Shown piece by piece: positions 1 to 55,339 of a DNA stretch of 55,339 nt. The stretch's first letter is position 1; each line of letters starts with the position of its first letter. The stretch is from positions 1-55,339 of the forward strand of contig NZ_JAJJND010000006.1 in assembly GCF_029759835.1 (NCBI RefSeq), in the 5' to 3' direction. This DNA is from Acetobacter sp. AN02. Its GTDB lineage: Bacteria; Pseudomonadota; Alphaproteobacteria; Acetobacterales; Acetobacteraceae. Position numbers and translations under genes: made by a program. The notes under the pieces were generated by a model. It had not been told where the DNA came from. It was given only the letters and a program-made list of their open reading frames with translations, and did no database searches.

Positions 1-348
1 GACAGATCAAAGCTTCAGCGCGATGATCTATCTCACCGCAGCCGTTATCCATTCACGATGAATCCTCACAGACCTTAGACCAGATAGGCTGAGACGGGCG
101 AGAGAGATGAAATGCCGGACATGGAGTCTGTCTCCTTTTCGGAAAATTCCGGTCCGCCCGTGCCCGTGCGTTCCGACGACGTGTTTGTTCCTGGTTACGG
201 GCAAGAGTGCGTCTCAAAAATAAAAATATGGTTAACGCCGGTCCTGCGAGATTTTTACGCTTGGCGAACGACCTGAAACTTGCTTGGCTGAACGGGAAGG
301 AAAGCGGCTTCCTGTCTGCTTCCGGATGCCCTGATGCAGGAAGGACGG
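1..348. other. Region upstream of the ATP-grasp gene, no certain gene
   Basis: I see no convincing gene here. A short frame from an ATG at 112 encodes 54 residues, and another frame starts at 207. Neither has family-like composition, and the second overlaps the next gene in another frame. The region most likely holds the promoter and leader of the 349..1803 gene, but no clear -35/-10 pair stands out. A gene continuing from the left edge cannot be excluded. Confidence 0.4.
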
Positions 349-1803
349 ATGAACGAACATATGTCTGCCGGCTTATTCTCTTCCTACAAGGTTCCGGATT
401 TTTTCTGTGAGCTGATGAACTCCGGTGCAGGGAGCGACCCCCAGATCGAGATGATCCGGTCGCGGCTCAATGCCCTGCCCCCTGATGATCTTCGTGATCG
501 TTCTGCCATTGCCGAGCAGGAGTTCTACAATCACGGGATCACATTCACCGTTTATACGGATCGTGATGCGATTGACCGGATCCTGCCTTTTGATCTGATT
601 CCGCGCATTCTGCAGCAGAAGGAGTGGCAGACGATCGATGCGGGCGTGCAGCAGCGCGTCCGGACGCTGAACATGTTTCTGCATGACATCTATCATGACC
701 AGAAGGTTCTGAAGGACGGGATCATTCCGCGTGATCTGGTTGTGGGCAATGCGAACTATGCCCGCATCATGGAGGGTGTTGATGTTCCCGGCGGCACGTA
801 TGTCCATATCAGCGGTACGGATCTGGTGCGTGACGAGCAGGGGAATTTCCTGGTTCTGGAGGACAATGCCCGTACGCCGTCGGGTGTGTCCTATGTGATT
901 GAGAACCGGCATGCGACGCTGCGTGTCTTTCCCGAGATAGCGGCCGGGATCGATCTGATGCCGGTTGATGAATACGGGATGCGTCTGAGCAGTGCGTTGC
1001 GGGAGGTTGCGCCTGCGGGGGTTGACCAGCCGCAGGTGGTTCTTCTGTCTCCCGGTATTTATAACTCCGCCTATTTCGAGCATGTTTTTCTGGCCCGTGA
1101 GATGGGGGTTCCTCTTGTGGAGGGGCGTGATCTTACGGTTGAGAATGACCGTGTCTATATGCGCACGACAGCGGGTCTGAAGCCTGTTCATTCCATCTAT
1201 CGCCGGATTGATGACAACTTCCTTGATCCGCAGGTTTTCAATCCGGGCAGCATGCTTGGCGTTCCGGGTCTGGTTTCGGCCTATCGCAAGGGGAATGTGA
1301 CGATTGCGAATGCGATCGGCACGGGTGTTGCGGATGACAAGGCGGTTTATGCCTATCTCCCCCGTCTGATCCGGTATTATCTGTCCGAGGAGCCGATCCT
1401 TTCCAACGTCGAGACCCATATCTGCGGCGAGGCGGAGGGGCTGGCCTATACGCTGGCCAATCTTGAGAAGCTTGTTGTCAAGCCTGTGGGAGAGTCCGGC
1501 GGTTATGGTCTGATCATCGGGCCTCATGCGACGAAGGCCGAGCTTGAGACTTTCCGTGCCAGCCTGCTGGCTGATCCGTCGAACTATATCAGTCAGCCCG
1601 TGATCCGGCTGTCGGTGTGTCCGACCCTGTGTGAGGGCGGGCTTGAGGCGCGGCATGTTGATCTGCGGCCGTTTGCCGTGACAGGCAGGAGCACCTGGGT
1701 TCTGCCCGGTGGTCTGTCGCGTGTTGCACTGCGGCGGGGGTCTCTTGTCGTCAATTCGTCCCAGGGGGGCGGTTCCAAAGATACGTGGGTGCTTGCATCA
1801 TGA
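349..1803 (+). CDS. Circularly permuted type 2 ATP-grasp protein
   Basis: This 484-residue protein belongs to the circularly permuted ATP-grasp family (DUF404/DUF407), thought to make an unidentified peptide-like bond with ATP. The family C-terminus is clear: a GRSTWVLPGGLSRVALR segment followed by SSQGGGSKDTWVL at the very end. Upstream are the typical YHDQKVLKDGIIP and LVLEDNARTPSGVSYV segments. An in-frame ATG lies at 334, but the ATG at 349 is preferred because GCAGGAAGGAC lies just before it. The stop overlaps the next start by 4 bases (ATGA at 1800), so it is translationally coupled to the alpha-E gene. In many proteobacteria this pair travels with a transglutaminase-like gene; none is seen nearby. 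The family assignment is firm; the substrate is unknown. Confidence 0.93.
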   Translation: MNEHMSAGLFSSYKVPDFFCELMNSGAGSDPQIEMIRSRLNALPPDDLRDRSAIAEQEFYNHGITFTVYTDRDAIDRILPFDLIPRILQQKEWQTIDAGVQQRVRTLNMFLHDIYHDQKVLKDGIIPRDLVVGNANYARIMEGVDVPGGTYVHISGTDLVRDEQGNFLVLEDNARTPSGVSYVIENRHATLRVFPEIAAGIDLMPVDEYGMRLSSALREVAPAGVDQPQVVLLSPGIYNSAYFEHVFLAREMGVPLVEGRDLTVENDRVYMRTTAGLKPVHSIYRRIDDNFLDPQVFNPGSMLGVPGLVSAYRKGNVTIANAIGTGVADDKAVYAYLPRLIRYYLSEEPILSNVETHICGEAEGLAYTLANLEKLVVKPVGESGGYGLIIGPHATKAELETFRASLLADPSNYISQPVIRLSVCPTLCEGGLEARHVDLRPFAVTGRSTWVLPGGLSRVALRRGSLVVNSSQGGGSKDTWVLAS

Positions 1804-2867
1804 TTGCCCGGACCACGACTGATCCTGTTTCTTCCGCTCCGCCGCAGCCTCTGCTGTCCCGCTATGCCGAGAGTGCGATGTGGCTTGCGCGGTATATGGA
1901 GCGCATTGAGAATCTGGCGCGTCTGATTGACGTGACGGAGACATTTGTCCGTTCCGGTGCGCGCAGCGGCTGGGATGCGATCATCCAGATCAATGCGGAT
2001 GTGGACCGTTTCAGGGAAAACCATGCGGAGGCTTCGGCCGAGCGTGTAATTTCCTTTTATGTGACGGACGCGGACAATCCGAACTCCATTTCCTCCCTGT
2101 CCCATGCGGTCCGTGAGAATGCGCGGGCGCTGCGGCCGCTGATCTCGACAGAGATGTGGACGCATCTGAATATCTTCACGAAGTTTCTGCGCGGGCTGAA
2201 GGCTGAGGATATCCGTCCGTCCGTGATCACGCAGCTCTGTGCGAAGATCAAGCAGGAGTGCCAGACGCATGCGGGGATTACGGAGGGGACGTTCTACCGT
2301 GATCAGTGTCATGCGTTCTATCAGGCGGGGCGTTATCTGGAGCGCGCCGATCAGATCACGCGTCTGATTGACATCAAGTATCACACGCTTCTTCCCTCCC
2401 CGTCTTTTGTGGGGTCGCAGGTTGATATCAGCCAGTGGACGTCCGTTCTGCGTTCGGCTGCGGGGTATCATGCGTATCGCCGGGTGATGTCCTCGGACAT
2501 GAGTCCGGAGAGTGTGACCGGGTTTCTTCTGAAAAGTCAGGCGTTTCCGCGGTCTCTTGCGACCAATCTGCGGATGCTGCACGTGAGCATCAGCCGGTTG
2601 CGGACGGATTACGGTCTGAAGGCGAGCGGGGATATTCTGGAGGCGCTGGAGTTCCTGCGCGCGGGGCTGGATGATCAGTCTTCGGGGCAGATCATTCTGC
2701 GCGGGCTTCATGAATTTCTGGACTGGGTTCAGTGCCGTCTTCAGGATATTCAGGCGGCGATTGCCCGGGGATTCTGGCCTGGTACGGAGGAGGATTCCGC
2801 TCCCGCTGCGGAAGGTGCCGGGGAGCGTTCGTTTTCCGGGGCCTGGCAGTCTCAGGGGCAGTCCTGA
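1800..2867 (+). CDS. Alpha-E domain protein (DUF403)
   Basis: This 355-residue, mostly helical protein belongs to the alpha-E (DUF403) family, the constant partner of circularly permuted ATP-grasp proteins. The N-terminal LLSRYAESAMWLARYMERIEN segment, with its ERIENLARLIDV continuation, is the family hallmark. A second ARYLERADQITRLIDIKYH motif occurs mid-protein, giving an internal repeat of the helical unit. The start at 1800 overlaps the preceding stop; a GTG at 1785 would add five residues but is less likely. Its role is unknown. It probably binds or presents the substrate of the ATP-grasp enzyme, which is inferred only from constant pairing. The next gene lies on the other strand, so the operon appears to end here. 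Confidence 0.92.
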   Translation: MIARTTTDPVSSAPPQPLLSRYAESAMWLARYMERIENLARLIDVTETFVRSGARSGWDAIIQINADVDRFRENHAEASAERVISFYVTDADNPNSISSLSHAVRENARALRPLISTEMWTHLNIFTKFLRGLKAEDIRPSVITQLCAKIKQECQTHAGITEGTFYRDQCHAFYQAGRYLERADQITRLIDIKYHTLLPSPSFVGSQVDISQWTSVLRSAAGYHAYRRVMSSDMSPESVTGFLLKSQAFPRSLATNLRMLHVSISRLRTDYGLKASGDILEALEFLRAGLDDQSSGQIILRGLHEFLDWVQCRLQDIQAAIARGFWPGTEEDSAPAAEGAGERSFSGAWQSQGQS

Positions 2868-2872
2868 TCCGT

Positions 2873-3502
2873 TCAGTCGTGGCTGTCTGCCCTGATGGCT
2901 GTGGCTGCGGCGTCCAGAAGGCGTTCGTAGACGGGTTTATCCTGCAGGCCCGTTATGGCGTAGGGTCCGGCGAGGACGACCGGGATTCCGTTCAGTCCCC
3001 GCCGGGCTGAGAGCCGGTGGTCCGCGCTGACGTGTCCGGCGAGCAGTTTTCCCGAGAGAAACGGGAGGACGCGTTCGGGCTCCATGCCGCACGCTCCGGC
3101 GGCAGCGGTGAGGACTTCCCTGTCCGAGATGTCCCTGTTTTCTGAAAAGCGCGCGTGGAAGATGTATCTGACGGCGGGTTCCGCGTCCGTGCGTGAGGAC
3201 AGCCAGGCGATCAGTCTGTGTGCATCGACGGTGGGAGCCGGTTCCGAGAGTGCTCCGGGGCTGAAGCTCAGCCCCTGCTCTGCGGCCTGATCTCTGAGTA
3301 TCCGTGCGAGGCGTGTCAGCCGGCCCGGGGTGAATTCGGCAGGATCGAGAAGGAAGGGCCGCCAGGTGAAGTCCGGGGTGATATCCGGCCTGTCATCGAG
3401 CAGTGAGAACAGCCGTTCCGTGGCCAGCCATGACCACGGGCATGAGAAGTCGAACACGATTTCAACAGGAATCCGGCGGGTATCCGGTCCGGCTGCATGC
3501 AC
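2873..3502 (-). CDS. DsbA-family oxidoreductase (FrnE-like)
   Basis: This 209-residue thioredoxin-fold protein has the DSBA-like layout: a first beta strand (VEIVFDFSCPWSW) carrying the active-site Cys21, a helical insertion in the middle, and a cis-proline-type strand (GLNGIPVVLAGPYAITG) near the end. The active site reads C-P-W-S rather than C-x-x-C. That fits FrnE/2-hydroxychromene-carboxylate-isomerase-like proteins, which often act with one cysteine or on glutathione adducts. There is no signal peptide, so it is probably cytoplasmic. The start is GTG at 3502, preceded by GAAAGGA; no better ATG is in frame. It lies 15 bases after the transporter gene on the same strand and probably shares its transcript. 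The exact substrate cannot be told. Confidence 0.85.
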   Translation of the reverse strand: MHAAGPDTRRIPVEIVFDFSCPWSWLATERLFSLLDDRPDITPDFTWRPFLLDPAEFTPGRLTRLARILRDQAAEQGLSFSPGALSEPAPTVDAHRLIAWLSSRTDAEPAVRYIFHARFSENRDISDREVLTAAAGACGMEPERVLPFLSGKLLAGHVSADHRLSARRGLNGIPVVLAGPYAITGLQDKPVYERLLDAAATAIRADSHD

Positions 3503-3517
3503 TGTCGTGTCCTTTCC

Positions 3518-4477
3518 TCAGTCGGTGGTTGTGTCCGGTCTGCGTGCGAAATACCGGGCCAGGGCTGCGCAGGCGAAGAGCTGGATCTGGTGGTAGAGCA
3601 TCAGTGGCAGCACGACGGAGCCGACGGTTGCGGGCGGGAAGAGCACGTTGGCCATGGGGACGCCGGATGCGAGCGTTTTTTTCGAGCCGCAGAAGGTGAT
3701 GGTGATTTCGTCTTCCGTTGAGAAGCCCAGCAGTTTTGATCCGACTGAGGTTATGATCAGGAGCAGTGCGAGCAGGACGGCGTCGATCAGGGCGATCATA
3801 CCGATCTGTGACGGCGGGAGGCGTGACCACAGGCCCTGCATGACGGCTTCGCTGAAGGCTGTGTAGACCACGATCAGGATTGATCCCCGGTCGGTGAAGG
3901 ACAGGAGTTTCTTGTTCCTGCGTGCCCAGTCTCCGATCACCGGCTGAAGGAGCTGTCCCAGGATGAAGGGCAGGAGCAGCTGGAGGACGATGGCCATCAC
4001 GCCGCCGCCGCCCGCGCCCTGTTTTGCGAGGACCAGTCCGACGAGCAGCGGTGTGATGAAAATTCCGAGGATGTTTGAGGCGGTTGCCGCGCAGATGGCG
4101 GCAGGGATATTGCCGCGGGCGATCGAGGTGAAGGCGATCGAGGACTGCACGGTTGAGGGCAGGCAGCACAGGAAGAGGATTCCGAGCCAGACGTCATTGC
4201 TCACGAGTCCCGGGGCGAGGCTGTGCAGGGCCATTCCGAGAAAGGGGAACAGGACGAAGGTGCAGGCGAGGATGACCAGGTGCAGGCGCCAGTGCGTCAG
4301 GCCTTTGACCATTTCCTCCCGCGAGAGGCGTGCGCCCTGGAGGAAGAACATGATGGCGATGACGATGATGGCGAGGTTCTGGAAGATCGGTACGGCCGCG
4401 CCGTGGCACGGAAACACGCTTGCCAGAATGACCGTTGCGATCAGGCTGATGAGGAAAGGGTCAGGTCTGAAGGGCAT
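3518..4477 (-). CDS. SBF-family bile acid:sodium symporter-like transporter
   Basis: This 319-residue membrane protein has about ten hydrophobic segments. It matches the SBF-like group (PF13593, the YfeH type) related to bile acid:sodium and arsenite transporters. Features seen include the N-terminal PDPFLISLIATVILASVFP, a FFLQGARLSREEM segment, the charged LPSTVQSSIAFTSIARGN motif in the middle, and the late FCGSKKTLASGVPMANVLF segment. The last two are the conserved crossover helices of this family. Its natural substrate is not known; bile acids are unlikely in an environmental acetic acid bacterium. It is followed 15 bases later by the DsbA-like gene. The start is ATG at 4477. Confidence 0.88.
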   Translation of the reverse strand: MPFRPDPFLISLIATVILASVFPCHGAAVPIFQNLAIIVIAIMFFLQGARLSREEMVKGLTHWRLHLVILACTFVLFPFLGMALHSLAPGLVSNDVWLGILFLCCLPSTVQSSIAFTSIARGNIPAAICAATASNILGIFITPLLVGLVLAKQGAGGGGVMAIVLQLLLPFILGQLLQPVIGDWARRNKKLLSFTDRGSILIVVYTAFSEAVMQGLWSRLPPSQIGMIALIDAVLLALLLIITSVGSKLLGFSTEDEITITFCGSKKTLASGVPMANVLFPPATVGSVVLPLMLYHQIQLFACAALARYFARRPDTTTD

Positions 4478-4597
4478 GATTCGGGTATTCTTCTCTGTTT
4501 TTTGCCGGTCTGTGGCCGGAGAATGTCGGTTTACGAAGGGCTGACCTGATCGCGTGCCATTGCTCAGCCGCCTAGATTGCGTCAGATTTACTGCGTG

Positions 4598-5539
4598 ATG
4601 AAGATTTTCGCCATTCCCCCTGCCCTGTTCCCTGTCCTCACGGTTTCGTCAGTTCTGGCTGTGCCTGTTCTGTCGGCTCCTGTTCTTGCCGGGTCGGCTC
4701 TGGCGGCCCCGGTCCCCGGGAGCTGTGCCGTGATCCGCCATGACGAGACCCGCTCTGCGGGGACTGTCGTTCAGAAGAACGTCACGGTTTCGCTTCCTGC
4801 GGGTCCGTCGCTGAAGGCGTCGTCCCTGAAGGTGACGGGAGCGAAGGATGCGCAGAGTGCTTCAGAACTGGCTGATGCGGCCAGTGTGCTGTTTCTGACG
4901 GCCATGAGCAACCACCATGTTGCTGCCTGCACCGACTGGCTGAAGGCTCAGGGTGCTGCGACGGAAGCGGCTCTTGAGGCGGGTGCCCGTCCTTCGTTTT
5001 CCTGGTCCGCTCTGAGTGTTGCGAACGGTCGTCTGACCATTCAGGCGCAGTCTGCTGCTTTTTCCGTTTCTCAGGCTGATGGCGGGAATGCCGGGGCTGC
5101 TCTGTCCCTGAATGGTCTGAACATTCAGGGGACGACCATTCCCGATCTGCTTCCGGAGCAGGCGCAGGCGTCTTTCAGCATGCCTGTGAAGGAGCTGTCT
5201 TCCCTGATGCAGGCTGTCGGCGGGCGTCCTTCGGGTGAGCCTGTCGCGCATGTGAACATTGATTCGTTTTCCGCCAGCCGCGGTGATGTGTCTCTTTCCG
5301 GTAACGGGTCCGCGCTTCTGACGGGATCTCAGGATACGGCGCAGGCTTCGGGACATCTTGAGGTTGCGGGTCTGAACACGCTGATCAGTGCGGCGCAGTC
5401 TGACAGTCAGACGAAGCTTGCGGCCGGGATGGTTGTGGCGAAGCTGGTCAGCCATAAGAGCAATGGCCGCAACACCTGGGATGCGTCCTGGAAGAGCGGT
5501 GTCCTGACTGTGAACGGTGTTCCTGTCCCGCTGCGCTGA
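4598..5539 (+). CDS. Unknown exported protein
   Basis: I do not recognise this protein. It has a long hydrophobic N-terminus (MKIFAIPPALFPVLTVSS, then an Ala/Leu-rich stretch ending in GSALAAP) that reads as a signal peptide cleaved near residue 36. The mature part of about 275 residues is Ser/Ala/Gly-rich and looks like a beta-rich periplasmic or surface protein with short repeated hydrophobic strands and no membrane helices. Two cysteines flank residues 40-110 (GSCAVIRHDE and VAACTDWLKAQG) and could form a disulfide. The ATG at 4598 is preferred over a TTG at 4577; the ribosome site is weak. It stands upstream of the SYLF gene on the same strand with a 77-base gap. Confidence 0.7.
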   Translation: MKIFAIPPALFPVLTVSSVLAVPVLSAPVLAGSALAAPVPGSCAVIRHDETRSAGTVVQKNVTVSLPAGPSLKASSLKVTGAKDAQSASELADAASVLFLTAMSNHHVAACTDWLKAQGAATEAALEAGARPSFSWSALSVANGRLTIQAQSAAFSVSQADGGNAGAALSLNGLNIQGTTIPDLLPEQAQASFSMPVKELSSLMQAVGGRPSGEPVAHVNIDSFSASRGDVSLSGNGSALLTGSQDTAQASGHLEVAGLNTLISAAQSDSQTKLAAGMVVAKLVSHKSNGRNTWDASWKSGVLTVNGVPVPLR

Positions 5540-5616
5540 GGCTGTCCGTCCGGCCATTCTATGGCCACAAATCGACCTTTATTATTCTGCCGGTTATGGC
5601 TGAGCGGAGTTTTCTG

Positions 5617-6471
5617 ATGATGCGCGTCTGGCGTGAAGCGGCAGCGGTTCTTGTTGCGGGCGTTTCCATTGTGGCGGCTGTTCCGGCGCGGGCGGCTGAC
5701 TCGCAGCAGACGCTTGTGGATAAGGCTACCCTGACGGTTCAGGACATGTTTTCCGGAGCGAAGCCTGACAGCGGGATTATGAAGAACATACGGGATGCCC
5801 GTGCCGTTCTGATCTGCCCGTCGATTTTCGAGATGTCGATTGTCTTTGGCGGTTCAGGCGGCGGTTGTCTGCTGCTGGCGCGTGATGCGCAGGGATCGTG
5901 GTCTGATCCGGCGTTTTACAGGCTCAGCAGCGGATCGTTCGGGCTGCAGCTCGGGATGCAGGATTCCCAGGTGATGTTTTTCATCATGACGGATCGCGGG
6001 CTTCAGGCTCTGCTGGACAGTCAGATGAAGCTGGGTGCCAATGCTTCCGCATCCTTTGCCACAATGGGGTCCGGTGTGGGCTCGGGCAATGCGGGGCGGT
6101 CCAACACGGATATTACGGGTATCCAGAAGTCCAAAGGGCTGTTTGCCGGGGCTTCCCTGAGCGGGTCCAAGCTTTCCGTGAACAGTTCTGCCAACCGGAG
6201 CTATTACAATCAGGCGGTTGGTCCGGAGGATATTGTCATCACCATGCGGGTGAACAATCCGGCGGCTGATTCCCTGCGGTCCATTCTGATGAAGGTGGGC
6301 GGCAAGTCTGCTGCCGCGTCGGCGGCGGGCGGGTCTTCTGCGGCGGCGTCAGGGTCTGAGGATGCGGCTCCGGATTATGTGCCGTCTTCGTCGTCTTCCG
6401 GTTCCGTTCAGTCCAGTTCCCTGCCGCCTCTGACATCGTCCTCAAAGAAGGCCTCATCCAAGAGCTACTGA
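5617..6471 (+). CDS. SYLF-domain lipid-binding protein (Ysc84/DUF500 family)
   Basis: This 284-residue exported protein has a signal peptide (VSIVAAVPARAAD) followed by a SYLF domain. Visible family features are the KGVLICPSIF-like segment (RAVLICPSIFEMSIVFGGSGG), the GSFGLQLGMQDSQVMFFIMT strand, and the KSKGLFAGASLSGSKLSVN segment near the domain end. SYLF domains bind lipids or phosphoinositides in eukaryotes; bacterial members are secreted or periplasmic with unclear roles. The C-terminal 50 residues are Ser/Ala low-complexity sequence. The ATG at 5617 is chosen because CGGAG lies 7-8 bases before it; the ATG at 5596 lacks a ribosome site. The 3' end overlaps the convergent mltG gene by 7 bases. 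Confidence 0.88.
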   Translation: MMRVWREAAAVLVAGVSIVAAVPARAADSQQTLVDKATLTVQDMFSGAKPDSGIMKNIRDARAVLICPSIFEMSIVFGGSGGGCLLLARDAQGSWSDPAFYRLSSGSFGLQLGMQDSQVMFFIMTDRGLQALLDSQMKLGANASASFATMGSGVGSGNAGRSNTDITGIQKSKGLFAGASLSGSKLSVNSSANRSYYNQAVGPEDIVITMRVNNPAADSLRSILMKVGGKSAAASAAGGSSAAASGSEDAAPDYVPSSSSSGSVQSSSLPPLTSSSKKASSKSY

Positions 6472-7433
6472 GGTTTTTTCCTGAGTTCCGCGACATTGAC
6501 GTTATGTGCGGTGAGCGTTTCTGAGAAGCGTGTGGTGCCGTCGGGCATGGCGACGAAATAGAGCGCCCTGCCCGCTTCGGGATGTGCCACGGCTGCGAGT
6601 GCGGCCTCTCCGGGGCTGCAGACGGGTCCGGGCGGGAGACCTGCGATGATGTAGGTGTTCCAGGGCGTTGCGGATGACATATCCTGGTGCGTCAGGGGGC
6701 GTCCGAGTTTTCCGGCTCCCCCGGACAGTCCGTAGATCGTGGTCGGGTCTGACTGCAGTTTCATTCCCGCTTCCAGACGATTGAGGAAGACGCGTGCGAC
6801 CATGGGGCGCTCTTCGGGGCGTCCGGTTTCCTTTTCCACGATTGAAGCGAGTGTGAGCAGTTCCTCGGGGGATCTGAGGGGCTGAGCGGGATCGCGGGTG
6901 CTCCAGATCGCGGCGAGTCTGCGCGCCATGGCGTGCTGCATCCTCTGTGTCAGGCTCAGACGGCTGGTTCCGTAGACGTACTGGTAGGTCTGGGGGAGGA
7001 TACTGCCTTCGCGGATGTCCGGTGTGCTGCCTGTCAGGGCCGGGGCTGCATCGATCAGCGGGCGTATCTGTGCGGATGTCAGTCCTTCGGGGATTGTCAG
7101 CATGTGCTGCACCGGTCTGCCATGGCGCAGGGTGGCGAGTATGGCGGTCATGCTGGCATGTGCCGGGAAGGTCAGTTCCGCAGCGTGAAGCGGGCCGTCA
7201 TGGCGTGTGAGCCAGAGCACCGCGCGGAAGATTTTCTCATCCGTCCATCTGTCGCGCAGTACGCCTGCCTGCTGCAGGGTACTGATCGTGCTGGCATATC
7301 CGCCTCTGGGGATGACGACGTCCGTGGCCTGGCTGAGCGGGCCGGGTCCTGTGGCGGCTCTCCAGGCGAGGCCCGTGGCTGCCAGCCCGCCGAGGAGGAC
7401 GAGGAGACATAGTCCGATGATGATACGGCGCAT
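6465..7433 (-). CDS. mltG: Endolytic murein transglycosylase MltG
   Basis: This 322-residue protein has one N-terminal membrane helix (RRIIIGLCLLVLLGGLAATGLAW), a LysM-like region, and the YceG/MltG catalytic domain. Conserved segments are LTIPEGLTSAQI, EGSILPQTYQYVYG, LASIVEKETGRPEERPMVARVFLNRL, and MKLQSDPTTIYGL followed by PWNTYIIAGLPPGPVCSPG. The glutamate of IVEKETG is the catalytic residue in characterised homologues. MltG cuts nascent glycan strands in the inner membrane and acts as a terminase of peptidoglycan elongation. In many alphaproteobacteria it follows fabF; here it follows an aldose-epimerase-like gene by 15 bases. Length is normal. Confidence 0.96.
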   Translation of the reverse strand: MRRIIIGLCLLVLLGGLAATGLAWRAATGPGPLSQATDVVIPRGGYASTISTLQQAGVLRDRWTDEKIFRAVLWLTRHDGPLHAAELTFPAHASMTAILATLRHGRPVQHMLTIPEGLTSAQIRPLIDAAPALTGSTPDIREGSILPQTYQYVYGTSRLSLTQRMQHAMARRLAAIWSTRDPAQPLRSPEELLTLASIVEKETGRPEERPMVARVFLNRLEAGMKLQSDPTTIYGLSGGAGKLGRPLTHQDMSSATPWNTYIIAGLPPGPVCSPGEAALAAVAHPEAGRALYFVAMPDGTTRFSETLTAHNVNVAELRKKPQ

Positions 7434-7448
7434 GTTCAGGTGTCTGTT

Positions 7449-8330
7449 TCAGGCGTCTGTGAGTGCGACGTACCAGGCGGCCCGCCAGCTTTCTCCGGGC
7501 GGGAGATGGAGCAGTCCGGGTTTTTCCTCGAACGGGCCGCTGAAGGTTTCGGGCGAGGCATAGCCGTACCAGGGTTCTATGCACAGGAAGCCGGCGCCGG
7601 GTTTCGTCCAGATTCCGAGCTCGCGGTATCCTTCCCAGGAGATATGCAGACCCGGGTGCCCGGGGCGGCCGAATGTCAGTGCGCTGCTGTTCAGCGAATC
7701 CAGGATCAGGGCGTCGTCTCTGAAGAGATCCGGTGTGAGGTGCAGGATCTTTCCGCTGACGGGGGTTGGAAATCCCGTTTCTGCCAGCAAGCCGTCCTTT
7801 ACGCGTCTGATCGGTGCGGGTTCGGGTTTTTCGAATGTCAGTGTGTAATCGGTCTGTCTGGTTCCCGGCTCCGATAGCCAGCGGAAGGCCGGATGCGCGC
7901 CGAGTGAGACGTGCATGACGGTCTGCGGGTCCGGGTTGATGATGGTTGTGATGACGCTCAGGCGTGCGCCGCTCAGCCTGTATTCAATCCTCAGGCGGAA
8001 GCGGAACGGCCAGAGCTTCAGGGTCTGCGGGTCTTCTGCCAGTTCGAGGATGCAGCCGTCGGGATTTTTCTCAATCCAGGTGAAGGCGCGGTCCCGGGCG
8101 AAGCCATGCTGCGTGAGTTTGTATGTCCGGCCGTCGATTTCTGCCCGGTCGTTTTTCAGCCGTCCGACGATCGGGAACAGGATGGGGGCGTGACGTTTCC
8201 ATTCCTTTCCCGCATTCCACAGGAGGTCCTGTCCATCTGCGGTCCGGAGCCGGATGAGTTCCGCGCCGTCTGCGCTGACTTCTGCGCTCAGGAGCGGGGA
8301 GCTGAAGTGATGGGAGCCTGTGGTGCTCAT
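7449..8330 (-). CDS. Aldose 1-epimerase family protein
   Basis: This 293-residue protein has the galactose-mutarotase fold and resembles the LacX/YeaD-like branch of aldose epimerases, with RTADGQDLLWNAGKEWKRHAPILFPIVGRL near the N-terminus. A likely catalytic histidine lies in KLTQHGFARDR, and a second sits in SLGAHPAFRW. The acidic partner is probably in the CIEPWYGY segment near the C-terminus. The enzyme would interconvert alpha and beta anomers of a sugar or sugar phosphate in the cytoplasm. The ATG at 8330 is 46 bases after the prfA stop, so it is probably part of the hisS-prfA transcript. That position is usually taken by prmC in related organisms. Confidence 0.9.
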   Translation of the reverse strand: MSTTGSHHFSSPLLSAEVSADGAELIRLRTADGQDLLWNAGKEWKRHAPILFPIVGRLKNDRAEIDGRTYKLTQHGFARDRAFTWIEKNPDGCILELAEDPQTLKLWPFRFRLRIEYRLSGARLSVITTIINPDPQTVMHVSLGAHPAFRWLSEPGTRQTDYTLTFEKPEPAPIRRVKDGLLAETGFPTPVSGKILHLTPDLFRDDALILDSLNSSALTFGRPGHPGLHISWEGYRELGIWTKPGAGFLCIEPWYGYASPETFSGPFEEKPGLLHLPPGESWRAAWYVALTDA

Positions 8331-8376
8331 GATCTCTCTCCGTCGGCGGATCAGCGGTGGTGCCCGGGTGCTGTCC

Positions 8377-9435
8377 TCACAGGTTTTCTGCGGCCAGGAG
8401 TGCGGCCTGATTCTCCTGTATCAGAGCATTGATGACCTCGTCGAATTCACCGAGCATGACGCGGTCGATTTTATGCAGGGTCAGCCCGATACGGTGATCG
8501 GTCACGCGGCCCTGCGGGAAGTTGTAGGTGCGGATACGCTCCGAGCGGTCTCCGGTACCGATCTGCGAGCGCCGGTCTGAGGCGCGGGCTTCGTGGGCAG
8601 CGGCGCGTTCCTGCTCGTACAGCCGGGCGCGGAGGATTTTCATCGCCTTGGCTTTGTTTTTGTGCTGGCTTTTCTCTTCCTGCATCGTGACGACGATGCC
8701 GCTGGGCATGTGTGTAATGCGGACGGCGCTTTCGGTTTTGTTCACGTGCTGCCCGCCTGCTCCGGAAGCGCGATACACATCGATCCGCAGGTCGGTTTCA
8801 TCGATATGCACGTCCACCTCCTCTGCTTCGGGGAGGACGGCGACCGTGACGGTGGAGGTGTGGATACGGCCCTGGCTTTCCGTGGCCGGGACGCGCTGGA
8901 CGCGATGGACGCCGGACTCGTATTTCAGCCGGGCGAAGACGCCTGCGCCCGTGATCGTGGCGCTGGCTTCGCGCAGGCCGCCGAGTTCGCTTTCGTCATA
9001 TTCCAGAATCTCGAAGCGCCATCCCTGCATGTCTGCGTAGCGACGATAGGCATCGAAGAGTTCCGAGGCGAAAAGTCCCGCCTCGTCTCCGCCTGCGGCG
9101 GGGCGGATTTCGAGGATGGCGCTGCGCTCATCGGCGGAGTCTTTTGGCAGCATGGCGATGCGGACATCGTGGTGCAGGCTGTCCAGTTCGCCGCGGAGCG
9201 TATCGAGTTCCGCCCGGGCGAGGTCTTTCATGTCCGGGTCCACCAGCAGGATTTCCGCCTCTCCTATCTGCTGTTCCGCGGTTCGGAGGGCCTGTATCTT
9301 GCGGACGATTTCTTCCGTTTCCGCGTATTCGCGTGAGGCGCGGATGAAATCGTCTCCGGTGATTCCCGAGGACAGCAGGGCTTCCAGCTCTTCTGATCTG
9401 GCGACGATTCTGTCCAGCCGTTCATGAAGACTCAT
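8377..9435 (-). CDS. prfA: Peptide chain release factor 1
   Basis: RF1 terminates translation at UAA and UAG. The 352-residue length is slightly below the usual 360. The peptidyl-transferase motif GGQ is at residues 227-229 (SGAGGQHVNKTESAVRI). The codon-recognition tripeptide P-A-T, the RF1 version of PxT, is at 183-185, which separates it from RF2 (SPF). The start overlaps the hisS stop by 4 bases (ATGA), so it is coupled to hisS. The methyltransferase gene prmC, which modifies the GGQ glutamine and often follows prfA, is not downstream here. Confidence 0.97.
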   Translation of the reverse strand: MSLHERLDRIVARSEELEALLSSGITGDDFIRASREYAETEEIVRKIQALRTAEQQIGEAEILLVDPDMKDLARAELDTLRGELDSLHHDVRIAMLPKDSADERSAILEIRPAAGGDEAGLFASELFDAYRRYADMQGWRFEILEYDESELGGLREASATITGAGVFARLKYESGVHRVQRVPATESQGRIHTSTVTVAVLPEAEEVDVHIDETDLRIDVYRASGAGGQHVNKTESAVRITHMPSGIVVTMQEEKSQHKNKAKAMKILRARLYEQERAAAHEARASDRRSQIGTGDRSERIRTYNFPQGRVTDHRIGLTLHKIDRVMLGEFDEVINALIQENQAALLAAENL

Positions 9436-10691
9436 GCGGAGGTTCCTGCCGCCTCCTGCACGAGCTGCGCGATGATGCTGTCGGCGGAGAGGTCTGTCTG
9501 TGATCCGTTCTCAAGATTTTTCAGGCGGATGACGCCTCTGGCGAACTCCTCCTCTCCGAGGATCAGAGCGCGGACGGCGCCGGATTTATTGGCGCGTTCG
9601 AGGCGTTTTTTCATGTTGCCGCGATAGGCCATCTCGCAGCGGATTCCGGCGCCGCGGAGGTGGCTGAGCATATCGACGGCGGCGCCCTGCATGGTGTCGG
9701 AGGTCGGGATGATGGCGACGGTGCGTTCGGCGTGTGTGAAATTCTCGAGCAGCATGGAGAGGCGTTCGATCCCGGCTCCCCATCCGACTGCGGGGGTTTT
9801 CGGGCCGCCCATTTCGGCGATCAGTCCTTCGTAGCGCCCGCCTGCCAGCACCGTTCCCTGTGCACCGAGGCGGGTTGTAACGAATTCGAAGGCCGTGTGA
9901 CTGTAGTAGTCGAGGCCACGGACGATCATGGGGTTTTCCCTAAACGGCACGCCGAACGCGTCGAGACTGCGGCGCAGGTCATCCCAGAACGCGCGGGAGG
10001 TTTCGTTCAGGCAGGATGCGAAATCCGGGGCGTCTGCGAGGAGCTCGCGGTCTTCGGGAGCCTTGCTGTCCAGAATACGCAGGGGATTTTTTTCGAGGCG
10101 CGTGCGGCTGTCTTCCGAGAGACGGTCGCGCAGGGGGGTGAAATAGGCCACGAGCCGGTCGCGCCAGATCTGGCGGCTTTCGGGGTCTCCCAGGGTGTTG
10201 AGCTCAAGCTCCACGTCTTTTTCGAGTCCGAGGGCAATGAGGATGTCGTAGCCCATGCGGATGATTTCGGCGTCGGCCATGGGTTCAGACGGGCCGATGA
10301 GTTCCGATCCGATCTGATGGAACTGCCGGTAGCGGCCTTTCTGCGGGCGTTCGTAGCGAAACATCGGGCCGGTGTAGAACACGCGCTGCGGGAGGGTCTG
10401 TGTCAGGCCGTTGGTGATGAGCGCGCGGCAGATTCCGGCGGTGCCTTCGGGGCGGAGGGTGAGTGAGTCTCCCCCGCGATCGGTGAAGGTGTACATCTCT
10501 TTCGAGACGATATCGGAGGTATCGCCCAGCGTGCGGGCGAAGACGCCGGTGTCTTCAAAGACGGGTGTCTGCCACTCGTCAAATCCGTAGAGCGATGTGA
10601 TGCGTCTGGCGGTATCGACCACATGAGCATGTTTCTTCTGCCCTTCCCCGATCAGATCATGGGTTCCGCGGACAGGCTGAATCATACTCAA
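9432..10691 (-). CDS. hisS: Histidine--tRNA ligase
   Basis: This 419-residue class II aminoacyl-tRNA synthetase charges tRNA-His. Motif 1 lies near the N-terminus. Motif 2 is seen in VFYTGPMFRYERPQKGRYRQFHQIG. The histidine-specific motifs follow: GLDYYSHTAFEF, and motif 3 around AVGWGAGIERLSMLL. A C-terminal anticodon-binding domain is present. The likely start is TTG at 10691, because GGAG lies 8 bases before it; the next ATG at 10685 is too far from that site. A TTG start may limit expression. It overlaps prfA downstream by 4 bases and lies about 85 bases after ispG. Confidence 0.97.
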   Translation of the reverse strand: MSMIQPVRGTHDLIGEGQKKHAHVVDTARRITSLYGFDEWQTPVFEDTGVFARTLGDTSDIVSKEMYTFTDRGGDSLTLRPEGTAGICRALITNGLTQTLPQRVFYTGPMFRYERPQKGRYRQFHQIGSELIGPSEPMADAEIIRMGYDILIALGLEKDVELELNTLGDPESRQIWRDRLVAYFTPLRDRLSEDSRTRLEKNPLRILDSKAPEDRELLADAPDFASCLNETSRAFWDDLRRSLDAFGVPFRENPMIVRGLDYYSHTAFEFVTTRLGAQGTVLAGGRYEGLIAEMGGPKTPAVGWGAGIERLSMLLENFTHAERTVAIIPTSDTMQGAAVDMLSHLRGAGIRCEMAYRGNMKKRLERANKSGAVRALILGEEEFARGVIRLKNLENGSQTDLSADSIIAQLVQEAAGTSA

Positions 10692-10741
10692 GGGTTTTTC
10701 TCCGGATGTTGAGGCAGACGCGCATCATCTGCCTGACCTGG

Positions 10742-10770
10742 CGGATGTCCGCCAGAGGGGCGGACATCCG
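10742..10770. terminator. Perfect 12-bp hairpin between ispG and hisS
   Basis: The arms CGGATGTCCGCC (10742-10753) and GGCGGACATCCG (10759-10770) are perfectly complementary with a 5-base loop. The hairpin lies just beyond the ispG stop on the minus strand. The run of Ts (GTGTTTT) follows the hairpin on the plus strand, not on the minus strand where ispG and hisS are read. As an intrinsic terminator it would therefore face the wrong way. It may instead protect the ispG 3' end or separate the two messages. Confidence 0.55.
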
Positions 10771-10776
10771 GTGTTT

Positions 10777-11928
10777 TCAGTTTGCCGTTGCGAGGAACTC
10801 GGCTTCCTTGTCCTTTGCGGCGGCGTTTTCCGCCTCAATCGCGGCGACTTTTGCTTCCACGAGATCGACGATGTGGCTGATCATGTCATCGCCAGGGACG
10901 GTGTGATCCTGCTTGCCCGCGGCATAGACCATGTGGCGGCCCGAGCCGCCGCCCGTGACGCCGAGATCGGTCATCAGGGCTTCTCCGGGGCCGTTCACGA
11001 CGCAGCCGATGATAGACAGTGTGAGCGGGGTTTTGATGTGTGCAAGGCGGTCTTCCAGCGTCTGCACGGTCTGGATGACGTTGAAGCCCTGGCGTGCGCA
11101 GGACGGGCAGGAGATGATTTTCACACCGCGATGGCGAAGGCCGAGGGATTTGAGGATATCCCAGCCGACGAGCACTTCCTCTTCCGGCTCTGCGGAAAGC
11201 GAGACGCGCATGGTGTCGCCCACGCCGGCCCACAGGAGATTGCCAAGACCGATGGAGGATTTCACTGTTCCGGCGCGGCGGCTTCCGGCTTCGGTGATTC
11301 CGATATGCAGCGGGTGATCACAGGCTTCCGCGAGCTGCTGGTAGGCTGCGACGGCGAGGAAGACGTCTGAGGCTTTTACGCTGATCTTGAATTCGTGGAA
11401 GTCGTGATCTTCCAGGATTTTTGCGTGTTCCAGCGCGCTTTCCACCAGTGCGTCAGGGTTGGGCTCTCCGTATTTCTCGAGGAGGTGTTTCTCCAGAGAA
11501 CCTGCGTTGACACCGATGCGGATGGAGCAGTTGTGGTCCTTTGCGGCCCTGACGACCTCTCTCACGCGTTCCGCGCTGCCGATATTGCCCGGGTTGATAC
11601 GCAGGCAGGCGGCTCCGGCCTGGGCGGCCTCAATGGCGCGCTTATAGTGAAAGTGGATATCCGCGACGATCGGCACGTTCACCTCGCGGACGATTTCCGC
11701 GAGGGCTGCGGTGCTTTCCTCATCCGGGCAGGAGACGCGGACGATATCGACCCCGGCCAGCTCCGCGCGGCGGATCTGGGCGATGGTAGCCTCCGCGTCG
11801 CTGGTGAGCGTGTTGGTCATGGTCTGGATCGAGATCGGGGCATCGCCGCCGACCGGGACCTTGCCGACATGGATCTGCCGCGACTTGCGACGTTCGATGT
11901 GCTGATAGGGGCGGTATCCACCACTCAT
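10777..11928 (-). CDS. ispG: 4-hydroxy-3-methylbut-2-enyl diphosphate synthase
   Basis: IspG (GcpE) makes HMBPP from methylerythritol cyclodiphosphate in the MEP isoprenoid pathway, using a [4Fe-4S] cluster. In this 383-residue protein the cluster ligands are visible: Cys274 and Cys277 ([13 protein letters not shown]), Cys309 ([11 protein letters not shown]) and Glu316. The N-terminal TIM-barrel part begins with [20 protein letters not shown], typical of the short bacterial form without the extra insert of plant enzymes. The start is ATG at 11928. It is the first gene of a minus-strand run with hisS and prfA. A 12-bp hairpin just after its stop may partly uncouple it from hisS. Confidence 0.97.
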
Positions 11929-12254
11929 CGTCCGGTTCTCCCTGTCTGGCCCCGGTGAGGCCGTCTTTGCGGCCGCGCGGCGTTCTGCCGTTTGCCGTCC
12001 TGCATTGATGACCGCTTTCTGCCAAATCCGGCGGCGTATGGCTATAGCGCAGAATCTGACATCTGATCTGTCTGCGGGATTTTCAACCTGCTTCCCCGGT
12101 CATGACTGTGTCCGTTTTGCAACAGAACGAAGAAAGGTGCTTCGGTATTGTTGTGATTTCGGAATGTTGCGAAGAGTATATGAATACCCGTGTGTTCGTG
12201 GGAACGCTGCTGACGGGACACATCATCCGGGCCGGACGGCAGAGGAGTATGATC
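11929..12254. other. Divergent intergenic region, ispG / TonB-dependent receptor
   Basis: These 326 bases separate two divergent genes and should hold promoters for both. An open frame runs from 12102 into the receptor gene, but its first part reads like translated leader without a signal peptide, so it is not called. I looked for a Fur-type AT-rich palindrome and saw none that is convincing. AGAGGAG at 12241-12247 serves the receptor start. Confidence 0.5.
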
Positions 12255-14648
12255 ATGCGCAGAGCAGAGCGGGATGCAGGGTTTCTGTCCTTCCTTAAGG
12301 GGACCACCACGCTGATCGGTGCAGCCGGTTTTCTGTGTTCCTCTGCCTTTGCGGCCACACATCACAAGGCGGCGCACCGTCCGCATGCCCGCACGACGGG
12401 GGCATCGTCCGTTCCGATGAAGGGGGCGCCCTCCCCTGTGCGCGGGCATCCGTCTGATATTGCCGCGCGGGATAATGAGGCGGTGTCGGTTCATATTTCC
12501 CGTCATCATCATGAGGCCGGTGGCGGCGTGATGAAGATCGAGACGGCTCCGCATAATGTCCAGACGATTTCAAAGACTTACATTGCGATGCAGAGCCCGA
12601 CGAGCACGGTACTTGATCTTGTGAAGCTGTCTCCGGCGCTCAATGCGGTCAATGCGGACAGTTCGGGCATGCAGGGCGGCCGGATCGAGATCCGGAGTCT
12701 GACGGATCTGGATATGGGCCTGATGCTCAACGGTGCGCCGACGACGAATGCGAATTATCTCAATGAGACGGCATCTTCCGAGGATGTGGAGAGTGTGACG
12801 ATCACGCCGGGCAGTTCCTCGGTTGATCTGCCGACGGCGAATGCTGCGGCGGGTGTTCTGGATGAGCGCACGCACACGCCTCTGGCGAAGGCGGGCGGCA
12901 TGATGGATTTTTCCTACGGCACGAACAATATGTCCCGTCAGTTCATCCGGCTTGAGAGCGGTGAGATCGGGCATACGGGCATAAGGAACTATATTTCCTA
13001 TGCTCACACGCATTCGCGTTCCTGGATGGGGGCCGGTATCAACGAGCAGCATCATGTTGATTATGGTCTTCAGAAGAACTGGGCGAACGGGTCTCAGAAC
13101 AATTTCTTCCTTTCATGGAACAAGGAAGATTTTGTTATTGATGTCTATCCGACTGCGGCTCAGTTCTATAACTACAAGCATACGGGCGACGGTTATGGCC
13201 GTTATGCCGAGTATGACAAATCACGCCCTGATGCGGGCAATTACTGGCGGAATAATATCGACCACTGGAACCAGATTTTCCTTTCGGCTCCGCAGCATAT
13301 TGTCATTACCCGCCATGTGAATCTTGATATCACGCCGTATTACAACATGGGCCGGGGCTGGGACGGCAGTTCCGGGGGCAAGGCCGAAGCGGGGCAGTAT
13401 TACCGCTATGACGGTACGGCGGTTGCTGCGGGCCAGCAGCTGACGTCGTATTATCATCAGAACAATGCCAGTGCCGTTGGCGTGACGGCGAAGCTTGGCA
13501 TTGATCTGGACAAGCACAATCATTTCATCATCGGATACTGGTACGAGAACAATTATTCCGTATTCGGTCTTCCGACCAGCATCACGATGGATAACGGGCG
13601 CAATCCGAGTCCGAACTGGCAGTCGAACATGGCGTTTACGAAGGCGGCTGACGGGAGGCTTTTCCCGGCGCGTCCGAGTATTGACGGCGGGTATGAGATT
13701 CATTCGCTGTTTATTGGCGATACGGCGAAGTATCTGGATAACAAGCTGACGGTGGATGCCGGTTTCAAGTTCGTGATGGCCAATCAGTGGTATAAATTTT
13801 CCACTCCGGCCGGGGCCTATTCCCATCTGGGGCAGAATCCGACGGCTCCCCTGCCCCATCTGTCGATTGCGTATCGTTTCAATCAGCACCATCAGATTTA
13901 CGTCAATGGCGAGGGGGATTTCCGTCTGCCTGATCCGACGGCGATGGCTCTGAGTGCCTCTGGGCAGCTTCAGAAGAACCAGTATACGATCAAGGAGGAG
14001 ATCGGTTACCGGTATAATGGCGATATTGTCATTGCTGATCTTTCATTCTTCAATTCCGCCATCACGAACCGTCTGCAGTCGACCTATCTGGGCAATAACC
14101 AGAGCGGTGTGATCAATGTGGGCAATCAGACCGCGCGCGGGTTTGATCTTCAGGTGGGCACGCATTCCTGGCATCACTGGTCTCCGTTTTTCGGGTTTGA
14201 GTATCTGGATGCCCATGCTGATTCCAATGCGCCTTATGGCGATACCTATCTCAGGACGAAGGGGCGCCGGGCGGTTATGGCGCCGCGTGTCTCGGCCTCT
14301 TTCAACCTGGCGTATGACGACAGCCATTTCTTCGGGAATTTCGGCCTGAAATATATCGGTCCGCAGAAGACCACTCTTGTGGGCGATGAGCGGATGCCGG
14401 GCTTCGTGTCTGATTCGATTTCCGTCGGGTATCACTTCAAGCCTTTCAGCTTCCTGAAATCTCCGACGTTCCGGCTGAACTTTGCCAATCTGACGAGTGC
14501 CATCGTGCGGCAGGTTCCCAAGGGTATCGGCACCAATGTCTATCCGACCCAGCTTATGGACGGGACGACGATCGCCGGAGGCAATGGTGCGACGTATTAT
14601 GTGATGCCCCGGTTTAATATGAGCGGGACGATCTCTACTGATTTCTGA
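12255..14648 (+). CDS. TonB-dependent outer-membrane receptor
   Basis: This protein is 797 residues long from the ATG at 12255, chosen because GGAG lies 7 bases before it and a signal peptide follows (FLKGTTTLIGAAGFLCSSAFAA). The mature N-terminus is rich in histidine (ATHHKAAHRPHA and later ISRHHHEAGG). Next comes a plug domain (VQTISKTYIAMQSPTSTVLD, with the EIRSLTDLDMGLMLNGAP segment). A beta-barrel of roughly 600 residues then ends in a C-terminal aromatic strand (RFNMSGTISTDF), as expected for BAM-dependent barrels. It imports an unknown ligand with TonB energy. No tonB/exbBD, siderophore or regulatory gene is adjacent, so the ligand cannot be guessed from context. Confidence 0.9.
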   Translation: MRRAERDAGFLSFLKGTTTLIGAAGFLCSSAFAATHHKAAHRPHARTTGASSVPMKGAPSPVRGHPSDIAARDNEAVSVHISRHHHEAGGGVMKIETAPHNVQTISKTYIAMQSPTSTVLDLVKLSPALNAVNADSSGMQGGRIEIRSLTDLDMGLMLNGAPTTNANYLNETASSEDVESVTITPGSSSVDLPTANAAAGVLDERTHTPLAKAGGMMDFSYGTNNMSRQFIRLESGEIGHTGIRNYISYAHTHSRSWMGAGINEQHHVDYGLQKNWANGSQNNFFLSWNKEDFVIDVYPTAAQFYNYKHTGDGYGRYAEYDKSRPDAGNYWRNNIDHWNQIFLSAPQHIVITRHVNLDITPYYNMGRGWDGSSGGKAEAGQYYRYDGTAVAAGQQLTSYYHQNNASAVGVTAKLGIDLDKHNHFIIGYWYENNYSVFGLPTSITMDNGRNPSPNWQSNMAFTKAADGRLFPARPSIDGGYEIHSLFIGDTAKYLDNKLTVDAGFKFVMANQWYKFSTPAGAYSHLGQNPTAPLPHLSIAYRFNQHHQIYVNGEGDFRLPDPTAMALSASGQLQKNQYTIKEEIGYRYNGDIVIADLSFFNSAITNRLQSTYLGNNQSGVINVGNQTARGFDLQVGTHSWHHWSPFFGFEYLDAHADSNAPYGDTYLRTKGRRAVMAPRVSASFNLAYDDSHFFGNFGLKYIGPQKTTLVGDERMPGFVSDSISVGYHFKPFSFLKSPTFRLNFANLTSAIVRQVPKGIGTNVYPTQLMDGTTIAGGNGATYYVMPRFNMSGTISTDF

Positions 14649-14653
14649 TGTTC

Positions 14654-15127
14654 TTAAAGCCCCAGTTCCGTCAGGCCGGGATGATCTTCCGGTCTGGGGC
14701 CGCTGATATCCCAGTGGAACAGGCGATCCTTTCCTTTGATGGGAACGTCGTTGATTGAGGCGTGGCGGTGCGCCATCAGGCCTTTTTCGTCAAACTCCCA
14801 GTTTTCGTTTCCGTGGGAGCGGAACCACTGCCCGGCAGCGTCGTGCCATTCATAGGCGAAGCGGACCCCGATACGGCTGCCTCCGGCGAGCCAGAGTTCC
14901 TTGATCAGTCTGTATTCGTTTTCCTTCTGCCATTTCCGCGCGAGGAAGATCTTTATGGCGTCCCGGCCCCGGATGAATTCGTTGCGGTTTCTCCACAGGC
15001 TGTCGGGGGTGTAGGCCAGCGAGACCTTTTCGGGATCGCGGGAGTTCCATGCGTTTTCCGCGGCTCTGACCTTCAGGAGGGCCTTGTCTGTCGTAAAGGG
15101 CGGAAATGGTGGTTTTTCTTCAGTCAT
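14654..15127 (-). CDS. SnoaL-like / NTF2-fold protein (DUF1348)
   Basis: This protein is 157 residues long from the ATG at 15127 ([11 protein letters not shown]), which has GGAAAGG upstream; a longer frame to 15202 adds unlikely sequence. It matches the DUF1348 group of the nuclear transport factor 2 superfamily. Signature segments include [85 protein letters not shown] and [10 protein letters not shown]. The fold makes a cone-shaped pocket, but no biochemical role is established for this group. It converges with the receptor gene with 5 bases between stops. It is divergent from fumC. Confidence 0.88.
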
Positions 15128-15231
15128 GCTGATCGGCCTTTCCGGGATGCGGAGTGTGTTGCCGGCAACGCTTGCGATGTCGTGCCGTTGGTATGCAGAC
15201 ACAGATCATGCCGCGCGGGAAGGATCATTCC

Positions 15232-16680
15232 ATGGCAGAGCACCCCGTTATGAAAGATATTCCGATTGGTCTTCATGCCGGCGGGGTTCGCCGGGAGTTT
15301 GACAGCATGGGCACGGTGGAGGTTCCGGCTGATCATTACTGGGGTGCCCAGACGCAGCGTTCCCTGCATCATTTCTCGATCGGCGGGGATCGGATGCCGG
15401 TGGAGGTTTACCGGGCGTATGGCGTGGTCAAGAAGGCCTGTGCCGAGGTGAACCGGGATAACGGCAGTCTTCCGGGGTGGAAGGCCGAGGCGATTATCCG
15501 GGCGGCTGACGAGACGATCCGCGGGGATCTGGACAGCGAATATCCTCTGTTTGTCTGGCAGACCGGGTCCGGCACGCAGTCCAACATGAACGTCAATGAG
15601 GTGATCTCGAACCGGGCGATTCAGCTTCTTGGCGGGGAGCCGGGATCGCAGGTTCCTGTCGGTCCGAATGATGATGTGAACCGGGGGCAGTCTTCCAACG
15701 ATACATTCCCCACTGCGATGCATATTGCGGCCGTGGAGATGCTGGATGGCACGCTTCTGCCGCAGCTTGAGGCTCTTGCCGGGACGATCGAGCACAAGGC
15801 TGAGGGATGGACGGATGTGGTCAAGATAGGCCGGACCCATCTTCAGGATGCGGTACCTCTGACTGTCGGGCAGGAATGGTCTGGCTGGGCCGGGCAGTTG
15901 CGGGATGTGATCAGGGAGATCCGGCACAGTCGCGAGGGGCTTTATGAGCTGGCTCTGGGCGGGACGGCGGTCGGGACAGGGATCAATGCGCCTCGGGGAT
16001 TTTCCGTGGCGGTTGCGGCGAGGATTGCGGAATATACCGGTAAGCCGTTTGTGACTGCGCCCAACAAGTTTGCGGCGCAGGGGTCTCTGGATGCGATTGT
16101 CCGTGCCCATGCGGCGCTGCGCGGGGCGGCGGTTGCGCTGATGAAGATTGCCAATGATATGCGCTGGCTTGGTTCGGGGCCGCGCTGCGGGATCGGGGAG
16201 CTGAAGATTCCGGATACCGAGCCGGGATCTTCCATCATGCCGGGGAAGGTCAATCCGACGCAGTGCGAGGCAATCGTGATGATTTCCATTCAGGTGATCG
16301 GCAATGATACGGCGGTGGCGTTTGCGGGCAGTCAGGGCAATTTTGAGCTGAACACGATGCGGCCTGTGATCATCCGTAATTTCCTTCACTCTGCGCGTAT
16401 TCTGGCGGATGGATGCAGGACGTTCCGGGAATTTTCGGTCGAGGGGACTGATCTGAACCGGGAGGTGATTGCCCGGCATGTTGCGGGGAGTGTCATGCTG
16501 GTGACGGCTCTGTCTCCGGAGATCGGCTATCAGGCGGCGGCGCATATTGCGGAGGAGGCCATGGCGAAGGGGCTGACCCTGCGGGACGCGGCTCTGGCGT
16601 CGGGCAAGGTGGATGAGGCGACGTTTGATCGTCTGATCGTGCCTCTGAATATGGTCGGGCATGGTCTGGCCGGTGCGTAG
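15232..16680 (+). CDS. fumC: Class II fumarate hydratase
   Basis: FumC converts fumarate and malate in the TCA cycle without an iron-sulfur cluster. The aspartase/fumarase superfamily signature GSSIMPGKVNP is at residues 332-342. Other class II features are ADHYWGAQTQRS near the N-terminus, SGTQSNMNVNEVISNRA, and KIGRTHLQDAVPLTVGQE. The length is 482 residues, slightly longer than the usual 460-470 because of a short N-terminal tail (MAEHPVMKDIPIGLHAGGVR). The ATG at 15232 has GGAAGGA about 8 bases upstream. Oxygen-stable fumarase fits a strictly aerobic acetic acid bacterium. Confidence 0.97.
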   Translation: MAEHPVMKDIPIGLHAGGVRREFDSMGTVEVPADHYWGAQTQRSLHHFSIGGDRMPVEVYRAYGVVKKACAEVNRDNGSLPGWKAEAIIRAADETIRGDLDSEYPLFVWQTGSGTQSNMNVNEVISNRAIQLLGGEPGSQVPVGPNDDVNRGQSSNDTFPTAMHIAAVEMLDGTLLPQLEALAGTIEHKAEGWTDVVKIGRTHLQDAVPLTVGQEWSGWAGQLRDVIREIRHSREGLYELALGGTAVGTGINAPRGFSVAVAARIAEYTGKPFVTAPNKFAAQGSLDAIVRAHAALRGAAVALMKIANDMRWLGSGPRCGIGELKIPDTEPGSSIMPGKVNPTQCEAIVMISIQVIGNDTAVAFAGSQGNFELNTMRPVIIRNFLHSARILADGCRTFREFSVEGTDLNREVIARHVAGSVMLVTALSPEIGYQAAAHIAEEAMAKGLTLRDAALASGKVDEATFDRLIVPLNMVGHGLAGA

Positions 16681-16814
16681 TTTTCCCGTCCCTTCGTCTG
16701 GCTGAGAGCGGCCGATCCGGTCTGCTGTCAAAACAATGTTTGCACGGTGCCTGTCGTCTCAGTAGGGTCACGCCCGGTTAATGTATCGGGCCGCATCTGA
16801 GGACAGGACGGGAT

Positions 16815-18230
16815 ATGAGCGCAAAGAACGGGGCCGGGGCCAACATACAGTGGGGCGGTCGTTTTGCTGATGGTCCTTCTGCGATCATGCAGGAGATCAA
16901 CGCCTCCATTGGGTTCGATAAGGCCATGTGGCGGCAGGATATTGCCGGTTCCCGTGCCCATGCCGCGATGCTGGAGAAGGTCGGGATCATTTCCTCTGAG
17001 GACAGGGCGGCGATTTCTTCCGGTCTCGATGAGATTGCGCATGAGATTGCGGAGGGGGCGTTCGATTTCTCTCCCCTTCTGGAAGATATTCACATGAATA
17101 TCGAGGCGCGGCTGTCCGAGCGGATCGGTGAGGCCGGGAAGCGTCTGCATACGGCGCGGTCGCGCAATGATCAGGTGGCGACGGATTTCCGTCTCTGGGT
17201 GCGTGATGCGATTGACGGGACTGCCGCGCAGATTTCGGCGCTGATGCGGTCTCTGTCGCTGCGGGCGCTGGAGTATGCCGATGCGATCATGCCGGGCTTT
17301 ACGCATCTGCAGACCGCGCAGCCTGTCACGTTCGGGCATCATCTTATGGCGTATGTCGAGATGCTCTCCCGTGATCGCGGGCGGCTGGCGGATGCGCGCA
17401 GGAGGCTGAATGAGTGTCCGCTCGGCTCTGCGGCTCTGGCCGGGACATCGTTCCCGATTGATCGCGCGATGACGGCGTCCCTTCTGCATTTTGACCGTCC
17501 CACGGCGAATTCGCTCGATGCCGTGTCGGACAGGGATTTTGCACTGGAATATCTTTCCGCGCTGGCGATCATGGCGATGCATCTTTCGCGGCTGTCGGAA
17601 GAGATCGTGATCTGGTGCTCCTCTCCTTTCTCTTTCATCCGTCTGTCTGATGCATTCACGACCGGTTCCTCGATCATGCCGCAGAAGCGCAATCCGGATG
17701 CGGCTGAGCTTGCCAGGGCCAAGACCGGGCGGGTGAACGGGGCTCTGATCGGGCTTCTGACGGTTATGAAGGGGCTTCCGATGGCCTATGCCAAGGACAT
17801 GCAGGAGGACAAGGAGCCTGTGTTCGAGGCCACCGAGGCTATGACGCTCACTCTGGCGGCCTGTGACGGCATGATCCGGGACCTGACGGCTGATACGGGC
17901 AGGATGCACGCTCTGGCGGGGTCCGGTTTTTCCACGGCGACGGATCTGGCGGACTGGCTGGTGCGTGTCCTGAAGCTGCCATTCCGCACGGCGCATCATG
18001 TGACGGGTCAGCTGGTTGCTCTTGCCGAGCGTAAGGGGACGGATCTGTCCGATCTGTCTCTTGCGGAGATGCAGGCTGTCGAGCCGGGCATTACGCAGGA
18101 TATCTATTCCGTGCTGACGGTTGAGGCTTCCGTGGCATCCCGGGTCAGTGCGGGGGGGACGGCTCCGGCCAATGTCCGTCGTGAGGCTGAGGGCTGGCTG
18201 GCCCGGCTTGATAAGGAGACGGTTTCGTGA
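16815..18230 (+). CDS. argH: Argininosuccinate lyase
   Basis: ArgH splits argininosuccinate into arginine and fumarate, the last step of arginine synthesis. The 471-residue sequence begins with the typical [21 protein letters not shown], carries [17 protein letters not shown], and has the superfamily signature [11 protein letters not shown] at residues 284-294. It belongs to the same superfamily as the fumC product just upstream. The two genes are separated by 134 bases, including a short GCCCG/CGGGC inverted repeat at 16772-16791. The stop overlaps the start of a small lipoprotein gene by one base (TGATG at 18228-18232). Confidence 0.97.
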
Positions 18231-18367
18231 TGCGCTCTCTGCTGATCCTGCCTGTATTTCTCGGCGTTCTTCTGTCGCTTTCCGGCTGCGGAAAGGTCGG
18301 CTCCCCTCACCCTCCGGGGCCTGCGGATAAGGTGATCTATCCCCGGACCTACCCTGCGCCTGACTGA
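18230..18367 (+). CDS. Small lipoprotein, LptM (YifL)-like
   Basis: This gene encodes only 45 residues. A hydrophobic signal (RSLLILPVFLGVLLSL) is followed by a lipobox LSGC with Cys20. A short Pro-rich tail comes next (CGKVGSPHPPGPADKVIYP then RTYP). The C-G-K-x-G-x-P pattern after the lipid cysteine matches LptM/YifL-type lipoproteins, which in E. coli help mature the LPS translocon LptDE. In many alphaproteobacteria such a gene sits between argH and lysA. Here it follows argH directly, but the next gene is convergent and is not lysA. Translation is coupled to argH through the TGATG junction. The LptM function is inferred from pattern and position, not proven. Confidence 0.8.
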   Translation: MRSLLILPVFLGVLLSLSGCGKVGSPHPPGPADKVIYPRTYPAPD

Positions 18368-18392
18368 GGAGCCGGGTCCGGCTCTTTCGGGG

Positions 18393-19226
18393 TTATATTC
18401 TTACGCGCAGACCGTCGAAGGCGGGTTCGGTCCCTTCGGGCAGATTCTGCTTCATCCAGGCCCAGTCCATTGTCGGGCCGAGATGGGTGAGGATCGTGCG
18501 GCGCGGACGGATGCGGGCGTGCCACTGAAGGACGCGGTCGAGCCAGGCGTGTGAGGTGTGAGGCGGCAGGCGCTGGAAGCAGTCCACGATCCAGATATCG
18601 AGATCGCGCAGACTGTCGAGCACGCTGTCCTCAAGTTCCACGACGTCGGTGCAGTAGGCGATATCCGCGTGGCGGAAACCGAGGCTGTTCAGACGTCCGT
18701 GGCTCTGTAGGAAGACGTCGAGGGTGAAGCCCGCGATCGTGATGGTTTCTCCGGGTGTGACCGGGTGGGCTGTAAGGCCTGGTCTGTAGATGTCCTGCGG
18801 GGTCCAGGGCTGGAACGCGTAGCTGAAGCGCTGTTCGATCTGCTGCAGGGTTTCCGGGCTTCCCCAGGCTTCAATCGGGCGTTTTATGGTCCAGTTTATG
18901 GCGCGGACGTCATCGAGGCCGGCGATATGATCCGCGTGGGCGTGGGTGTAGAAAATCGCGTCGCACCGGCTGATGCCGCAGCTGAGAAGCTGGTGCCGCA
19001 GATCGGGGCCGGTATCGACGAGGAGATTGTGCTCCTCTCCTGCGAGCATGATGGAGGAGCGGGTCCGTCTGTTGCGAGGTTCCTGCGGATCGCAGTCTCC
19101 CCAGTAACCTTTTCCGTCCGGGCCGCCGATCATGGGCACGCCGGATGAGCCGCCGCAGCCGAGAAAGATGATCTCGCGCAGCGGGGACTGATCCTGCTCC
19201 TGCATTTTCAGGGCGGCGCCTGTCAC
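18393..19226 (-). CDS. PhnP-like MBL-fold metal hydrolase
   Basis: This 277-residue metallo-beta-lactamase-fold protein has the motif HAHADH at residues 95-100 and further metal ligands in the later QSHGRLNSLGFR and LTHLGPTMDW segments. The N-terminal FLGCGGSSGVPMIGG and DCDPQEPRNRRTRSSIML segments are typical of the PhnP-like group, which includes cyclic phosphodiesterases. In alphaproteobacteria this gene regularly follows tatD and metG, as here. The start overlaps the tatD stop by 4 bases (ATGA). It is the last gene of an eight-gene minus-strand run and converges with the argH-lipoprotein pair. Confidence 0.9.
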   Translation of the reverse strand: MTGAALKMQEQDQSPLREIIFLGCGGSSGVPMIGGPDGKGYWGDCDPQEPRNRRTRSSIMLAGEEHNLLVDTGPDLRHQLLSCGISRCDAIFYTHAHADHIAGLDDVRAINWTIKRPIEAWGSPETLQQIEQRFSYAFQPWTPQDIYRPGLTAHPVTPGETITIAGFTLDVFLQSHGRLNSLGFRHADIAYCTDVVELEDSVLDSLRDLDIWIVDCFQRLPPHTSHAWLDRVLQWHARIRPRRTILTHLGPTMDWAWMKQNLPEGTEPAFDGLRVRI

Positions 19227-20017
19227 AGCCGGGCCTGACTGAAAAGACGGAGAAAATTGCTGGTTGTCAGTTCCGCAAAAGCGGCGGGCTCCATGCCGCG
19301 CAGTTCCGCGACGGTCTGTGCGGTGAAGGAGACGAAGGAGGGTTCGTTACGCTTCCCTCTGCGCGGGACGGGCGCGAGATAGGGCGCATCGGTTTCCACG
19401 AAGATCCGCTCTGCCGGGGCGTCGCGTGCGACGTCTCTGATGGTTTCGCCTTTGGGGAATGTGGCGATGCCGGAGAAGCTGAGATATCCGCCGAGGTCGA
19501 GCGCCGTGCGTGCGAGGTCGTGGCCTGAGGCGAAGCAGTGCAGGAGGAACGGGAAGGCTCCGTTTTTCTCCGTTTCCTGTGTCAGGATCGCGGCCATGTC
19601 CTCATCGGCGCTGCGTGAGTGGATAACCAGCGGCAGCCCGGTTTTGCGTGCAGCGGCAATATGGGCGCGGAAATATTTATGCTGGAGCGGGCGCACTTCC
19701 TCCGTGCCGTGGAAATAATCCAGGCCGCTTTCCCCTATGGCGATCACCTCTTCCGGTTCTGCGAGGGCCGAGATGGCGTCCGCATCCAGATACTCTTCCT
19801 CCGAGACGTGATCGGGGTGCGTGCCGATGGCGCACCAGATCGTAATATCCGTGCGGCTCCGGCGGGTCAGGGCTTTCTGCTGCCCGTGTCTGGAGAGACG
19901 TGTACCGATCGTGACCATGCCGGACAGGCCTGCACTTTTCGCACGGTCGAGCAGCGCGGGCAGCTCTTCGTCGCTGAAGTGATCCAGATGGCAGTGTGTG
20001 TCGATCAGGCCTGTCAT
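19223..20017 (-). CDS. tatD: TatD-family metal-dependent deoxyribonuclease
   Basis: This 264-residue TIM-barrel metal hydrolase has metal ligands His8 and His10 in LIDTHCHLDHF. A conserved Glu follows in VIAIGESGLDYF, with later His residues in KYFRAHIAAARKTGLPLVIHSR and PFLLHCFASG. The closing ligand is in RIFVETDAPYLAPVP. TatD-type enzymes are 3'-5' exonucleases linked to DNA repair and quality control. It overlaps metG upstream and the PhnP-like gene downstream by 4 bases each, so all three are likely co-translated. Confidence 0.95.
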   Translation of the reverse strand: MTGLIDTHCHLDHFSDEELPALLDRAKSAGLSGMVTIGTRLSRHGQQKALTRRSRTDITIWCAIGTHPDHVSEEEYLDADAISALAEPEEVIAIGESGLDYFHGTEEVRPLQHKYFRAHIAAARKTGLPLVIHSRSADEDMAAILTQETEKNGAFPFLLHCFASGHDLARTALDLGGYLSFSGIATFPKGETIRDVARDAPAERIFVETDAPYLAPVPRRGKRNEPSFVSFTAQTVAELRGMEPAAFAELTTSNFLRLFSQARL

Positions 20018-21549
20018 TTCGCCTCTTCCGTGTAGCGCGGGAATATCCCCTGCGGTGCGGGCAGGCTGCGGCCTCCGGGCAGAGGTGTGGCGAGAGCCGC
20101 GAAGCTGCGCTCCTGCTCTTCCGTGCCGAGCTGCGTGAGCATTTTTGCCATGCTTTCAGGCATCCAGGGCTGGAGTACCGTTGCGATGATACGCAGGGCA
20201 TCCGCGAGGACGCGCAGGACGTGGGCCATGCGGTCCGGATCGGTCTTTTTCAGCGCCCACGGGGCCTGATGATCGATATAGGCGTTACAGGCGCGGATAA
20301 GTTTCCAGACTTCTTCCAGCGCATCGGTCAGCGCGCAGCGGGCCACCTGCCCTTCCATGACGGACGGCAGCAGGCTGGCCGGGGCGAGGAGCTGCTCATC
20401 TTCCGGGGTGTGCGGGCCCGCATCCGGCAGCACGCCGCCGCAGTTGCGTGCGATCAGGGAGAGCGTGCGCTGGGCGAGGTTGCCCAGATCGTTGGCGAGT
20501 TCGGTGTTCAGCCGGTGGATGAAGGAGCGCCGGGAGAGGTCGCTGTCTCCTCCGAAAGGGACTTCCCGGATCAGGAAGAAGCGCACGGGATCGACGCCGA
20601 ATTCCTTCACCAGATCGCGCGGATCGATGACGTTTCCGAGCGACTTGCTCATCTTCTCGCCCTCTACGGTCCACCAGCCGTTGGAGAAGACCTTTCCGGG
20701 CAGCGGGATGCCGGCGGCCATGAGGAAGGCGGGCCAGTAGACGGTGTGGAAGCGGGCGATGTCCTTGCCCACGAGGTGGAGGTCTGCGGGCCACCAGGCC
20801 ATGCGGGGTGCGGAGGTATCGGGATATCCGAGGGCCGTCAGGTAGTTCGAGAGCGCGTCGAACCAGACATACATGACGTGGGCCTCGTCACCCGGTACGG
20901 GGACCCCCCATCGGAAGCTGGTGCGGCTGATGGAGAGGTCTCTCAGGCCCTGTCTGACGAAGGAGACGATTTCGTTCCGGCTTCCGTGCGGTCCGATGAA
21001 GTCGGGCTGTGTCTCGTACAGCTCCAGCAGGCGGTCCTGATATTTCGAGAGGCGGAAGAAATAGGACGGTTCCCTGACCCATTCGACGGGGGCTCCGGTC
21101 GGGGCGACCTTTGTTCCGTCCGGACGGGTGGTGAGTTCGTCTTCTCCGTAGAACGCCTCGTCCCGCAGGGCGTACCAGCCTTCGTAATGGCCGGAATAGA
21201 TATCTCCGCTTTCCGCGACTTTTTCCCACAGGGCCTGAGCGCCTGCGATGTGGCGCGGTTCGGTCGTGCGGATGAAGTCGTTGTAGGAGATCTGCATCGT
21301 GTCCGCCATCGCACGGAAATCCGCGGCGATGCTATCGGTGAAGGCCTGGGGAGTTTCTCCGGCGGTGGCGGCAGCCTGTTCGACTTTCTGACCGTGTTCG
21401 TCCGTGCCGGTCAGGAAGAAGACGTCATCTCCGGCGAGGCGGCGGAAACGGGCGACGATGTCGGCGGCGACGGAGGTGTAGGCATGACCGATATGCGGGG
21501 CGCCGTTGACGTAATAGATGGGAGTTGTGACGTAGAAACGGCGGGTCAT
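20014..21549 (-). CDS. metG: Methionine--tRNA ligase
   Basis: This class I synthetase charges tRNA-Met, including the initiator. The ATG at 21549 gives 511 residues and overlaps the holB stop by 4 bases; a longer frame to 21645 is holB sequence read in another frame. The HIGH motif is at residues 19-22 (PHIGHAYTS), and KMSKS is at 299-303 (GEKMSKSLGNVIDP). The connective insert lacks the cysteine knuckle, so it is the zinc-free form. There is no C-terminal EMAP/Trbp111 tRNA-binding domain, as usual for this alphaproteobacterial type. The elongator tRNA-Met in this window (31266) is one of its substrates. Confidence 0.97.
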   Translation of the reverse strand: MTRRFYVTTPIYYVNGAPHIGHAYTSVAADIVARFRRLAGDDVFFLTGTDEHGQKVEQAAATAGETPQAFTDSIAADFRAMADTMQISYNDFIRTTEPRHIAGAQALWEKVAESGDIYSGHYEGWYALRDEAFYGEDELTTRPDGTKVAPTGAPVEWVREPSYFFRLSKYQDRLLELYETQPDFIGPHGSRNEIVSFVRQGLRDLSISRTSFRWGVPVPGDEAHVMYVWFDALSNYLTALGYPDTSAPRMAWWPADLHLVGKDIARFHTVYWPAFLMAAGIPLPGKVFSNGWWTVEGEKMSKSLGNVIDPRDLVKEFGVDPVRFFLIREVPFGGDSDLSRRSFIHRLNTELANDLGNLAQRTLSLIARNCGGVLPDAGPHTPEDEQLLAPASLLPSVMEGQVARCALTDALEEVWKLIRACNAYIDHQAPWALKKTDPDRMAHVLRVLADALRIIATVLQPWMPESMAKMLTQLGTEEQERSFAALATPLPGGRSLPAPQGIFPRYTEEAK

Positions 21550-22490
21550 GACGATCTCACGAGGTTTATGGCTTCGATAAGGGCTTCCTGGCGGTCGAGA
21601 CTGAAGCGTTCGGTCTCTGCTGTCAGGCGGCGCAGGTTTTCCCACAGCCGGGCACTTCGGTCTGCGGACGGATGGCGGGCCAGCGCGCCGGTGCGGGCAC
21701 GCTCCGCGACGAGGGCGGTGAGCCGGCTGAGGAACAGCATGGCTGCATTTTCGTCGCGCCCTGTTTTATCGGCAATTTCAATGGCGCGGGCAACTGAAAC
21801 CCCGTTCATGGCTTCTTCCGCCAGGGCCGTTGCGGTCCTGAACTCTCCGGACAGGAGGGTGATCCCGCGACCGGCGGAGCCTCCGGCCTGATCTGCCGCG
21901 TGCGTGATGTCATCGGCGGAGGCTTCGGGCATGGCACGGGCGAGCACGGCCTGCAGATCCGTGGTTTCCAGAGGACGGAGGGGCAGTGTCCTGCAGCGGC
22001 TGCGAATTGTGGGCAGGAGCCTGCCCGGAGCGGAGGCTGTCAGGATCAGGAGTGCGTCCGGCGGCGGTTCTTCCAGGACTTTCAGCAGGGCGTTGGCGGC
22101 GTTGCGGTTCATTGTGTCCGCGCTGTCTATGATGACGACGCGCCATCCGCCTTCCGCTGCGGTTCTGTGGAGGAAGGACGCGACCGGCCGGATCTCGTCG
22201 GCGACGATTTCCGGACGCAGGCGGTTTTTCTTCTCATCCCAGGCGCGGGAGATACTGAGCAGGTCTGCGTGGGTTCCTGCGGTGATCCTGCGCCCTGCCG
22301 GGCTTTCTCCGTTTTCTCCGTTCAGGACGATCCTGGCCATGCGGAAGGCCAGGGCGGCCTTGCCCGTGCCCTCCGGACCGCAAAGCAGCCACGCATGATG
22401 GAGGCGACCTGCCTCGAAGGCGTGGCGGAACGCGGTCAGGGCTTCCTCGTGTCCCCGGAGGCGGAGGGAGGCGTCCTGTGGCGTATCCAT
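21546..22490 (-). CDS. holB: DNA polymerase III subunit delta prime
   Basis: The delta' subunit is part of the clamp loader. This 314-residue AAA+ protein has a P-loop GPEGTGKA at residues 38-45, the DSADTMNRNAANALLKVLEEPP Walker B/box segment, and an SRC motif (LPTIRSRCRTLPL) that serves as arginine finger for its neighbour. No zinc-binding cysteine cluster is seen, as in other alphaproteobacterial HolB. The gene lies 4 bases after tmk and overlaps metG by 4. The tmk-holB pair is conserved across bacteria, and linkage to metG and tatD is typical of this class. Confidence 0.95.
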   Translation of the reverse strand: MDTPQDASLRLRGHEEALTAFRHAFEAGRLHHAWLLCGPEGTGKAALAFRMARIVLNGENGESPAGRRITAGTHADLLSISRAWDEKKNRLRPEIVADEIRPVASFLHRTAAEGGWRVVIIDSADTMNRNAANALLKVLEEPPPDALLILTASAPGRLLPTIRSRCRTLPLRPLETTDLQAVLARAMPEASADDITHAADQAGGSAGRGITLLSGEFRTATALAEEAMNGVSVARAIEIADKTGRDENAAMLFLSRLTALVAERARTGALARHPSADRSARLWENLRRLTAETERFSLDRQEALIEAINLVRSS

Positions 22491-22494
22491 CGGT

Positions 22495-23142
22495 TCAGGC
22501 CGCTTTCTTCAGCCGTGCATTCACGACTGCTGTCGCGGCTTTTGTGACGGCGGGGATATCGCGGTCGTCAGTGCAGATTTCGTGGAAGCGGTCCGGGTCT
22601 GAGGCGGCGATGGTTCTGAACCCGTCGCGCACGCGCTGGTGGAACATGTGATCTGCCTGTTCGTAGCGATCTGCCCGGGCGGCGCGGGCGGTAAGCCGCT
22701 CCTGCGTGATGGCCGGGTCTGCCGTAAAAAGCAGCGTGAGATCCGGACGGATGGCGACGAGTTCCGTCAGTCTTGCGATCAGCCCGACAAGCTCCGGATT
22801 CCCGGCGGCGCGTCCGTAGCCCTGATAGGCCATTGTGGAATCCGAAAAGCGGTCACACAGGACGATTTTTCCGGCTTCCAGAGCGGGCCTGATCACGCGG
22901 TCCACGTGATCCGTGCGTGCGGCGAAATGCGCCATGACTTCCGCGCGGACAGAGAGTTCCGCCTCCCCGAAGAGCAGGAGCTGACGGAGGGCTTCAGCCC
23001 CGGGGGAGCCGCCGGGCTCCCGGGTTGTGACGACCTCGTGTCCCTGGTCACGCAGGGCATCCGCGATCAGCGGGAGCTGAGTTGATTTCCCTACCCCCTC
23101 CCCGCCTTCGAGCGTGACGAACAGACCGTGACGGCGGGTCAA
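22495..23142 (-). CDS. tmk: Thymidylate kinase
   Basis: Tmk phosphorylates dTMP to dTDP. The 215-residue protein has a P-loop GGEGVGKS at residues 13-20, a TREPGGSPGAEALRQLLL segment, and the DR[FY] motif in VLCDRFSDSTMAYQGYGR. A lid region near ERLTARAARADRYEQ follows. The start is TTG at 23142, overlapping the dac stop as TTGA; no better in-frame start is present. It is translationally coupled to the carboxypeptidase gene upstream and lies 4 bases before holB. Length is normal for the family. Confidence 0.95.
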   Translation of the reverse strand: MTRRHGLFVTLEGGEGVGKSTQLPLIADALRDQGHEVVTTREPGGSPGAEALRQLLLFGEAELSVRAEVMAHFAARTDHVDRVIRPALEAGKIVLCDRFSDSTMAYQGYGRAAGNPELVGLIARLTELVAIRPDLTLLFTADPAITQERLTARAARADRYEQADHMFHQRVRDGFRTIAASDPDRFHEICTDDRDIPAVTKAATAVVNARLKKAA

Positions 23143-24365
23143 TGTCCGCCGAGGCCCAGTCTGCGTCCGATTCGCCCGCCGAAGCCGAGTTTCGGCACGG
23201 CATTTCCGGCCACGAGCGGCACGGGGATATTCTGCCCGCCGTCGAGAGCGATCGTGATCTGTCCCACGGCCTGGCCTGCGGCGACGGGTGCGGGCACGGG
23301 CTGGTTATAATCGACGCTGAAATGGACTTTTGACTGCCAGCCGCGGGGCAGCGTGAGGGTCAGGTCCTGTGCGGGGGTTCCGGGGACGGTCCGGGCGGTG
23401 CCGTTCCATACCGGAACCTGTTCCAGCACCTGGCCTTTTTTCAGAAGCGGTACGCTTTCGAAGTTTGCGAAGGCCCAGGCCATCAGGCGTTCACCCTCAT
23501 GGGCGCGTTCGTTTGATGACGCCATGCCGTTGATGGCCATGACGACCCGGCGACCGTTACGCAGGGAGGAGGCGCACAGGCCATACCCGCCTGCATCGGT
23601 GTGTCCGGTCTTGAGGCCGTCCGCGAGCCCCTTGTCCACGAGCACGTTGCGGTTGCCCTGGGAAATCTTGTTGTATTTGAACTCTGTTTCCGAAAAATAG
23701 TGGTAGTATTCAGGGAAATCACGGATCAGATGAACGGCGATCGTCGCCGTATCCCGGGCTGACATGTAGTGATTGTCCGAGGGCCAGCCGGTTGAGTTCA
23801 TATAGTGCGTGTTTGCCATGCCCAGCTTGCCGGCGGTGTCGTTCATCAGATTGACGAACTGCTCCTCCGATCCGGCAATGCCTTCTGCCAGAACGATACA
23901 GGCATCGTTTCCGGACTGGATCAGCATGCCCTGGATCAGTTCCTCTACGGACACCATTCCGCCAAGCGGCACGAACATTTTCGAGCCCTGCATCTGCCAG
24001 GCGCGCTCGCTGACCGGGAAGCTCTGGTCTAGGCGGATGCGACCGGCGCGCAGCATCGCGAAGACGACGTAGGCCGTCATCATCTTCGTCAGGGAAGACG
24101 GCGGCATATGATCGTCTGCCGCTTTTTCCAGCAGCACGGTTCCGCTGGTGAAATCGACGATGAAGGCCCAGCGGGCGACGGTATCCACCGGCCCGAGGGG
24201 AGATGTGGCCGGGGTTCCGGCGACGGGTGCCGCGTCATTCCCTGCGGCGGCCGGTTTCTTACCGGCGCGGGCGGGAGCGTGGCGGTGATGCGGAGCGGCC
24301 AGCAGCTCCTGCGCGGTGACTACGGAAAAAGCGCTTCCGGCAAGGAAAAGGCGACGGGTCTGCAC
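23139..24365 (-). CDS. D-alanyl-D-alanine carboxypeptidase (PBP5/6 type)
   Basis: This 408-residue penicillin-binding protein trims the terminal D-Ala from peptidoglycan stems in the periplasm. It has a signal peptide (RRLFLAGSAFSVVTAQELLAA), the active-site SLTK at residues 91-94, the SGN triad in IQSGNDACIVLAEG, and KTGHTDAGGYG. A C-terminal PBP5-type beta domain precedes a short tail (RIGRRLGLGGH) that may be the amphipathic membrane anchor. A low-complexity Ala/Pro linker (residues 30-55) follows the signal. GTG at 24365 is the likely start, 8 bases after rlpA. It is close to E. coli DacA/DacC, but the exact ortholog cannot be decided. Confidence 0.93.
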   Translation of the reverse strand: MQTRRLFLAGSAFSVVTAQELLAAPHHRHAPARAGKKPAAAGNDAAPVAGTPATSPLGPVDTVARWAFIVDFTSGTVLLEKAADDHMPPSSLTKMMTAYVVFAMLRAGRIRLDQSFPVSERAWQMQGSKMFVPLGGMVSVEELIQGMLIQSGNDACIVLAEGIAGSEEQFVNLMNDTAGKLGMANTHYMNSTGWPSDNHYMSARDTATIAVHLIRDFPEYYHYFSETEFKYNKISQGNRNVLVDKGLADGLKTGHTDAGGYGLCASSLRNGRRVVMAINGMASSNERAHEGERLMAWAFANFESVPLLKKGQVLEQVPVWNGTARTVPGTPAQDLTLTLPRGWQSKVHFSVDYNQPVPAPVAAGQAVGQITIALDGGQNIPVPLVAGNAVPKLGFGGRIGRRLGLGGH

Positions 24366-24373
24366 GGCATATC

Positions 24374-25240
24374 CTATCTGACGACGATCCGCGCTCCGGT
24401 TACCCCTTCCCTCAGGGCAAGGTCCAGAGCGGCATCTGCTTCTGCAATACTATTAAAAGGTCCGGTCTGTGCAATCCAGCGACCTGTACCCTGTGTTCCG
24501 GCTTCCGTTACGGTGCCTCCGGCCTGCCGGGCCATCATGTCGGCGTACTGGCGGCCTGTGAAGCGTCCGAGCTCGATCCAGAGCAGTCCGCCGGTTGCGT
24601 ATCCCTGCGACCATGTTGCCGGGAGATCCGGCAGGGTTGCGGGGGATTCGGGTGCGGCGTGCGTGACCGTTGCCGTCAGCGTGGCGGACGGTGCGTCGAG
24701 CGAGACGGCCTGCACCGCCTCGACCGGAGCCGCGGTCAGGGGGAGAAGAGGTCCGCCGGGCAGCGTTTCCGCAAGGGTTCGCGAGACCTGGACGTCTTCC
24801 GTTATTTCCACCCGTGCGGGGGCCGCTCCCATTCCGAGGAGCGAGGCCACGCGCGGCGTGACGGACAGGATGCGTCCGCGCTGATCGGGGCCGCGGTCAT
24901 TCAGGCGGATTCTCACCACTCTGCCGTTATCGAGATTGCGGACCTGGACAATGGCGGGCAGCTGCAGCCAGGGATGGGCTCCGGTCATGCTGTCTGCGTT
25001 ATAGGGTTCGCCGTCGACCGTGCGGCGTGCGCCGCTACGACCGGAATCCGTGACGGCGATTCCCGTGCCCTGCCAGGCAAAATCCTCGTGCGGGTAGGTC
25101 CAGACGCCGCCTGCCTGCCATGCTGCTCCGACGACGTAATGCGGTGTGGCGTCAGGAAGCTGTTCTGCACGGTGGTGGCAGGCCGTCATTGCCAGCAGAC
25201 CTGCGAGGCCTGCGTATCTCGCACGGATGCGCGGGATCAT
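24374..25240 (-). CDS. rlpA: RlpA-like septal ring lytic transglycosylase with SPOR domain
   Basis: This 288-residue lipoprotein has lipobox LAMTAC with Cys21. A double-psi beta-barrel follows: the GIAVTDSGRSGARRTVDGEPYNADSMT region, VQVRNLDNGRVVRIRLNDRGPD, and GRILSVTPRVASLLGM. A linker leads to a C-terminal SPOR domain of about 75 residues (LLWIELGRFTGRQYADMMARQ to REGVTGARIVVR) that binds denuded glycan at the septum. RlpA cuts such glycans in Pseudomonas. The start at 25240 overlaps the mltB-like stop by 4 bases. A longer frame to 25534 is only mltB sequence in another frame. Confidence 0.93.
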   Translation of the reverse strand: MIPRIRARYAGLAGLLAMTACHHRAEQLPDATPHYVVGAAWQAGGVWTYPHEDFAWQGTGIAVTDSGRSGARRTVDGEPYNADSMTGAHPWLQLPAIVQVRNLDNGRVVRIRLNDRGPDQRGRILSVTPRVASLLGMGAAPARVEITEDVQVSRTLAETLPGGPLLPLTAAPVEAVQAVSLDAPSATLTATVTHAAPESPATLPDLPATWSQGYATGGLLWIELGRFTGRQYADMMARQAGGTVTEAGTQGTGRWIAQTGPFNSIAEADAALDLALREGVTGARIVVR

Positions 25241-26241
25241 GTTGTCATGTTGCCCATCAGGCCGACGCCGAGTGCATAATAATCCGACGGGTTGTACCGG
25301 CGGATCACGTTGAAGTTGTGATAGACCATGAAGGCTTCCCCGCCCTCTCCGTCCGGGCGCACGATGGCGCCGCTGACATCGCCTCTGGAGAACCTGCTGC
25401 CGTCCTCCCGCCGCACTCCGGCCTGCATCCAGGCGTCGAGCGTGCGGGTATTCTGCCGTCCGATCTGGCTCTGTGTGAGCGAGTCCGGCATCTGCACCGG
25501 CTGCCCCCAGGGTTCGCCGCTGCGCCATCCGCATTTTGCGAGGTAGTTGGCAATGGAGGCCAGGATATCGGGGATGCTGGTCCAGATATTGCGCGGGCCT
25601 CCTGCGGGGAAGCTCTGGGCGTAGGTGAGATAGGCGGAGGGCATGAACTGCGGCTGGCCCATTGCACCGGCGTAGCTTCCTTTCATGGCTTCCGGTGTGA
25701 TGTCTCCGTCCCCGAGAATTTTCAGGGCTTTCATCAGTTCGCTGCGGAAGAAGGAGGCGCGGCGGCCTTCATAGGCGAGTGTGGCGAGGGCATCGATGAT
25801 GTGGAAGTTGCCGGTGATACGGCCGTAATATGATTCGAGGCCCCATATTCCCGAGAGCGGCGGCATATCCACGCTGTAATGGGCGGAAACCTCTTCGAAG
25901 GTTTTCCGGTTCTGTGCGACGGCTGCCTTGCCGGCTGCGACTTTCTCCTGTGTCAGCACCTTTTCCCGGTACTGAGCCCATGTCAGGGTGAATTCCGGCT
26001 GGTGCCGGTCCAGCTTTATGACTTTCGGGTTCGGCACCCGTGTCAGCGCCAGTGCGCGGCTGATGATGTCGGACGGGATTCCCTTTGCCTCCGCGTCGCG
26101 GCGGACACCGTCCAGGAATGTTGCGTAGCTTCCGGCGGCAAGGGATTTTCCGGCGGGTATCGTGACTGCGGCCGCGAGAGGCGGCAGCGCGCGCAGGAGA
26201 CCGCGGCGGGACAGCCCCGACCGCACTGGAATTATCGTCAC
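25237..26241 (-). CDS. MltB-family lytic murein transglycosylase
   Basis: This 334-residue protein is of the SLT_2/MltB type, which cuts peptidoglycan glycan strands to 1,6-anhydro ends. The catalytic glutamate is Glu136 in GIWGLESYYGRITG. Other family motifs are KAMKGSYAGAMGQPQFMPSAYL and FNVIRRYNPSDYYALGVGLM at the end. The N-terminus SRRGLLRALPPLAAAVTIP resembles a Tat signal (twin Arg then hydrophobic), which is unusual for this family. Its export route is a guess. The start is GTG at 26241. It opens the eight-gene minus-strand run; the rlpA start overlaps its stop. It is divergent from the DedA gene. Confidence 0.93.
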   Translation of the reverse strand: MTIIPVRSGLSRRGLLRALPPLAAAVTIPAGKSLAAGSYATFLDGVRRDAEAKGIPSDIISRALALTRVPNPKVIKLDRHQPEFTLTWAQYREKVLTQEKVAAGKAAVAQNRKTFEEVSAHYSVDMPPLSGIWGLESYYGRITGNFHIIDALATLAYEGRRASFFRSELMKALKILGDGDITPEAMKGSYAGAMGQPQFMPSAYLTYAQSFPAGGPRNIWTSIPDILASIANYLAKCGWRSGEPWGQPVQMPDSLTQSQIGRQNTRTLDAWMQAGVRREDGSRFSRGDVSGAIVRPDGEGGEAFMVYHNFNVIRRYNPSDYYALGVGLMGNMTT

Positions 26242-26423
26242 GATCGCATCCTTACCTGTATCGCGGCGGTATTTGCTGACCTGCCGGGCTGTGGGTGCCT
26301 TTTATGGCGCAGCCGGTATGCGGCAGCAAGAGAGCCGGAAAATATGTCACGGGATATGCTTCTGTGCAGAAATTCTGTCATAATGGTGGCTCTGCGGTCA
26401 TTTCCGCGGAAGAGGCCGGAGGC

Positions 26424-27005
26424 GTGACGATTCATCTTTCCTTTACAGATGTGGAGAAGCTGCCGACTCTGTGGCAGGTGCCGGTCATCATCGCAGCCAC
26501 CTATCTTCTGGAGGACGGGGCGACTGTCGCGACAGCCCTGGCGGTTGCGGACGGTCATGCGGACTGGATGATCAGCCTTGCGGCGCTTTGGTTCGGGATC
26601 ATTTCCGGCGATGCCGGGCTTTATGGTCTTGGCATGCTTGCGACGCGGTTTGTATTTTTCCGGCGCTGGCTGCCTGATGAGGAGGACACTCCGGGCTGGG
26701 AGGGATGGAAACTGTTCCGGGTGGTGTTTATCAGCCGTTTCATTCCCGGATCGCGGCTTCCGCTTTATACGACATGCGGATATTTCGGCGCGAATTTTGG
26801 TATTTTCATCACTGCCGTTATTATCGCCACCCTGATATGGACGACCGTTCTGTTCGAGGTCTCGCTGCGGGCCGGTCATTATCTTGAGTCCTGGCTTGGC
26901 ACTTGGCGCTGGGTCGGGGTGGCAGGTATGATTATCGCAACCATCCTGATCGGACATATTGTTGCCCGGCAGAGAAAGAAATCCGGCCGGGCGGGTAAGA
27001 CATGA
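26424..27005 (+). CDS. DedA-family (VTT-domain) membrane protein
   Basis: This is an integral membrane protein of about 193 residues from GTG 26424, preceded by GGAAGAGG with 8-base spacing; an upstream ATG at 26295 adds a hydrophilic tail with no ribosome site. DedA features seen are the FGIISGDAGLYGLGMLATRFVF segment, the conserved charged re-entrant motif FRVVFISRFIPGSRLPLYTTCGYFG, and two C-terminal helices. DedA proteins scramble or translocate lipids; members such as UptA recycle undecaprenyl phosphate, others handle phosphatidylethanolamine. The stop overlaps the next start by 4 bases (ATGA), tying it to an ATP-grasp enzyme. Which lipid it moves is unknown. Confidence 0.9.
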   Translation: MTIHLSFTDVEKLPTLWQVPVIIAATYLLEDGATVATALAVADGHADWMISLAALWFGIISGDAGLYGLGMLATRFVFFRRWLPDEEDTPGWEGWKLFRVVFISRFIPGSRLPLYTTCGYFGANFGIFITAVIIATLIWTTVLFEVSLRAGHYLESWLGTWRWVGVAGMIIATILIGHIVARQRKKSGRAGKT

Positions 27006-28093
27006 TACGGGATTCAGCTGTTACGGACGGTAATGCTGCTGACGGCACGTCCAGGACTGTCTCATTTTTCGAATTCTGGCCGGGATGGGCGTTCTATACG
27101 CCGATCGTGGTCTGGTGGATTCTTCTCGGATTCCGTTTCCGGGATATGAGTCTGCCGACGATTGCCAATCCCCATATTCCGACCGGCGGGCTTTGCGGGG
27201 AAAGCAAGAGCGACATTCTTGCTCAGGCCGGCCAGGTTGCGCGCCAGTGGATCGCGCCCTGGACTGTGATGCGTACCGGCCGGCAGGACGGAACTCGTGC
27301 GCGGGCTGCGATGGCAGAGGCCGGACTGTCCTTTCCTGTCGTGGTCAAGCCCGATATCGGCTGCAACGGCACCGGTGTGCGTCTGGTTCAGGCTGATGGC
27401 GGGCTGGATGAGGTGCTGGCTTCATTCCCCCGTGACGTGGATCTCGTGCTGCAGCGGCTGATTCCCTACGAACATGAGGCCGGTGTTTTCTATATCCGGC
27501 ATCCCCAGAAGCCGCGCGGAGAGATTTCGTCCCTGACGATCAAGCTGATCCCCTCCCTGACCGGGGATGGCCGCTCTTCCGTGCGGGAACTGCTGCATGC
27601 CGATCCCCGAACGGGGCTTCTGACCCGTCTGTATGAGCCGCGGCTCGGGGACCGGCTGGAGACCGTTCCGGCAAAGGGAGAGGTCGTTCCTCTGGTGTTC
27701 ACCGGAAATCACTGCAAGGGAGCAGTGTTCGTGAATGGTGAGGCCGATATTACGCCGGAGCTGGCGGCACGTATCGACAGCATCATGCAGGATTTTCCCG
27801 AGTTCTATTTTGGCAGAATCGATCTGAAATTCCGCTCGCCGGAGACGCTGCGTCGCGGGGAGGAGTTTGAGATTATCGAGATCAACGGAGTCGGTGCTGA
27901 GGCGACCCATATCTGGGATGCACGCACGACGCTGCGTGAGGCCTGGATCACGCAGTTCCGGCATTATTACGAGGCGTTTGTCATCGGGGCCGAGAACCGG
28001 CGGCGGGGCTGGAAGCCGACCGGTGTGTGGCATGGCGTGAAGCTGTGGCAGAACCAGAAGCGGCTGATGCGGTCCTATCCCCTGAACGACTGA
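27002..28093 (+). CDS. Membrane-anchored ATP-grasp ligase, D-Ala-D-Ala ligase-like
   Basis: This 363-residue protein begins with a short soluble segment and one hydrophobic stretch (WAFYTPIVVWWILLGFRF). A region rich in FEFWPGWAF and LPTIANPHIPTGGLCGESKS leads into an ATP-grasp domain. ATP-grasp marks are FPVVVKPDIGCNGTGVRLV, the DLVLQRLIPYEHEAGVFYIR strand, and the metal-binding end FEIIEINGVGAEATHIWD. Related proteins are annotated as D-Ala-D-Ala or carboxylate-amine ligase-like, but no substrate is established as far as I know. It overlaps the DedA gene, so the pair probably works on the same membrane lipid or carrier. uppP lies 0.65 kb downstream. Confidence 0.85.
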   Translation: MIRDSAVTDGNAADGTSRTVSFFEFWPGWAFYTPIVVWWILLGFRFRDMSLPTIANPHIPTGGLCGESKSDILAQAGQVARQWIAPWTVMRTGRQDGTRARAAMAEAGLSFPVVVKPDIGCNGTGVRLVQADGGLDEVLASFPRDVDLVLQRLIPYEHEAGVFYIRHPQKPRGEISSLTIKLIPSLTGDGRSSVRELLHADPRTGLLTRLYEPRLGDRLETVPAKGEVVPLVFTGNHCKGAVFVNGEADITPELAARIDSIMQDFPEFYFGRIDLKFRSPETLRRGEEFEIIEINGVGAEATHIWDARTTLREAWITQFRHYYEAFVIGAENRRRGWKPTGVWHGVKLWQNQKRLMRSYPLND

Positions 28094-28101
28094 ACCTTCG
28101 T

Positions 28102-28563
28102 TCAGTTTGTTCCGAGACCGCCTGATCCGAAGATGTAGTTGCCGATCTGCTGCTCGAGGCTGACCGGTTCCTGGGTGTTTGTCATCTCTGCCCCTGAGGA
28201 GACGGTTTTTTCAGAATGGCCGGGCTGAATCATCAGTGCGTTCTCGCCTGATAATGTGGCGCTTCCTATGGTGAGCAGGCTGTCTTCAGGAAGCTTCAGC
28301 CGGGAATCGATATCGAAGGCGACATAGGCAAAACCTGTTGCCGGATCAAGCCGGATGGTCGAGACGCGGCCCACCTTCACACCTGCAATATCCACGTCGG
28401 CCCCGCTGTTCAGGCCGTTGGCAGACAGAAAGCGGGCGGACAGGCGCGTGTGATCCGCGCCTGGCGTGATCTGCGTGCTCCGGGCATAGAGGCCGAAGGC
28501 GACGGCGCAGGCCAGCACGAACGAGCTGCATATGATTGCGCCGTAGTCCCTTTTCCGGATCAT
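28102..28563 (-). CDS. mlaD: MlaD-like outer-membrane lipid asymmetry protein
   Basis: This 153-residue protein has one N-terminal membrane helix (YGAIICSSFVLACAVAFGLY) followed by an MCE domain: LSARFLSANGLNSGADVDIAGVKVGRV, then FDIDSRLKLPEDSLLTIGSATLSGENALMI. A short C-terminal extension ends in GSGGLGTN. MlaD forms a hexamer under the MlaFE transporter and carries phospholipids across the periplasm. It is shorter than E. coli MlaD (about 183). No mlaE or mlaF lies next to it, so it is an orphan in this window. It converges with the ATP-grasp gene with 8 bases between stops. Confidence 0.9.
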   Translation of the reverse strand: MIRKRDYGAIICSSFVLACAVAFGLYARSTQITPGADHTRLSARFLSANGLNSGADVDIAGVKVGRVSTIRLDPATGFAYVAFDIDSRLKLPEDSLLTIGSATLSGENALMIQPGHSEKTVSSGAEMTNTQEPVSLEQQIGNYIFGSGGLGTN

Positions 28564-28744
28564 GCGGTTCAGTCGCCTTCCTTTGAAATATGGTTCAAGC
28601 CTAGCACATCAGAGGTTCTGAGGGGAACAGAGATGGTTTCGTGCAGATGCCGGGTTTCGCCCGTGCGCCTGACAGGCTAGTCTGGGCTTTTATTTTTACG
28701 CTTGCGTCGGATGCCCGACGTTTAATCGGGATGTGCATTTTTCC

Positions 28745-29602
28745 ATGACACTGATGCAGGTCATTCTTATCGCCATCTTGCAGGGCATGACCGAGCTGTT
28801 TCCTGTAAGCAGTCTTGGTCACGGCGTTGTTCTCCCTGCCCTTCTGCACTGGTCTTTCAGCACTAGGGACGAGATGTTCCTGCCGCTTCTGGTGATGCTG
28901 CATCTTGGCACCTCGATCGCGCTTCTGGCATTTTTCTGGAAGGACTGGCTGGCGATTTTTCGCGGGGTTCTCGGGATCGATACGGGGCAGCGGCGGGTTG
29001 AGAGCTTCCGTATTCTGTTTCTTCTGATCATTGCGACCATTCCTGCGGTGATCATCGGCGGGGTGTTCGAGCATCTTCTGAAGCAGCTTTTCGGCGCGCC
29101 TCAGGCGGCAGCGGCATTTCTTGTCGTCAACGGGCTGATGCTGATCGGTGTCGAGCGTCTGCGGGAACGGAACAGGCGGCGGTTTGCCGATACACACAGG
29201 CCGGTGGCCTCTCTGACGGCGCGGGATGCGGTTGTGATCGGTCTTTGCCAGTGTCTGGCGTTTTTTCCGGGAATTTCGCGTTCAGGCGCCACGATTGCGG
29301 GCGGGCTTCTGCGGGGCCTGCCGCATGACGTTGCGGCGCGTTTCTCGTTTCTGATGGCGGAGCCTGTCATCATCGCGGCCACGGTCCGCGAGGCTCTGAA
29401 GCTGCGGCATACGCCGCCTGAGCCGGGCGTAATGCATATGGCGATGATCGGGGCCGTTGTGGCCGGTATTACCGGTCTTGTCAGCACCTTCGTCCTGATG
29501 CGCTGGTTCAGGGAACATGACAGCTGGGCGCTTACACCGTTCGGATTTTATTGCATTCTGTTCGGCGGCGGTTCTCTGATGTTGCTCCACCTGGCGGGCT
29601 GA
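28745..29602 (+). CDS. uppP: Undecaprenyl-diphosphatase UppP/BacA
   Basis: UppP removes a phosphate from undecaprenyl diphosphate so the lipid carrier can be reused for wall and polysaccharide synthesis. From the ATG at 28745 it is 285 residues, with about eight membrane helices. The two signature regions are ILQGMTELFPVSSLGHG (Glu17, His26) and LAFFPGISRSGATIAGGLLRGL. A GTG at 28733 would add four residues; family N-termini favour 28745. It is divergent from mlaD with a 180-base gap. It sits close to the DedA/ATP-grasp pair, which fits a lipid-carrier theme. Confidence 0.95.
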   Translation: MTLMQVILIAILQGMTELFPVSSLGHGVVLPALLHWSFSTRDEMFLPLLVMLHLGTSIALLAFFWKDWLAIFRGVLGIDTGQRRVESFRILFLLIIATIPAVIIGGVFEHLLKQLFGAPQAAAAFLVVNGLMLIGVERLRERNRRRFADTHRPVASLTARDAVVIGLCQCLAFFPGISRSGATIAGGLLRGLPHDVAARFSFLMAEPVIIAATVREALKLRHTPPEPGVMHMAMIGAVVAGITGLVSTFVLMRWFREHDSWALTPFGFYCILFGGGSLMLLHLAG

Positions 29603-29653
29603 CCTATCGTTTTTTTCTCGTAACAGCTTACAGCATGGAAGCCTGTCGTCTTC

Positions 29654-31195
29654 ATGAGCGTTCCGGTATCGAAATATAACTCCTCCCTGCGTAAATCGAT
29701 CGAACAGATCGAGCGGGAAAACGAAGGCTCCGGCCTCAGGAGGACGCTCGGGCCTGTCCAGCTCACGATGCTTGGAGTGGGATCGACCGTAGGTGCGGGC
29801 ATCTATGTCATGACCGGTGCGGCAGCGGCGAATTATGCCGGGCCGTCGATTCTTCTGTCTTTTCTCATCGCGGGTCTGGCCTGTCTGTTTACGGCTCTGT
29901 CCTATGGTGAGCTGTCTTCCTCCATGCCGGTTTCGGGTTCCGCCTACAGCTATGCCTATGTTTCCCTGGGGGAGCGCTGGGCCTGGTGGACGGGCTGGCT
30001 GCTGCTTTTGGAATACGGAATATCCTGCGCGGGCGTGGCCTCGGGGTTTTCCGGATATGCTGTCAGTCTTCTGAAGGATTTCGGGATCGGGATTCCGGCG
30101 GCTCTGTCCCATACGACGATTCATTCCACCTTCACCTCCTCTGGCATGGAGGCTGATTTCGGCTGGCGGCTGGATGTGGTCGGGGCGTTTTCGATTCTGT
30201 TCGTGACGTTTTTTCTCGTGCGGGGTGTTCAGGAATCAGCGCGGGTCAATACGGCTGTTGTGATCCTCAAGGTCGGTGTTCTGCTGGTTTTTGTCCTGCT
30301 GGGTCTGAAGGCCATTCATCCGGCCTATTTCCATCCGTTCATTCCGCCTTCAGAGGGGGCTTTCCGTTACGGTCTGAGCGGAATTTTCCGTGCGGCTTCT
30401 CTGGTGTTCTTTGCCTATGTGGGGTTTGAGGCGGTTTCGACGGCGTCTTCCGAGGCGCGCAACCCGCGGCGCGACGTGCCTCTGGGAATTATCCTTTCCC
30501 TGCTGGTCTGTACGGCCATCTATATGTGTGTGGCTGCCGTTCTTATCGGCGTGGTGCCGTGGCGGAATCTGGATGTTGCCGATCCTCTGGCTCTTGCCGT
30601 GGACGCGATCGGGCAGCCCTGGCTGACGCTGATCGTCAAGCTTGGTGCCGTGATCGGGCTGTGTTCGGTTCTGTTCGGACTGCTTTATGCCCAGAGCCGG
30701 ATTTTCTTCACGATGGGCCGTGATGGTCTGATCCCGTCGGTCTTCTGCACCCTGCATCCCCGGCACCAGACGCCCTGGCTTGGCGCGATTCTGCTTGGCG
30801 GTCTGGTTGCGACGGCGACCGCGCTTCTCCCGATTGATATCATCGGGGATCTTGTCAGCATCGGTACGGCTTCTGCCTTTGCCGTCGTGTGTTTTACGGT
30901 GATCTGGGACCGCAATACGCGTCCTGATGCGCCGCGCCGGTTTCTGGTGCCACTGGGCGGGCTGCGTATCGGCCGGGTCTGGATCGGAATCGTTCCGGTT
31001 CTGGGGATCCTGTTCTGTGTGATCATGGCCGCGCCACTTGTGATTGACGTGATCCGGGATTTCCTGACCGGCAATTACACGCCGATGGTTCTGCTTGTGG
31101 TTTATTTCGTTACCGGAGCACTGCTTTACCGGCAGTATGGCCGTCATCATTCCGCCCTCGCCTCCTCCTTCAGAAAGGATATCCGGCAGGGCTGA
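29654..31195 (+). CDS. APC-superfamily amino acid permease (CAT type)
   Basis: This 513-residue permease has about 12 membrane helices. The N-terminal LGPVQLTMLGVGSTVGAGIYVMTG loop is the substrate-binding GxGxxGAGI region of APC transporters. Other typical segments are ALSYGELSSSMPVSGSAYSYAY, ERWAWWTGWLLLLEYG and FFAYVGFEAVSTASSEARNPRRD. The layout resembles bacterial relatives of cationic amino acid transporters such as YfnA. The substrate is not determined by sequence alone. The start is ATG at 29654. It lies 51 bases after uppP and just before a tRNA gene. Confidence 0.92.
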   Translation: MSVPVSKYNSSLRKSIEQIERENEGSGLRRTLGPVQLTMLGVGSTVGAGIYVMTGAAAANYAGPSILLSFLIAGLACLFTALSYGELSSSMPVSGSAYSYAYVSLGERWAWWTGWLLLLEYGISCAGVASGFSGYAVSLLKDFGIGIPAALSHTTIHSTFTSSGMEADFGWRLDVVGAFSILFVTFFLVRGVQESARVNTAVVILKVGVLLVFVLLGLKAIHPAYFHPFIPPSEGAFRYGLSGIFRAASLVFFAYVGFEAVSTASSEARNPRRDVPLGIILSLLVCTAIYMCVAAVLIGVVPWRNLDVADPLALAVDAIGQPWLTLIVKLGAVIGLCSVLFGLLYAQSRIFFTMGRDGLIPSVFCTLHPRHQTPWLGAILLGGLVATATALLPIDIIGDLVSIGTASAFAVVCFTVIWDRNTRPDAPRRFLVPLGGLRIGRVWIGIVPVLGILFCVIMAAPLVIDVIRDFLTGNYTPMVLLVVYFVTGALLYRQYGRHHSALASSFRKDIRQG

Positions 31196-31219
31196 GGCGT
31201 GATTTTCTTCGTAACGTGC

Positions 31220-31248
31220 TTGACTTGACGGCGTACGGAGGATAACTC
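31220..31248 (+). promoter_or_regulatory. Likely tRNA-Met promoter
   Basis: TTGACT at 31220-31225 fits a -35 box. A -10-like stretch GATAACTC lies at 31241-31248, giving 15 to 17 bases of spacing depending on the register. The tRNA begins 18 bases later. The call rests on consensus and position only. Confidence 0.5.
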
Positions 31249-31265
31249 AGCGCCACCCGACCGAT

Positions 31266-31340
31266 GGCGGCGTAGCTCAGCGGTAGAGCAGGGGAATCAT
31301 AATCCCTTGGTCGGCGGTTCAAATCCGTCCGCCGCTACCA
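31266..31340 (+). tRNA. tRNA-Met (CAT), elongator
   Basis: The 75-base sequence folds as a tRNA with encoded CCA. The acceptor stem GGCGGCG pairs with CGCCGCT (one G-T end pair), the D arm is GCTC/GAGC, and the anticodon stem GGGGA/TCCCT closes the loop ATCATAA with anticodon CAT. The T arm GGCGG/CCGTC closes TTCAAAT. The acceptor first pair and anticodon stem are not those of initiator tRNA (no C1-A72 mismatch, no GGG/CCC). The loop ATCATAA is that of elongator Met rather than the lysidine-modified tRNA-Ile. Leader and trailer are complementary over 8 bases. Confidence 0.95.
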
Positions 31341-31342
31341 TC

Positions 31343-31354
31343 CGGTCGGGTTTT
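31343..31354 (+). terminator. Possible tRNA trailer terminator
   Basis: CGGTCGGG at 31343-31350 is followed by TTTT and is complementary to CCCGACCG at 31256-31263 just upstream of the tRNA. This would extend the acceptor stem in the precursor. The T run is short, so termination may be weak. Confidence 0.35.
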
Positions 31355-31455
31355 CCCGAAAATCCTTACTCCTGCAGGTCTCGACAGACCCGAGCTGTCG
31401 TTGTAACCGCCGTTTCAGGATTTCCTCGTGTCTTTTCGGGGTCAGGAGCATCCGG

Positions 31456-32322
31456 ATGAAAAAACCCCTCGCTGTTGTCACGATGGTTTATAACGAGCCG
31501 GAGTTTCTGCCTGTGTGGCGCCGTCATTACGGACGCCAGGCGGGTGAGGCTCAGTGCTATGTGGTTGACCACGGCTCGACGGATGGCAGCACCTGGCTGC
31601 TGGGGGGAATGAACCGTGTTCGGATTCCGCGCTCACCCCAGGATGACACTCGCCGCACTGATTTTCTGTCTGAATTCTGCGGCTCCCTGCTGCAGTGGTA
31701 TGACGCAGTGATCTATGTTGACGTTGATGAGCTTCTCGTCGCTGATCCCCTGCGTTTTCCTGATCTGATCAGCTATGCCCGCGCGATGGAACCGGGGAGT
31801 GTCAGCACGGCTGCCGGTTTTGACGTGATCCACAATCCGGATTCAGAGCTGCCGATTGACTGGGGGCGGCCTGTCAGTCTTCAGAGGCGGTTTCTGCGGT
31901 TCACCAGTTCGATGTGCAAGCCGGTTCTGATCCGGCGGCCCGTCCGGTGGGCACCGGGATTTCACTGCATCGATGCCGTGCCGTCGTTTGATGATCTTCG
32001 TCTGTTTCATCTGCGTTATGCTGATCTGGACAGCGGGCTGGAGCGGCTGGCGCGCACACGTGTGCAGCCATGGGCCTATCAGGAGGCCGGGCAGCATCAG
32101 CGGATGCCGGACCGGGACTGGGAGGGGATGCTGCGTTCAATGAGCGGGCTTCCCGTTCAGGAGGGCGGTTCTCTTGAGGCGCGCGATCCGCTTCTGAGGG
32201 AGTGGACTGATAAAGTCATCGCGAGTTCGCTGTTACGGGCCGGAGAGCTTTACCGGTTTGATCTGCATATTTCCGGTGATCATCTCTGGCCTTTACCGGA
32301 GCGCTTCGTCGGGAGTTTCTGA
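31456..32322 (+). CDS. Family 2-like glycosyltransferase
   Basis: This 288-residue GT-A-fold protein begins LAVVTMVYNEPEFLPVWRRHYG and CYVVDHGSTDGS, which are the nucleotide-sugar binding strands. The metal-binding DVDE is at residues 89-92 (VIYVDVDELLVADP). It resembles the glycosyl transferase family 2 / DUF4422-like enzymes that contain FHCID and FHLRYAD segments. It lacks a membrane helix, so it would act on the cytoplasmic side. No other polysaccharide gene is adjacent, so acceptor and sugar are unknown. The ATG at 31456 has AGGAG 8 bases upstream. Confidence 0.8.
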   Translation: MKKPLAVVTMVYNEPEFLPVWRRHYGRQAGEAQCYVVDHGSTDGSTWLLGGMNRVRIPRSPQDDTRRTDFLSEFCGSLLQWYDAVIYVDVDELLVADPLRFPDLISYARAMEPGSVSTAAGFDVIHNPDSELPIDWGRPVSLQRRFLRFTSSMCKPVLIRRPVRWAPGFHCIDAVPSFDDLRLFHLRYADLDSGLERLARTRVQPWAYQEAGQHQRMPDRDWEGMLRSMSGLPVQEGGSLEARDPLLREWTDKVIASSLLRAGELYRFDLHISGDHLWPLPERFVGSF

Positions 32323-32455
32323 GAATTCATCTCTCTGAAATATAACGAAATACTCAGAGAAACTTTCCTGTATCCGTGCTGTTGCGATCTTCTCAGGGTT
32401 CGCGCTATCCCGACCTGACGCTGACTGAAATCCACGGACCGGAGACCGGACCAGT

Positions 32456-33331
32456 ATGATCGTCGATAAAAAAGCCGGCCTCAGAATTATTATGGGGGAA
32501 AGCGCCCCGATCCTTCTGCTGCTGTTTGCCTGGGATCTTCTTGTCGTCATCCTGTATCAGGTGTTTCACCAGGAGTGGATGGAGCAGCCTGCCCTGCCTG
32601 TTTCCATTATCGGCTCTGCCGTGGCGCTCATGATGGGCGTGCGGAATAACTCCGCATATGGCCGATGGTGGGAGGCCCGTACGCTGTGGGGCGCTGTTGT
32701 GAACAACACCCGCTCTTTCGGCCGTCAGGCAGGAACGCTTCTGTGGGATCGTCCTGATCTTGCACGTGCGATGGCGGCGTATCCGCATGCGCTGCGTACG
32801 GCTCTGGGGAAGGTGGATGGTTCGGCGGACGTCAATCGCCTTCTGCCGCCCGAAATGAACGAGCGGATCAGCAGCTGGGTCAACCGGCCGAACGGTATTC
32901 TGTATCAGATCGGCCTTGGCGTCTCTGCTGAGGTTGCGAAGAAGAACATTGACGGTGCCGTACACGGGCAGATCGACCGGATTCTTTCCGATCTTGCCAA
33001 TGCGCAGGGCGGGCTGGAGCGTATCTGCAAGACGCCTCTTCCGGTTCAGTATTCCGTGATCCCGCGTTTTCTGGCCAATATGTTCTGCATCATTCTTCCG
33101 CTTTCGATGGTTCAGACGCTGGGCTGGATCACGCCGCTCGGCTCGTCCATGGTCGGTCTGCTTTTTATCGTTCTTGATAAGACCGGTGCTGATCTTGAAA
33201 ACCCGTTTGACAACACCGCGCATGCCCTTCCGATGAAGGCGATGGCGACGACGATTGAGACCGATCTTCTGCAGCCGATTGCGGATGTTCCCCCTGCCCC
33301 GGTTGCTCCGGCCAACGGCATTCTTCCCTGA
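32456..33331 (+). CDS. Bestrophin-like membrane protein (UPF0187)
   Basis: This 291-residue protein belongs to the bacterial bestrophin family, which form pentameric ion channels. Visible features are a first helix pair (ILLLLFAWDLLVVILYQVF), the conserved ISIIG-like PVSIIGSAVALMMGVRNNSAYGRWWEAR segment with the NNxAYxRWWEAR signature, and the C-terminal LGWITPLGSSMVGLLFIVLDKTGADLENPFDN. The latter is a typical ending, including the DLENPF motif. In bacteria the physiological ion and role are usually unknown. A weak GACAGCGCGG hairpin lies 28 bases after its stop. Confidence 0.93.
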   Translation: MIVDKKAGLRIIMGESAPILLLLFAWDLLVVILYQVFHQEWMEQPALPVSIIGSAVALMMGVRNNSAYGRWWEARTLWGAVVNNTRSFGRQAGTLLWDRPDLARAMAAYPHALRTALGKVDGSADVNRLLPPEMNERISSWVNRPNGILYQIGLGVSAEVAKKNIDGAVHGQIDRILSDLANAQGGLERICKTPLPVQYSVIPRFLANMFCIILPLSMVQTLGWITPLGSSMVGLLFIVLDKTGADLENPFDNTAHALPMKAMATTIETDLLQPIADVPPAPVAPANGILP

Positions 33332-33358
33332 GTTCGGGCCTGAATTCGGGTTTTACGT

Positions 33359-33388
33359 GACAGCGCGGGCATTCCCGTCCGCGCTGTC
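33359..33388 (+). terminator. Hairpin after the bestrophin gene
   Basis: The arms GACAGCGCGG (33359-33368) and CCGCGCTGTC (33379-33388) are perfectly complementary with a 10-base loop. It sits between the bestrophin and glyQ genes. No T run follows, so it could be a weak or Rho-assisted terminator or an RNA stability element. Confidence 0.4.
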
Positions 33389-33441
33389 TCCCTGTATAGG
33401 GAGAGCGTCTTTTCCGCCCGCATCGTGAGGGCGGTTTTAAT

Positions 33442-34347
33442 ATGTACGGAGCCTGTCTGACGATGAAGCCGGTGTCTGATCGCTCTCCTGACCGGAAACT
33501 CTCCTTTCAGGATCTGATCCTGACCCTTCACCGTTTCTGGTCAGAACAGGGCTGCGCCATCCTTCAGCCTTATGACATTGAGGTCGGTGCGGGCACGCTG
33601 TCCCCGCATACGTCGCTGCGGGCTCTGGGTGATACGCCCTGGAAGGCGGCCTATGTCCAGCCGTGCCGCCGTCCCTCTGACGGGCGTTATGGCGAAAATC
33701 CCAATCGTCTTCAGCATTATTACCAGTATCAGGTTCTGCTCAAGCCGACGCCTGAGGAAAGTCAGGCGCTGCTTCTGGAGTCCTATCGCGCTATCGGGAT
33801 TGATCCGGAACTGCACGATATCCGCTTTGTGGAAGATGACTGGGAGAACCCGACGATCGGTGCCTGGGGGCTGGGCTGGGAGGTCTGGTGTGACGGTATG
33901 GAAGTCACGCAGTTCACCTATTTCCAGCAGGTTGGCGGGATTCCCGTATCGGTTCCGTCCACCGAGCTGACCTATGGTCTTGAGCGTCTTGCGATGTATG
34001 TGCAGGGCGTCGAGAATGTCTATGATCTCGACTTTAACGGGACCGGCCTGACCTATGGTGATGTTTTCCATCGGGCCGAGCGGGATTATTCGCGGCATAA
34101 TTTCGCGCTTGCCGATACGGACATGCTGTTCCGGCATTTTGCCGACTGCGAGAAGGAATCCCTGCGGCTTGCGGAGGCCGGTGTGGCCCAGCCTGCTTAT
34201 GATCAGTGTCTGAAGGCCAGTCATCTGTTCAATCTTCTCGATGCGCGCGGCGTGATCAGCGTGAGTGAGCGGGCGTCCTATATCGGCCGTGTCCGGACGC
34301 TGGCGAAGGCGTGCTGCGAGACCTGGCTTGCCGGTGAGGAGGGCTGA
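33442..34347 (+). CDS. glyQ: Glycine--tRNA ligase alpha subunit
   Basis: This is the catalytic alpha subunit of the bacterial alpha2beta2 glycyl-tRNA synthetase, 301 residues. Family segments are [64 protein letters not shown] and [21 protein letters not shown]. An ATG at 33442 has GAGGG 10 bases upstream; a second ATG at 33463 is possible and would remove seven residues. It is followed 4 bases later by glyS. A bare leucine-rich N-terminal tail is not seen. Confidence 0.97.
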
Positions 34348-34351
34348 TCCG

Positions 34352-36415
34352 ATGGCTGAATTTTTTCTTGAGCTTTTTTCCGAGGAAATTCCTGCCGGGA
34401 TGCAGGCCGGTGCCGGAGAGACGCTGCTTCGCCTTCTGGACAAGGCTCTGGCTCCGCTCAGCCCGTCTGATGCGCGCGCATTTACTGGGCCGCGGCGTAT
34501 TGCAGCCAGCCTGAAAGTGGATGAGCAGGTTGCGGCCAGTGTCGTATCCGAGCGCGGACCGCGTGAGAGCGCGCCTGAGCAGGCTCTGGCCGGTTTTCTG
34601 CGCAAACATGGCGCGACGAAGGACATGCTGGTCCTGGAGAACGGGTTCTGGGTTCTGAACCGTGAGATCCCTGCCCTTTCGGCTCCGGAGCATATAGCAG
34701 CCGTTCTGCCGGGTCTGATCCGCAGTTTTCCCTGGCCGAAATCGATGCGCTGGGGCCGTGGCAGTGCGATGACCTGGGTGCGCCCTCTGCGCCGGATCGT
34801 CTGTCTGCTGGACGGCAGGGTCGTTCCGTTCACTCTGGCGGAGGGTGAGGATAATGGTCACGATCTGCAAAGCGGTCATCTGACTGAAGGGCACCGCTTC
34901 CAGGGGGCTGCGGAGGCGATTTCCGTATCCGGCACGCAGGACTGGATCGAAGCCCTGAGGAAGGCCCGTGTTCTGGGTGATGCCTCTGAGCGTCGCGGGA
35001 TCATTGAGGCCGGGCTGGAGCGTCTTGCCTCTGCGGAGGGGCTGAGCATCGTTCCGGATGCCGGTCTTGCCGATGAGGTTTCGGGTCTGACGGAATGGCC
35101 TGTGCCGTTCCTGGGCAGGATCGATGACAGCTTTATGGATCTGCCAGCCGAGGTGATGCAGGTTTCCATGCGGATCAACCAGCGTTACTTCGCCCTGCGG
35201 AAAAGCGACGGGTCTGCTGCTCCGCGGTTTGGCTTTATTGCGAATATCGAGCCTGCAGACGGTGGTGCACTGGTGATTGCGGGGAACGAGCGCGTGCTGC
35301 GCGCGCGTTTTTCGGATGCCCGGCATTTCTGGGATCTGGATCGCAGGCAGCCTCTTTCTTCCCGTGTTGCCGCGCTGGATAACGTGACGTTCCATGCGGC
35401 TCTTGGCAGCCAGGGCGAGCGTGTCCGCCGTATCGTGCGTCTTGCCGGGATTCTGGCGCCGCAGGTCAGGGCTTCTGCCGGGGATGCAGAGCGGGCTGCC
35501 CTGCTGAGCAAGGCTGATCTTTCGACCGGTATGGTCGGGGAGTTTCCCGAGCTTCAGGGTGTTATGGGCGGATATTATGCGCGCCATGACGGTGAGAGCG
35601 ATGCGGTTGCCGCGGCTGTCGGAGAACATTATCTGCCGCGCGGACCGGCGGACCGGGTGCCTTCCGCGCCGGTGTCTGTTGCGCTTGGCCTTGCGGACAG
35701 GATCGATACGCTGGTTGCGTTCTTTGCGGCCGGAGAGAAGCCGGGCGGCTCGGGAGACCCCTATGCACTGCGGCGGGCGGCTTTGGGCGTGATCCGTCTT
35801 ATTCGTGAGAATAGCCTGAGGCTGGATATGGTGAAGCTGTTCGTTCAGGCTTCGGAAGCTCTGCCGGAAAATCTGCGCGATGCGGCGGATATCGATCTGC
35901 TGCCCGGCTTCATTGCCGAGCGTCTGCGCGTGCAGCTTCGTGGCGAGGGCGCGCGGTATGACGTGCTTGCCGCGATCTCATCAGGAAACAGCGACACGGA
36001 TATCACGCGTCTTCTTGCCCGCACGCAGGCTCTGACGGATATGCTGGCCACGCCGGATGGCAGCAGCCTGCTGGCTGCCACGCGCCGTGCGTCCAATATC
36101 CTGCGGATCGAAGACAAAAAGGATGGTCCGCATGAGGGCACACCGGACGAGTCCCTCTACAGGCAGGATGAGGAACGGGCTCTGGCGCATATGCTGGGCA
36201 GCACAGCCGGAGCGGTTGAGGTGGCTATTGCGGAGGAACGTTTTTCCGATGCGATGAGGGAGGCTGCGGCTCTTCGTCCGCTTCTGGATGCGTTTTTTGA
36301 GCGTGTTACGGTCAATGATGCTGATGATGCGGTCCGCCGCAATCGTCTGAACCTGCTGTTTCAGTTCGTCCGGATGACGCGGCTGATTGCGGATTTCTCC
36401 CAGATCGAGGGATAG
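34352..36415 (+). CDS. glyS: Glycine--tRNA ligase beta subunit
   Basis: This 687-residue beta subunit binds tRNA-Gly and contributes the anticodon and editing-like domains. It begins MAEFFLELFSEEIPAGMQ, the family N-terminus, so the longer open frame starting at 34265 is not used. Other family marks are FPWPKSMRWG, FVRPLR-like VRPLRRIVCLL, GHRF, MRINQRYFALR, and the HD-like segment YYARHDGESDAVAAAVGEHYLPRGPAD. A C-terminal helical part (VNDADDAVRRNRLNLLFQF) ends the protein. It stops 3 bases before the convergent ymdB-like gene. Confidence 0.97.
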   Translation: MAEFFLELFSEEIPAGMQAGAGETLLRLLDKALAPLSPSDARAFTGPRRIAASLKVDEQVAASVVSERGPRESAPEQALAGFLRKHGATKDMLVLENGFWVLNREIPALSAPEHIAAVLPGLIRSFPWPKSMRWGRGSAMTWVRPLRRIVCLLDGRVVPFTLAEGEDNGHDLQSGHLTEGHRFQGAAEAISVSGTQDWIEALRKARVLGDASERRGIIEAGLERLASAEGLSIVPDAGLADEVSGLTEWPVPFLGRIDDSFMDLPAEVMQVSMRINQRYFALRKSDGSAAPRFGFIANIEPADGGALVIAGNERVLRARFSDARHFWDLDRRQPLSSRVAALDNVTFHAALGSQGERVRRIVRLAGILAPQVRASAGDAERAALLSKADLSTGMVGEFPELQGVMGGYYARHDGESDAVAAAVGEHYLPRGPADRVPSAPVSVALGLADRIDTLVAFFAAGEKPGGSGDPYALRRAALGVIRLIRENSLRLDMVKLFVQASEALPENLRDAADIDLLPGFIAERLRVQLRGEGARYDVLAAISSGNSDTDITRLLARTQALTDMLATPDGSSLLAATRRASNILRIEDKKDGPHEGTPDESLYRQDEERALAHMLGSTAGAVEVAIAEERFSDAMREAAALRPLLDAFFERVTVNDADDAVRRNRLNLLFQFVRMTRLIADFSQIEG

Positions 36416-36418
36416 ACC

Positions 36419-37234
36419 TCAGAAATCCGGCATTGTCTGGGAAAGAAGCCCGCCCAGCCGCAGGGGGGCGACTTTCCGGGCAAGGCCGGTGCTGTCATCT
36501 GTCTCGACCATCAGGCCGGAGACGGTTGCCTCTCCCTCTGCGGGCTGCAGTCTCTCTCCGGGCATTTTCCGGACGAAGCGGGAGATCGCTGCCGGTTTCT
36601 GCATGCCGATAATGCTGTCGTAATCTCCGCACATTCCGGCGTCGGTCTGATAGGCCGTTCCTCCGGGCAGGATACGGTGATCGGCTGTCGGGGTGTGGGT
36701 GTGAGTGCCGACCACGAGCGACACGGTTCCGTCCAGGACGCTGGCAAGCGAGCTTTTCTCGCTGGTGGCTTCGGCATGAACATCGATGATGGCGGCCTGA
36801 ATCGTCACGCCCAGGCGATGGCGGGATATGAGTTCCTGCGTCAGGCGGAACGGATCATCCATCGGGTCCATGAACACGCGGCCCATAACATTGGCCACCA
36901 GAACCTTCCGCCCGTCCGCCAGGCTGACGATCACGCTGCCCTGGCCCGGAGTTCCAGGCGGGAAATTCAGCGGGCGGATCACACGTTCAAGTCCTCCGAT
37001 CTCTCCGATCAGGTCCCGACGGTCCCAGGCATGATTGCCGAGCGTGATGACGTCCGTCCCTGCTGCCATAAGATCCCGTGCGATCCCCGGAGACAGGCCG
37101 AAGCCGTGGCTTGCATTTTCCGCGTTGACCACCACGAAATCGAGCCTGAGTTTTTCACGCAGTTCAGGAAGGCGGGTCGTGACGGCATCACGGCCGCTTC
37201 GACCGACGATATCTCCGAGAAACAGCAGCCTCAC
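36419..37234 (-). CDS. YmdB-like metallophosphoesterase (TIGR00282 family)
   Basis: This 271-residue calcineurin-like hydrolase has metal ligands in RLLFLGDIVGRSGRDAV, VVNAENASHGFG, DVITLGNHAWDRRDL, VGTHTHTPTADHRIL and GTAYQTDAGMCGDY. The family includes Bacillus YmdB, a phosphodiesterase that affects biofilm and RNA levels, and is widespread in alphaproteobacteria. The start is GTG at 37234, with no in-frame ATG near. It lies 115 bases after the 5-formyl-THF cyclo-ligase gene. The last two are near the end of the minus-strand run that includes 6S RNA and zapA. The substrate in this organism is not established. Confidence 0.93.
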   Translation of the reverse strand: MRLLFLGDIVGRSGRDAVTTRLPELREKLRLDFVVVNAENASHGFGLSPGIARDLMAAGTDVITLGNHAWDRRDLIGEIGGLERVIRPLNFPPGTPGQGSVIVSLADGRKVLVANVMGRVFMDPMDDPFRLTQELISRHRLGVTIQAAIIDVHAEATSEKSSLASVLDGTVSLVVGTHTHTPTADHRILPGGTAYQTDAGMCGDYDSIIGMQKPAAISRFVRKMPGERLQPAEGEATVSGLMVETDDSTGLARKVAPLRLGGLLSQTMPDF

Positions 37235-37349
37235 TCCGGTCTCCTTTTCCGGACAGCCGGGAGGCCGTCACCGTGTTTCAGGCGAATGGCGCCCTGTTAC
37301 TGCGTATGGTTTTACGTTCAGACCGGCAAGAATGAAACACCGGCCGCGT

Positions 37350-37910
37350 TCATGCTCCCGAAGTATGCAGCGCTCCCCGCTCCGTAATGATGAGCGGGAG
37401 CGGAATATCCCAGGGTTCGACCGGGAGGGCCTTCGCTTCCTGGAAGGAGAAGGCAAATCCCACGAGAATGGCGTTCGGAAAGGCCGTCAGAGTGCGATCG
37501 TAATACCCGCCGCCATATCCGAGTCTGTGCCCCTTTCTGTCGAAGGCCAGCATTGGCACCAGGATTAAATCCGGAGACATCACCGGGCCATCCGGATGGA
37601 ATGTTCCGAAACGACCTTCGATCATCCTGGCCTGTGGCGCCCAGAGCCGGAACTCAAGCGCTTCGCCGCGAGGAGGCGTTTCGGGCAGCAGGACGTTCCG
37701 GCCTGCCTCATGAAGACTGCGGTTCAGGGCACGGAGATCAGGCTCTCCCGGAAGCGGCCAGAGGGAGGCGATGGTCTGCGCGCCTGATCGGAGGATATGG
37801 GAGAGAAGTGCCTCTTCAAGCCCGGCAAGGGCTGCCGGATCCGATCCGGCTAATCTTTTTTCCCGCCAGCAGCGACGAAGCGTGGATTTTTCCGCGCGTA
37901 TGTCTGTCAT
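37350..37910 (-). CDS. fau: 5-formyltetrahydrofolate cyclo-ligase
   Basis: This enzyme (YgfA/MTHFS) uses ATP to turn 5-formyl-THF into methenyl-THF. The 186-residue protein has KSTLRRCWREKRLAG at the N-terminus. It also has VLLPETPPRGEALEFRLW, DLILVPMLAFDRKGHRLGYGGGYYDRTL (the cofactor and phosphate loop) and FAFSFQEAKALPVEPWDIPL. It lies immediately downstream of a 6S RNA gene on the same strand. That order is the same as in E. coli ssrS-ygfA and many alphaproteobacteria. The ATG is at 37910, about 10 bases after the predicted RNA end. Confidence 0.95.
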   Translation of the reverse strand: MTDIRAEKSTLRRCWREKRLAGSDPAALAGLEEALLSHILRSGAQTIASLWPLPGEPDLRALNRSLHEAGRNVLLPETPPRGEALEFRLWAPQARMIEGRFGTFHPDGPVMSPDLILVPMLAFDRKGHRLGYGGGYYDRTLTAFPNAILVGFAFSFQEAKALPVEPWDIPLPLIITERGALHTSGA

Positions 37911-37920
37911 GGGAAAGAGA

Positions 37921-38074
37921 CGGAGCCACCCTGACCGTTGGTCTTTACAACCTCCAGGACCTGCGAGTGCAGGTGGGCGCCAGGTAACATGACCAGGATC
38001 ACATCAGAGCCAGCTCCCGAGGAAGTGCTTATCGGCCCAGGGGATGAATTCGCCTGACGAGCCGGGCAGCCCCG
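37921..38074 (-). ncRNA. ssrS: 6S RNA
   Basis: Between zapA and fau, read on the minus strand, lies a 154-base stretch closed by a 10-bp stem (CGGGGCTGCC at its 5' end with GGTGGCTCCG at its 3' end, allowing G-U pairs). Near its 5' side it reads CCCCTGGGCCGATAAGCA, which closely matches the E. coli 6S segment CCCCTGAGCCGATATT as I remember it. An internal hairpin CACCTGC/GCAGGT-type element occupies the 3' half. The RNA mimics an open promoter and inhibits RNA polymerase. Its position next to zapA and fau is the conserved one. Ends are estimated from the stem. Confidence 0.88.
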
Positions 38075-38084
38075 CATGACTAAT

Positions 38085-38438
38085 CTAGTAGCGCTCAAGG
38101 GCGTCTGCAATGGTTTCGGCACGATCAGCGAGAATTTCCAGCTGTTCTTTCCACAGGGCGTTCTCCCTGATGGCCCTCTCTCCCGATGCCAGCGCTTCCG
38201 TTGTGGTGACGGAGAACATATCCGCCTGCATGTCGGAAATCTCGTCCGCCATCAGCAGGGCGGCCAGGACCAGAACGCGGGCTTCTCCGCTGAAGCCAAG
38301 GGCGCGGACTTTGGTGACGCGCTTTTCGACCTCGTGCGCCATAGACTGGAGGTGACGTTCCTCTCCGGCCTCACAGCCGATCGTGTAGACATAGCCGTTG
38401 ATACGGACAGACACCTGCGCCACGTTCTTATCCTTCAT
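38085..38438 (-). CDS. zapA: Cell division protein ZapA
   Basis: ZapA binds FtsZ and stabilises the Z ring. This 117-residue protein begins with the family segment AQVSVRINGYVYTIGCEAGEERHLQSMAHEVEKRV. A long helix follows (ARVLVLAALLMADEISDMQADMFSV) and a C-terminal coiled coil (RAIRENALWKEQLEILADRAETIADALE). Its start at 38438 overlaps the upstream gene by 11 bases, so coupling is likely. The 6S RNA gene follows within about 10 bases, which suggests a shared transcript that is processed. Confidence 0.93.
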   Translation of the reverse strand: MKDKNVAQVSVRINGYVYTIGCEAGEERHLQSMAHEVEKRVTKVRALGFSGEARVLVLAALLMADEISDMQADMFSVTTTEALASGERAIRENALWKEQLEILADRAETIADALERY

Positions 38439-38805
38439 CCTGGGACCGCGCGCGTGCGACGATGTCTCCGATTCTGGCGATCAGGGTATCGAGCTGTGCC
38501 GCGATTTCCTGCAGATCCGGACCCGGAGCCGACGGAGCTTCTGCCTGCGGGGCAGCGGGCTCAGCAGGAACCTGAGTTTCCTGCCATTTCCGTTCAAGCG
38601 CAAATGCAATACGGTCGAGCGCGGATGACAGCCTTCCCACGGCGTCCGGCCAGTTGTCCGGCAATACTCCGGCGTCCGTATCCGGCACCGGAGACCCCGC
38701 TACGGTTTCGTGCTCTTTATCCGACACTCTCTGCCCGCTTCCGATCCTGTTATCTTCCGTTTCAGGAATCCCTTCTGCCGCTCTTAACGTCAAGCCTGAC
38801 TTCAC
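38428..38805 (-). CDS. Small helical protein upstream of zapA
   Basis: I do not recognise a named family. The frame gives 125 residues from GTG 38805, with two predicted amphipathic helices (VGRLSSALDRIAFALERKW and DLQEIAAQLDTLIARIGDIV) joined by an Ala/Pro linker. It resembles the small coiled-coil proteins often found just upstream of alphaproteobacterial zapA. The start is doubtful. GTG 38805 has no ribosome site and lies only 8 bases from the divergent start at 38814. A GTG at 38727 has GGAAG 10 bases upstream and leaves room for promoters, including a TTGACG. The shorter form, 99 residues, is more likely. Confidence 0.6.
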   Translation of the reverse strand: MKSGLTLRAAEGIPETEDNRIGSGQRVSDKEHETVAGSPVPDTDAGVLPDNWPDAVGRLSSALDRIAFALERKWQETQVPAEPAAPQAEAPSAPGPDLQEIAAQLDTLIARIGDIVARARSQDEG

Positions 38806-38813
38806 GGACTGCC

Positions 38814-39245
38814 ATGTCTATTTTCAACGGATTCTCTGAAGAAAGTGTTCCTCTTTATGTGGAATGCCGGTCTGTGGCCGAAATCCTTGCTGCCGGTCTT
38901 TTTTCGCACCGGCATAACATTGGTGTGACAATTCTTTCTCCTGAAGCTGCAGCTTCCTTTATCGGCGTGGCGGCCTGGCGGGCGCTTGTTTCCCGTGCGG
39001 GTGCCGGTGTCGGGGAAGATATTCTGGATTGCGGGGATTCAGCGGGTTATACGCTTGAGGCTCTTCATGCCGGGCAGCAGAGGCTGATTTTTTCAGGCAA
39101 CCCGGAACAGAGGCGCTCCCTGTTCTGCATTGCGGAGCGGGCAGGAGCACGGATTCTGCCCGGCAGACCTGATGCAATGCGCTTTTCTTTGCTGTCTTCT
39201 GAACCGCTCATGCTTGTTCGCACCCTCGAAGAACGGTATCTGTGA
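38814..39245 (+). CDS. Unknown 143-residue protein
   Basis: No named family is recognised. The ATG at 38814 gives 143 residues, with an alternating strand/helix pattern: LYVECRSVAEILAAGLF, a hydrophobic core around ASFIGVAAWRALVSRAGAG, DILDCGDSAGYTLEALHAG, and RLIFSGNPEQRRSLFCIAERAG. The sequence is soluble with two or three cysteines. The longer open frame starting at 38076 is antisense to zapA and is rejected. It is 55 bases upstream of the class I aldolase gene and may share its transcript. The short strand-turn pattern could suit a Rossmann-like domain, but that is a guess. Confidence 0.65.
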   Translation: MSIFNGFSEESVPLYVECRSVAEILAAGLFSHRHNIGVTILSPEAAASFIGVAAWRALVSRAGAGVGEDILDCGDSAGYTLEALHAGQQRLIFSGNPEQRRSLFCIAERAGARILPGRPDAMRFSLLSSEPLMLVRTLEERYL

Positions 39246-39300
39246 CGGATTGCCTGAGTTGTCCGGACCTGTCCGGATGTCATGCCGAAGGATCACAGTC

Positions 39301-40215
39301 ATGTCTCTTACGCCCCGGGTCAAAGAAATCCTCTCCTATTACGAGAGCGACAATCCCGGCACGAAAGCCAATCTCGTCCGCTTCCTGAATGCCGGCAAGC
39401 TGGGCGGCACGGGTAAGCTGGTCATCCTGCCGGTGGATCAGGGCTTTGAGCATGGCCCGGCCCGCTCTTTTGCGGCCAACCCTGCCGGTTACGATCCGCA
39501 CTACCACTTTGAGCTTGCGATTGAGGCCGGTCTGAGCGGGTATGCCGCGCCTCTCGGGATGCTGGAAGCCGGTGCCGGTACGTTTGCCGGTCAGATTCCG
39601 CTGATTCTCAAATGTAACAGCTCCAACAGCCTTGCAACCGAGAAGGACCAGGCTGTTACGGGAACGGTGGCGGATGCGCTTCGCCTGGGCTGCTCGGGTA
39701 TCGGCTTTACGATCTATCCCGGCGCTGAATACTGCTTTGATCAGATGGAAGAGCTGCGTCAGCTGGCTGAGGAAGCCAAGGCGGCTGGTCTGGTCGTGAT
39801 CCTGTGGAGCTATCCGCGTGGTCCGCTTCTGGATAAGGCCGGCGAGACGGCGATCGATATCTGCGCCTATGCCGCGCATATGGCTGCTCTGACGGGCGCC
39901 CATATCATCAAGGTGAAGCCGCCGACCGAGGTTCTGTCCCTTCCGGCCGCAAAGAAGGTCTATGAGGAGCAGAAGATCGACGTCTCCACGCTTCCTGCCC
40001 GGATTCGTCACGTTGTTCAGTCCTGCTTCAACGGCCGCCGGATCGTGATTTTCTCCGGCGGAGAGACGACGGGAACCGACGGTCTGCTGGGTATGATCCG
40101 CGGCATCAACGAGGGTGGCGGCTTCGGCTCCATCATCGGCCGTAATGTCTTCCAGCGTCCGAAGGCCGAGGCTCTGCAGCTGCTTGAGGAAATCACCACG
40201 ATTTTCAAAGGCTGA
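39301..40215 (+). CDS. fbaB: Class I fructose-bisphosphate aldolase (DhnA/FbaB type)
   Basis: This 304-residue TIM-barrel enzyme splits fructose 1,6-bisphosphate through a Schiff base. The likely Schiff-base lysine is Lys204 in GAHIIKVKPPTE. Other family marks are LVILPVDQGFEHGPARSF, TVADALRLGCSGIGFTIYPG, and the phosphate-binding IFSGGETTGTDGLLGMIRGI with GFGSIIGRNVFQRP. It is the archaeal-type class I enzyme rather than the zinc class II enzyme. Acetic acid bacteria run little Embden-Meyerhof flux, so a gluconeogenic role is plausible. The ATG at 39301 is used; the frame extended to 39130 is antisense to nothing but has no support. Confidence 0.95.
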   Translation: MSLTPRVKEILSYYESDNPGTKANLVRFLNAGKLGGTGKLVILPVDQGFEHGPARSFAANPAGYDPHYHFELAIEAGLSGYAAPLGMLEAGAGTFAGQIPLILKCNSSNSLATEKDQAVTGTVADALRLGCSGIGFTIYPGAEYCFDQMEELRQLAEEAKAAGLVVILWSYPRGPLLDKAGETAIDICAYAAHMAALTGAHIIKVKPPTEVLSLPAAKKVYEEQKIDVSTLPARIRHVVQSCFNGRRIVIFSGGETTGTDGLLGMIRGINEGGGFGSIIGRNVFQRPKAEALQLLEEITTIFKG

Positions 40216-40228
40216 GCCTGATTTTCTG

Positions 40229-40822
40229 ATGAACGATACTGCGTCTGGCACAGCCGATCCCTGCGAACTTTATCTCGTCACGCCGGTTGTGTCCGATGTC
40301 AGGTCTTTCCTACCTGTTCTTGAGCGGACCCTTTCCCTGCTTCGTCCGTCGGCCTTACGGCTGAGACCTGAGGGGGATGAGGCCGCTCAGAGGGAGATTA
40401 TCTCCCTGCTCTGTCCGAAGATTCAGGCTCATGATGTGGCCCTGATTCTTGAAGGGCCCCCTGCCCTCGCCCGCTCCTGCGGCTGTGATGGTGTGCATGT
40501 CCCTGCATCCGAGGTAGCTGCCGCCCGTCGTGCTGCCGGGGATAATCTGCAGCTTGGCGCTTTTTGTGCTGACGGGCGCGACGACGCCATGACCGCCGGA
40601 GAGGACGGAGCGGATTACATATCTTTCAGCGCGGATAAGGCCATGCTGGCCTGGTGGCGTTCTGTTGCCGAACTTCCGGGGGTTGCTGAACTCCCGGATT
40701 TCAATCCTGATGATTCTGCCGGTCTTCTGAAAGAGCTTCAGGCGTGTTCGGACTTCATTGCGGTCGGAGGAGAGGCCCTCTGGAGCAATCCGGAAAAATT
40801 CCTTCGTCTGTGGGGCGGCTGA
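40229..40822 (+). CDS. ThiE-like thiamine phosphate synthase homologue
   Basis: This 197-residue TIM-barrel protein resembles thiamine phosphate synthase/TenI. It has an LYLVTPVVSD start, a CDGVHVPASEV segment where ThiE has DGVHLGQ, ADYISFSADKA where ThiE has a YI/GFGP loop, and a C-terminal DFIAVGGEALWSNP phosphate loop. The pyrophosphate-binding Gln is missing (VPASE instead of LGQED), and the early R-x-K motif is RLRPEGDE. It may therefore be a diverged or regulatory paralogue rather than a working ThiE. It starts 13 bases after the aldolase stop, so the two are co-transcribed. It converges with nadB. Confidence 0.75.
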   Translation: MNDTASGTADPCELYLVTPVVSDVRSFLPVLERTLSLLRPSALRLRPEGDEAAQREIISLLCPKIQAHDVALILEGPPALARSCGCDGVHVPASEVAAARRAAGDNLQLGAFCADGRDDAMTAGEDGADYISFSADKAMLAWWRSVAELPGVAELPDFNPDDSAGLLKELQACSDFIAVGGEALWSNPEKFLRLWGG

Positions 40823-40826
40823 CAGT

Positions 40827-42272
40827 TCAGTGTCGGCTGTCTGAGTGATTTCTGATCCTGGCGATTTCCTTCAGGATGAACGGAAGCGCGAAATCGGAGT
40901 GCTTGGCCTCTTCCATGCCGGATGGAAAATCCATTCTGTAATGACAGCCTCGGCTTTCCTGCCGTCTTAATGCTCCGAGACAGCAGGTGGTGACGAGCAG
41001 CGCGGCGTCATCAAAGCTGACGAATTCCGCGAGCTTGCTGATCACCAGTTCCAGAACTTTTGCCGATCTCACGGGAGAAAGCGCCACGTATGAAAGGCGC
41101 TGCAGCAGACCGGCGAGACCGTGTGGCCTTACTCCCGCGGTATGGTTCTGGTTCATGAGCGGAAAACGGGCTGTCTCGCGAATGAGGACATTCTGTGCGA
41201 CCCTTCGGCTGAACAGGAGCGCTTCCAGAAAAGCATTTCCGGGCAGATAATCCGCCCCGTGAAGGCCCGTGCTTGCAATCTCGCCGCAGGCCCATAGCCC
41301 TGGCACAGAGCTTCTGCCGTCTGTATCGACAAGAATACCTCCCGTATGAAACGCCGGGCTTGCGGTGACGGGAAGTTTTTCTACAGTCAGATCACGTCCC
41401 GCGCGACGACTGTTTTCCATAAATCTGATCCAGGTTGTATTCGTCAGATGACGCGGGTCCGCGGCTGCCTCGCTGAGATCGAGATAGACACGGTGACCGC
41501 TTTCGGTCTGACGCCAGACGGCGCGGGCCAGCGCCGGTCTGTCCCTGACCGGGAAGAACAGAGGATGATTTTTTTCGTCGGAAAAGAAGATGGTCTCTGC
41601 CGAAACGTTCTCAGGGACAAAAATCTGCTCCTGCCCCTCCGTGAACGTCAGGGGATGAAAGTGAATAAATTCCGGATCGCGTATGTGTGCACCGGCGCGT
41701 AAGGCCAGGGATATTCCGCATGTTTCCGGCTGACGGCCACGGATTACGGAGGTGACGCCGCCTGAGGCAAGGATCACGGCATCGGTGCTGATCTGTATGC
41801 TGCGCTCATCCGCACGGAGGGAGACACCAGTCACACGTCCCTCCGTCTTTGTTATTCCCGTAAGAACGGCGGGGGACAGGAGTGTGATATTTCTGTTCTG
41901 TCTGACTCTGTCGAGAAGGCTGGCACGCAAATCTTCTCCGTTTCCATTCTTTTCCCGCAGTTCGGCGGGAATAAAATCAGCCATATCTTTCTGAATGAGG
42001 CTGTTGCTGTCTGCAAAAAGCTGCACTGTCTCCGGCAGGCAGAGACCGTCTCCGCAGGCGAGCGTTCCTCCGGAGCGTGCGATAAATGTTTTTGATGTGA
42101 TTTCCGGATCAGGAAGGGGTTCACGACGATACGGACAGCCTCTGTTCTCTCCCGATGAGACGACAATACATGGTGCATCCTGCATATGCAGGGCAATCAG
42201 AAGTCCGGCGATACTGCTTCCCGCGATAACCGGCTGTCCATGAAGTTTATCGATATTTTCCGGAGTGTTCAC
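40827..42272 (-). CDS. nadB: L-aspartate oxidase-like protein, apparently degenerate
   Basis: This 481-residue protein has the NadB/succinate-dehydrogenase flavoprotein layout. FAD-binding GxGxxG is altered (IAGSSIAGLLIALHM). The conserved S-x-W-A-Q-G-G segment is replaced by sequence with PYRREPLPDP, after which TLACGDGLCLPETV resumes the family pattern. Substrate motif FHPT reads FHPLTF, and RGEG is lost (ENVSAETIFF). The active-site Arg (in RPALARAV) and His (PAFHTGG, shortened) persist, as does GEIASTGLHGADYLPGNAFLEAL. NadB makes iminoaspartate for NAD synthesis. The frame is open, but several motifs suggest lost activity. The start is GTG 42272, with CCGGAG 8 bases upstream. nadA and nadC are not adjacent. 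Confidence 0.75.
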   Translation of the reverse strand: MNTPENIDKLHGQPVIAGSSIAGLLIALHMQDAPCIVVSSGENRGCPYRREPLPDPEITSKTFIARSGGTLACGDGLCLPETVQLFADSNSLIQKDMADFIPAELREKNGNGEDLRASLLDRVRQNRNITLLSPAVLTGITKTEGRVTGVSLRADERSIQISTDAVILASGGVTSVIRGRQPETCGISLALRAGAHIRDPEFIHFHPLTFTEGQEQIFVPENVSAETIFFSDEKNHPLFFPVRDRPALARAVWRQTESGHRVYLDLSEAAADPRHLTNTTWIRFMENSRRAGRDLTVEKLPVTASPAFHTGGILVDTDGRSSVPGLWACGEIASTGLHGADYLPGNAFLEALLFSRRVAQNVLIRETARFPLMNQNHTAGVRPHGLAGLLQRLSYVALSPVRSAKVLELVISKLAEFVSFDDAALLVTTCCLGALRRQESRGCHYRMDFPSGMEEAKHSDFALPFILKEIARIRNHSDSRH

Positions 42273-42316
42273 TGAACACGCTCCGGCATGGCAGAAACGG
42301 GTGCTGTCATTGTCAT
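42269..42316 (-). other. 15-codon mini-ORF overlapping the nadB start
   Basis: On the minus strand an AGGAG-led ATG at 42316 (and a second at 42310) opens a frame of 15 codons, MTMTAPVSAMPERVQ. Its stop TGA overlaps the nadB GTG as GTGA, a junction usual between adjacent operon genes. It may be a leader peptide that couples nadB translation, or the remnant of a deleted upstream gene such as nadA. Neither is proven. Confidence 0.35.
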
Positions 42317-42357
42317 GTCTCCTGAGCGGAGAATGACGAAAATTTCTGACTAACCGG

Positions 42358-43228
42358 TTACCGGGCGGCTGGCTGCCAGTTCAGATGAACCGCGTCGCTG
42401 CTGAAGATCATGATGGCCGCTTGGGTGAAGCGGTATAATCTTGCCGGCCGGCCTGACGCACTGTCACTGAGGCTGCCTGTTTCCTCCAGAAAACTCAGGC
42501 GGACTGTATTCCGACGGAATGAGAGCCTGTCTTCATATTTTCCACGAATACCTTCTGTTGCGATCTGCAGTTCAGGCATGCTGAACTCTTCAGGCAGCAG
42601 GGATGGCGGTGCGGAGGCGACCGGGCTGTTCTTCCGTAGATAGGCCAGCGCCAGTATCGCGCATTCCAGAATATTTTCCGGAGGACACTCTGCTTTTTCT
42701 GAAAAAAACTCTTTTATAATATCCGTTTTTTAAAAATACGTATCTCTCCTTTATGAGCTCCGGATGCCAGAACTGTCCGTTCATCCCGAAAAGAACGTCT
42801 GCAAGCTGTCTTTGTGACGAGATCGCGCCGCCTGACCCGCTGAGCCGGACGGCAAGCAGTTCCTGTATTCTCGCGTGGATATCGCCACGGCTGTCTTCCC
42901 ATGGTGCCAGAGAATAAAAGGAGATTTTTCGTCCCGTGTTCAGATCCGGCGGTATGCACGCAACGCAGATTATATCTCTGCGCCTCTGATACGGGTGATG
43001 ATCCGGCGTCCCGGACGGGAACTGATGAGCCATGACGGATCCGCTGACCGTGCTGGCGGGCAGAATCTTTATGAGGGCAATTTTTAGAAGCGCCCTGATA
43101 TCCGCAAGCTCTGAGGATGACGCATGTGTGACAGGGAGGTGTCCGTTCTTATCGGTCAGGAGCACGGGCATGCCGGCTTTCAGAGCAACAGGAACGACGA
43201 TGACTGTCTGGCCGGCCGCGTCATTCAT
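42358..43228 (-). pseudogene. nadQ: NadQ-type NAD biosynthesis regulator, frameshifted
   Basis: The N-terminal part, read from ATG 43228, has the NUDIX-like fold of alphaproteobacterial NadQ/NrtR-like regulators. It includes RRRDIICVACIPPDLNTG, ISFYSLAPWEDSRGDIHARI, LADVLFGMNGQFWHPELIKERYVFLK. After a T5A6 tract near 42726-42736 the frame goes wrong and stops at 42590. Continuing in the +1 frame gives TDIIKEFFSEKAECPPENIL, then LALAYLRKNSPVAS. The C-terminal winged helix follows in the 42579..42358 frame (ELQIATEGIRGKYEDRLSF, RLSFLEETGSLSDSASGRPARLYRF), which matches the family end. One extra base in the tract explains the break. It lies directly upstream of nadB on the same strand. Confidence 0.75.
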
Positions 43229-43537
43229 GCTGCCACAGATATGGCGGGATCATCCGAAGCGCGGAATCAGCGGATGATGTTATAACAAAGAATGTGACCT
43301 GATGCCGTTGCATCAAAATCATCAGGTCATCCCCTGTCCGCAACGAAACCGGACCGCAGCCGGATACTGACTGCTTTCCGGGACTGCTCAGCGTACCGGC
43401 ACCTTCCCGGAAAATTCAGAAGCCGGCTGTCACTGTGACGTTTTATGTCGACAGGGAAACCTGTCTGCCTGCACCTGCTTTTTCCTCTGGTGCATTACTG
43501 CTAACGTTCTGCACAGGCGATTTCCCGCACGGAGTAC
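43229..43537. promoter_or_regulatory. Divergent region nadQ / carbonic anhydrase with 10-bp inverted repeat
   Basis: The region separates two divergent genes and no other gene is supported in it. TGACCTGATG (43295-43304) and CATCAGGTCA (43320-43329) form a perfect 10-bp inverted repeat with a 15-base spacer, 67 bases before the nadQ start. It could be an operator or an RNA hairpin. I cannot match it to a known NadQ site from memory. Confidence 0.45.
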
Positions 43538-44227
43538 ATGATGACCAAAGCTGACGCCCGTTCAAGCCTTATCTCCCTGCTCCGCGGAGTTGAACATTTC
43601 AACTCTGAGGTCTTTCCTGAGAAGAAGGAACTTTTCAGCCGCCTGGCTGAGGGACAGTCTCCGCACACGTTGCTCATTGCCTGTGCGGACAGCCGTGTCA
43701 CTCCTGATCTGATCACGCAGCAGGATCCTGGCAATCTTTTCATTGTGAGGAATGTCGGCAACATTGTTCCGGCCTATGGTGAGGCCCTGGGCGGCGTCTC
43801 CTCTGCGATCGAATACGGGGTCATGGCGCTCAAGGTCTCTCATATCATCATCTGCGGTCATTCCAACTGCGGAGCGATGACGGCCCTGTGCAGCCCGGAC
43901 CCGTCCAAGCTGGATGCGATGCCGACGGTGCGGACATGGCTGAAAAATGCCGAGGCGGCACGGGCTGTTGCCGGTGCGCTCAACTCGGAGGATGGCGGAC
44001 CTCCTTCGGTGCAGAGCATGTCCGAGCAGAACGTCCTGCTGCAGATTGCCCATCTGAGAACACATCCTTCCGTTGCTGCGGCACTTGCGCGCGAGGAACT
44101 GATCATCCAGGGCTGGTTCTATGATATCGGCACGGGTGAGGTTCTTGTTCTGGATGAGAAAACGCGGAAATCGATCTCCATTAATGAGGCGATCCGCCAG
44201 CTGGATGCAGGCGTGCCCACGACCTGA
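43538..44227 (+). CDS. Beta-class carbonic anhydrase
   Basis: This 229-residue enzyme hydrates CO2 to bicarbonate in the cytoplasm. Zinc ligands are Cys49 (CADSRV), His108 and Cys111 (GHSNCGAM), with the Asp51-Arg53 dyad beside them. The long NLFIVRNVGNIVPAYGEALGG segment and a C-terminal GWFYDIGTGEVLVLDE strand fit the plant/bacterial type. CACGGAG precedes the ATG at 43538. It supplies bicarbonate for carboxylases, and may help pH balance in an acid producer. The next gene starts 10 bases after its stop and could be coupled. The region upstream holds the inverted repeat near nadQ. Confidence 0.95.
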   Translation: MMTKADARSSLISLLRGVEHFNSEVFPEKKELFSRLAEGQSPHTLLIACADSRVTPDLITQQDPGNLFIVRNVGNIVPAYGEALGGVSSAIEYGVMALKVSHIIICGHSNCGAMTALCSPDPSKLDAMPTVRTWLKNAEAARAVAGALNSEDGGPPSVQSMSEQNVLLQIAHLRTHPSVAAALAREELIIQGWFYDIGTGEVLVLDEKTRKSISINEAIRQLDAGVPTT

Positions 44228-44237
44228 TCTGATCAGT

Positions 44238-45101
44238 ATGATACGCGGCGGCAGTCTTCTTATAACGCTGCTGTCCGCGTGCCTTCTGCCTCTTCCGGCG
44301 CTGTGCCGGGATATCAGGCTCAGCACCTGGAATATGGAGTGGGTGACCGGCCGCACTTCTGGTCTCCCTGAAAATGTCCGCCCGCGTACTGATGCGGATT
44401 TTATAGCGTTGGGGCTGTTTGCGGAGAAGCTGAAACCGGACGTGATCGGGTTTCAGGAGGTTGACGGTCCGGAGCTTGCTGCCCGGATTTTTTCTCTGTC
44501 ACGTTATCGTGTGTTCATGACCGATGATGACATTGTCCAGCGTGTGGGCATTGCGGTGGAGCGAAGCCTGTCCGTGACGCGCAACCCGGATGTGACGGAA
44601 CTGAACGTCTATCCTCCTTCAGCACCTCATGCCCTCCGCCGGGGACTGGATGTTACCGTCAGCAACGGTCGCAGTTCTCTGAGAGTTCTGGTCGTGCATC
44701 TCAAGACCGGCTGCTGGGAAAGATCTCCGGGGGAAAAGCGCTACTCCTGCCCGGTGCTGAGGCAGCAGTTCAGTGTGCTTCAGGACTGGGTGCTCCAGCG
44801 ACAGGATGAGGGTGTTCCTTTTGCCATTATCGGAGATTTCAACCGGCGTCTTGCACCGCATGATCCGCTTTTCGAGCAGCTCGACCGCATTTCGCCTCTC
44901 ACACTGACGACTGCGGGGCGGTCCAGTCCGTGTCATGGAGGCGAGTATTTTATCGACTCGATCCTTCTGGGGAATCAGGCACGTTCCTGGCTGATACCTG
45001 ACAGCCTGCGCGTCAGGACCATGCGCGGGCTGTCTGCTGAGGAGACCGCACGGCTGTCAGATCACTGCCCGGTTTCCGTGCGGATGAGTCTGCCCGATTA
45101 A
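44238..45101 (+). CDS. Exported endonuclease/exonuclease/phosphatase family protein
   Basis: This 287-residue protein starts at ATG 44238. It has a signal peptide (LLITLLSACLLPLPALCRD) and then the EEP fold. Family motifs are LSTWNMEWV (catalytic Asn), DVIGFQEVDGPELAARI (Glu), VLVVHLKTGCW, FAIIGDFNRRLAPHD and LSDHCPVSVRM (terminal Asp-His). The likely location is the periplasm or outside. Members include extracellular nucleases and phosphodiesterases; the substrate is not fixed. The stop overlaps the convergent lipoprotein gene by 4 bases. An upstream frame to 44121 is only carbonic-anhydrase sequence in another frame. Confidence 0.88.
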   Translation: MIRGGSLLITLLSACLLPLPALCRDIRLSTWNMEWVTGRTSGLPENVRPRTDADFIALGLFAEKLKPDVIGFQEVDGPELAARIFSLSRYRVFMTDDDIVQRVGIAVERSLSVTRNPDVTELNVYPPSAPHALRRGLDVTVSNGRSSLRVLVVHLKTGCWERSPGEKRYSCPVLRQQFSVLQDWVLQRQDEGVPFAIIGDFNRRLAPHDPLFEQLDRISPLTLTTAGRSSPCHGGEYFIDSILLGNQARSWLIPDSLRVRTMRGLSAEETARLSDHCPVSVRMSLPD

Positions 45102-45544
45102 GGTGTAACGCTGATACGGTAATCTGCGGTGGCCATATTTCCGGACGGCGCGATCGCGGAAATGGCTGTGAAATCCTCGCCCGTATATCCCGGCTGCGGG
45201 ATATACCGGACCAGGATACCCGGATGCTTGCGCACGTTGCAGGCATATCTGTTCGGATCGGACGACGGATAGGAGGGGTAATATTCCCCGCTCTCGATCT
45301 TCAGAGTTCCGTGCTGCGGCTGGCGGGTGATGGTGAAATGCGCTGTTCCGGCCGAGGAGCAGTCAGGATTAACCAGGACAGCGTTCGTCAGTACGACAGA
45401 CCGCCCTCCGACAGACGCAAGGGCCCGAACAGTGCCGGTTGCTGACTCTGCCTGTGTTCCCGCGAGAAGCGTGAACGGTGTCGGCGGATTACATCCCGAA
45501 AGTCCGAGCATTATGACCGGCAGAAACGTCCTGACCGCGCGCAT
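45098..45544 (-). CDS. Small lipoprotein with an Ig-like repeat
   Basis: This is a 148-residue lipoprotein with a signal and lipobox LSGC (RTFLPVIMLGLSGCNPP, Cys18). The mature part ends in PQHGTLKIESGEY and then GILVRYIPQPGYTGEDFTAISAIAPSG. That sequence matches the H-G-T-L … Y-x-P-x-x-G-Y-x-G-x-D pattern of bacterial Ig-like (cadherin-type) repeats. It is probably anchored in the outer membrane and exposed to the periplasm or surface. Two cysteines (NPDCSSAG and RYACN) may bond. It overlaps the convergent EEP gene by 4 bases. I know of no assigned function. Confidence 0.8.
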   Translation of the reverse strand: MRAVRTFLPVIMLGLSGCNPPTPFTLLAGTQAESATGTVRALASVGGRSVVLTNAVLVNPDCSSAGTAHFTITRQPQHGTLKIESGEYYPSYPSSDPNRYACNVRKHPGILVRYIPQPGYTGEDFTAISAIAPSGNMATADYRISVTP

Positions 45545-45588
45545 GGAACAGCCTCTTTCACAGGGCAGGAATACGGAACCTGCTTTCG

Positions 45589-46338
45589 TCAGGCCGAAAG
45601 CTTCTCCGCCACATCTTCCGGAAGGTCGAAATTGGCGTAGACATTCTGAACATCGTCATTTTCGTCAAGGACGTCCAGCAGTTTCAGCACGGAGCGGGCA
45701 GAGTCCTCGTCCAGGGAGACGCTGTTCTCCGGACGCCAGTCCAGCTTTGCGCTTTCCGGCTCTCCGAAGCGGCTTTCCAGCGCATCCCTGACGGCGAAGA
45801 AGGATTCCACCTGACACGTGATTTCGTGCATGTCGGCCGTGGATGCGACGTTCTCGGCTCCGGCTTCAATCGCGGCCTCAAGCATGTCGTCTTCCGATGC
45901 GGCTGCCGCAGCATATGTCACGACGCCAAGACGCTGGAACATGAAGGAGACCGAATTCGTTTCTCCCAGAGAGCCGCCGTATTTCGAGAAAGCCGCACGC
46001 ACGTCGGAAGCCGTGCGATTGCGGTTGTCGGTCAGCGCCTCAACGATCACCGCCACGCCTGAAGGACCGTAGCCTTCATAGCGGACCTCCACGTAGTCCT
46101 CTCCGCCGCCGGCTCCGGTGGCTTTCTTGATAGCCCGCTCGACCGTATCCTTGGGCATATTGACTTCACGCGCAGCGGAAATCGCGGCGCGAAGACGCGG
46201 GTTGGAAGCGGGGTCCGGCATACCGGAACGGGCAGCCACCGTGATTTCCCGGATTACCTTGGCGAACTGTTTTGCACGGCGGGCGTCCTGTGCGCCCTTG
46301 CGGTGCATGATATTCTTGAATTGCGAATGACCAGCCAT
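45589..46338 (-). CDS. YebC/PmpR-family protein (TACO1-like)
   Basis: This 249-residue protein has the full YebC signature: [22 protein letters not shown] at the start, then [64 protein letters not shown], and [18 protein letters not shown]. YebC proteins are described as transcription regulators. More recent work links them to translation of proline-rich stretches and ribosome pausing. In many bacteria yebC is beside ruvC; here it is not. The start is ATG at 46338, with an end 44 bases before the Ig-like lipoprotein. Confidence 0.95.
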
Positions 46339-46391
46339 TTCGCCTCCGGTTACTTCTGTCTTCTTTTCAGAAACCTGTCAGGCCGACCCGC

Positions 46392-49127
46392 TCAGGGCAC
46401 GCGACCATGACAGTGTTTGTATTTTCTGCCCGATTCGCAGGGGCAAAGTGCGTTGCGGGGCGTTTCACCCCAGCTGGACGGATCATCCGTCACGATCGCA
46501 CCGGCTCCGATCGGCAGCATGCTTTCCCCTGTGCCGGGGCCGCCTTCTCCTGCCGCAACCACGCCCGAGAGAGATTCAGGGCCCGATTCATAAAGATCCG
46601 CGTGGATTTCGTGCGTTCCGGCAAGCGGGTCTGTCATTTCCAGAGGCGGCGCAACCTCGACACGAGCCATCAGCGTGACAACGCGCTCACGCAGCTCGTC
46701 AAGCATGTAGGTGAAGAGCTTGAAAGCCTCGTGCTTGTATTCGTTCAGAGGATCTTTCTGACCATATGCGCGCAGGCCGATCCCCTGGCGGAGCTGATCC
46801 AGGTGATGGAGATGCTCTTTCCAGACGGAGTCAAATGTCGTCAGAAGGATCTGCTTCTCGATATACCGCATCAGATCCGGGCCGAAATTGGCTGCCTTGA
46901 CAGCCTGGGCCTCGGAAGCGGCCGTCATGATGCGAGAGGCGACCTGCTCCCGATCCATACCATCTTCACGCGCCCATTCCTCCACCGGAAGGGTCAGACC
47001 GAAAATCCGCTCAATATCTTCCCTGAGTTCAGTGCTTTGCCACTGCTCGGCAAAGGATTTTTCCGGGATACGGGACGCTGTCAGATCCTGAATGAGGCTT
47101 TCATGCATCTCGGCAAGGAGAGAAGAGACATCTTCCTCAAGCATATATTCGCGGCGCTGCGCATACACTTCCTTACGCTGATCGTTCATCACGTCATCGT
47201 ATTTCAGCGTATTCTTACGCATGTCGAAGTTGCGGGCCTCGACCTTTTTCTGTGCGCGTTCCAGAGCCTTGTTCAGCCAGGGGTGGATGATCGCCTCCCC
47301 TTCCTTCATGCCCATTTTCTGGAGCATCGTGCTCATACGCTCGGACCCGAAGATCCGCATGAGATCGTCCTCAAGAGAGACGAAGAAGCTGGAGTTACCC
47401 GGATCACCCTGACGCCCGGCGCGGCCACGGAGCTGGTTATCGATGCGGCGGCTTTCATGCCGCTCCGTTCCAATGACGTACAGCCCGCCGGCGCTGCGGA
47501 CGATCTCGCGATTACGCTCGACCTCCTCGCGGATGGCATTCTCTGCCGCCTCGCGCTCCGTCGGATCCTCAATATGGCCCAGCTCCTGGGCAATCCGCAT
47601 CTCGATGTTGCCGCCGAGCTTGATGTCGGTGCCGCGCCCGGCCATGTTCGTGGCGATCGTGATCGCGCCGGGGGCACCCGCCTGGGCTACGATGGAGGCC
47701 TCCATCTCGTGGAAGCGTGCGTTGAGAACGCTGTGCGGAACGCCGGCCTCACGCAGATGCTGAGACAGAACCTCGCTCTTCTCGACGGAAGTCGTGCCGA
47801 CCAGAATGGGCTGTCCTGAGGGGTGAACTTCCTTGATCAGCCTGATGACGGCGGCAAATTTATCTGCTTCCGTGAGATAGATCTCGTCATCCCCGTCCTT
47901 ACGTGCAACGGGCAGGTTGGTGGGGATTTCCACCACGTCGAGCTTATAGATTTCCGCAAACTCGTCCGCTTCCGTCATTGCAGTTCCGGTCATGCCGGAC
48001 AGTCTGGGATAGAGGCGGAAGAAATTCTGGAAGGTGATGGAGGCGAGGGTCTGGTTTTCCTGCTGGACCTCCACGTGCTCCTTGGCCTCAAGCGCCTGAT
48101 GCAGGCCGTCTGAGTAGCGCCGTCCGTCCATCATACGTCCGGTGAACTCGTCGATGATGATCACCTTGCCGTCGCGGACGATGTAGTCCACGTCACGCGA
48201 GAAGAGCGTATGGGCCCGCAGGGACTGCTGGACGTGATGCACGACCGAGACGTTATGCGCGTCATACAGTCCGCCTTCGGCGAGGATGCCTGCCGTGGCC
48301 AGCATTTCCTCCACACGGTCGCTTCCGGACTCCGTCAGGATGACCGAACGGAATTTCTCGTCCTTGTCGTAGGTTGCCGGATCCTTCACCAGTTCACGCA
48401 CGACGGCGTCCACCGCGCGGTAGAGATCCGAACTGTCTTCCGCGGGACCGGAAATGATCAGAGGCGTGCGGGCTTCATCGATCAGGATGGAGTCAACCTC
48501 GTCCACGATCGCGTGGTGGAATGGTCTCTGGACCATGTCCTCCAGGCGGAACTTCATGTTGTCGCGGAGATAGTCGAAGCCGAATTCGTTATTCGTGCCG
48601 TATGTGATGTCGGCAGCATAGGCTTCGCGGCGTGCGTCGTCCGGCATGTTAGGGATGATCACGCCGGTGGTCAGGCCAAGGAAGGAATAGAGCCTGCCCA
48701 TCTCATCCGCGTCACGCCGGGCGAGATAGTCGTTGACCGTCACGACGTGCACGCCTTTCCCGGTCAGGGCACTGAGATAAACCGCAAGCGTGGCAACCAG
48801 GGTCTTGCCTTCGCCCGTCCGCATCTCCGCGATCTTGCCGCTCTGGAGCACCATGCCGCCGATCAGCTGCACGTCGAAGTGTCGCATGCCGAGGACACGC
48901 TTCGATGCCTCACGACAGACCGCGAACGCCTCGGGCAGCAGGGCTTCCTGCGTCTCTCCCTTCGCCAGACGCTCCCGGAACTCTCCGGTCTTTGCCTTCA
49001 GTTCCTCATCGCTCAGCCCCGTGACGGAAGCTTCCAGCGCGTTGACGTCTGCCACCCGTCGCCGGAATGTCTTCAGCGCGCGATCATTTGAAGTGCCGAA
49101 TAAAGCGCGGACCAGCGAGGCGAGCAT
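46392..49127 (-). CDS. secA: Preprotein translocase ATPase SecA
   Basis: SecA drives proteins through SecYEG using ATP. The ATG at 49127 gives 911 residues; the open frame continues upstream to 50435 but that part is only antisense to the next gene. The Walker A motif is MRTGEGKT (residues 102-109), followed by [13 protein letters not shown]. The DEAD-type motif is [19 protein letters not shown]. Motif VI is in [13 protein letters not shown]. The C-terminal zinc-binding tail is [13 protein letters not shown] (C-x-C-x8-C-H), used to bind SecB and phospholipid. The ribosome site CCGGAAGG lies 5 bases before the start. Confidence 0.98.
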
Positions 49128-49421
49128 TGAAACCTTCCGGAGTATCGGGGAATACCCCCGCCCGACAGATTTCCCCGCAGGGGGAAGCCGGGGAATACAG
49201 ACAAAAACACATGCGGAGACAAAATCTCCACGCGGCCATGAGATAGGCCCGCCCCCGTTTCGGGTCAACCTGAACAGGCCTTGACGGCTGTTTTTCTTCG
49301 CTTCTGAACCGGCGATGGCGGCCTGATTACAGTTCGGAAAATCATATCGTCGCGCTCTTGCGGGCGGCAGACACCTCAGCCATGATGTCCGCGCTTTTCG
49401 ATATTCAGGATCTTTATTCTT
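49128..49421. promoter_or_regulatory. Divergent secA/parvulin promoter region with hairpin
   Basis: These 294 bases carry the 5' regions of both genes. The palindrome TTCCCCGCAGGGGGAA (49171-49186) can form a 6-bp stem with a 4-base loop in the secA leader. GGGGAATAC occurs twice, either side of it. No SecM-like reading frame is seen. A TTGACG lies near 49282 but no matching -10 is clear. Confidence 0.35.
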
Positions 49422-50366
49422 ATGGTCTTTGCACGGGTAGCTTCTCTCCTGTCCCTCGGAGCTCTGCTCTCCTCCTCCCTGACGCCGGTTGCCGCCTTTG
49501 CCGCGGACGCTCCTGCTGCGGCGAAACCGGCAGCCGCCGCGACGCCCGCTCAGGAGGCGCCGATTGATCCGAACGCGACGATCGCGACGGTGAACGGCCA
49601 GAAAATCACGGTCGCGGACGTGCAGAAGGCCGCAGCGAACGTCCCGCCGCAGCTTCGTCAGCTGCCGGAAAAAATGATCCTGCCGATGCTTGTCAAGCAG
49701 ATGGTGGATCAGAAGGCGATCCAGATTCTTGCGCATCAGGAGAAGCTTCAGGACAAGCCTGAGGTTCAGGAAGCGATGCAGCATGCCGCGGACAACGCGC
49801 TCCAGAGCGCCTGGCTGTCCGATCAGGTCAAGCCGCTGCTGACTGATGACGCCATCAAGGCCTATTATGACAAGAACTACGCTTCCAAGAAGCCGGAAGA
49901 GGAAGTTCATGCCCGTCATATTCTGGTGAAGACCGAGGCTGAGGCGAAAGACATCATCGCCAAGCTCAAGGGCGGTGCGAATTTCGGCACGCTGGCAGAG
50001 AAGCTTTCCACCGATACCGGCAGCGCGAAGCAGAACGGCGGCGATCTGGGCTGGTTCAAGAAGGGCGACATGATCCCGGCCTTCTCCGATGCGGCTTTCG
50101 CGATGAAGCCGAACACCTACAGCCAGACGCCGGTCAAGACCCAGTATGGCTGGCACGTCATCCAGGTTCTTGAGACCCGCACGGCGCCTGTTCCGAAGCT
50201 GGATGAGGTGAAGGACAAGATCCGCCAGGATATCCTCCAGAAGGGTATCAGCGACGCCGTCGCGAAGGCTGAGAAAGCCGTCAAGATCGTGCGTTACGAT
50301 CCGACGACCGGCAAGCCGCTTCCGGATGCTCCGGAGACCCCGGCAGCGGCTCCGGCAAAGCCCTGA
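49422..50366 (+). CDS. Parvulin-type peptidyl-prolyl isomerase
   Basis: This 314-residue exported foldase has a signal peptide ([19 protein letters not shown]) followed by an Ala/Pro linker. A helical SurA-like N domain carries [22 protein letters not shown] parvulin domain spans residues 160-251: [45 protein letters not shown] and [10 protein letters not shown]. It assists folding of outer-membrane and periplasmic proteins. The ATG at 49422 has CAGGAT about 10 bases upstream. A strong intrinsic terminator ends the gene. It is divergent from secA, which fits an export theme but may be chance. Confidence 0.95.
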
Positions 50367-50385
50367 TCGGCTTCTGCTCCGATAC

Positions 50386-50427
50386 CGGCCGGGACTGCAG
50401 ATATCTCTGTGTCCCGGCCGTTTTTTT
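50386..50427 (+). terminator. Intrinsic terminator after the parvulin gene
   Basis: The arms CGGCCGGGAC (50386-50395) and GTCCCGGCCG (50411-50420) are perfect complements with a 15-base loop, followed by seven Ts (50421-50427). It ends 20 bases after the parvulin stop and 40 bases before argJ. This is the clearest rho-independent terminator in the window. Confidence 0.93.
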
Positions 50428-50468
50428 CTGATCATCTGCTTCCCTGATCATCTGGCGGATATGTTCTG

Positions 50469-51701
50469 ATGCCTCCCGTTCCCGTTTCTCCCCTTGCCCG
50501 GCCCCTTCCCTCCCTCGGCGTTGTTGCGGGTATCTGTCTGGGTGCTGTTGCCGCGGGTATCCGATATAAGGGACGCACGGACCTCGTCATGATGACGTTT
50601 GACGAAGGCACGACAGTTGCGGGTGTCTTCACCCGGACCCTGTGTCCCGGTGCTCCGGTGGAATGGTGCAGAGATATCCTTCCGGCGGGCAGAGCCCGTG
50701 CCCTTGTCGTCAATGCCGGCAATGCGAACGTCTTTACCGGCAGGGCCGGCAGAGAAACCTGCGATAAGACGGCACAGGAAGCCGCCCGTCTCATTGGATG
50801 CGGGCCTGATGAGGTTTATCTGGCCTCCACAGGTGTGATCGGAGAGGTTCTGCCTTCCGGGCGGATCACTTCCGCGCTGCCGGAGCTTTATGCCAGCCTC
50901 TCCGAAGACGGGTGGGAATCTGCTGCTCGCGGTATCATGACGACGGACACATTCCCCAAGGCCGCGGTTCGCAGAACCACGATCGGGGATGTGCCGGTCA
51001 TCATTCAGGGGATTGCCAAGGGCAGCGGCATGATCGCTCCGGATATGGCGACCATGCTGTCCTATGTCGCAACGGATGCCGCCCTGCCCGCTCCTGTCCT
51101 GCAGTCTCTTCTGAGTGAGGGAGTGACGGGCAGCTTTAATTCCATCACGGTCGACTCAGACACCTCAACCTCGGATATGGTTCTGCTTTTCGCCACGGGA
51201 AAAGCGGGAAATCCCGTGGTTAAAGAAGCGTCTGACCCGCAGCTTTCCGCTTTCCGCACGGCACTGAATGAGGTTCTGCTTGAACTGGCCCTTATGGTCG
51301 TCCGCGACGGAGAGGGCGCGACACATCAGATCGAGGTAACGGTCGAAGGGGCTGTCTCTGATGCATCCGCGCGGAAGATCGCACGCTCCATCGCTGATTC
51401 CCCGCTGGTGAAAACCGCTATTGCCGGAGGAGATGCCAACTGGGGGCGGGTTGTGATGGCGGTTGGCAAGGCTGGTGAGCCTGCAGATCGGGACCGGCTG
51501 TCCGTATCCATCGGCGGCGTGACCATTGCCCGTGACGGTGCTGTTGTCGAAGGGTATGACGAGACACCTGTCGTTGAGCATATGAAGGGCAGCGATATCT
51601 CCGTCAGCGTCGATATCGGCCTGGGAGAAGGCCGTGCCAGGCTGTGGACCTGCGATCTGACGCATGGCTACATCGACATCAACGGATCATACCGCAGCTG
51701 A
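50469..51701 (+). CDS. argJ: Bifunctional ornithine acetyltransferase/N-acetylglutamate synthase
   Basis: ArgJ recycles the acetyl group between ornithine and glutamate in arginine synthesis, so argA activity can be bypassed. The 410-residue precursor is self-cleaved at Thr195 in the GSGMIAPDMATML motif, giving alpha and beta chains. Other family marks are AGRARALVVNAGNANVFTG, STGVIGEVLP, FNSITVDSDTSTSDMVLLFATG, RDGEGATHQIEV and AGGDANWGRVVMAVG. ArgJ and argH in the same window belong to the same pathway but are 32 kb apart. The start is ATG at 50469. The ArgA-type activity of this enzyme cannot be told from sequence alone. Confidence 0.96.
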   Translation: MPPVPVSPLARPLPSLGVVAGICLGAVAAGIRYKGRTDLVMMTFDEGTTVAGVFTRTLCPGAPVEWCRDILPAGRARALVVNAGNANVFTGRAGRETCDKTAQEAARLIGCGPDEVYLASTGVIGEVLPSGRITSALPELYASLSEDGWESAARGIMTTDTFPKAAVRRTTIGDVPVIIQGIAKGSGMIAPDMATMLSYVATDAALPAPVLQSLLSEGVTGSFNSITVDSDTSTSDMVLLFATGKAGNPVVKEASDPQLSAFRTALNEVLLELALMVVRDGEGATHQIEVTVEGAVSDASARKIARSIADSPLVKTAIAGGDANWGRVVMAVGKAGEPADRDRLSVSIGGVTIARDGAVVEGYDETPVVEHMKGSDISVSVDIGLGEGRARLWTCDLTHGYIDINGSYRS

Positions 51702-51745
51702 AGCAGACCGGCTCTGCGTTTCCCCTCGCTGGCTGTTCTGATAAG

Positions 51746-51774
51746 CCTTCCCTGTCTGTATTCAACCGGGAAGG
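51746..51774 (+). promoter_or_regulatory. Hairpin overlapping the ribosome site of the MscS-like gene
   Basis: CCTTCCC (51746-51752) pairs perfectly with GGGAAGG (51768-51774), which is the ribosome binding site, 8 bases before the ATG at 51783. A 15-base loop lies between. The stem would hide the site and could control translation. Confidence 0.45.
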
Positions 51775-51782
51775 AATACTGA

Positions 51783-54221
51783 ATGATCCCGTCTCGCTGC
51801 CGTCGCTCTGCCGGAAACCGGATGACTCCTGCGGGACAGATCTTTCGTTTTTTCCTTTTTCTTCTCGTTTTCTGCGGGGCAGCAGCCGCACCGCTGCACT
51901 CGTCCCTGGCGCAGTCCGCGGCCCCGGCAGCGGCAAACCCTCCCCCGCTCAGCCAGGAAGATGCGCGAAAGCTGCTGGGCGTTCTGAATGATCCCAGGCA
52001 GCGCGAACAGTTTACACAGACGCTTTCGCTGATGGCCCGGGGGCTGTCAGCCCAGCAGAAGCCTGCGTCCGGCACCACCGCGAAATCTGTCGACAGCGCG
52101 ATTGATCATGATATTGCCACTGATTTCGGCAGTATCGGCCACAGCCTGAATGGTTATGCACATAATTTTGCAGGACTTTTTATCAATCTGAAATCTGTTG
52201 CCGTCTGGGCGAGAACGGAATTCAGCAATCCTGACCGGCGTGATGAGTTCCTGAATATCTTCTCGCGCGCCCTGATTATCCTCCTGACCGCGCTTGCGGC
52301 AGAGCGCGGGACGTCCATTCTGCTCAGGGGCCGCCTGAATGCCGTCACCGCGCGGGCGCGGTCTCATGAAACGGATCGCCGGACCGGTGCTGTCGATACC
52401 GATCCGGCAGATCCGGCTCCGGACGATGCTGCCGCGCTGCCCGGGGCAGGAACACGCGCCGATGATGAGCGGCGGCAGCGTGAGACCCTGAAGTTTCTCG
52501 CCCGCGTGCCCTATGTCGTCCTGCACCTCCTGCTCAAGCTCGTGCCGGTGGCGGTTTTCCTGTGTATCGGATACGCGGGCGGCAGTTTCATGACCGATAC
52601 GGTCCTTGCCGCTTCCGTCGTTTTCACCCTGACCAATGCCTATGTCATTGCCCGCGGGTTTTTCCTGCTGGTCGAGACGGCTCTCGCTCCCAAATCTCCC
52701 GAAATCCGCCTGACACCGGCTTCTGACGAAACTGCGCGGCTGCTTGTGCGGTGGTGGATGCTGCTGGTTGCCGCGCCGTCCATTGTCGTCTGTCTCTCGA
52801 AGCTTGGCGGAGAGTTCAACCTGTCGGAACAGGGGACTCAGGCCATGATCCGGGCTGTCGTTCTGGCTGAGCACCTGATCATCGCCGCGTTCATATGGCG
52901 CGTCCGCAAGATCGTCACGCGCACGCTTCAGCCGTCCGGAGAGACGCGGAAAACGGCTTTCGGCGCGGCTCTGTCCACTCTTGCGAGTTTCTGGTGGATC
53001 CCTACCCTTTTCCTGGATGGCGCTCTCTGGCTTGTCTGGGCTGCCAGACTGCGTGGCGGATACACCTGGATACTCCAGGCCGTCGGCATGACCGTCGCGA
53101 TCATCGCGGTCAGCAGGCTGGTGTCGGTTCTGCTTTATGGTCTGCAGGATCGTCTTTTCCGGATTTCTCCGGAAATGATCCGCGAACATCCGGATATGCA
53201 GAAACGGGCTGATCGTTATTATCCGTTCGTTCGCGGCGTGATGACGGCACTGATCATGTTCGTCACGGTGGTTGCCGTGACGGAATCCTGGGGCATCCGG
53301 AGCTGGTACTTCTTCACGGCCTCCACACTTGGCAGCCGGCTGCTGAATTCCGCCATGACACTCGTGATTGCGGCCTCTGTCGCGGCCATGATCTGGGAGG
53401 TTATCAATGCAGCCCTGAACCGGCAGCTTGAGCGCTATAACGATGCCTCTCTGGCCTCTCGTGCAACACGTCTGCGGACCGTGATGCCGATCATCCGCAC
53501 CATGCTGCTGACGGTGATCATCATCATCGTTCTGGTCACGTCGCTGTCCCAGATCGGCATCAATATCGCACCGCTGCTGACCGGTGCCGGGATTATGGGC
53601 GCGGCCATTGCTTTCGGCTCCCAGAGTCTGGTGAAGGATTTCATCACCGGCTTCTTCATGCTGGTGGAAGATGCGATCCAGGTCGGTGACTGGGTGACGG
53701 TCGGGAACGTGTCCGGCAATGTGGAAAATCTTTCGATCCGGGCCGTAAAGATCCGTTCGTTTGACGGGGATCTCCACGTTATTCCGTTTTCCTCCGTCTC
53801 CACGATTGCCAATACGGCGCGTGATTTTAACCAGATCATCGTCAGTCAGACGGTTGATCTGGGCGAGGATTACGGGCGTGTCGCGGGAATCATGAGAGAT
53901 GTTGTGGAGGAGATGCGTCAGGAGGACGGGTTCCGGAGCATTATTCTCTCGGGCTATAATGATCTTGGGGTCAACCTTGCCGACGGAAACGGTGCTGTCG
54001 TCTTCGGGACAATCCGTACGGGCCCCATGATGAAGTGGAAGGTCTGGCGTGAATTCTATAAGCGGCTGGGCAACCGCATGGTGGAAGCCGGTGTAAGTTA
54101 TTATACGCCGACCTCTTTCACCGCATCTGCCCCGAATACCGCGCTCAATCTGGCCATGACCGGTCGTATTCCGGGATCGCCGCCACCCGCTCCTGAAGGT
54201 ACGAAACCGGATGCAGTCTGA
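51783..54221 (+). CDS. MscS-family mechanosensitive channel, long form
   Basis: This 812-residue inner-membrane protein has a signal peptide (FFLFLLVFCGAAAAPLHSSLA) and a periplasmic helical domain. About ten membrane helices follow, ending in the conserved MscS pore and vestibule (residues about 597-720). Key segments are ITSLSQIGIN-type LVTSLSQIGINIAPLLTGAG, IAFGSQSLVKDFITGFFMLVEDAIQVGDWV, and NLSIRAVKIRSFDGDLHVIPFSS. Such large forms (like MscK or MscM/YbdG) open under membrane tension and release solutes in osmotic downshift. The ribosome site can be buried in a hairpin. It overlaps the dioxygenase gene by 11 bases. Confidence 0.93.
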   Translation: MIPSRCRRSAGNRMTPAGQIFRFFLFLLVFCGAAAAPLHSSLAQSAAPAAANPPPLSQEDARKLLGVLNDPRQREQFTQTLSLMARGLSAQQKPASGTTAKSVDSAIDHDIATDFGSIGHSLNGYAHNFAGLFINLKSVAVWARTEFSNPDRRDEFLNIFSRALIILLTALAAERGTSILLRGRLNAVTARARSHETDRRTGAVDTDPADPAPDDAAALPGAGTRADDERRQRETLKFLARVPYVVLHLLLKLVPVAVFLCIGYAGGSFMTDTVLAASVVFTLTNAYVIARGFFLLVETALAPKSPEIRLTPASDETARLLVRWWMLLVAAPSIVVCLSKLGGEFNLSEQGTQAMIRAVVLAEHLIIAAFIWRVRKIVTRTLQPSGETRKTAFGAALSTLASFWWIPTLFLDGALWLVWAARLRGGYTWILQAVGMTVAIIAVSRLVSVLLYGLQDRLFRISPEMIREHPDMQKRADRYYPFVRGVMTALIMFVTVVAVTESWGIRSWYFFTASTLGSRLLNSAMTLVIAASVAAMIWEVINAALNRQLERYNDASLASRATRLRTVMPIIRTMLLTVIIIIVLVTSLSQIGINIAPLLTGAGIMGAAIAFGSQSLVKDFITGFFMLVEDAIQVGDWVTVGNVSGNVENLSIRAVKIRSFDGDLHVIPFSSVSTIANTARDFNQIIVSQTVDLGEDYGRVAGIMRDVVEEMRQEDGFRSIILSGYNDLGVNLADGNGAVVFGTIRTGPMMKWKVWREFYKRLGNRMVEAGVSYYTPTSFTASAPNTALNLAMTGRIPGSPPPAPEGTKPDAV

Positions 54222-54939
54222 CAGCAGCCTCTCGCGCATTGCAGAGACCACAAGAGAGCACGGCTTTGCCTTCCTTCCCGGAGCCGCGATGCGGGAGCTT
54301 CTCTCTGCCTACGGCATGACCGACTGGGAGTCTTTTGCTGCCTCATGGGATGATCTCGGACCGGATCTCTACATGGCTGACGGGGGCAGATACCGGCGGC
54401 GGCGCTATGCCACTTTTGCTCTCGATCATGAAAAAACTGAGCGCAAACGGCATCAGCCTCATTATCAGAGTCGTGATTACAACACACTGAACGGCGGGAT
54501 AGAACGCTGGTTTGAGCCTGTGGCCGATAACGTCGGCGATCATCCTGCCATGCAGGCTATATTGCGCCTGATGCAGCATTTTACGCGAGATATGTCTCCG
54601 CCCTCTCTCCAGCCGGAGACATGGCATACAGAGATACATCAGTTCAGGATTGAGGCATCGGAAAACGGGTCAGGCCACCCTACTCCGGAAGGCCTTCATC
54701 AAGATGGTGTGGACTGGGTGCTGGTCCTGATGATCCGGCGGGAAAATATCGCCAGCGGTGATACGACGATTTACGATCTGCACAGGCAGCCCCTTGGTGT
54801 GTTTACTCTGGAGCAGCCGATGGACGCAGCCTTTGTTGATGACCACAAGGTTTTTCATGGCGTCACCCCGGTTTATCCGGTGGATCCGGAACGCCCCGCC
54901 TGGCGGGATGTTCTGGTTGTGACGCTGCGCCATCAGTAA
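54211..54939 (+). CDS. 2-oxoglutarate/Fe(II) dioxygenase family protein
   Basis: This 242-residue protein matches the 2OG-Fe dioxygenase family that includes amino acid hydroxylases such as isoleucine 4-hydroxylase (PF10014-like). The iron ligands fit His163 and Asp165 (GLHQDGVDWV) and His216 (HKVFHGVTPVYP), with Arg232 (WRDVLVVTLRHQ) as the likely 2-oxoglutarate anchor. Additional segments are FAFLPGAAMRELL, RRRYATFAL, WHTEIHQFRIEA. The substrate is unknown. The gene starts within the last 11 bases of the MscS-family gene, so it may be translationally coupled to it. About 250 bases without a gene follow, up to an IS element. Confidence 0.9.
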   Translation: MQSDSSLSRIAETTREHGFAFLPGAAMRELLSAYGMTDWESFAASWDDLGPDLYMADGGRYRRRRYATFALDHEKTERKRHQPHYQSRDYNTLNGGIERWFEPVADNVGDHPAMQAILRLMQHFTRDMSPPSLQPETWHTEIHQFRIEASENGSGHPTPEGLHQDGVDWVLVLMIRRENIASGDTTIYDLHRQPLGVFTLEQPMDAAFVDDHKVFHGVTPVYPVDPERPAWRDVLVVTLRHQ

Positions 54940-55186
54940 TGAAGGCCAAGCTCGGGCCTTATTGATTTTTGCAGGGAATTTTGATTCAGGATATGAGGGG
55001 GAGACTGAAGATAAGCGATCTGTCCTGACTGACGGATGAACAGAGGGTGCGTCTGCGGCCGTTTTTCCGTGAGCCGCTGCAGACCTCGTGCTGAAGATTG
55101 CCGCGTGCCGGGTGGCATTATTTTTGTGAACCGCAATAAGGTCTGTGGGGATTCACTCGTAGCTTGAGATGTGATTCAAGCTTTGG

Positions 55187-55339
55187 ATGGAACGTTTTGT
55201 GCTGACTGACGCCCATTGGGCGTTGATTGAACCTCACTGCCTAGGCAAGTCGAGCGACCCAAGTCGCAGTGGGCGGAATAATCGGCTGTTTGTGGAAGCG
55301 GTGTTGTGGATCGCGCGTACGGGCAGTCCATGGCGCGAT
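55187..55339 (+). mobile_element. IS5-family transposase, partial at the window edge
   Basis: The last 153 bases encode MERFVLTDAHWALIEPHCLG, then LFVEAVLWIARTGSPWRD, without a stop. This is the usual N-terminus of IS5-group transposases (IS1031/IS12528-like) that are common in acetic acid bacteria. The rest lies beyond the window. The left terminal inverted repeat is not certain; it should fall within the roughly 50 bases before the ATG. No target-site duplication can be seen without the other end. The stretch 54940-55186 before it holds no gene. Confidence 0.85.

Follow-up and report, generated by a model that had tools for sequence, protein, structure and literature searches.

A DedA membrane protein paired with an ATP-grasp ligase may extend and transport aminolipid head groups

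In a 55,339-nucleotide stretch of Acetobacter sp. AN02 (hereafter the window, meaning the whole stretch of DNA analysed), a gene for a DedA-family membrane protein overlaps a gene for an ATP-grasp, ligase-like protein. On balance we favour a reading in which the second protein extends the head group of an aminolipid and the DedA protein transports the product, with the lipid substrate suggested by the genes found near relatives of the pair. The observations behind a ligase that acts on lipids are the pairing and fusion of the two proteins, the ATP-grasp fold, the invariant residues and the linkage to OlsB/OlsF-type acyltransferase genes in two phyla. A sequence-only reading had proposed a ligase that modifies lipids with DedA as the mover; DedA fusions and the OlsF/OlsB linkage support this outline, but its carrier-lipid version gains little support.

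Gene pair in the window

The two open reading frames lie where they were first called, with the shared ATGA in place. The features of the locus are as follows.

26424..27005, + strand: dedA gene, encoding a DedA/VTT-family membrane protein of 193 amino acids (GTG start; stop codon ends at 27005)
27002..28093, + strand: ATP-grasp gene, encoding a carboxylate-amine ligase-like protein of 363 amino acids (ATG at 27002; stop codon ends at 28093)
27002..27005, + strand: ATGA start/stop overlap of dedA with the ATP-grasp gene (sequence)
27083..27139, + strand: Trp-rich hydrophobic helix, ligase residues 28-46 (DSSP helix in the model; hydropathy maximum 1.24)
27347..27349, + strand: Lys116, putative ATP-binding lysine (VVKPDIG), invariant in the alignments
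27815..27823, + strand: Arg272-Ile-Asp274 (GRxD), putative catalytic Arg and Mg-binding Asp (R272 and D274 invariant)
27878..27886, + strand: Glu293-Ile-Asn295, putative Mg-binding Glu and Asn (E293 and N295 invariant)
28082..28105, + strand: terminator-like hairpin at the 3' end of the ATP-grasp gene (consensus scan; stem of 8 pairs, tail rich in T)
28102..28563, − strand: MlaD-domain gene, convergent, outside the unit (Pfam MlaD, 4e-16)
28733..29602, + strand: uppP (undecaprenyl-diphosphate phosphatase), a neighbour, probably outside the unit (NCBIfam NF001397, 2.8e-122)

The product of the first gene is a DedA protein, as had been proposed: it exceeds the Pfam cut-off for VTT_dom (5.4e-9; 37 bits against 33.9), and the ED, GD and R..PG motifs are conserved in the alignment of its relatives. 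Of 76 pairs compared, namely that of the window and the 75 that are adjacent in a set of 79 named loci, 47 have a 4-base ATGA or GTGA overlap, and as judged from these sequences such an overlap recurs above the chance level. Upstream of dedA, a lytic transglycosylase gene points in the opposite direction, and the transcription unit most likely consists of dedA and the ATP-grasp gene alone. Further downstream, a tRNA-Met gene (31266-31340) follows an open reading frame at 29654-31195.

The uppP gene, which lies about 640 bases 3' of the ligase gene, had been read as part of a lipid-carrier theme. It is probably a separate transcription unit because the convergent mlaD-like gene and the terminator-like hairpin intervene, although the hairpin at 28082-28105 is by itself weak evidence (5 such hairpins in the scan against a mean of 2.8 in shuffles). 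Among the loci of acetic acid bacteria and related lineages that extend at least 2.5 kb downstream, tblastn places uppP 3' of the ligase, at varying distance, in 36 of 55; in other lineages it does so in none of 66 loci. The synteny is thus local to one lineage, and we rejected uppP as a functional partner. A ligase that decorates a carrier lipid or a phospholipid head group in connection with UppP would account for the proximity of the gene and for its recurrence in acetic-type loci; with uppP missing from 19 of those 55 loci and from all loci elsewhere, and with mlaD in between in the window, we regard this as very improbable.

Fold and active site of the ligase

The ATP-grasp protein reached no Pfam or NCBIfam cut-off (its ATP-grasp Pfam matches are sub-threshold), and a sequence search of the PDB returned marginal matches (best E value, 0.083). 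Its AlphaFold2 model (mean pLDDT, 89.7; pTM, 0.87) nevertheless bears out the ATP-grasp fold that had been assigned from the letters of the gene. The best Foldseek match is cyanophycin synthetase 1 (E value, 1.6e-11), with which VIA-align aligned 276 residues (Z, 17.2; r.m.s.d., 4.5 Å); glutathione synthetase, LysX/ArgX and D-Ala-D-Ala ligase rank below it. These nearest folds are ligases that join amino acids to carboxylates. Membership of the cyanophycin synthetase family was rejected (TIGR02068, 12.2 bits against a cut-off of 850), as was the annotation D-alanine--D-alanine ligase that is attached to the Salinivibrio protein (PF07478, 11.3 bits against 24; TIGR01205, 10.1 against 245.65).

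K116, R272, D274, E293 and N295 do not vary in either of two alignments (21 and 39 sequences). K116 is presumably the ATP-binding lysine of the ATP-grasp family, and R272, D274, E293 and N295 are presumably the phosphate and magnesium residues known from D-Ala-D-Ala ligase. Because all of these presumed ATP, phosphate and magnesium residues are invariant, the protein should be an active enzyme.

The protein had also been credited with one membrane helix. A hydrophobic helix does exist at residues 28-46, conserved and rich in Trp, but its highest 19-residue Kyte-Doolittle mean is 1.24, making it marginal or interfacial and not clearly transmembrane. The helix likely contacts the membrane but may not span it fully.

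Distribution, pairing and fusion

The ligase family is an add-on trait, found in 18 of 397 Pseudomonadota genomes, 46 of 247 Bacteroidota genomes and, within the family of the window, 83 of 200 genomes (43 of 91 genera). The Pseudomonadota count excludes 5 of 23 matches (E values, 2e-11 to 8e-11), which cover about 160-210 residues within open reading frames of 455-1162 amino acids and were counted as non-carriers. The ligase is present in 23 of 25 genomes sampled from the genus, and the two genomes that lack it are 1.5-1.7 Mb in size. Interrupted ligase reading frames (a stop or a frameshift) were seen in the records L023/L028 (genome G010), L109 (Enterovibrio) and L031 (Azospirillum thermophilum), and reflect either sequencing error or decay.

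Across Proteobacteria, the pairing with DedA is the common arrangement. In 75 of the 79 named loci, a same-strand DedA gene lies directly 5' of the ligase, and DedA is adjacent in all 25 main loci of the sample of relatives, including that of the window; outside these main loci are a weak match (G039; E value, 6.8e-4), a second copy without DedA (G015) and the G010 fragment. Among the 18 Pseudomonadota loci, DedA is adjacent in 13 and fused in 2 (15 of 18). Azospirillum sp. B510 has DedA and the ligase as one annotated protein, and DedA-ATP-grasp fusions also occur in two sampled proteobacteria. The ligase gene of Paracoccus ferrooxidans is followed on its 3' side by a gene for an alpha/beta hydrolase and an opposite-strand DedA gene.

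The sequence-only reading had made frequent co-location across genomes the measure of its proposal; Proteobacteria bear the proposal out (75 of 79 and 15 of 18), and in Bacteroidota the result is divided. There, 20 of 46 carriers encode a single fused protein of about 810-900 residues, in which an alpha/beta-hydrolase-like N-terminal domain is followed by the VTT domain and the ATP-grasp domain, but in the remaining 26 the ligase stands alone, and the fetched locus, which reaches up to 7 kb per side, contains no DedA. Pfam searches on 8 of the fusions recovered VTT in 8 and the hydrolase model in 5, and the remaining N-terminal domains were found with a profile built from six such domains. In the fusions (L157-L185), the nucleophile position of the hydrolase-like domain holds Ser in 4 of 17 aligned sequences and another residue in 13; this replacement suggests that the domain may have a binding instead of a catalytic role in most of them.

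Some ligase copies do without DedA in the family of the window as well. Of 19 further loci from this family, picked mostly as second or divergent copies, 5 have DedA and 14 do not. Some DedA-less copies (L154, L209 and L212-L216 in Acetobacteraceae; L032 and L149) sit beside a small methyltransferase gene, and several loci have a haem-oxygenase-like iron enzyme (PF14518) nearby. In Variovorax and one other genome (G423), an OlsB-type gene adjoins a DedA-less ligase. These copies possibly make a different product.

Linkage to aminolipid acyltransferases

Clustering of neighbouring genes identified types that are common to the ligase loci of Gammaproteobacteria and Bacteroidota: DinB-like, TANGO2/NRDE, YHS and DoxX-like proteins and PF13444 acyltransferases. 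The PF13444 domain is common to aminolipid N-acyltransferases, according to a passage in a review (PMC11631085). In Gammaproteobacteria, the neighbour is a protein of ~590 residues with PF13444 and an acyltransferase domain. For the two such cluster proteins that we scanned, the best NCBIfam model is OlsF, the bifunctional synthase of ornithine lipid, over nearly the full length (6.6e-122 and 2.7e-129), at 407.9 and 432.3 bits against the orn_lipid_OlsF cut-off of 620, which makes them relatives and not equivalogs; the same two proteins also match GlsB (1.9e-30 and 6.8e-40). All of the acyltransferases scanned with NCBIfam score below equivalog cut-offs and, given these scores and the GlsB matches, the amino acid that the linked acyltransferases use is uncertain.

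In 20 of 20 genomes with a Bacteroidota fusion, PF13444 is encoded on the same contig as the ligase domain, 3.1-4.2 kb from start to start; if 4 Mb of genome holds 1.5 copies, the chance of such proximity in one genome is roughly 0.4%. The genes 5' of the fusions are OlsB-like, accompanied by OlsA-like genes in 7 of 8 larger loci. The one fusion locus scanned for domains has PF13444 and PF01553, and its N-acyltransferase matches OlsB best (1.4e-38) and GlsB at just 8e-5. Of the 18 Pseudomonadota carriers, 12 (G247 among them) have an OlsF or OlsB gene no more than about 6 kb from the ligase. Variovorax, too, has an OlsB-type gene next to the ligase, with OlsB as its best NCBIfam model (2.4e-51). 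The 6 carriers without a nearby OlsF or OlsB are the genome of the window, two others of its family and three of its class.

The arrangement of these genes varies considerably. We observed the orders DedA-ligase-DinB-NRDE-YHS-OlsF, ligase-OlsF without DedA, OlsF-(DedA+ligase), OlsB beside the ligase, and OlsB-OlsA-(hydrolase+DedA+ligase). Separate, well-supported branches of a tree of 64 selected rows carry the group with ligase and OlsF together, the pair adjacent to OlsB, and the fusions of Bacteroidota. Such a pattern is compatible with one ancient association that was later rearranged; that the linkage has outlasted this many changes of gene order argues for a functional link. Within 38 loci, DinB-like, TANGO2/NRDE, YHS and DoxX-like members occur near the ligase 26, 18, 20 and 12 times, respectively (L137-L140, L142, L146, L188, L192 and others), with YHS sometimes doubled in a locus. 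Ligase clusters of Vibrio (L034 and L137) are among the loci collected; in Vibrio cholerae, an OlsF-type synthase is induced by low salt and is the last gene of a putative four-gene operon, VCA0649-VCA0646, according to a passage in one paper (PMC12186959).

OlsB/OlsF genes are absent from the ligase loci that we fetched from the family of the window and from all 26 stand-alone Bacteroidota loci (up to 7 kb per side). The genome of the window has a single PF13444 gene, on a contig other than that of the pair; it is above the PF13444 cut-off, and its best model is OlsB (5.7e-80), with scores of 268.8 and 262.2 bits against cut-offs of 350 and 320. At the genome level, PF13444 is present in 18 of 18 Pseudomonadota carriers compared with 256 of 379 non-carriers (Fisher's P = 0.001), and in 38 of 46 Bacteroidota carriers compared with 71 of 201 non-carriers (P = 4e-9); both tests ignore kinship. 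The 8 Bacteroidota carriers with no PF13444 match in the genome all have a stand-alone ligase. Conversely, PF13444 commonly occurs without the ligase (the two small genomes of the genus that lack the ligase have kept it), so the ligase is at most an add-on.

These distributions bear on a reading in which the ligase yields a soluble dipeptide or modified metabolite, and DedA is linked to it for an unrelated membrane need such as the recycling of undecaprenyl phosphate. The closest solved folds (cyanophycin synthetase, glutathione synthetase, LysX and D-Ala-D-Ala ligase) belong to enzymes with soluble or polymeric substrates, undecaprenyl phosphate is the cargo of some members of the DedA family, and 26 of the 46 Bacteroidota ligases have neither DedA nor OlsB/OlsF nearby. 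DedA fusions in separate lineages, the recurrent OlsB/OlsF neighbourhood and the conserved Trp-rich helix count against this reading, and we consider it improbable.

The type of acyltransferase is also informative. Short OlsB-type genes are the only kind that accompanies the 20 fusions, whereas the genomes of the 26 stand-alone ligases include 16 with OlsF-size genes, 8 with none and 2 with weak matches. Ligase carriers thus appear to follow ornithine-type enzymes. If the ligase built glycine-serine lipids (flavolipins) or related lipids from what GlsB produces, the chemistry would suit an ATP-grasp enzyme; the flavolipin pathway is described as unknown in a passage of a 2023 review (PMC10191378), and Bacteroidota also make glycine-serine-ornithine lipids, as stated in part of another paper (PMC8433624). 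However, among the 247 Bacteroidota genomes, the ligase occurs in just 1 of the 9 with GlsB above the cut-off, making glycine-serine lipids of GlsB-bearing species unlikely as the usual product, and the fusion-linked N-acyltransferase scanned is of the OlsB and not the GlsB type. We disfavour this as a general role, and as an explanation of the pair it seems exceedingly improbable.

Proposed mechanism and product

In the favoured reading, OlsB and OlsA (or OlsF) would make an N-acyl amino-acid lipid of the ornithine-lipid type, leaving the alpha-carboxylate free; the acylation by OlsB/OlsF is established for these families. The membrane-associated ATP-grasp enzyme would then phosphorylate the carboxylate of the aminolipid to give an acyl phosphate, and the amine of a second small molecule would attack it to form an amide and a head group of two residues, a step suggested by the fold, the residues and the gene linkage. 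DedA, overlapping or fused with the ligase, would move the product (or the substrate) across the inner membrane, as its family suggests. The lipid carboxylate as acceptor, the identity of the amine, and the transport and its direction are all predictions.

Alternatively, the ATP-grasp enzyme could activate a free (3-hydroxy) fatty acid and join it to an amino acid, and the resulting N-acyl amino acid would enter or bypass the O-acylation step of OlsA/OlsF. OlsB/OlsF neighbours are also compatible with such chemistry, and an ATP-grasp enzyme of Legionella forms acyl-histidine, as a passage in one review describes (PMC11631085). The activity would be redundant with the OlsB/OlsF-type N-acyltransferase already encoded in the same clusters, however, and most of the nearest folds are those of ligases acting on amino-acid and peptide carboxylates. 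We give this alternative a low probability.

For the head-group extension that we favour, one candidate product in acetic acid bacteria can be named. Cerilipin is an ornithine-taurine lipid of Gluconobacter cerinus (PMC4484230, in the part available), and the transfer of taurine is listed among ornithine-lipid modifications, with no enzyme named in the passage concerned, in a 2025 paper (PMC12493201). The nearest named relatives of the window are acetic acid bacteria, as is G. cerinus, although Gluconobacter is not among the 79 named loci (the scan requires exact 8-residue matches). That the product in acetic acid bacteria is this taurine-ornithine lipid is a tentative guess from the literature. 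Equally doubtful is the wider proposal that the pair is the missing cerilipin synthase of acetic acid bacteria with its mover, and that its relatives in Pseudomonadota and Bacteroidota are a general system to extend the head groups of ornithine-type aminolipids and flip them, with a DedA protein that would carry an aminolipid.

In the open-licence literature, we found no paper joining DedA with ornithine lipid or OlsF with DedA and, among the matches listed, neither a gene for the extension of aminolipid head groups nor a paper linking the DedA/ATP-grasp pair to aminolipid genes. The parts belong to known superfamilies; their combination and the proposed substrate appear to be undescribed in that literature. 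Aminolipids with an extended head group, ornithine-taurine and glycine-serine lipids among them, are known chemically, and the passages available name no enzyme that carries out the extension. The gene pair is a concrete candidate for both the extension and the transport, is simple to delete in laboratory bacteria that are not pathogenic, and could serve as a marker to predict which other bacteria make such lipids. If the reading is true, one branch of the DedA family would also gain a class of substrate.

Comparison with known systems

Cerilipin is the product type proposed for the pair, and its producer, G. cerinus, is likewise an acetic acid bacterium; the parts of the two papers available (PMC4484230 and PMC12493201) name neither a gene nor an enzyme that makes it. 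The acyl-histidine enzyme of Legionella makes a lipidic amide, like the proposed ligase, but activates a fatty acid, whereas the ligase of the window would activate the carboxylate of an aminolipid (PMC11631085, same passage). The genes of OlsBA/OlsF ornithine-lipid synthesis occur in the genome of the window and, in other lineages, are linked to the ligase. Those enzymes N- and O-acylate an amino acid, and the proposed ligase would act later, on the free carboxyl.

The ligase has its fold in common with the ATP-grasp domain of cyanophycin synthetase, LysX and D-Ala-D-Ala ligase, at an identity of about 10-20% in structural alignments, and its active-site pattern of Lys, Arg-Asp and Glu-Asn matches that of D-Ala-D-Ala ligase. 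Unlike these enzymes, it has a Trp-rich hydrophobic N-terminal helix and is coupled to DedA. The DedA protein, in turn, has the VTT domain in common with the undecaprenyl phosphate translocases of the DedA/VTT type, but differs from them in belonging to a subfamily with a conserved ED motif, in its coupling to a ligase and, in several other lineages, in having aminolipid genes as neighbours.
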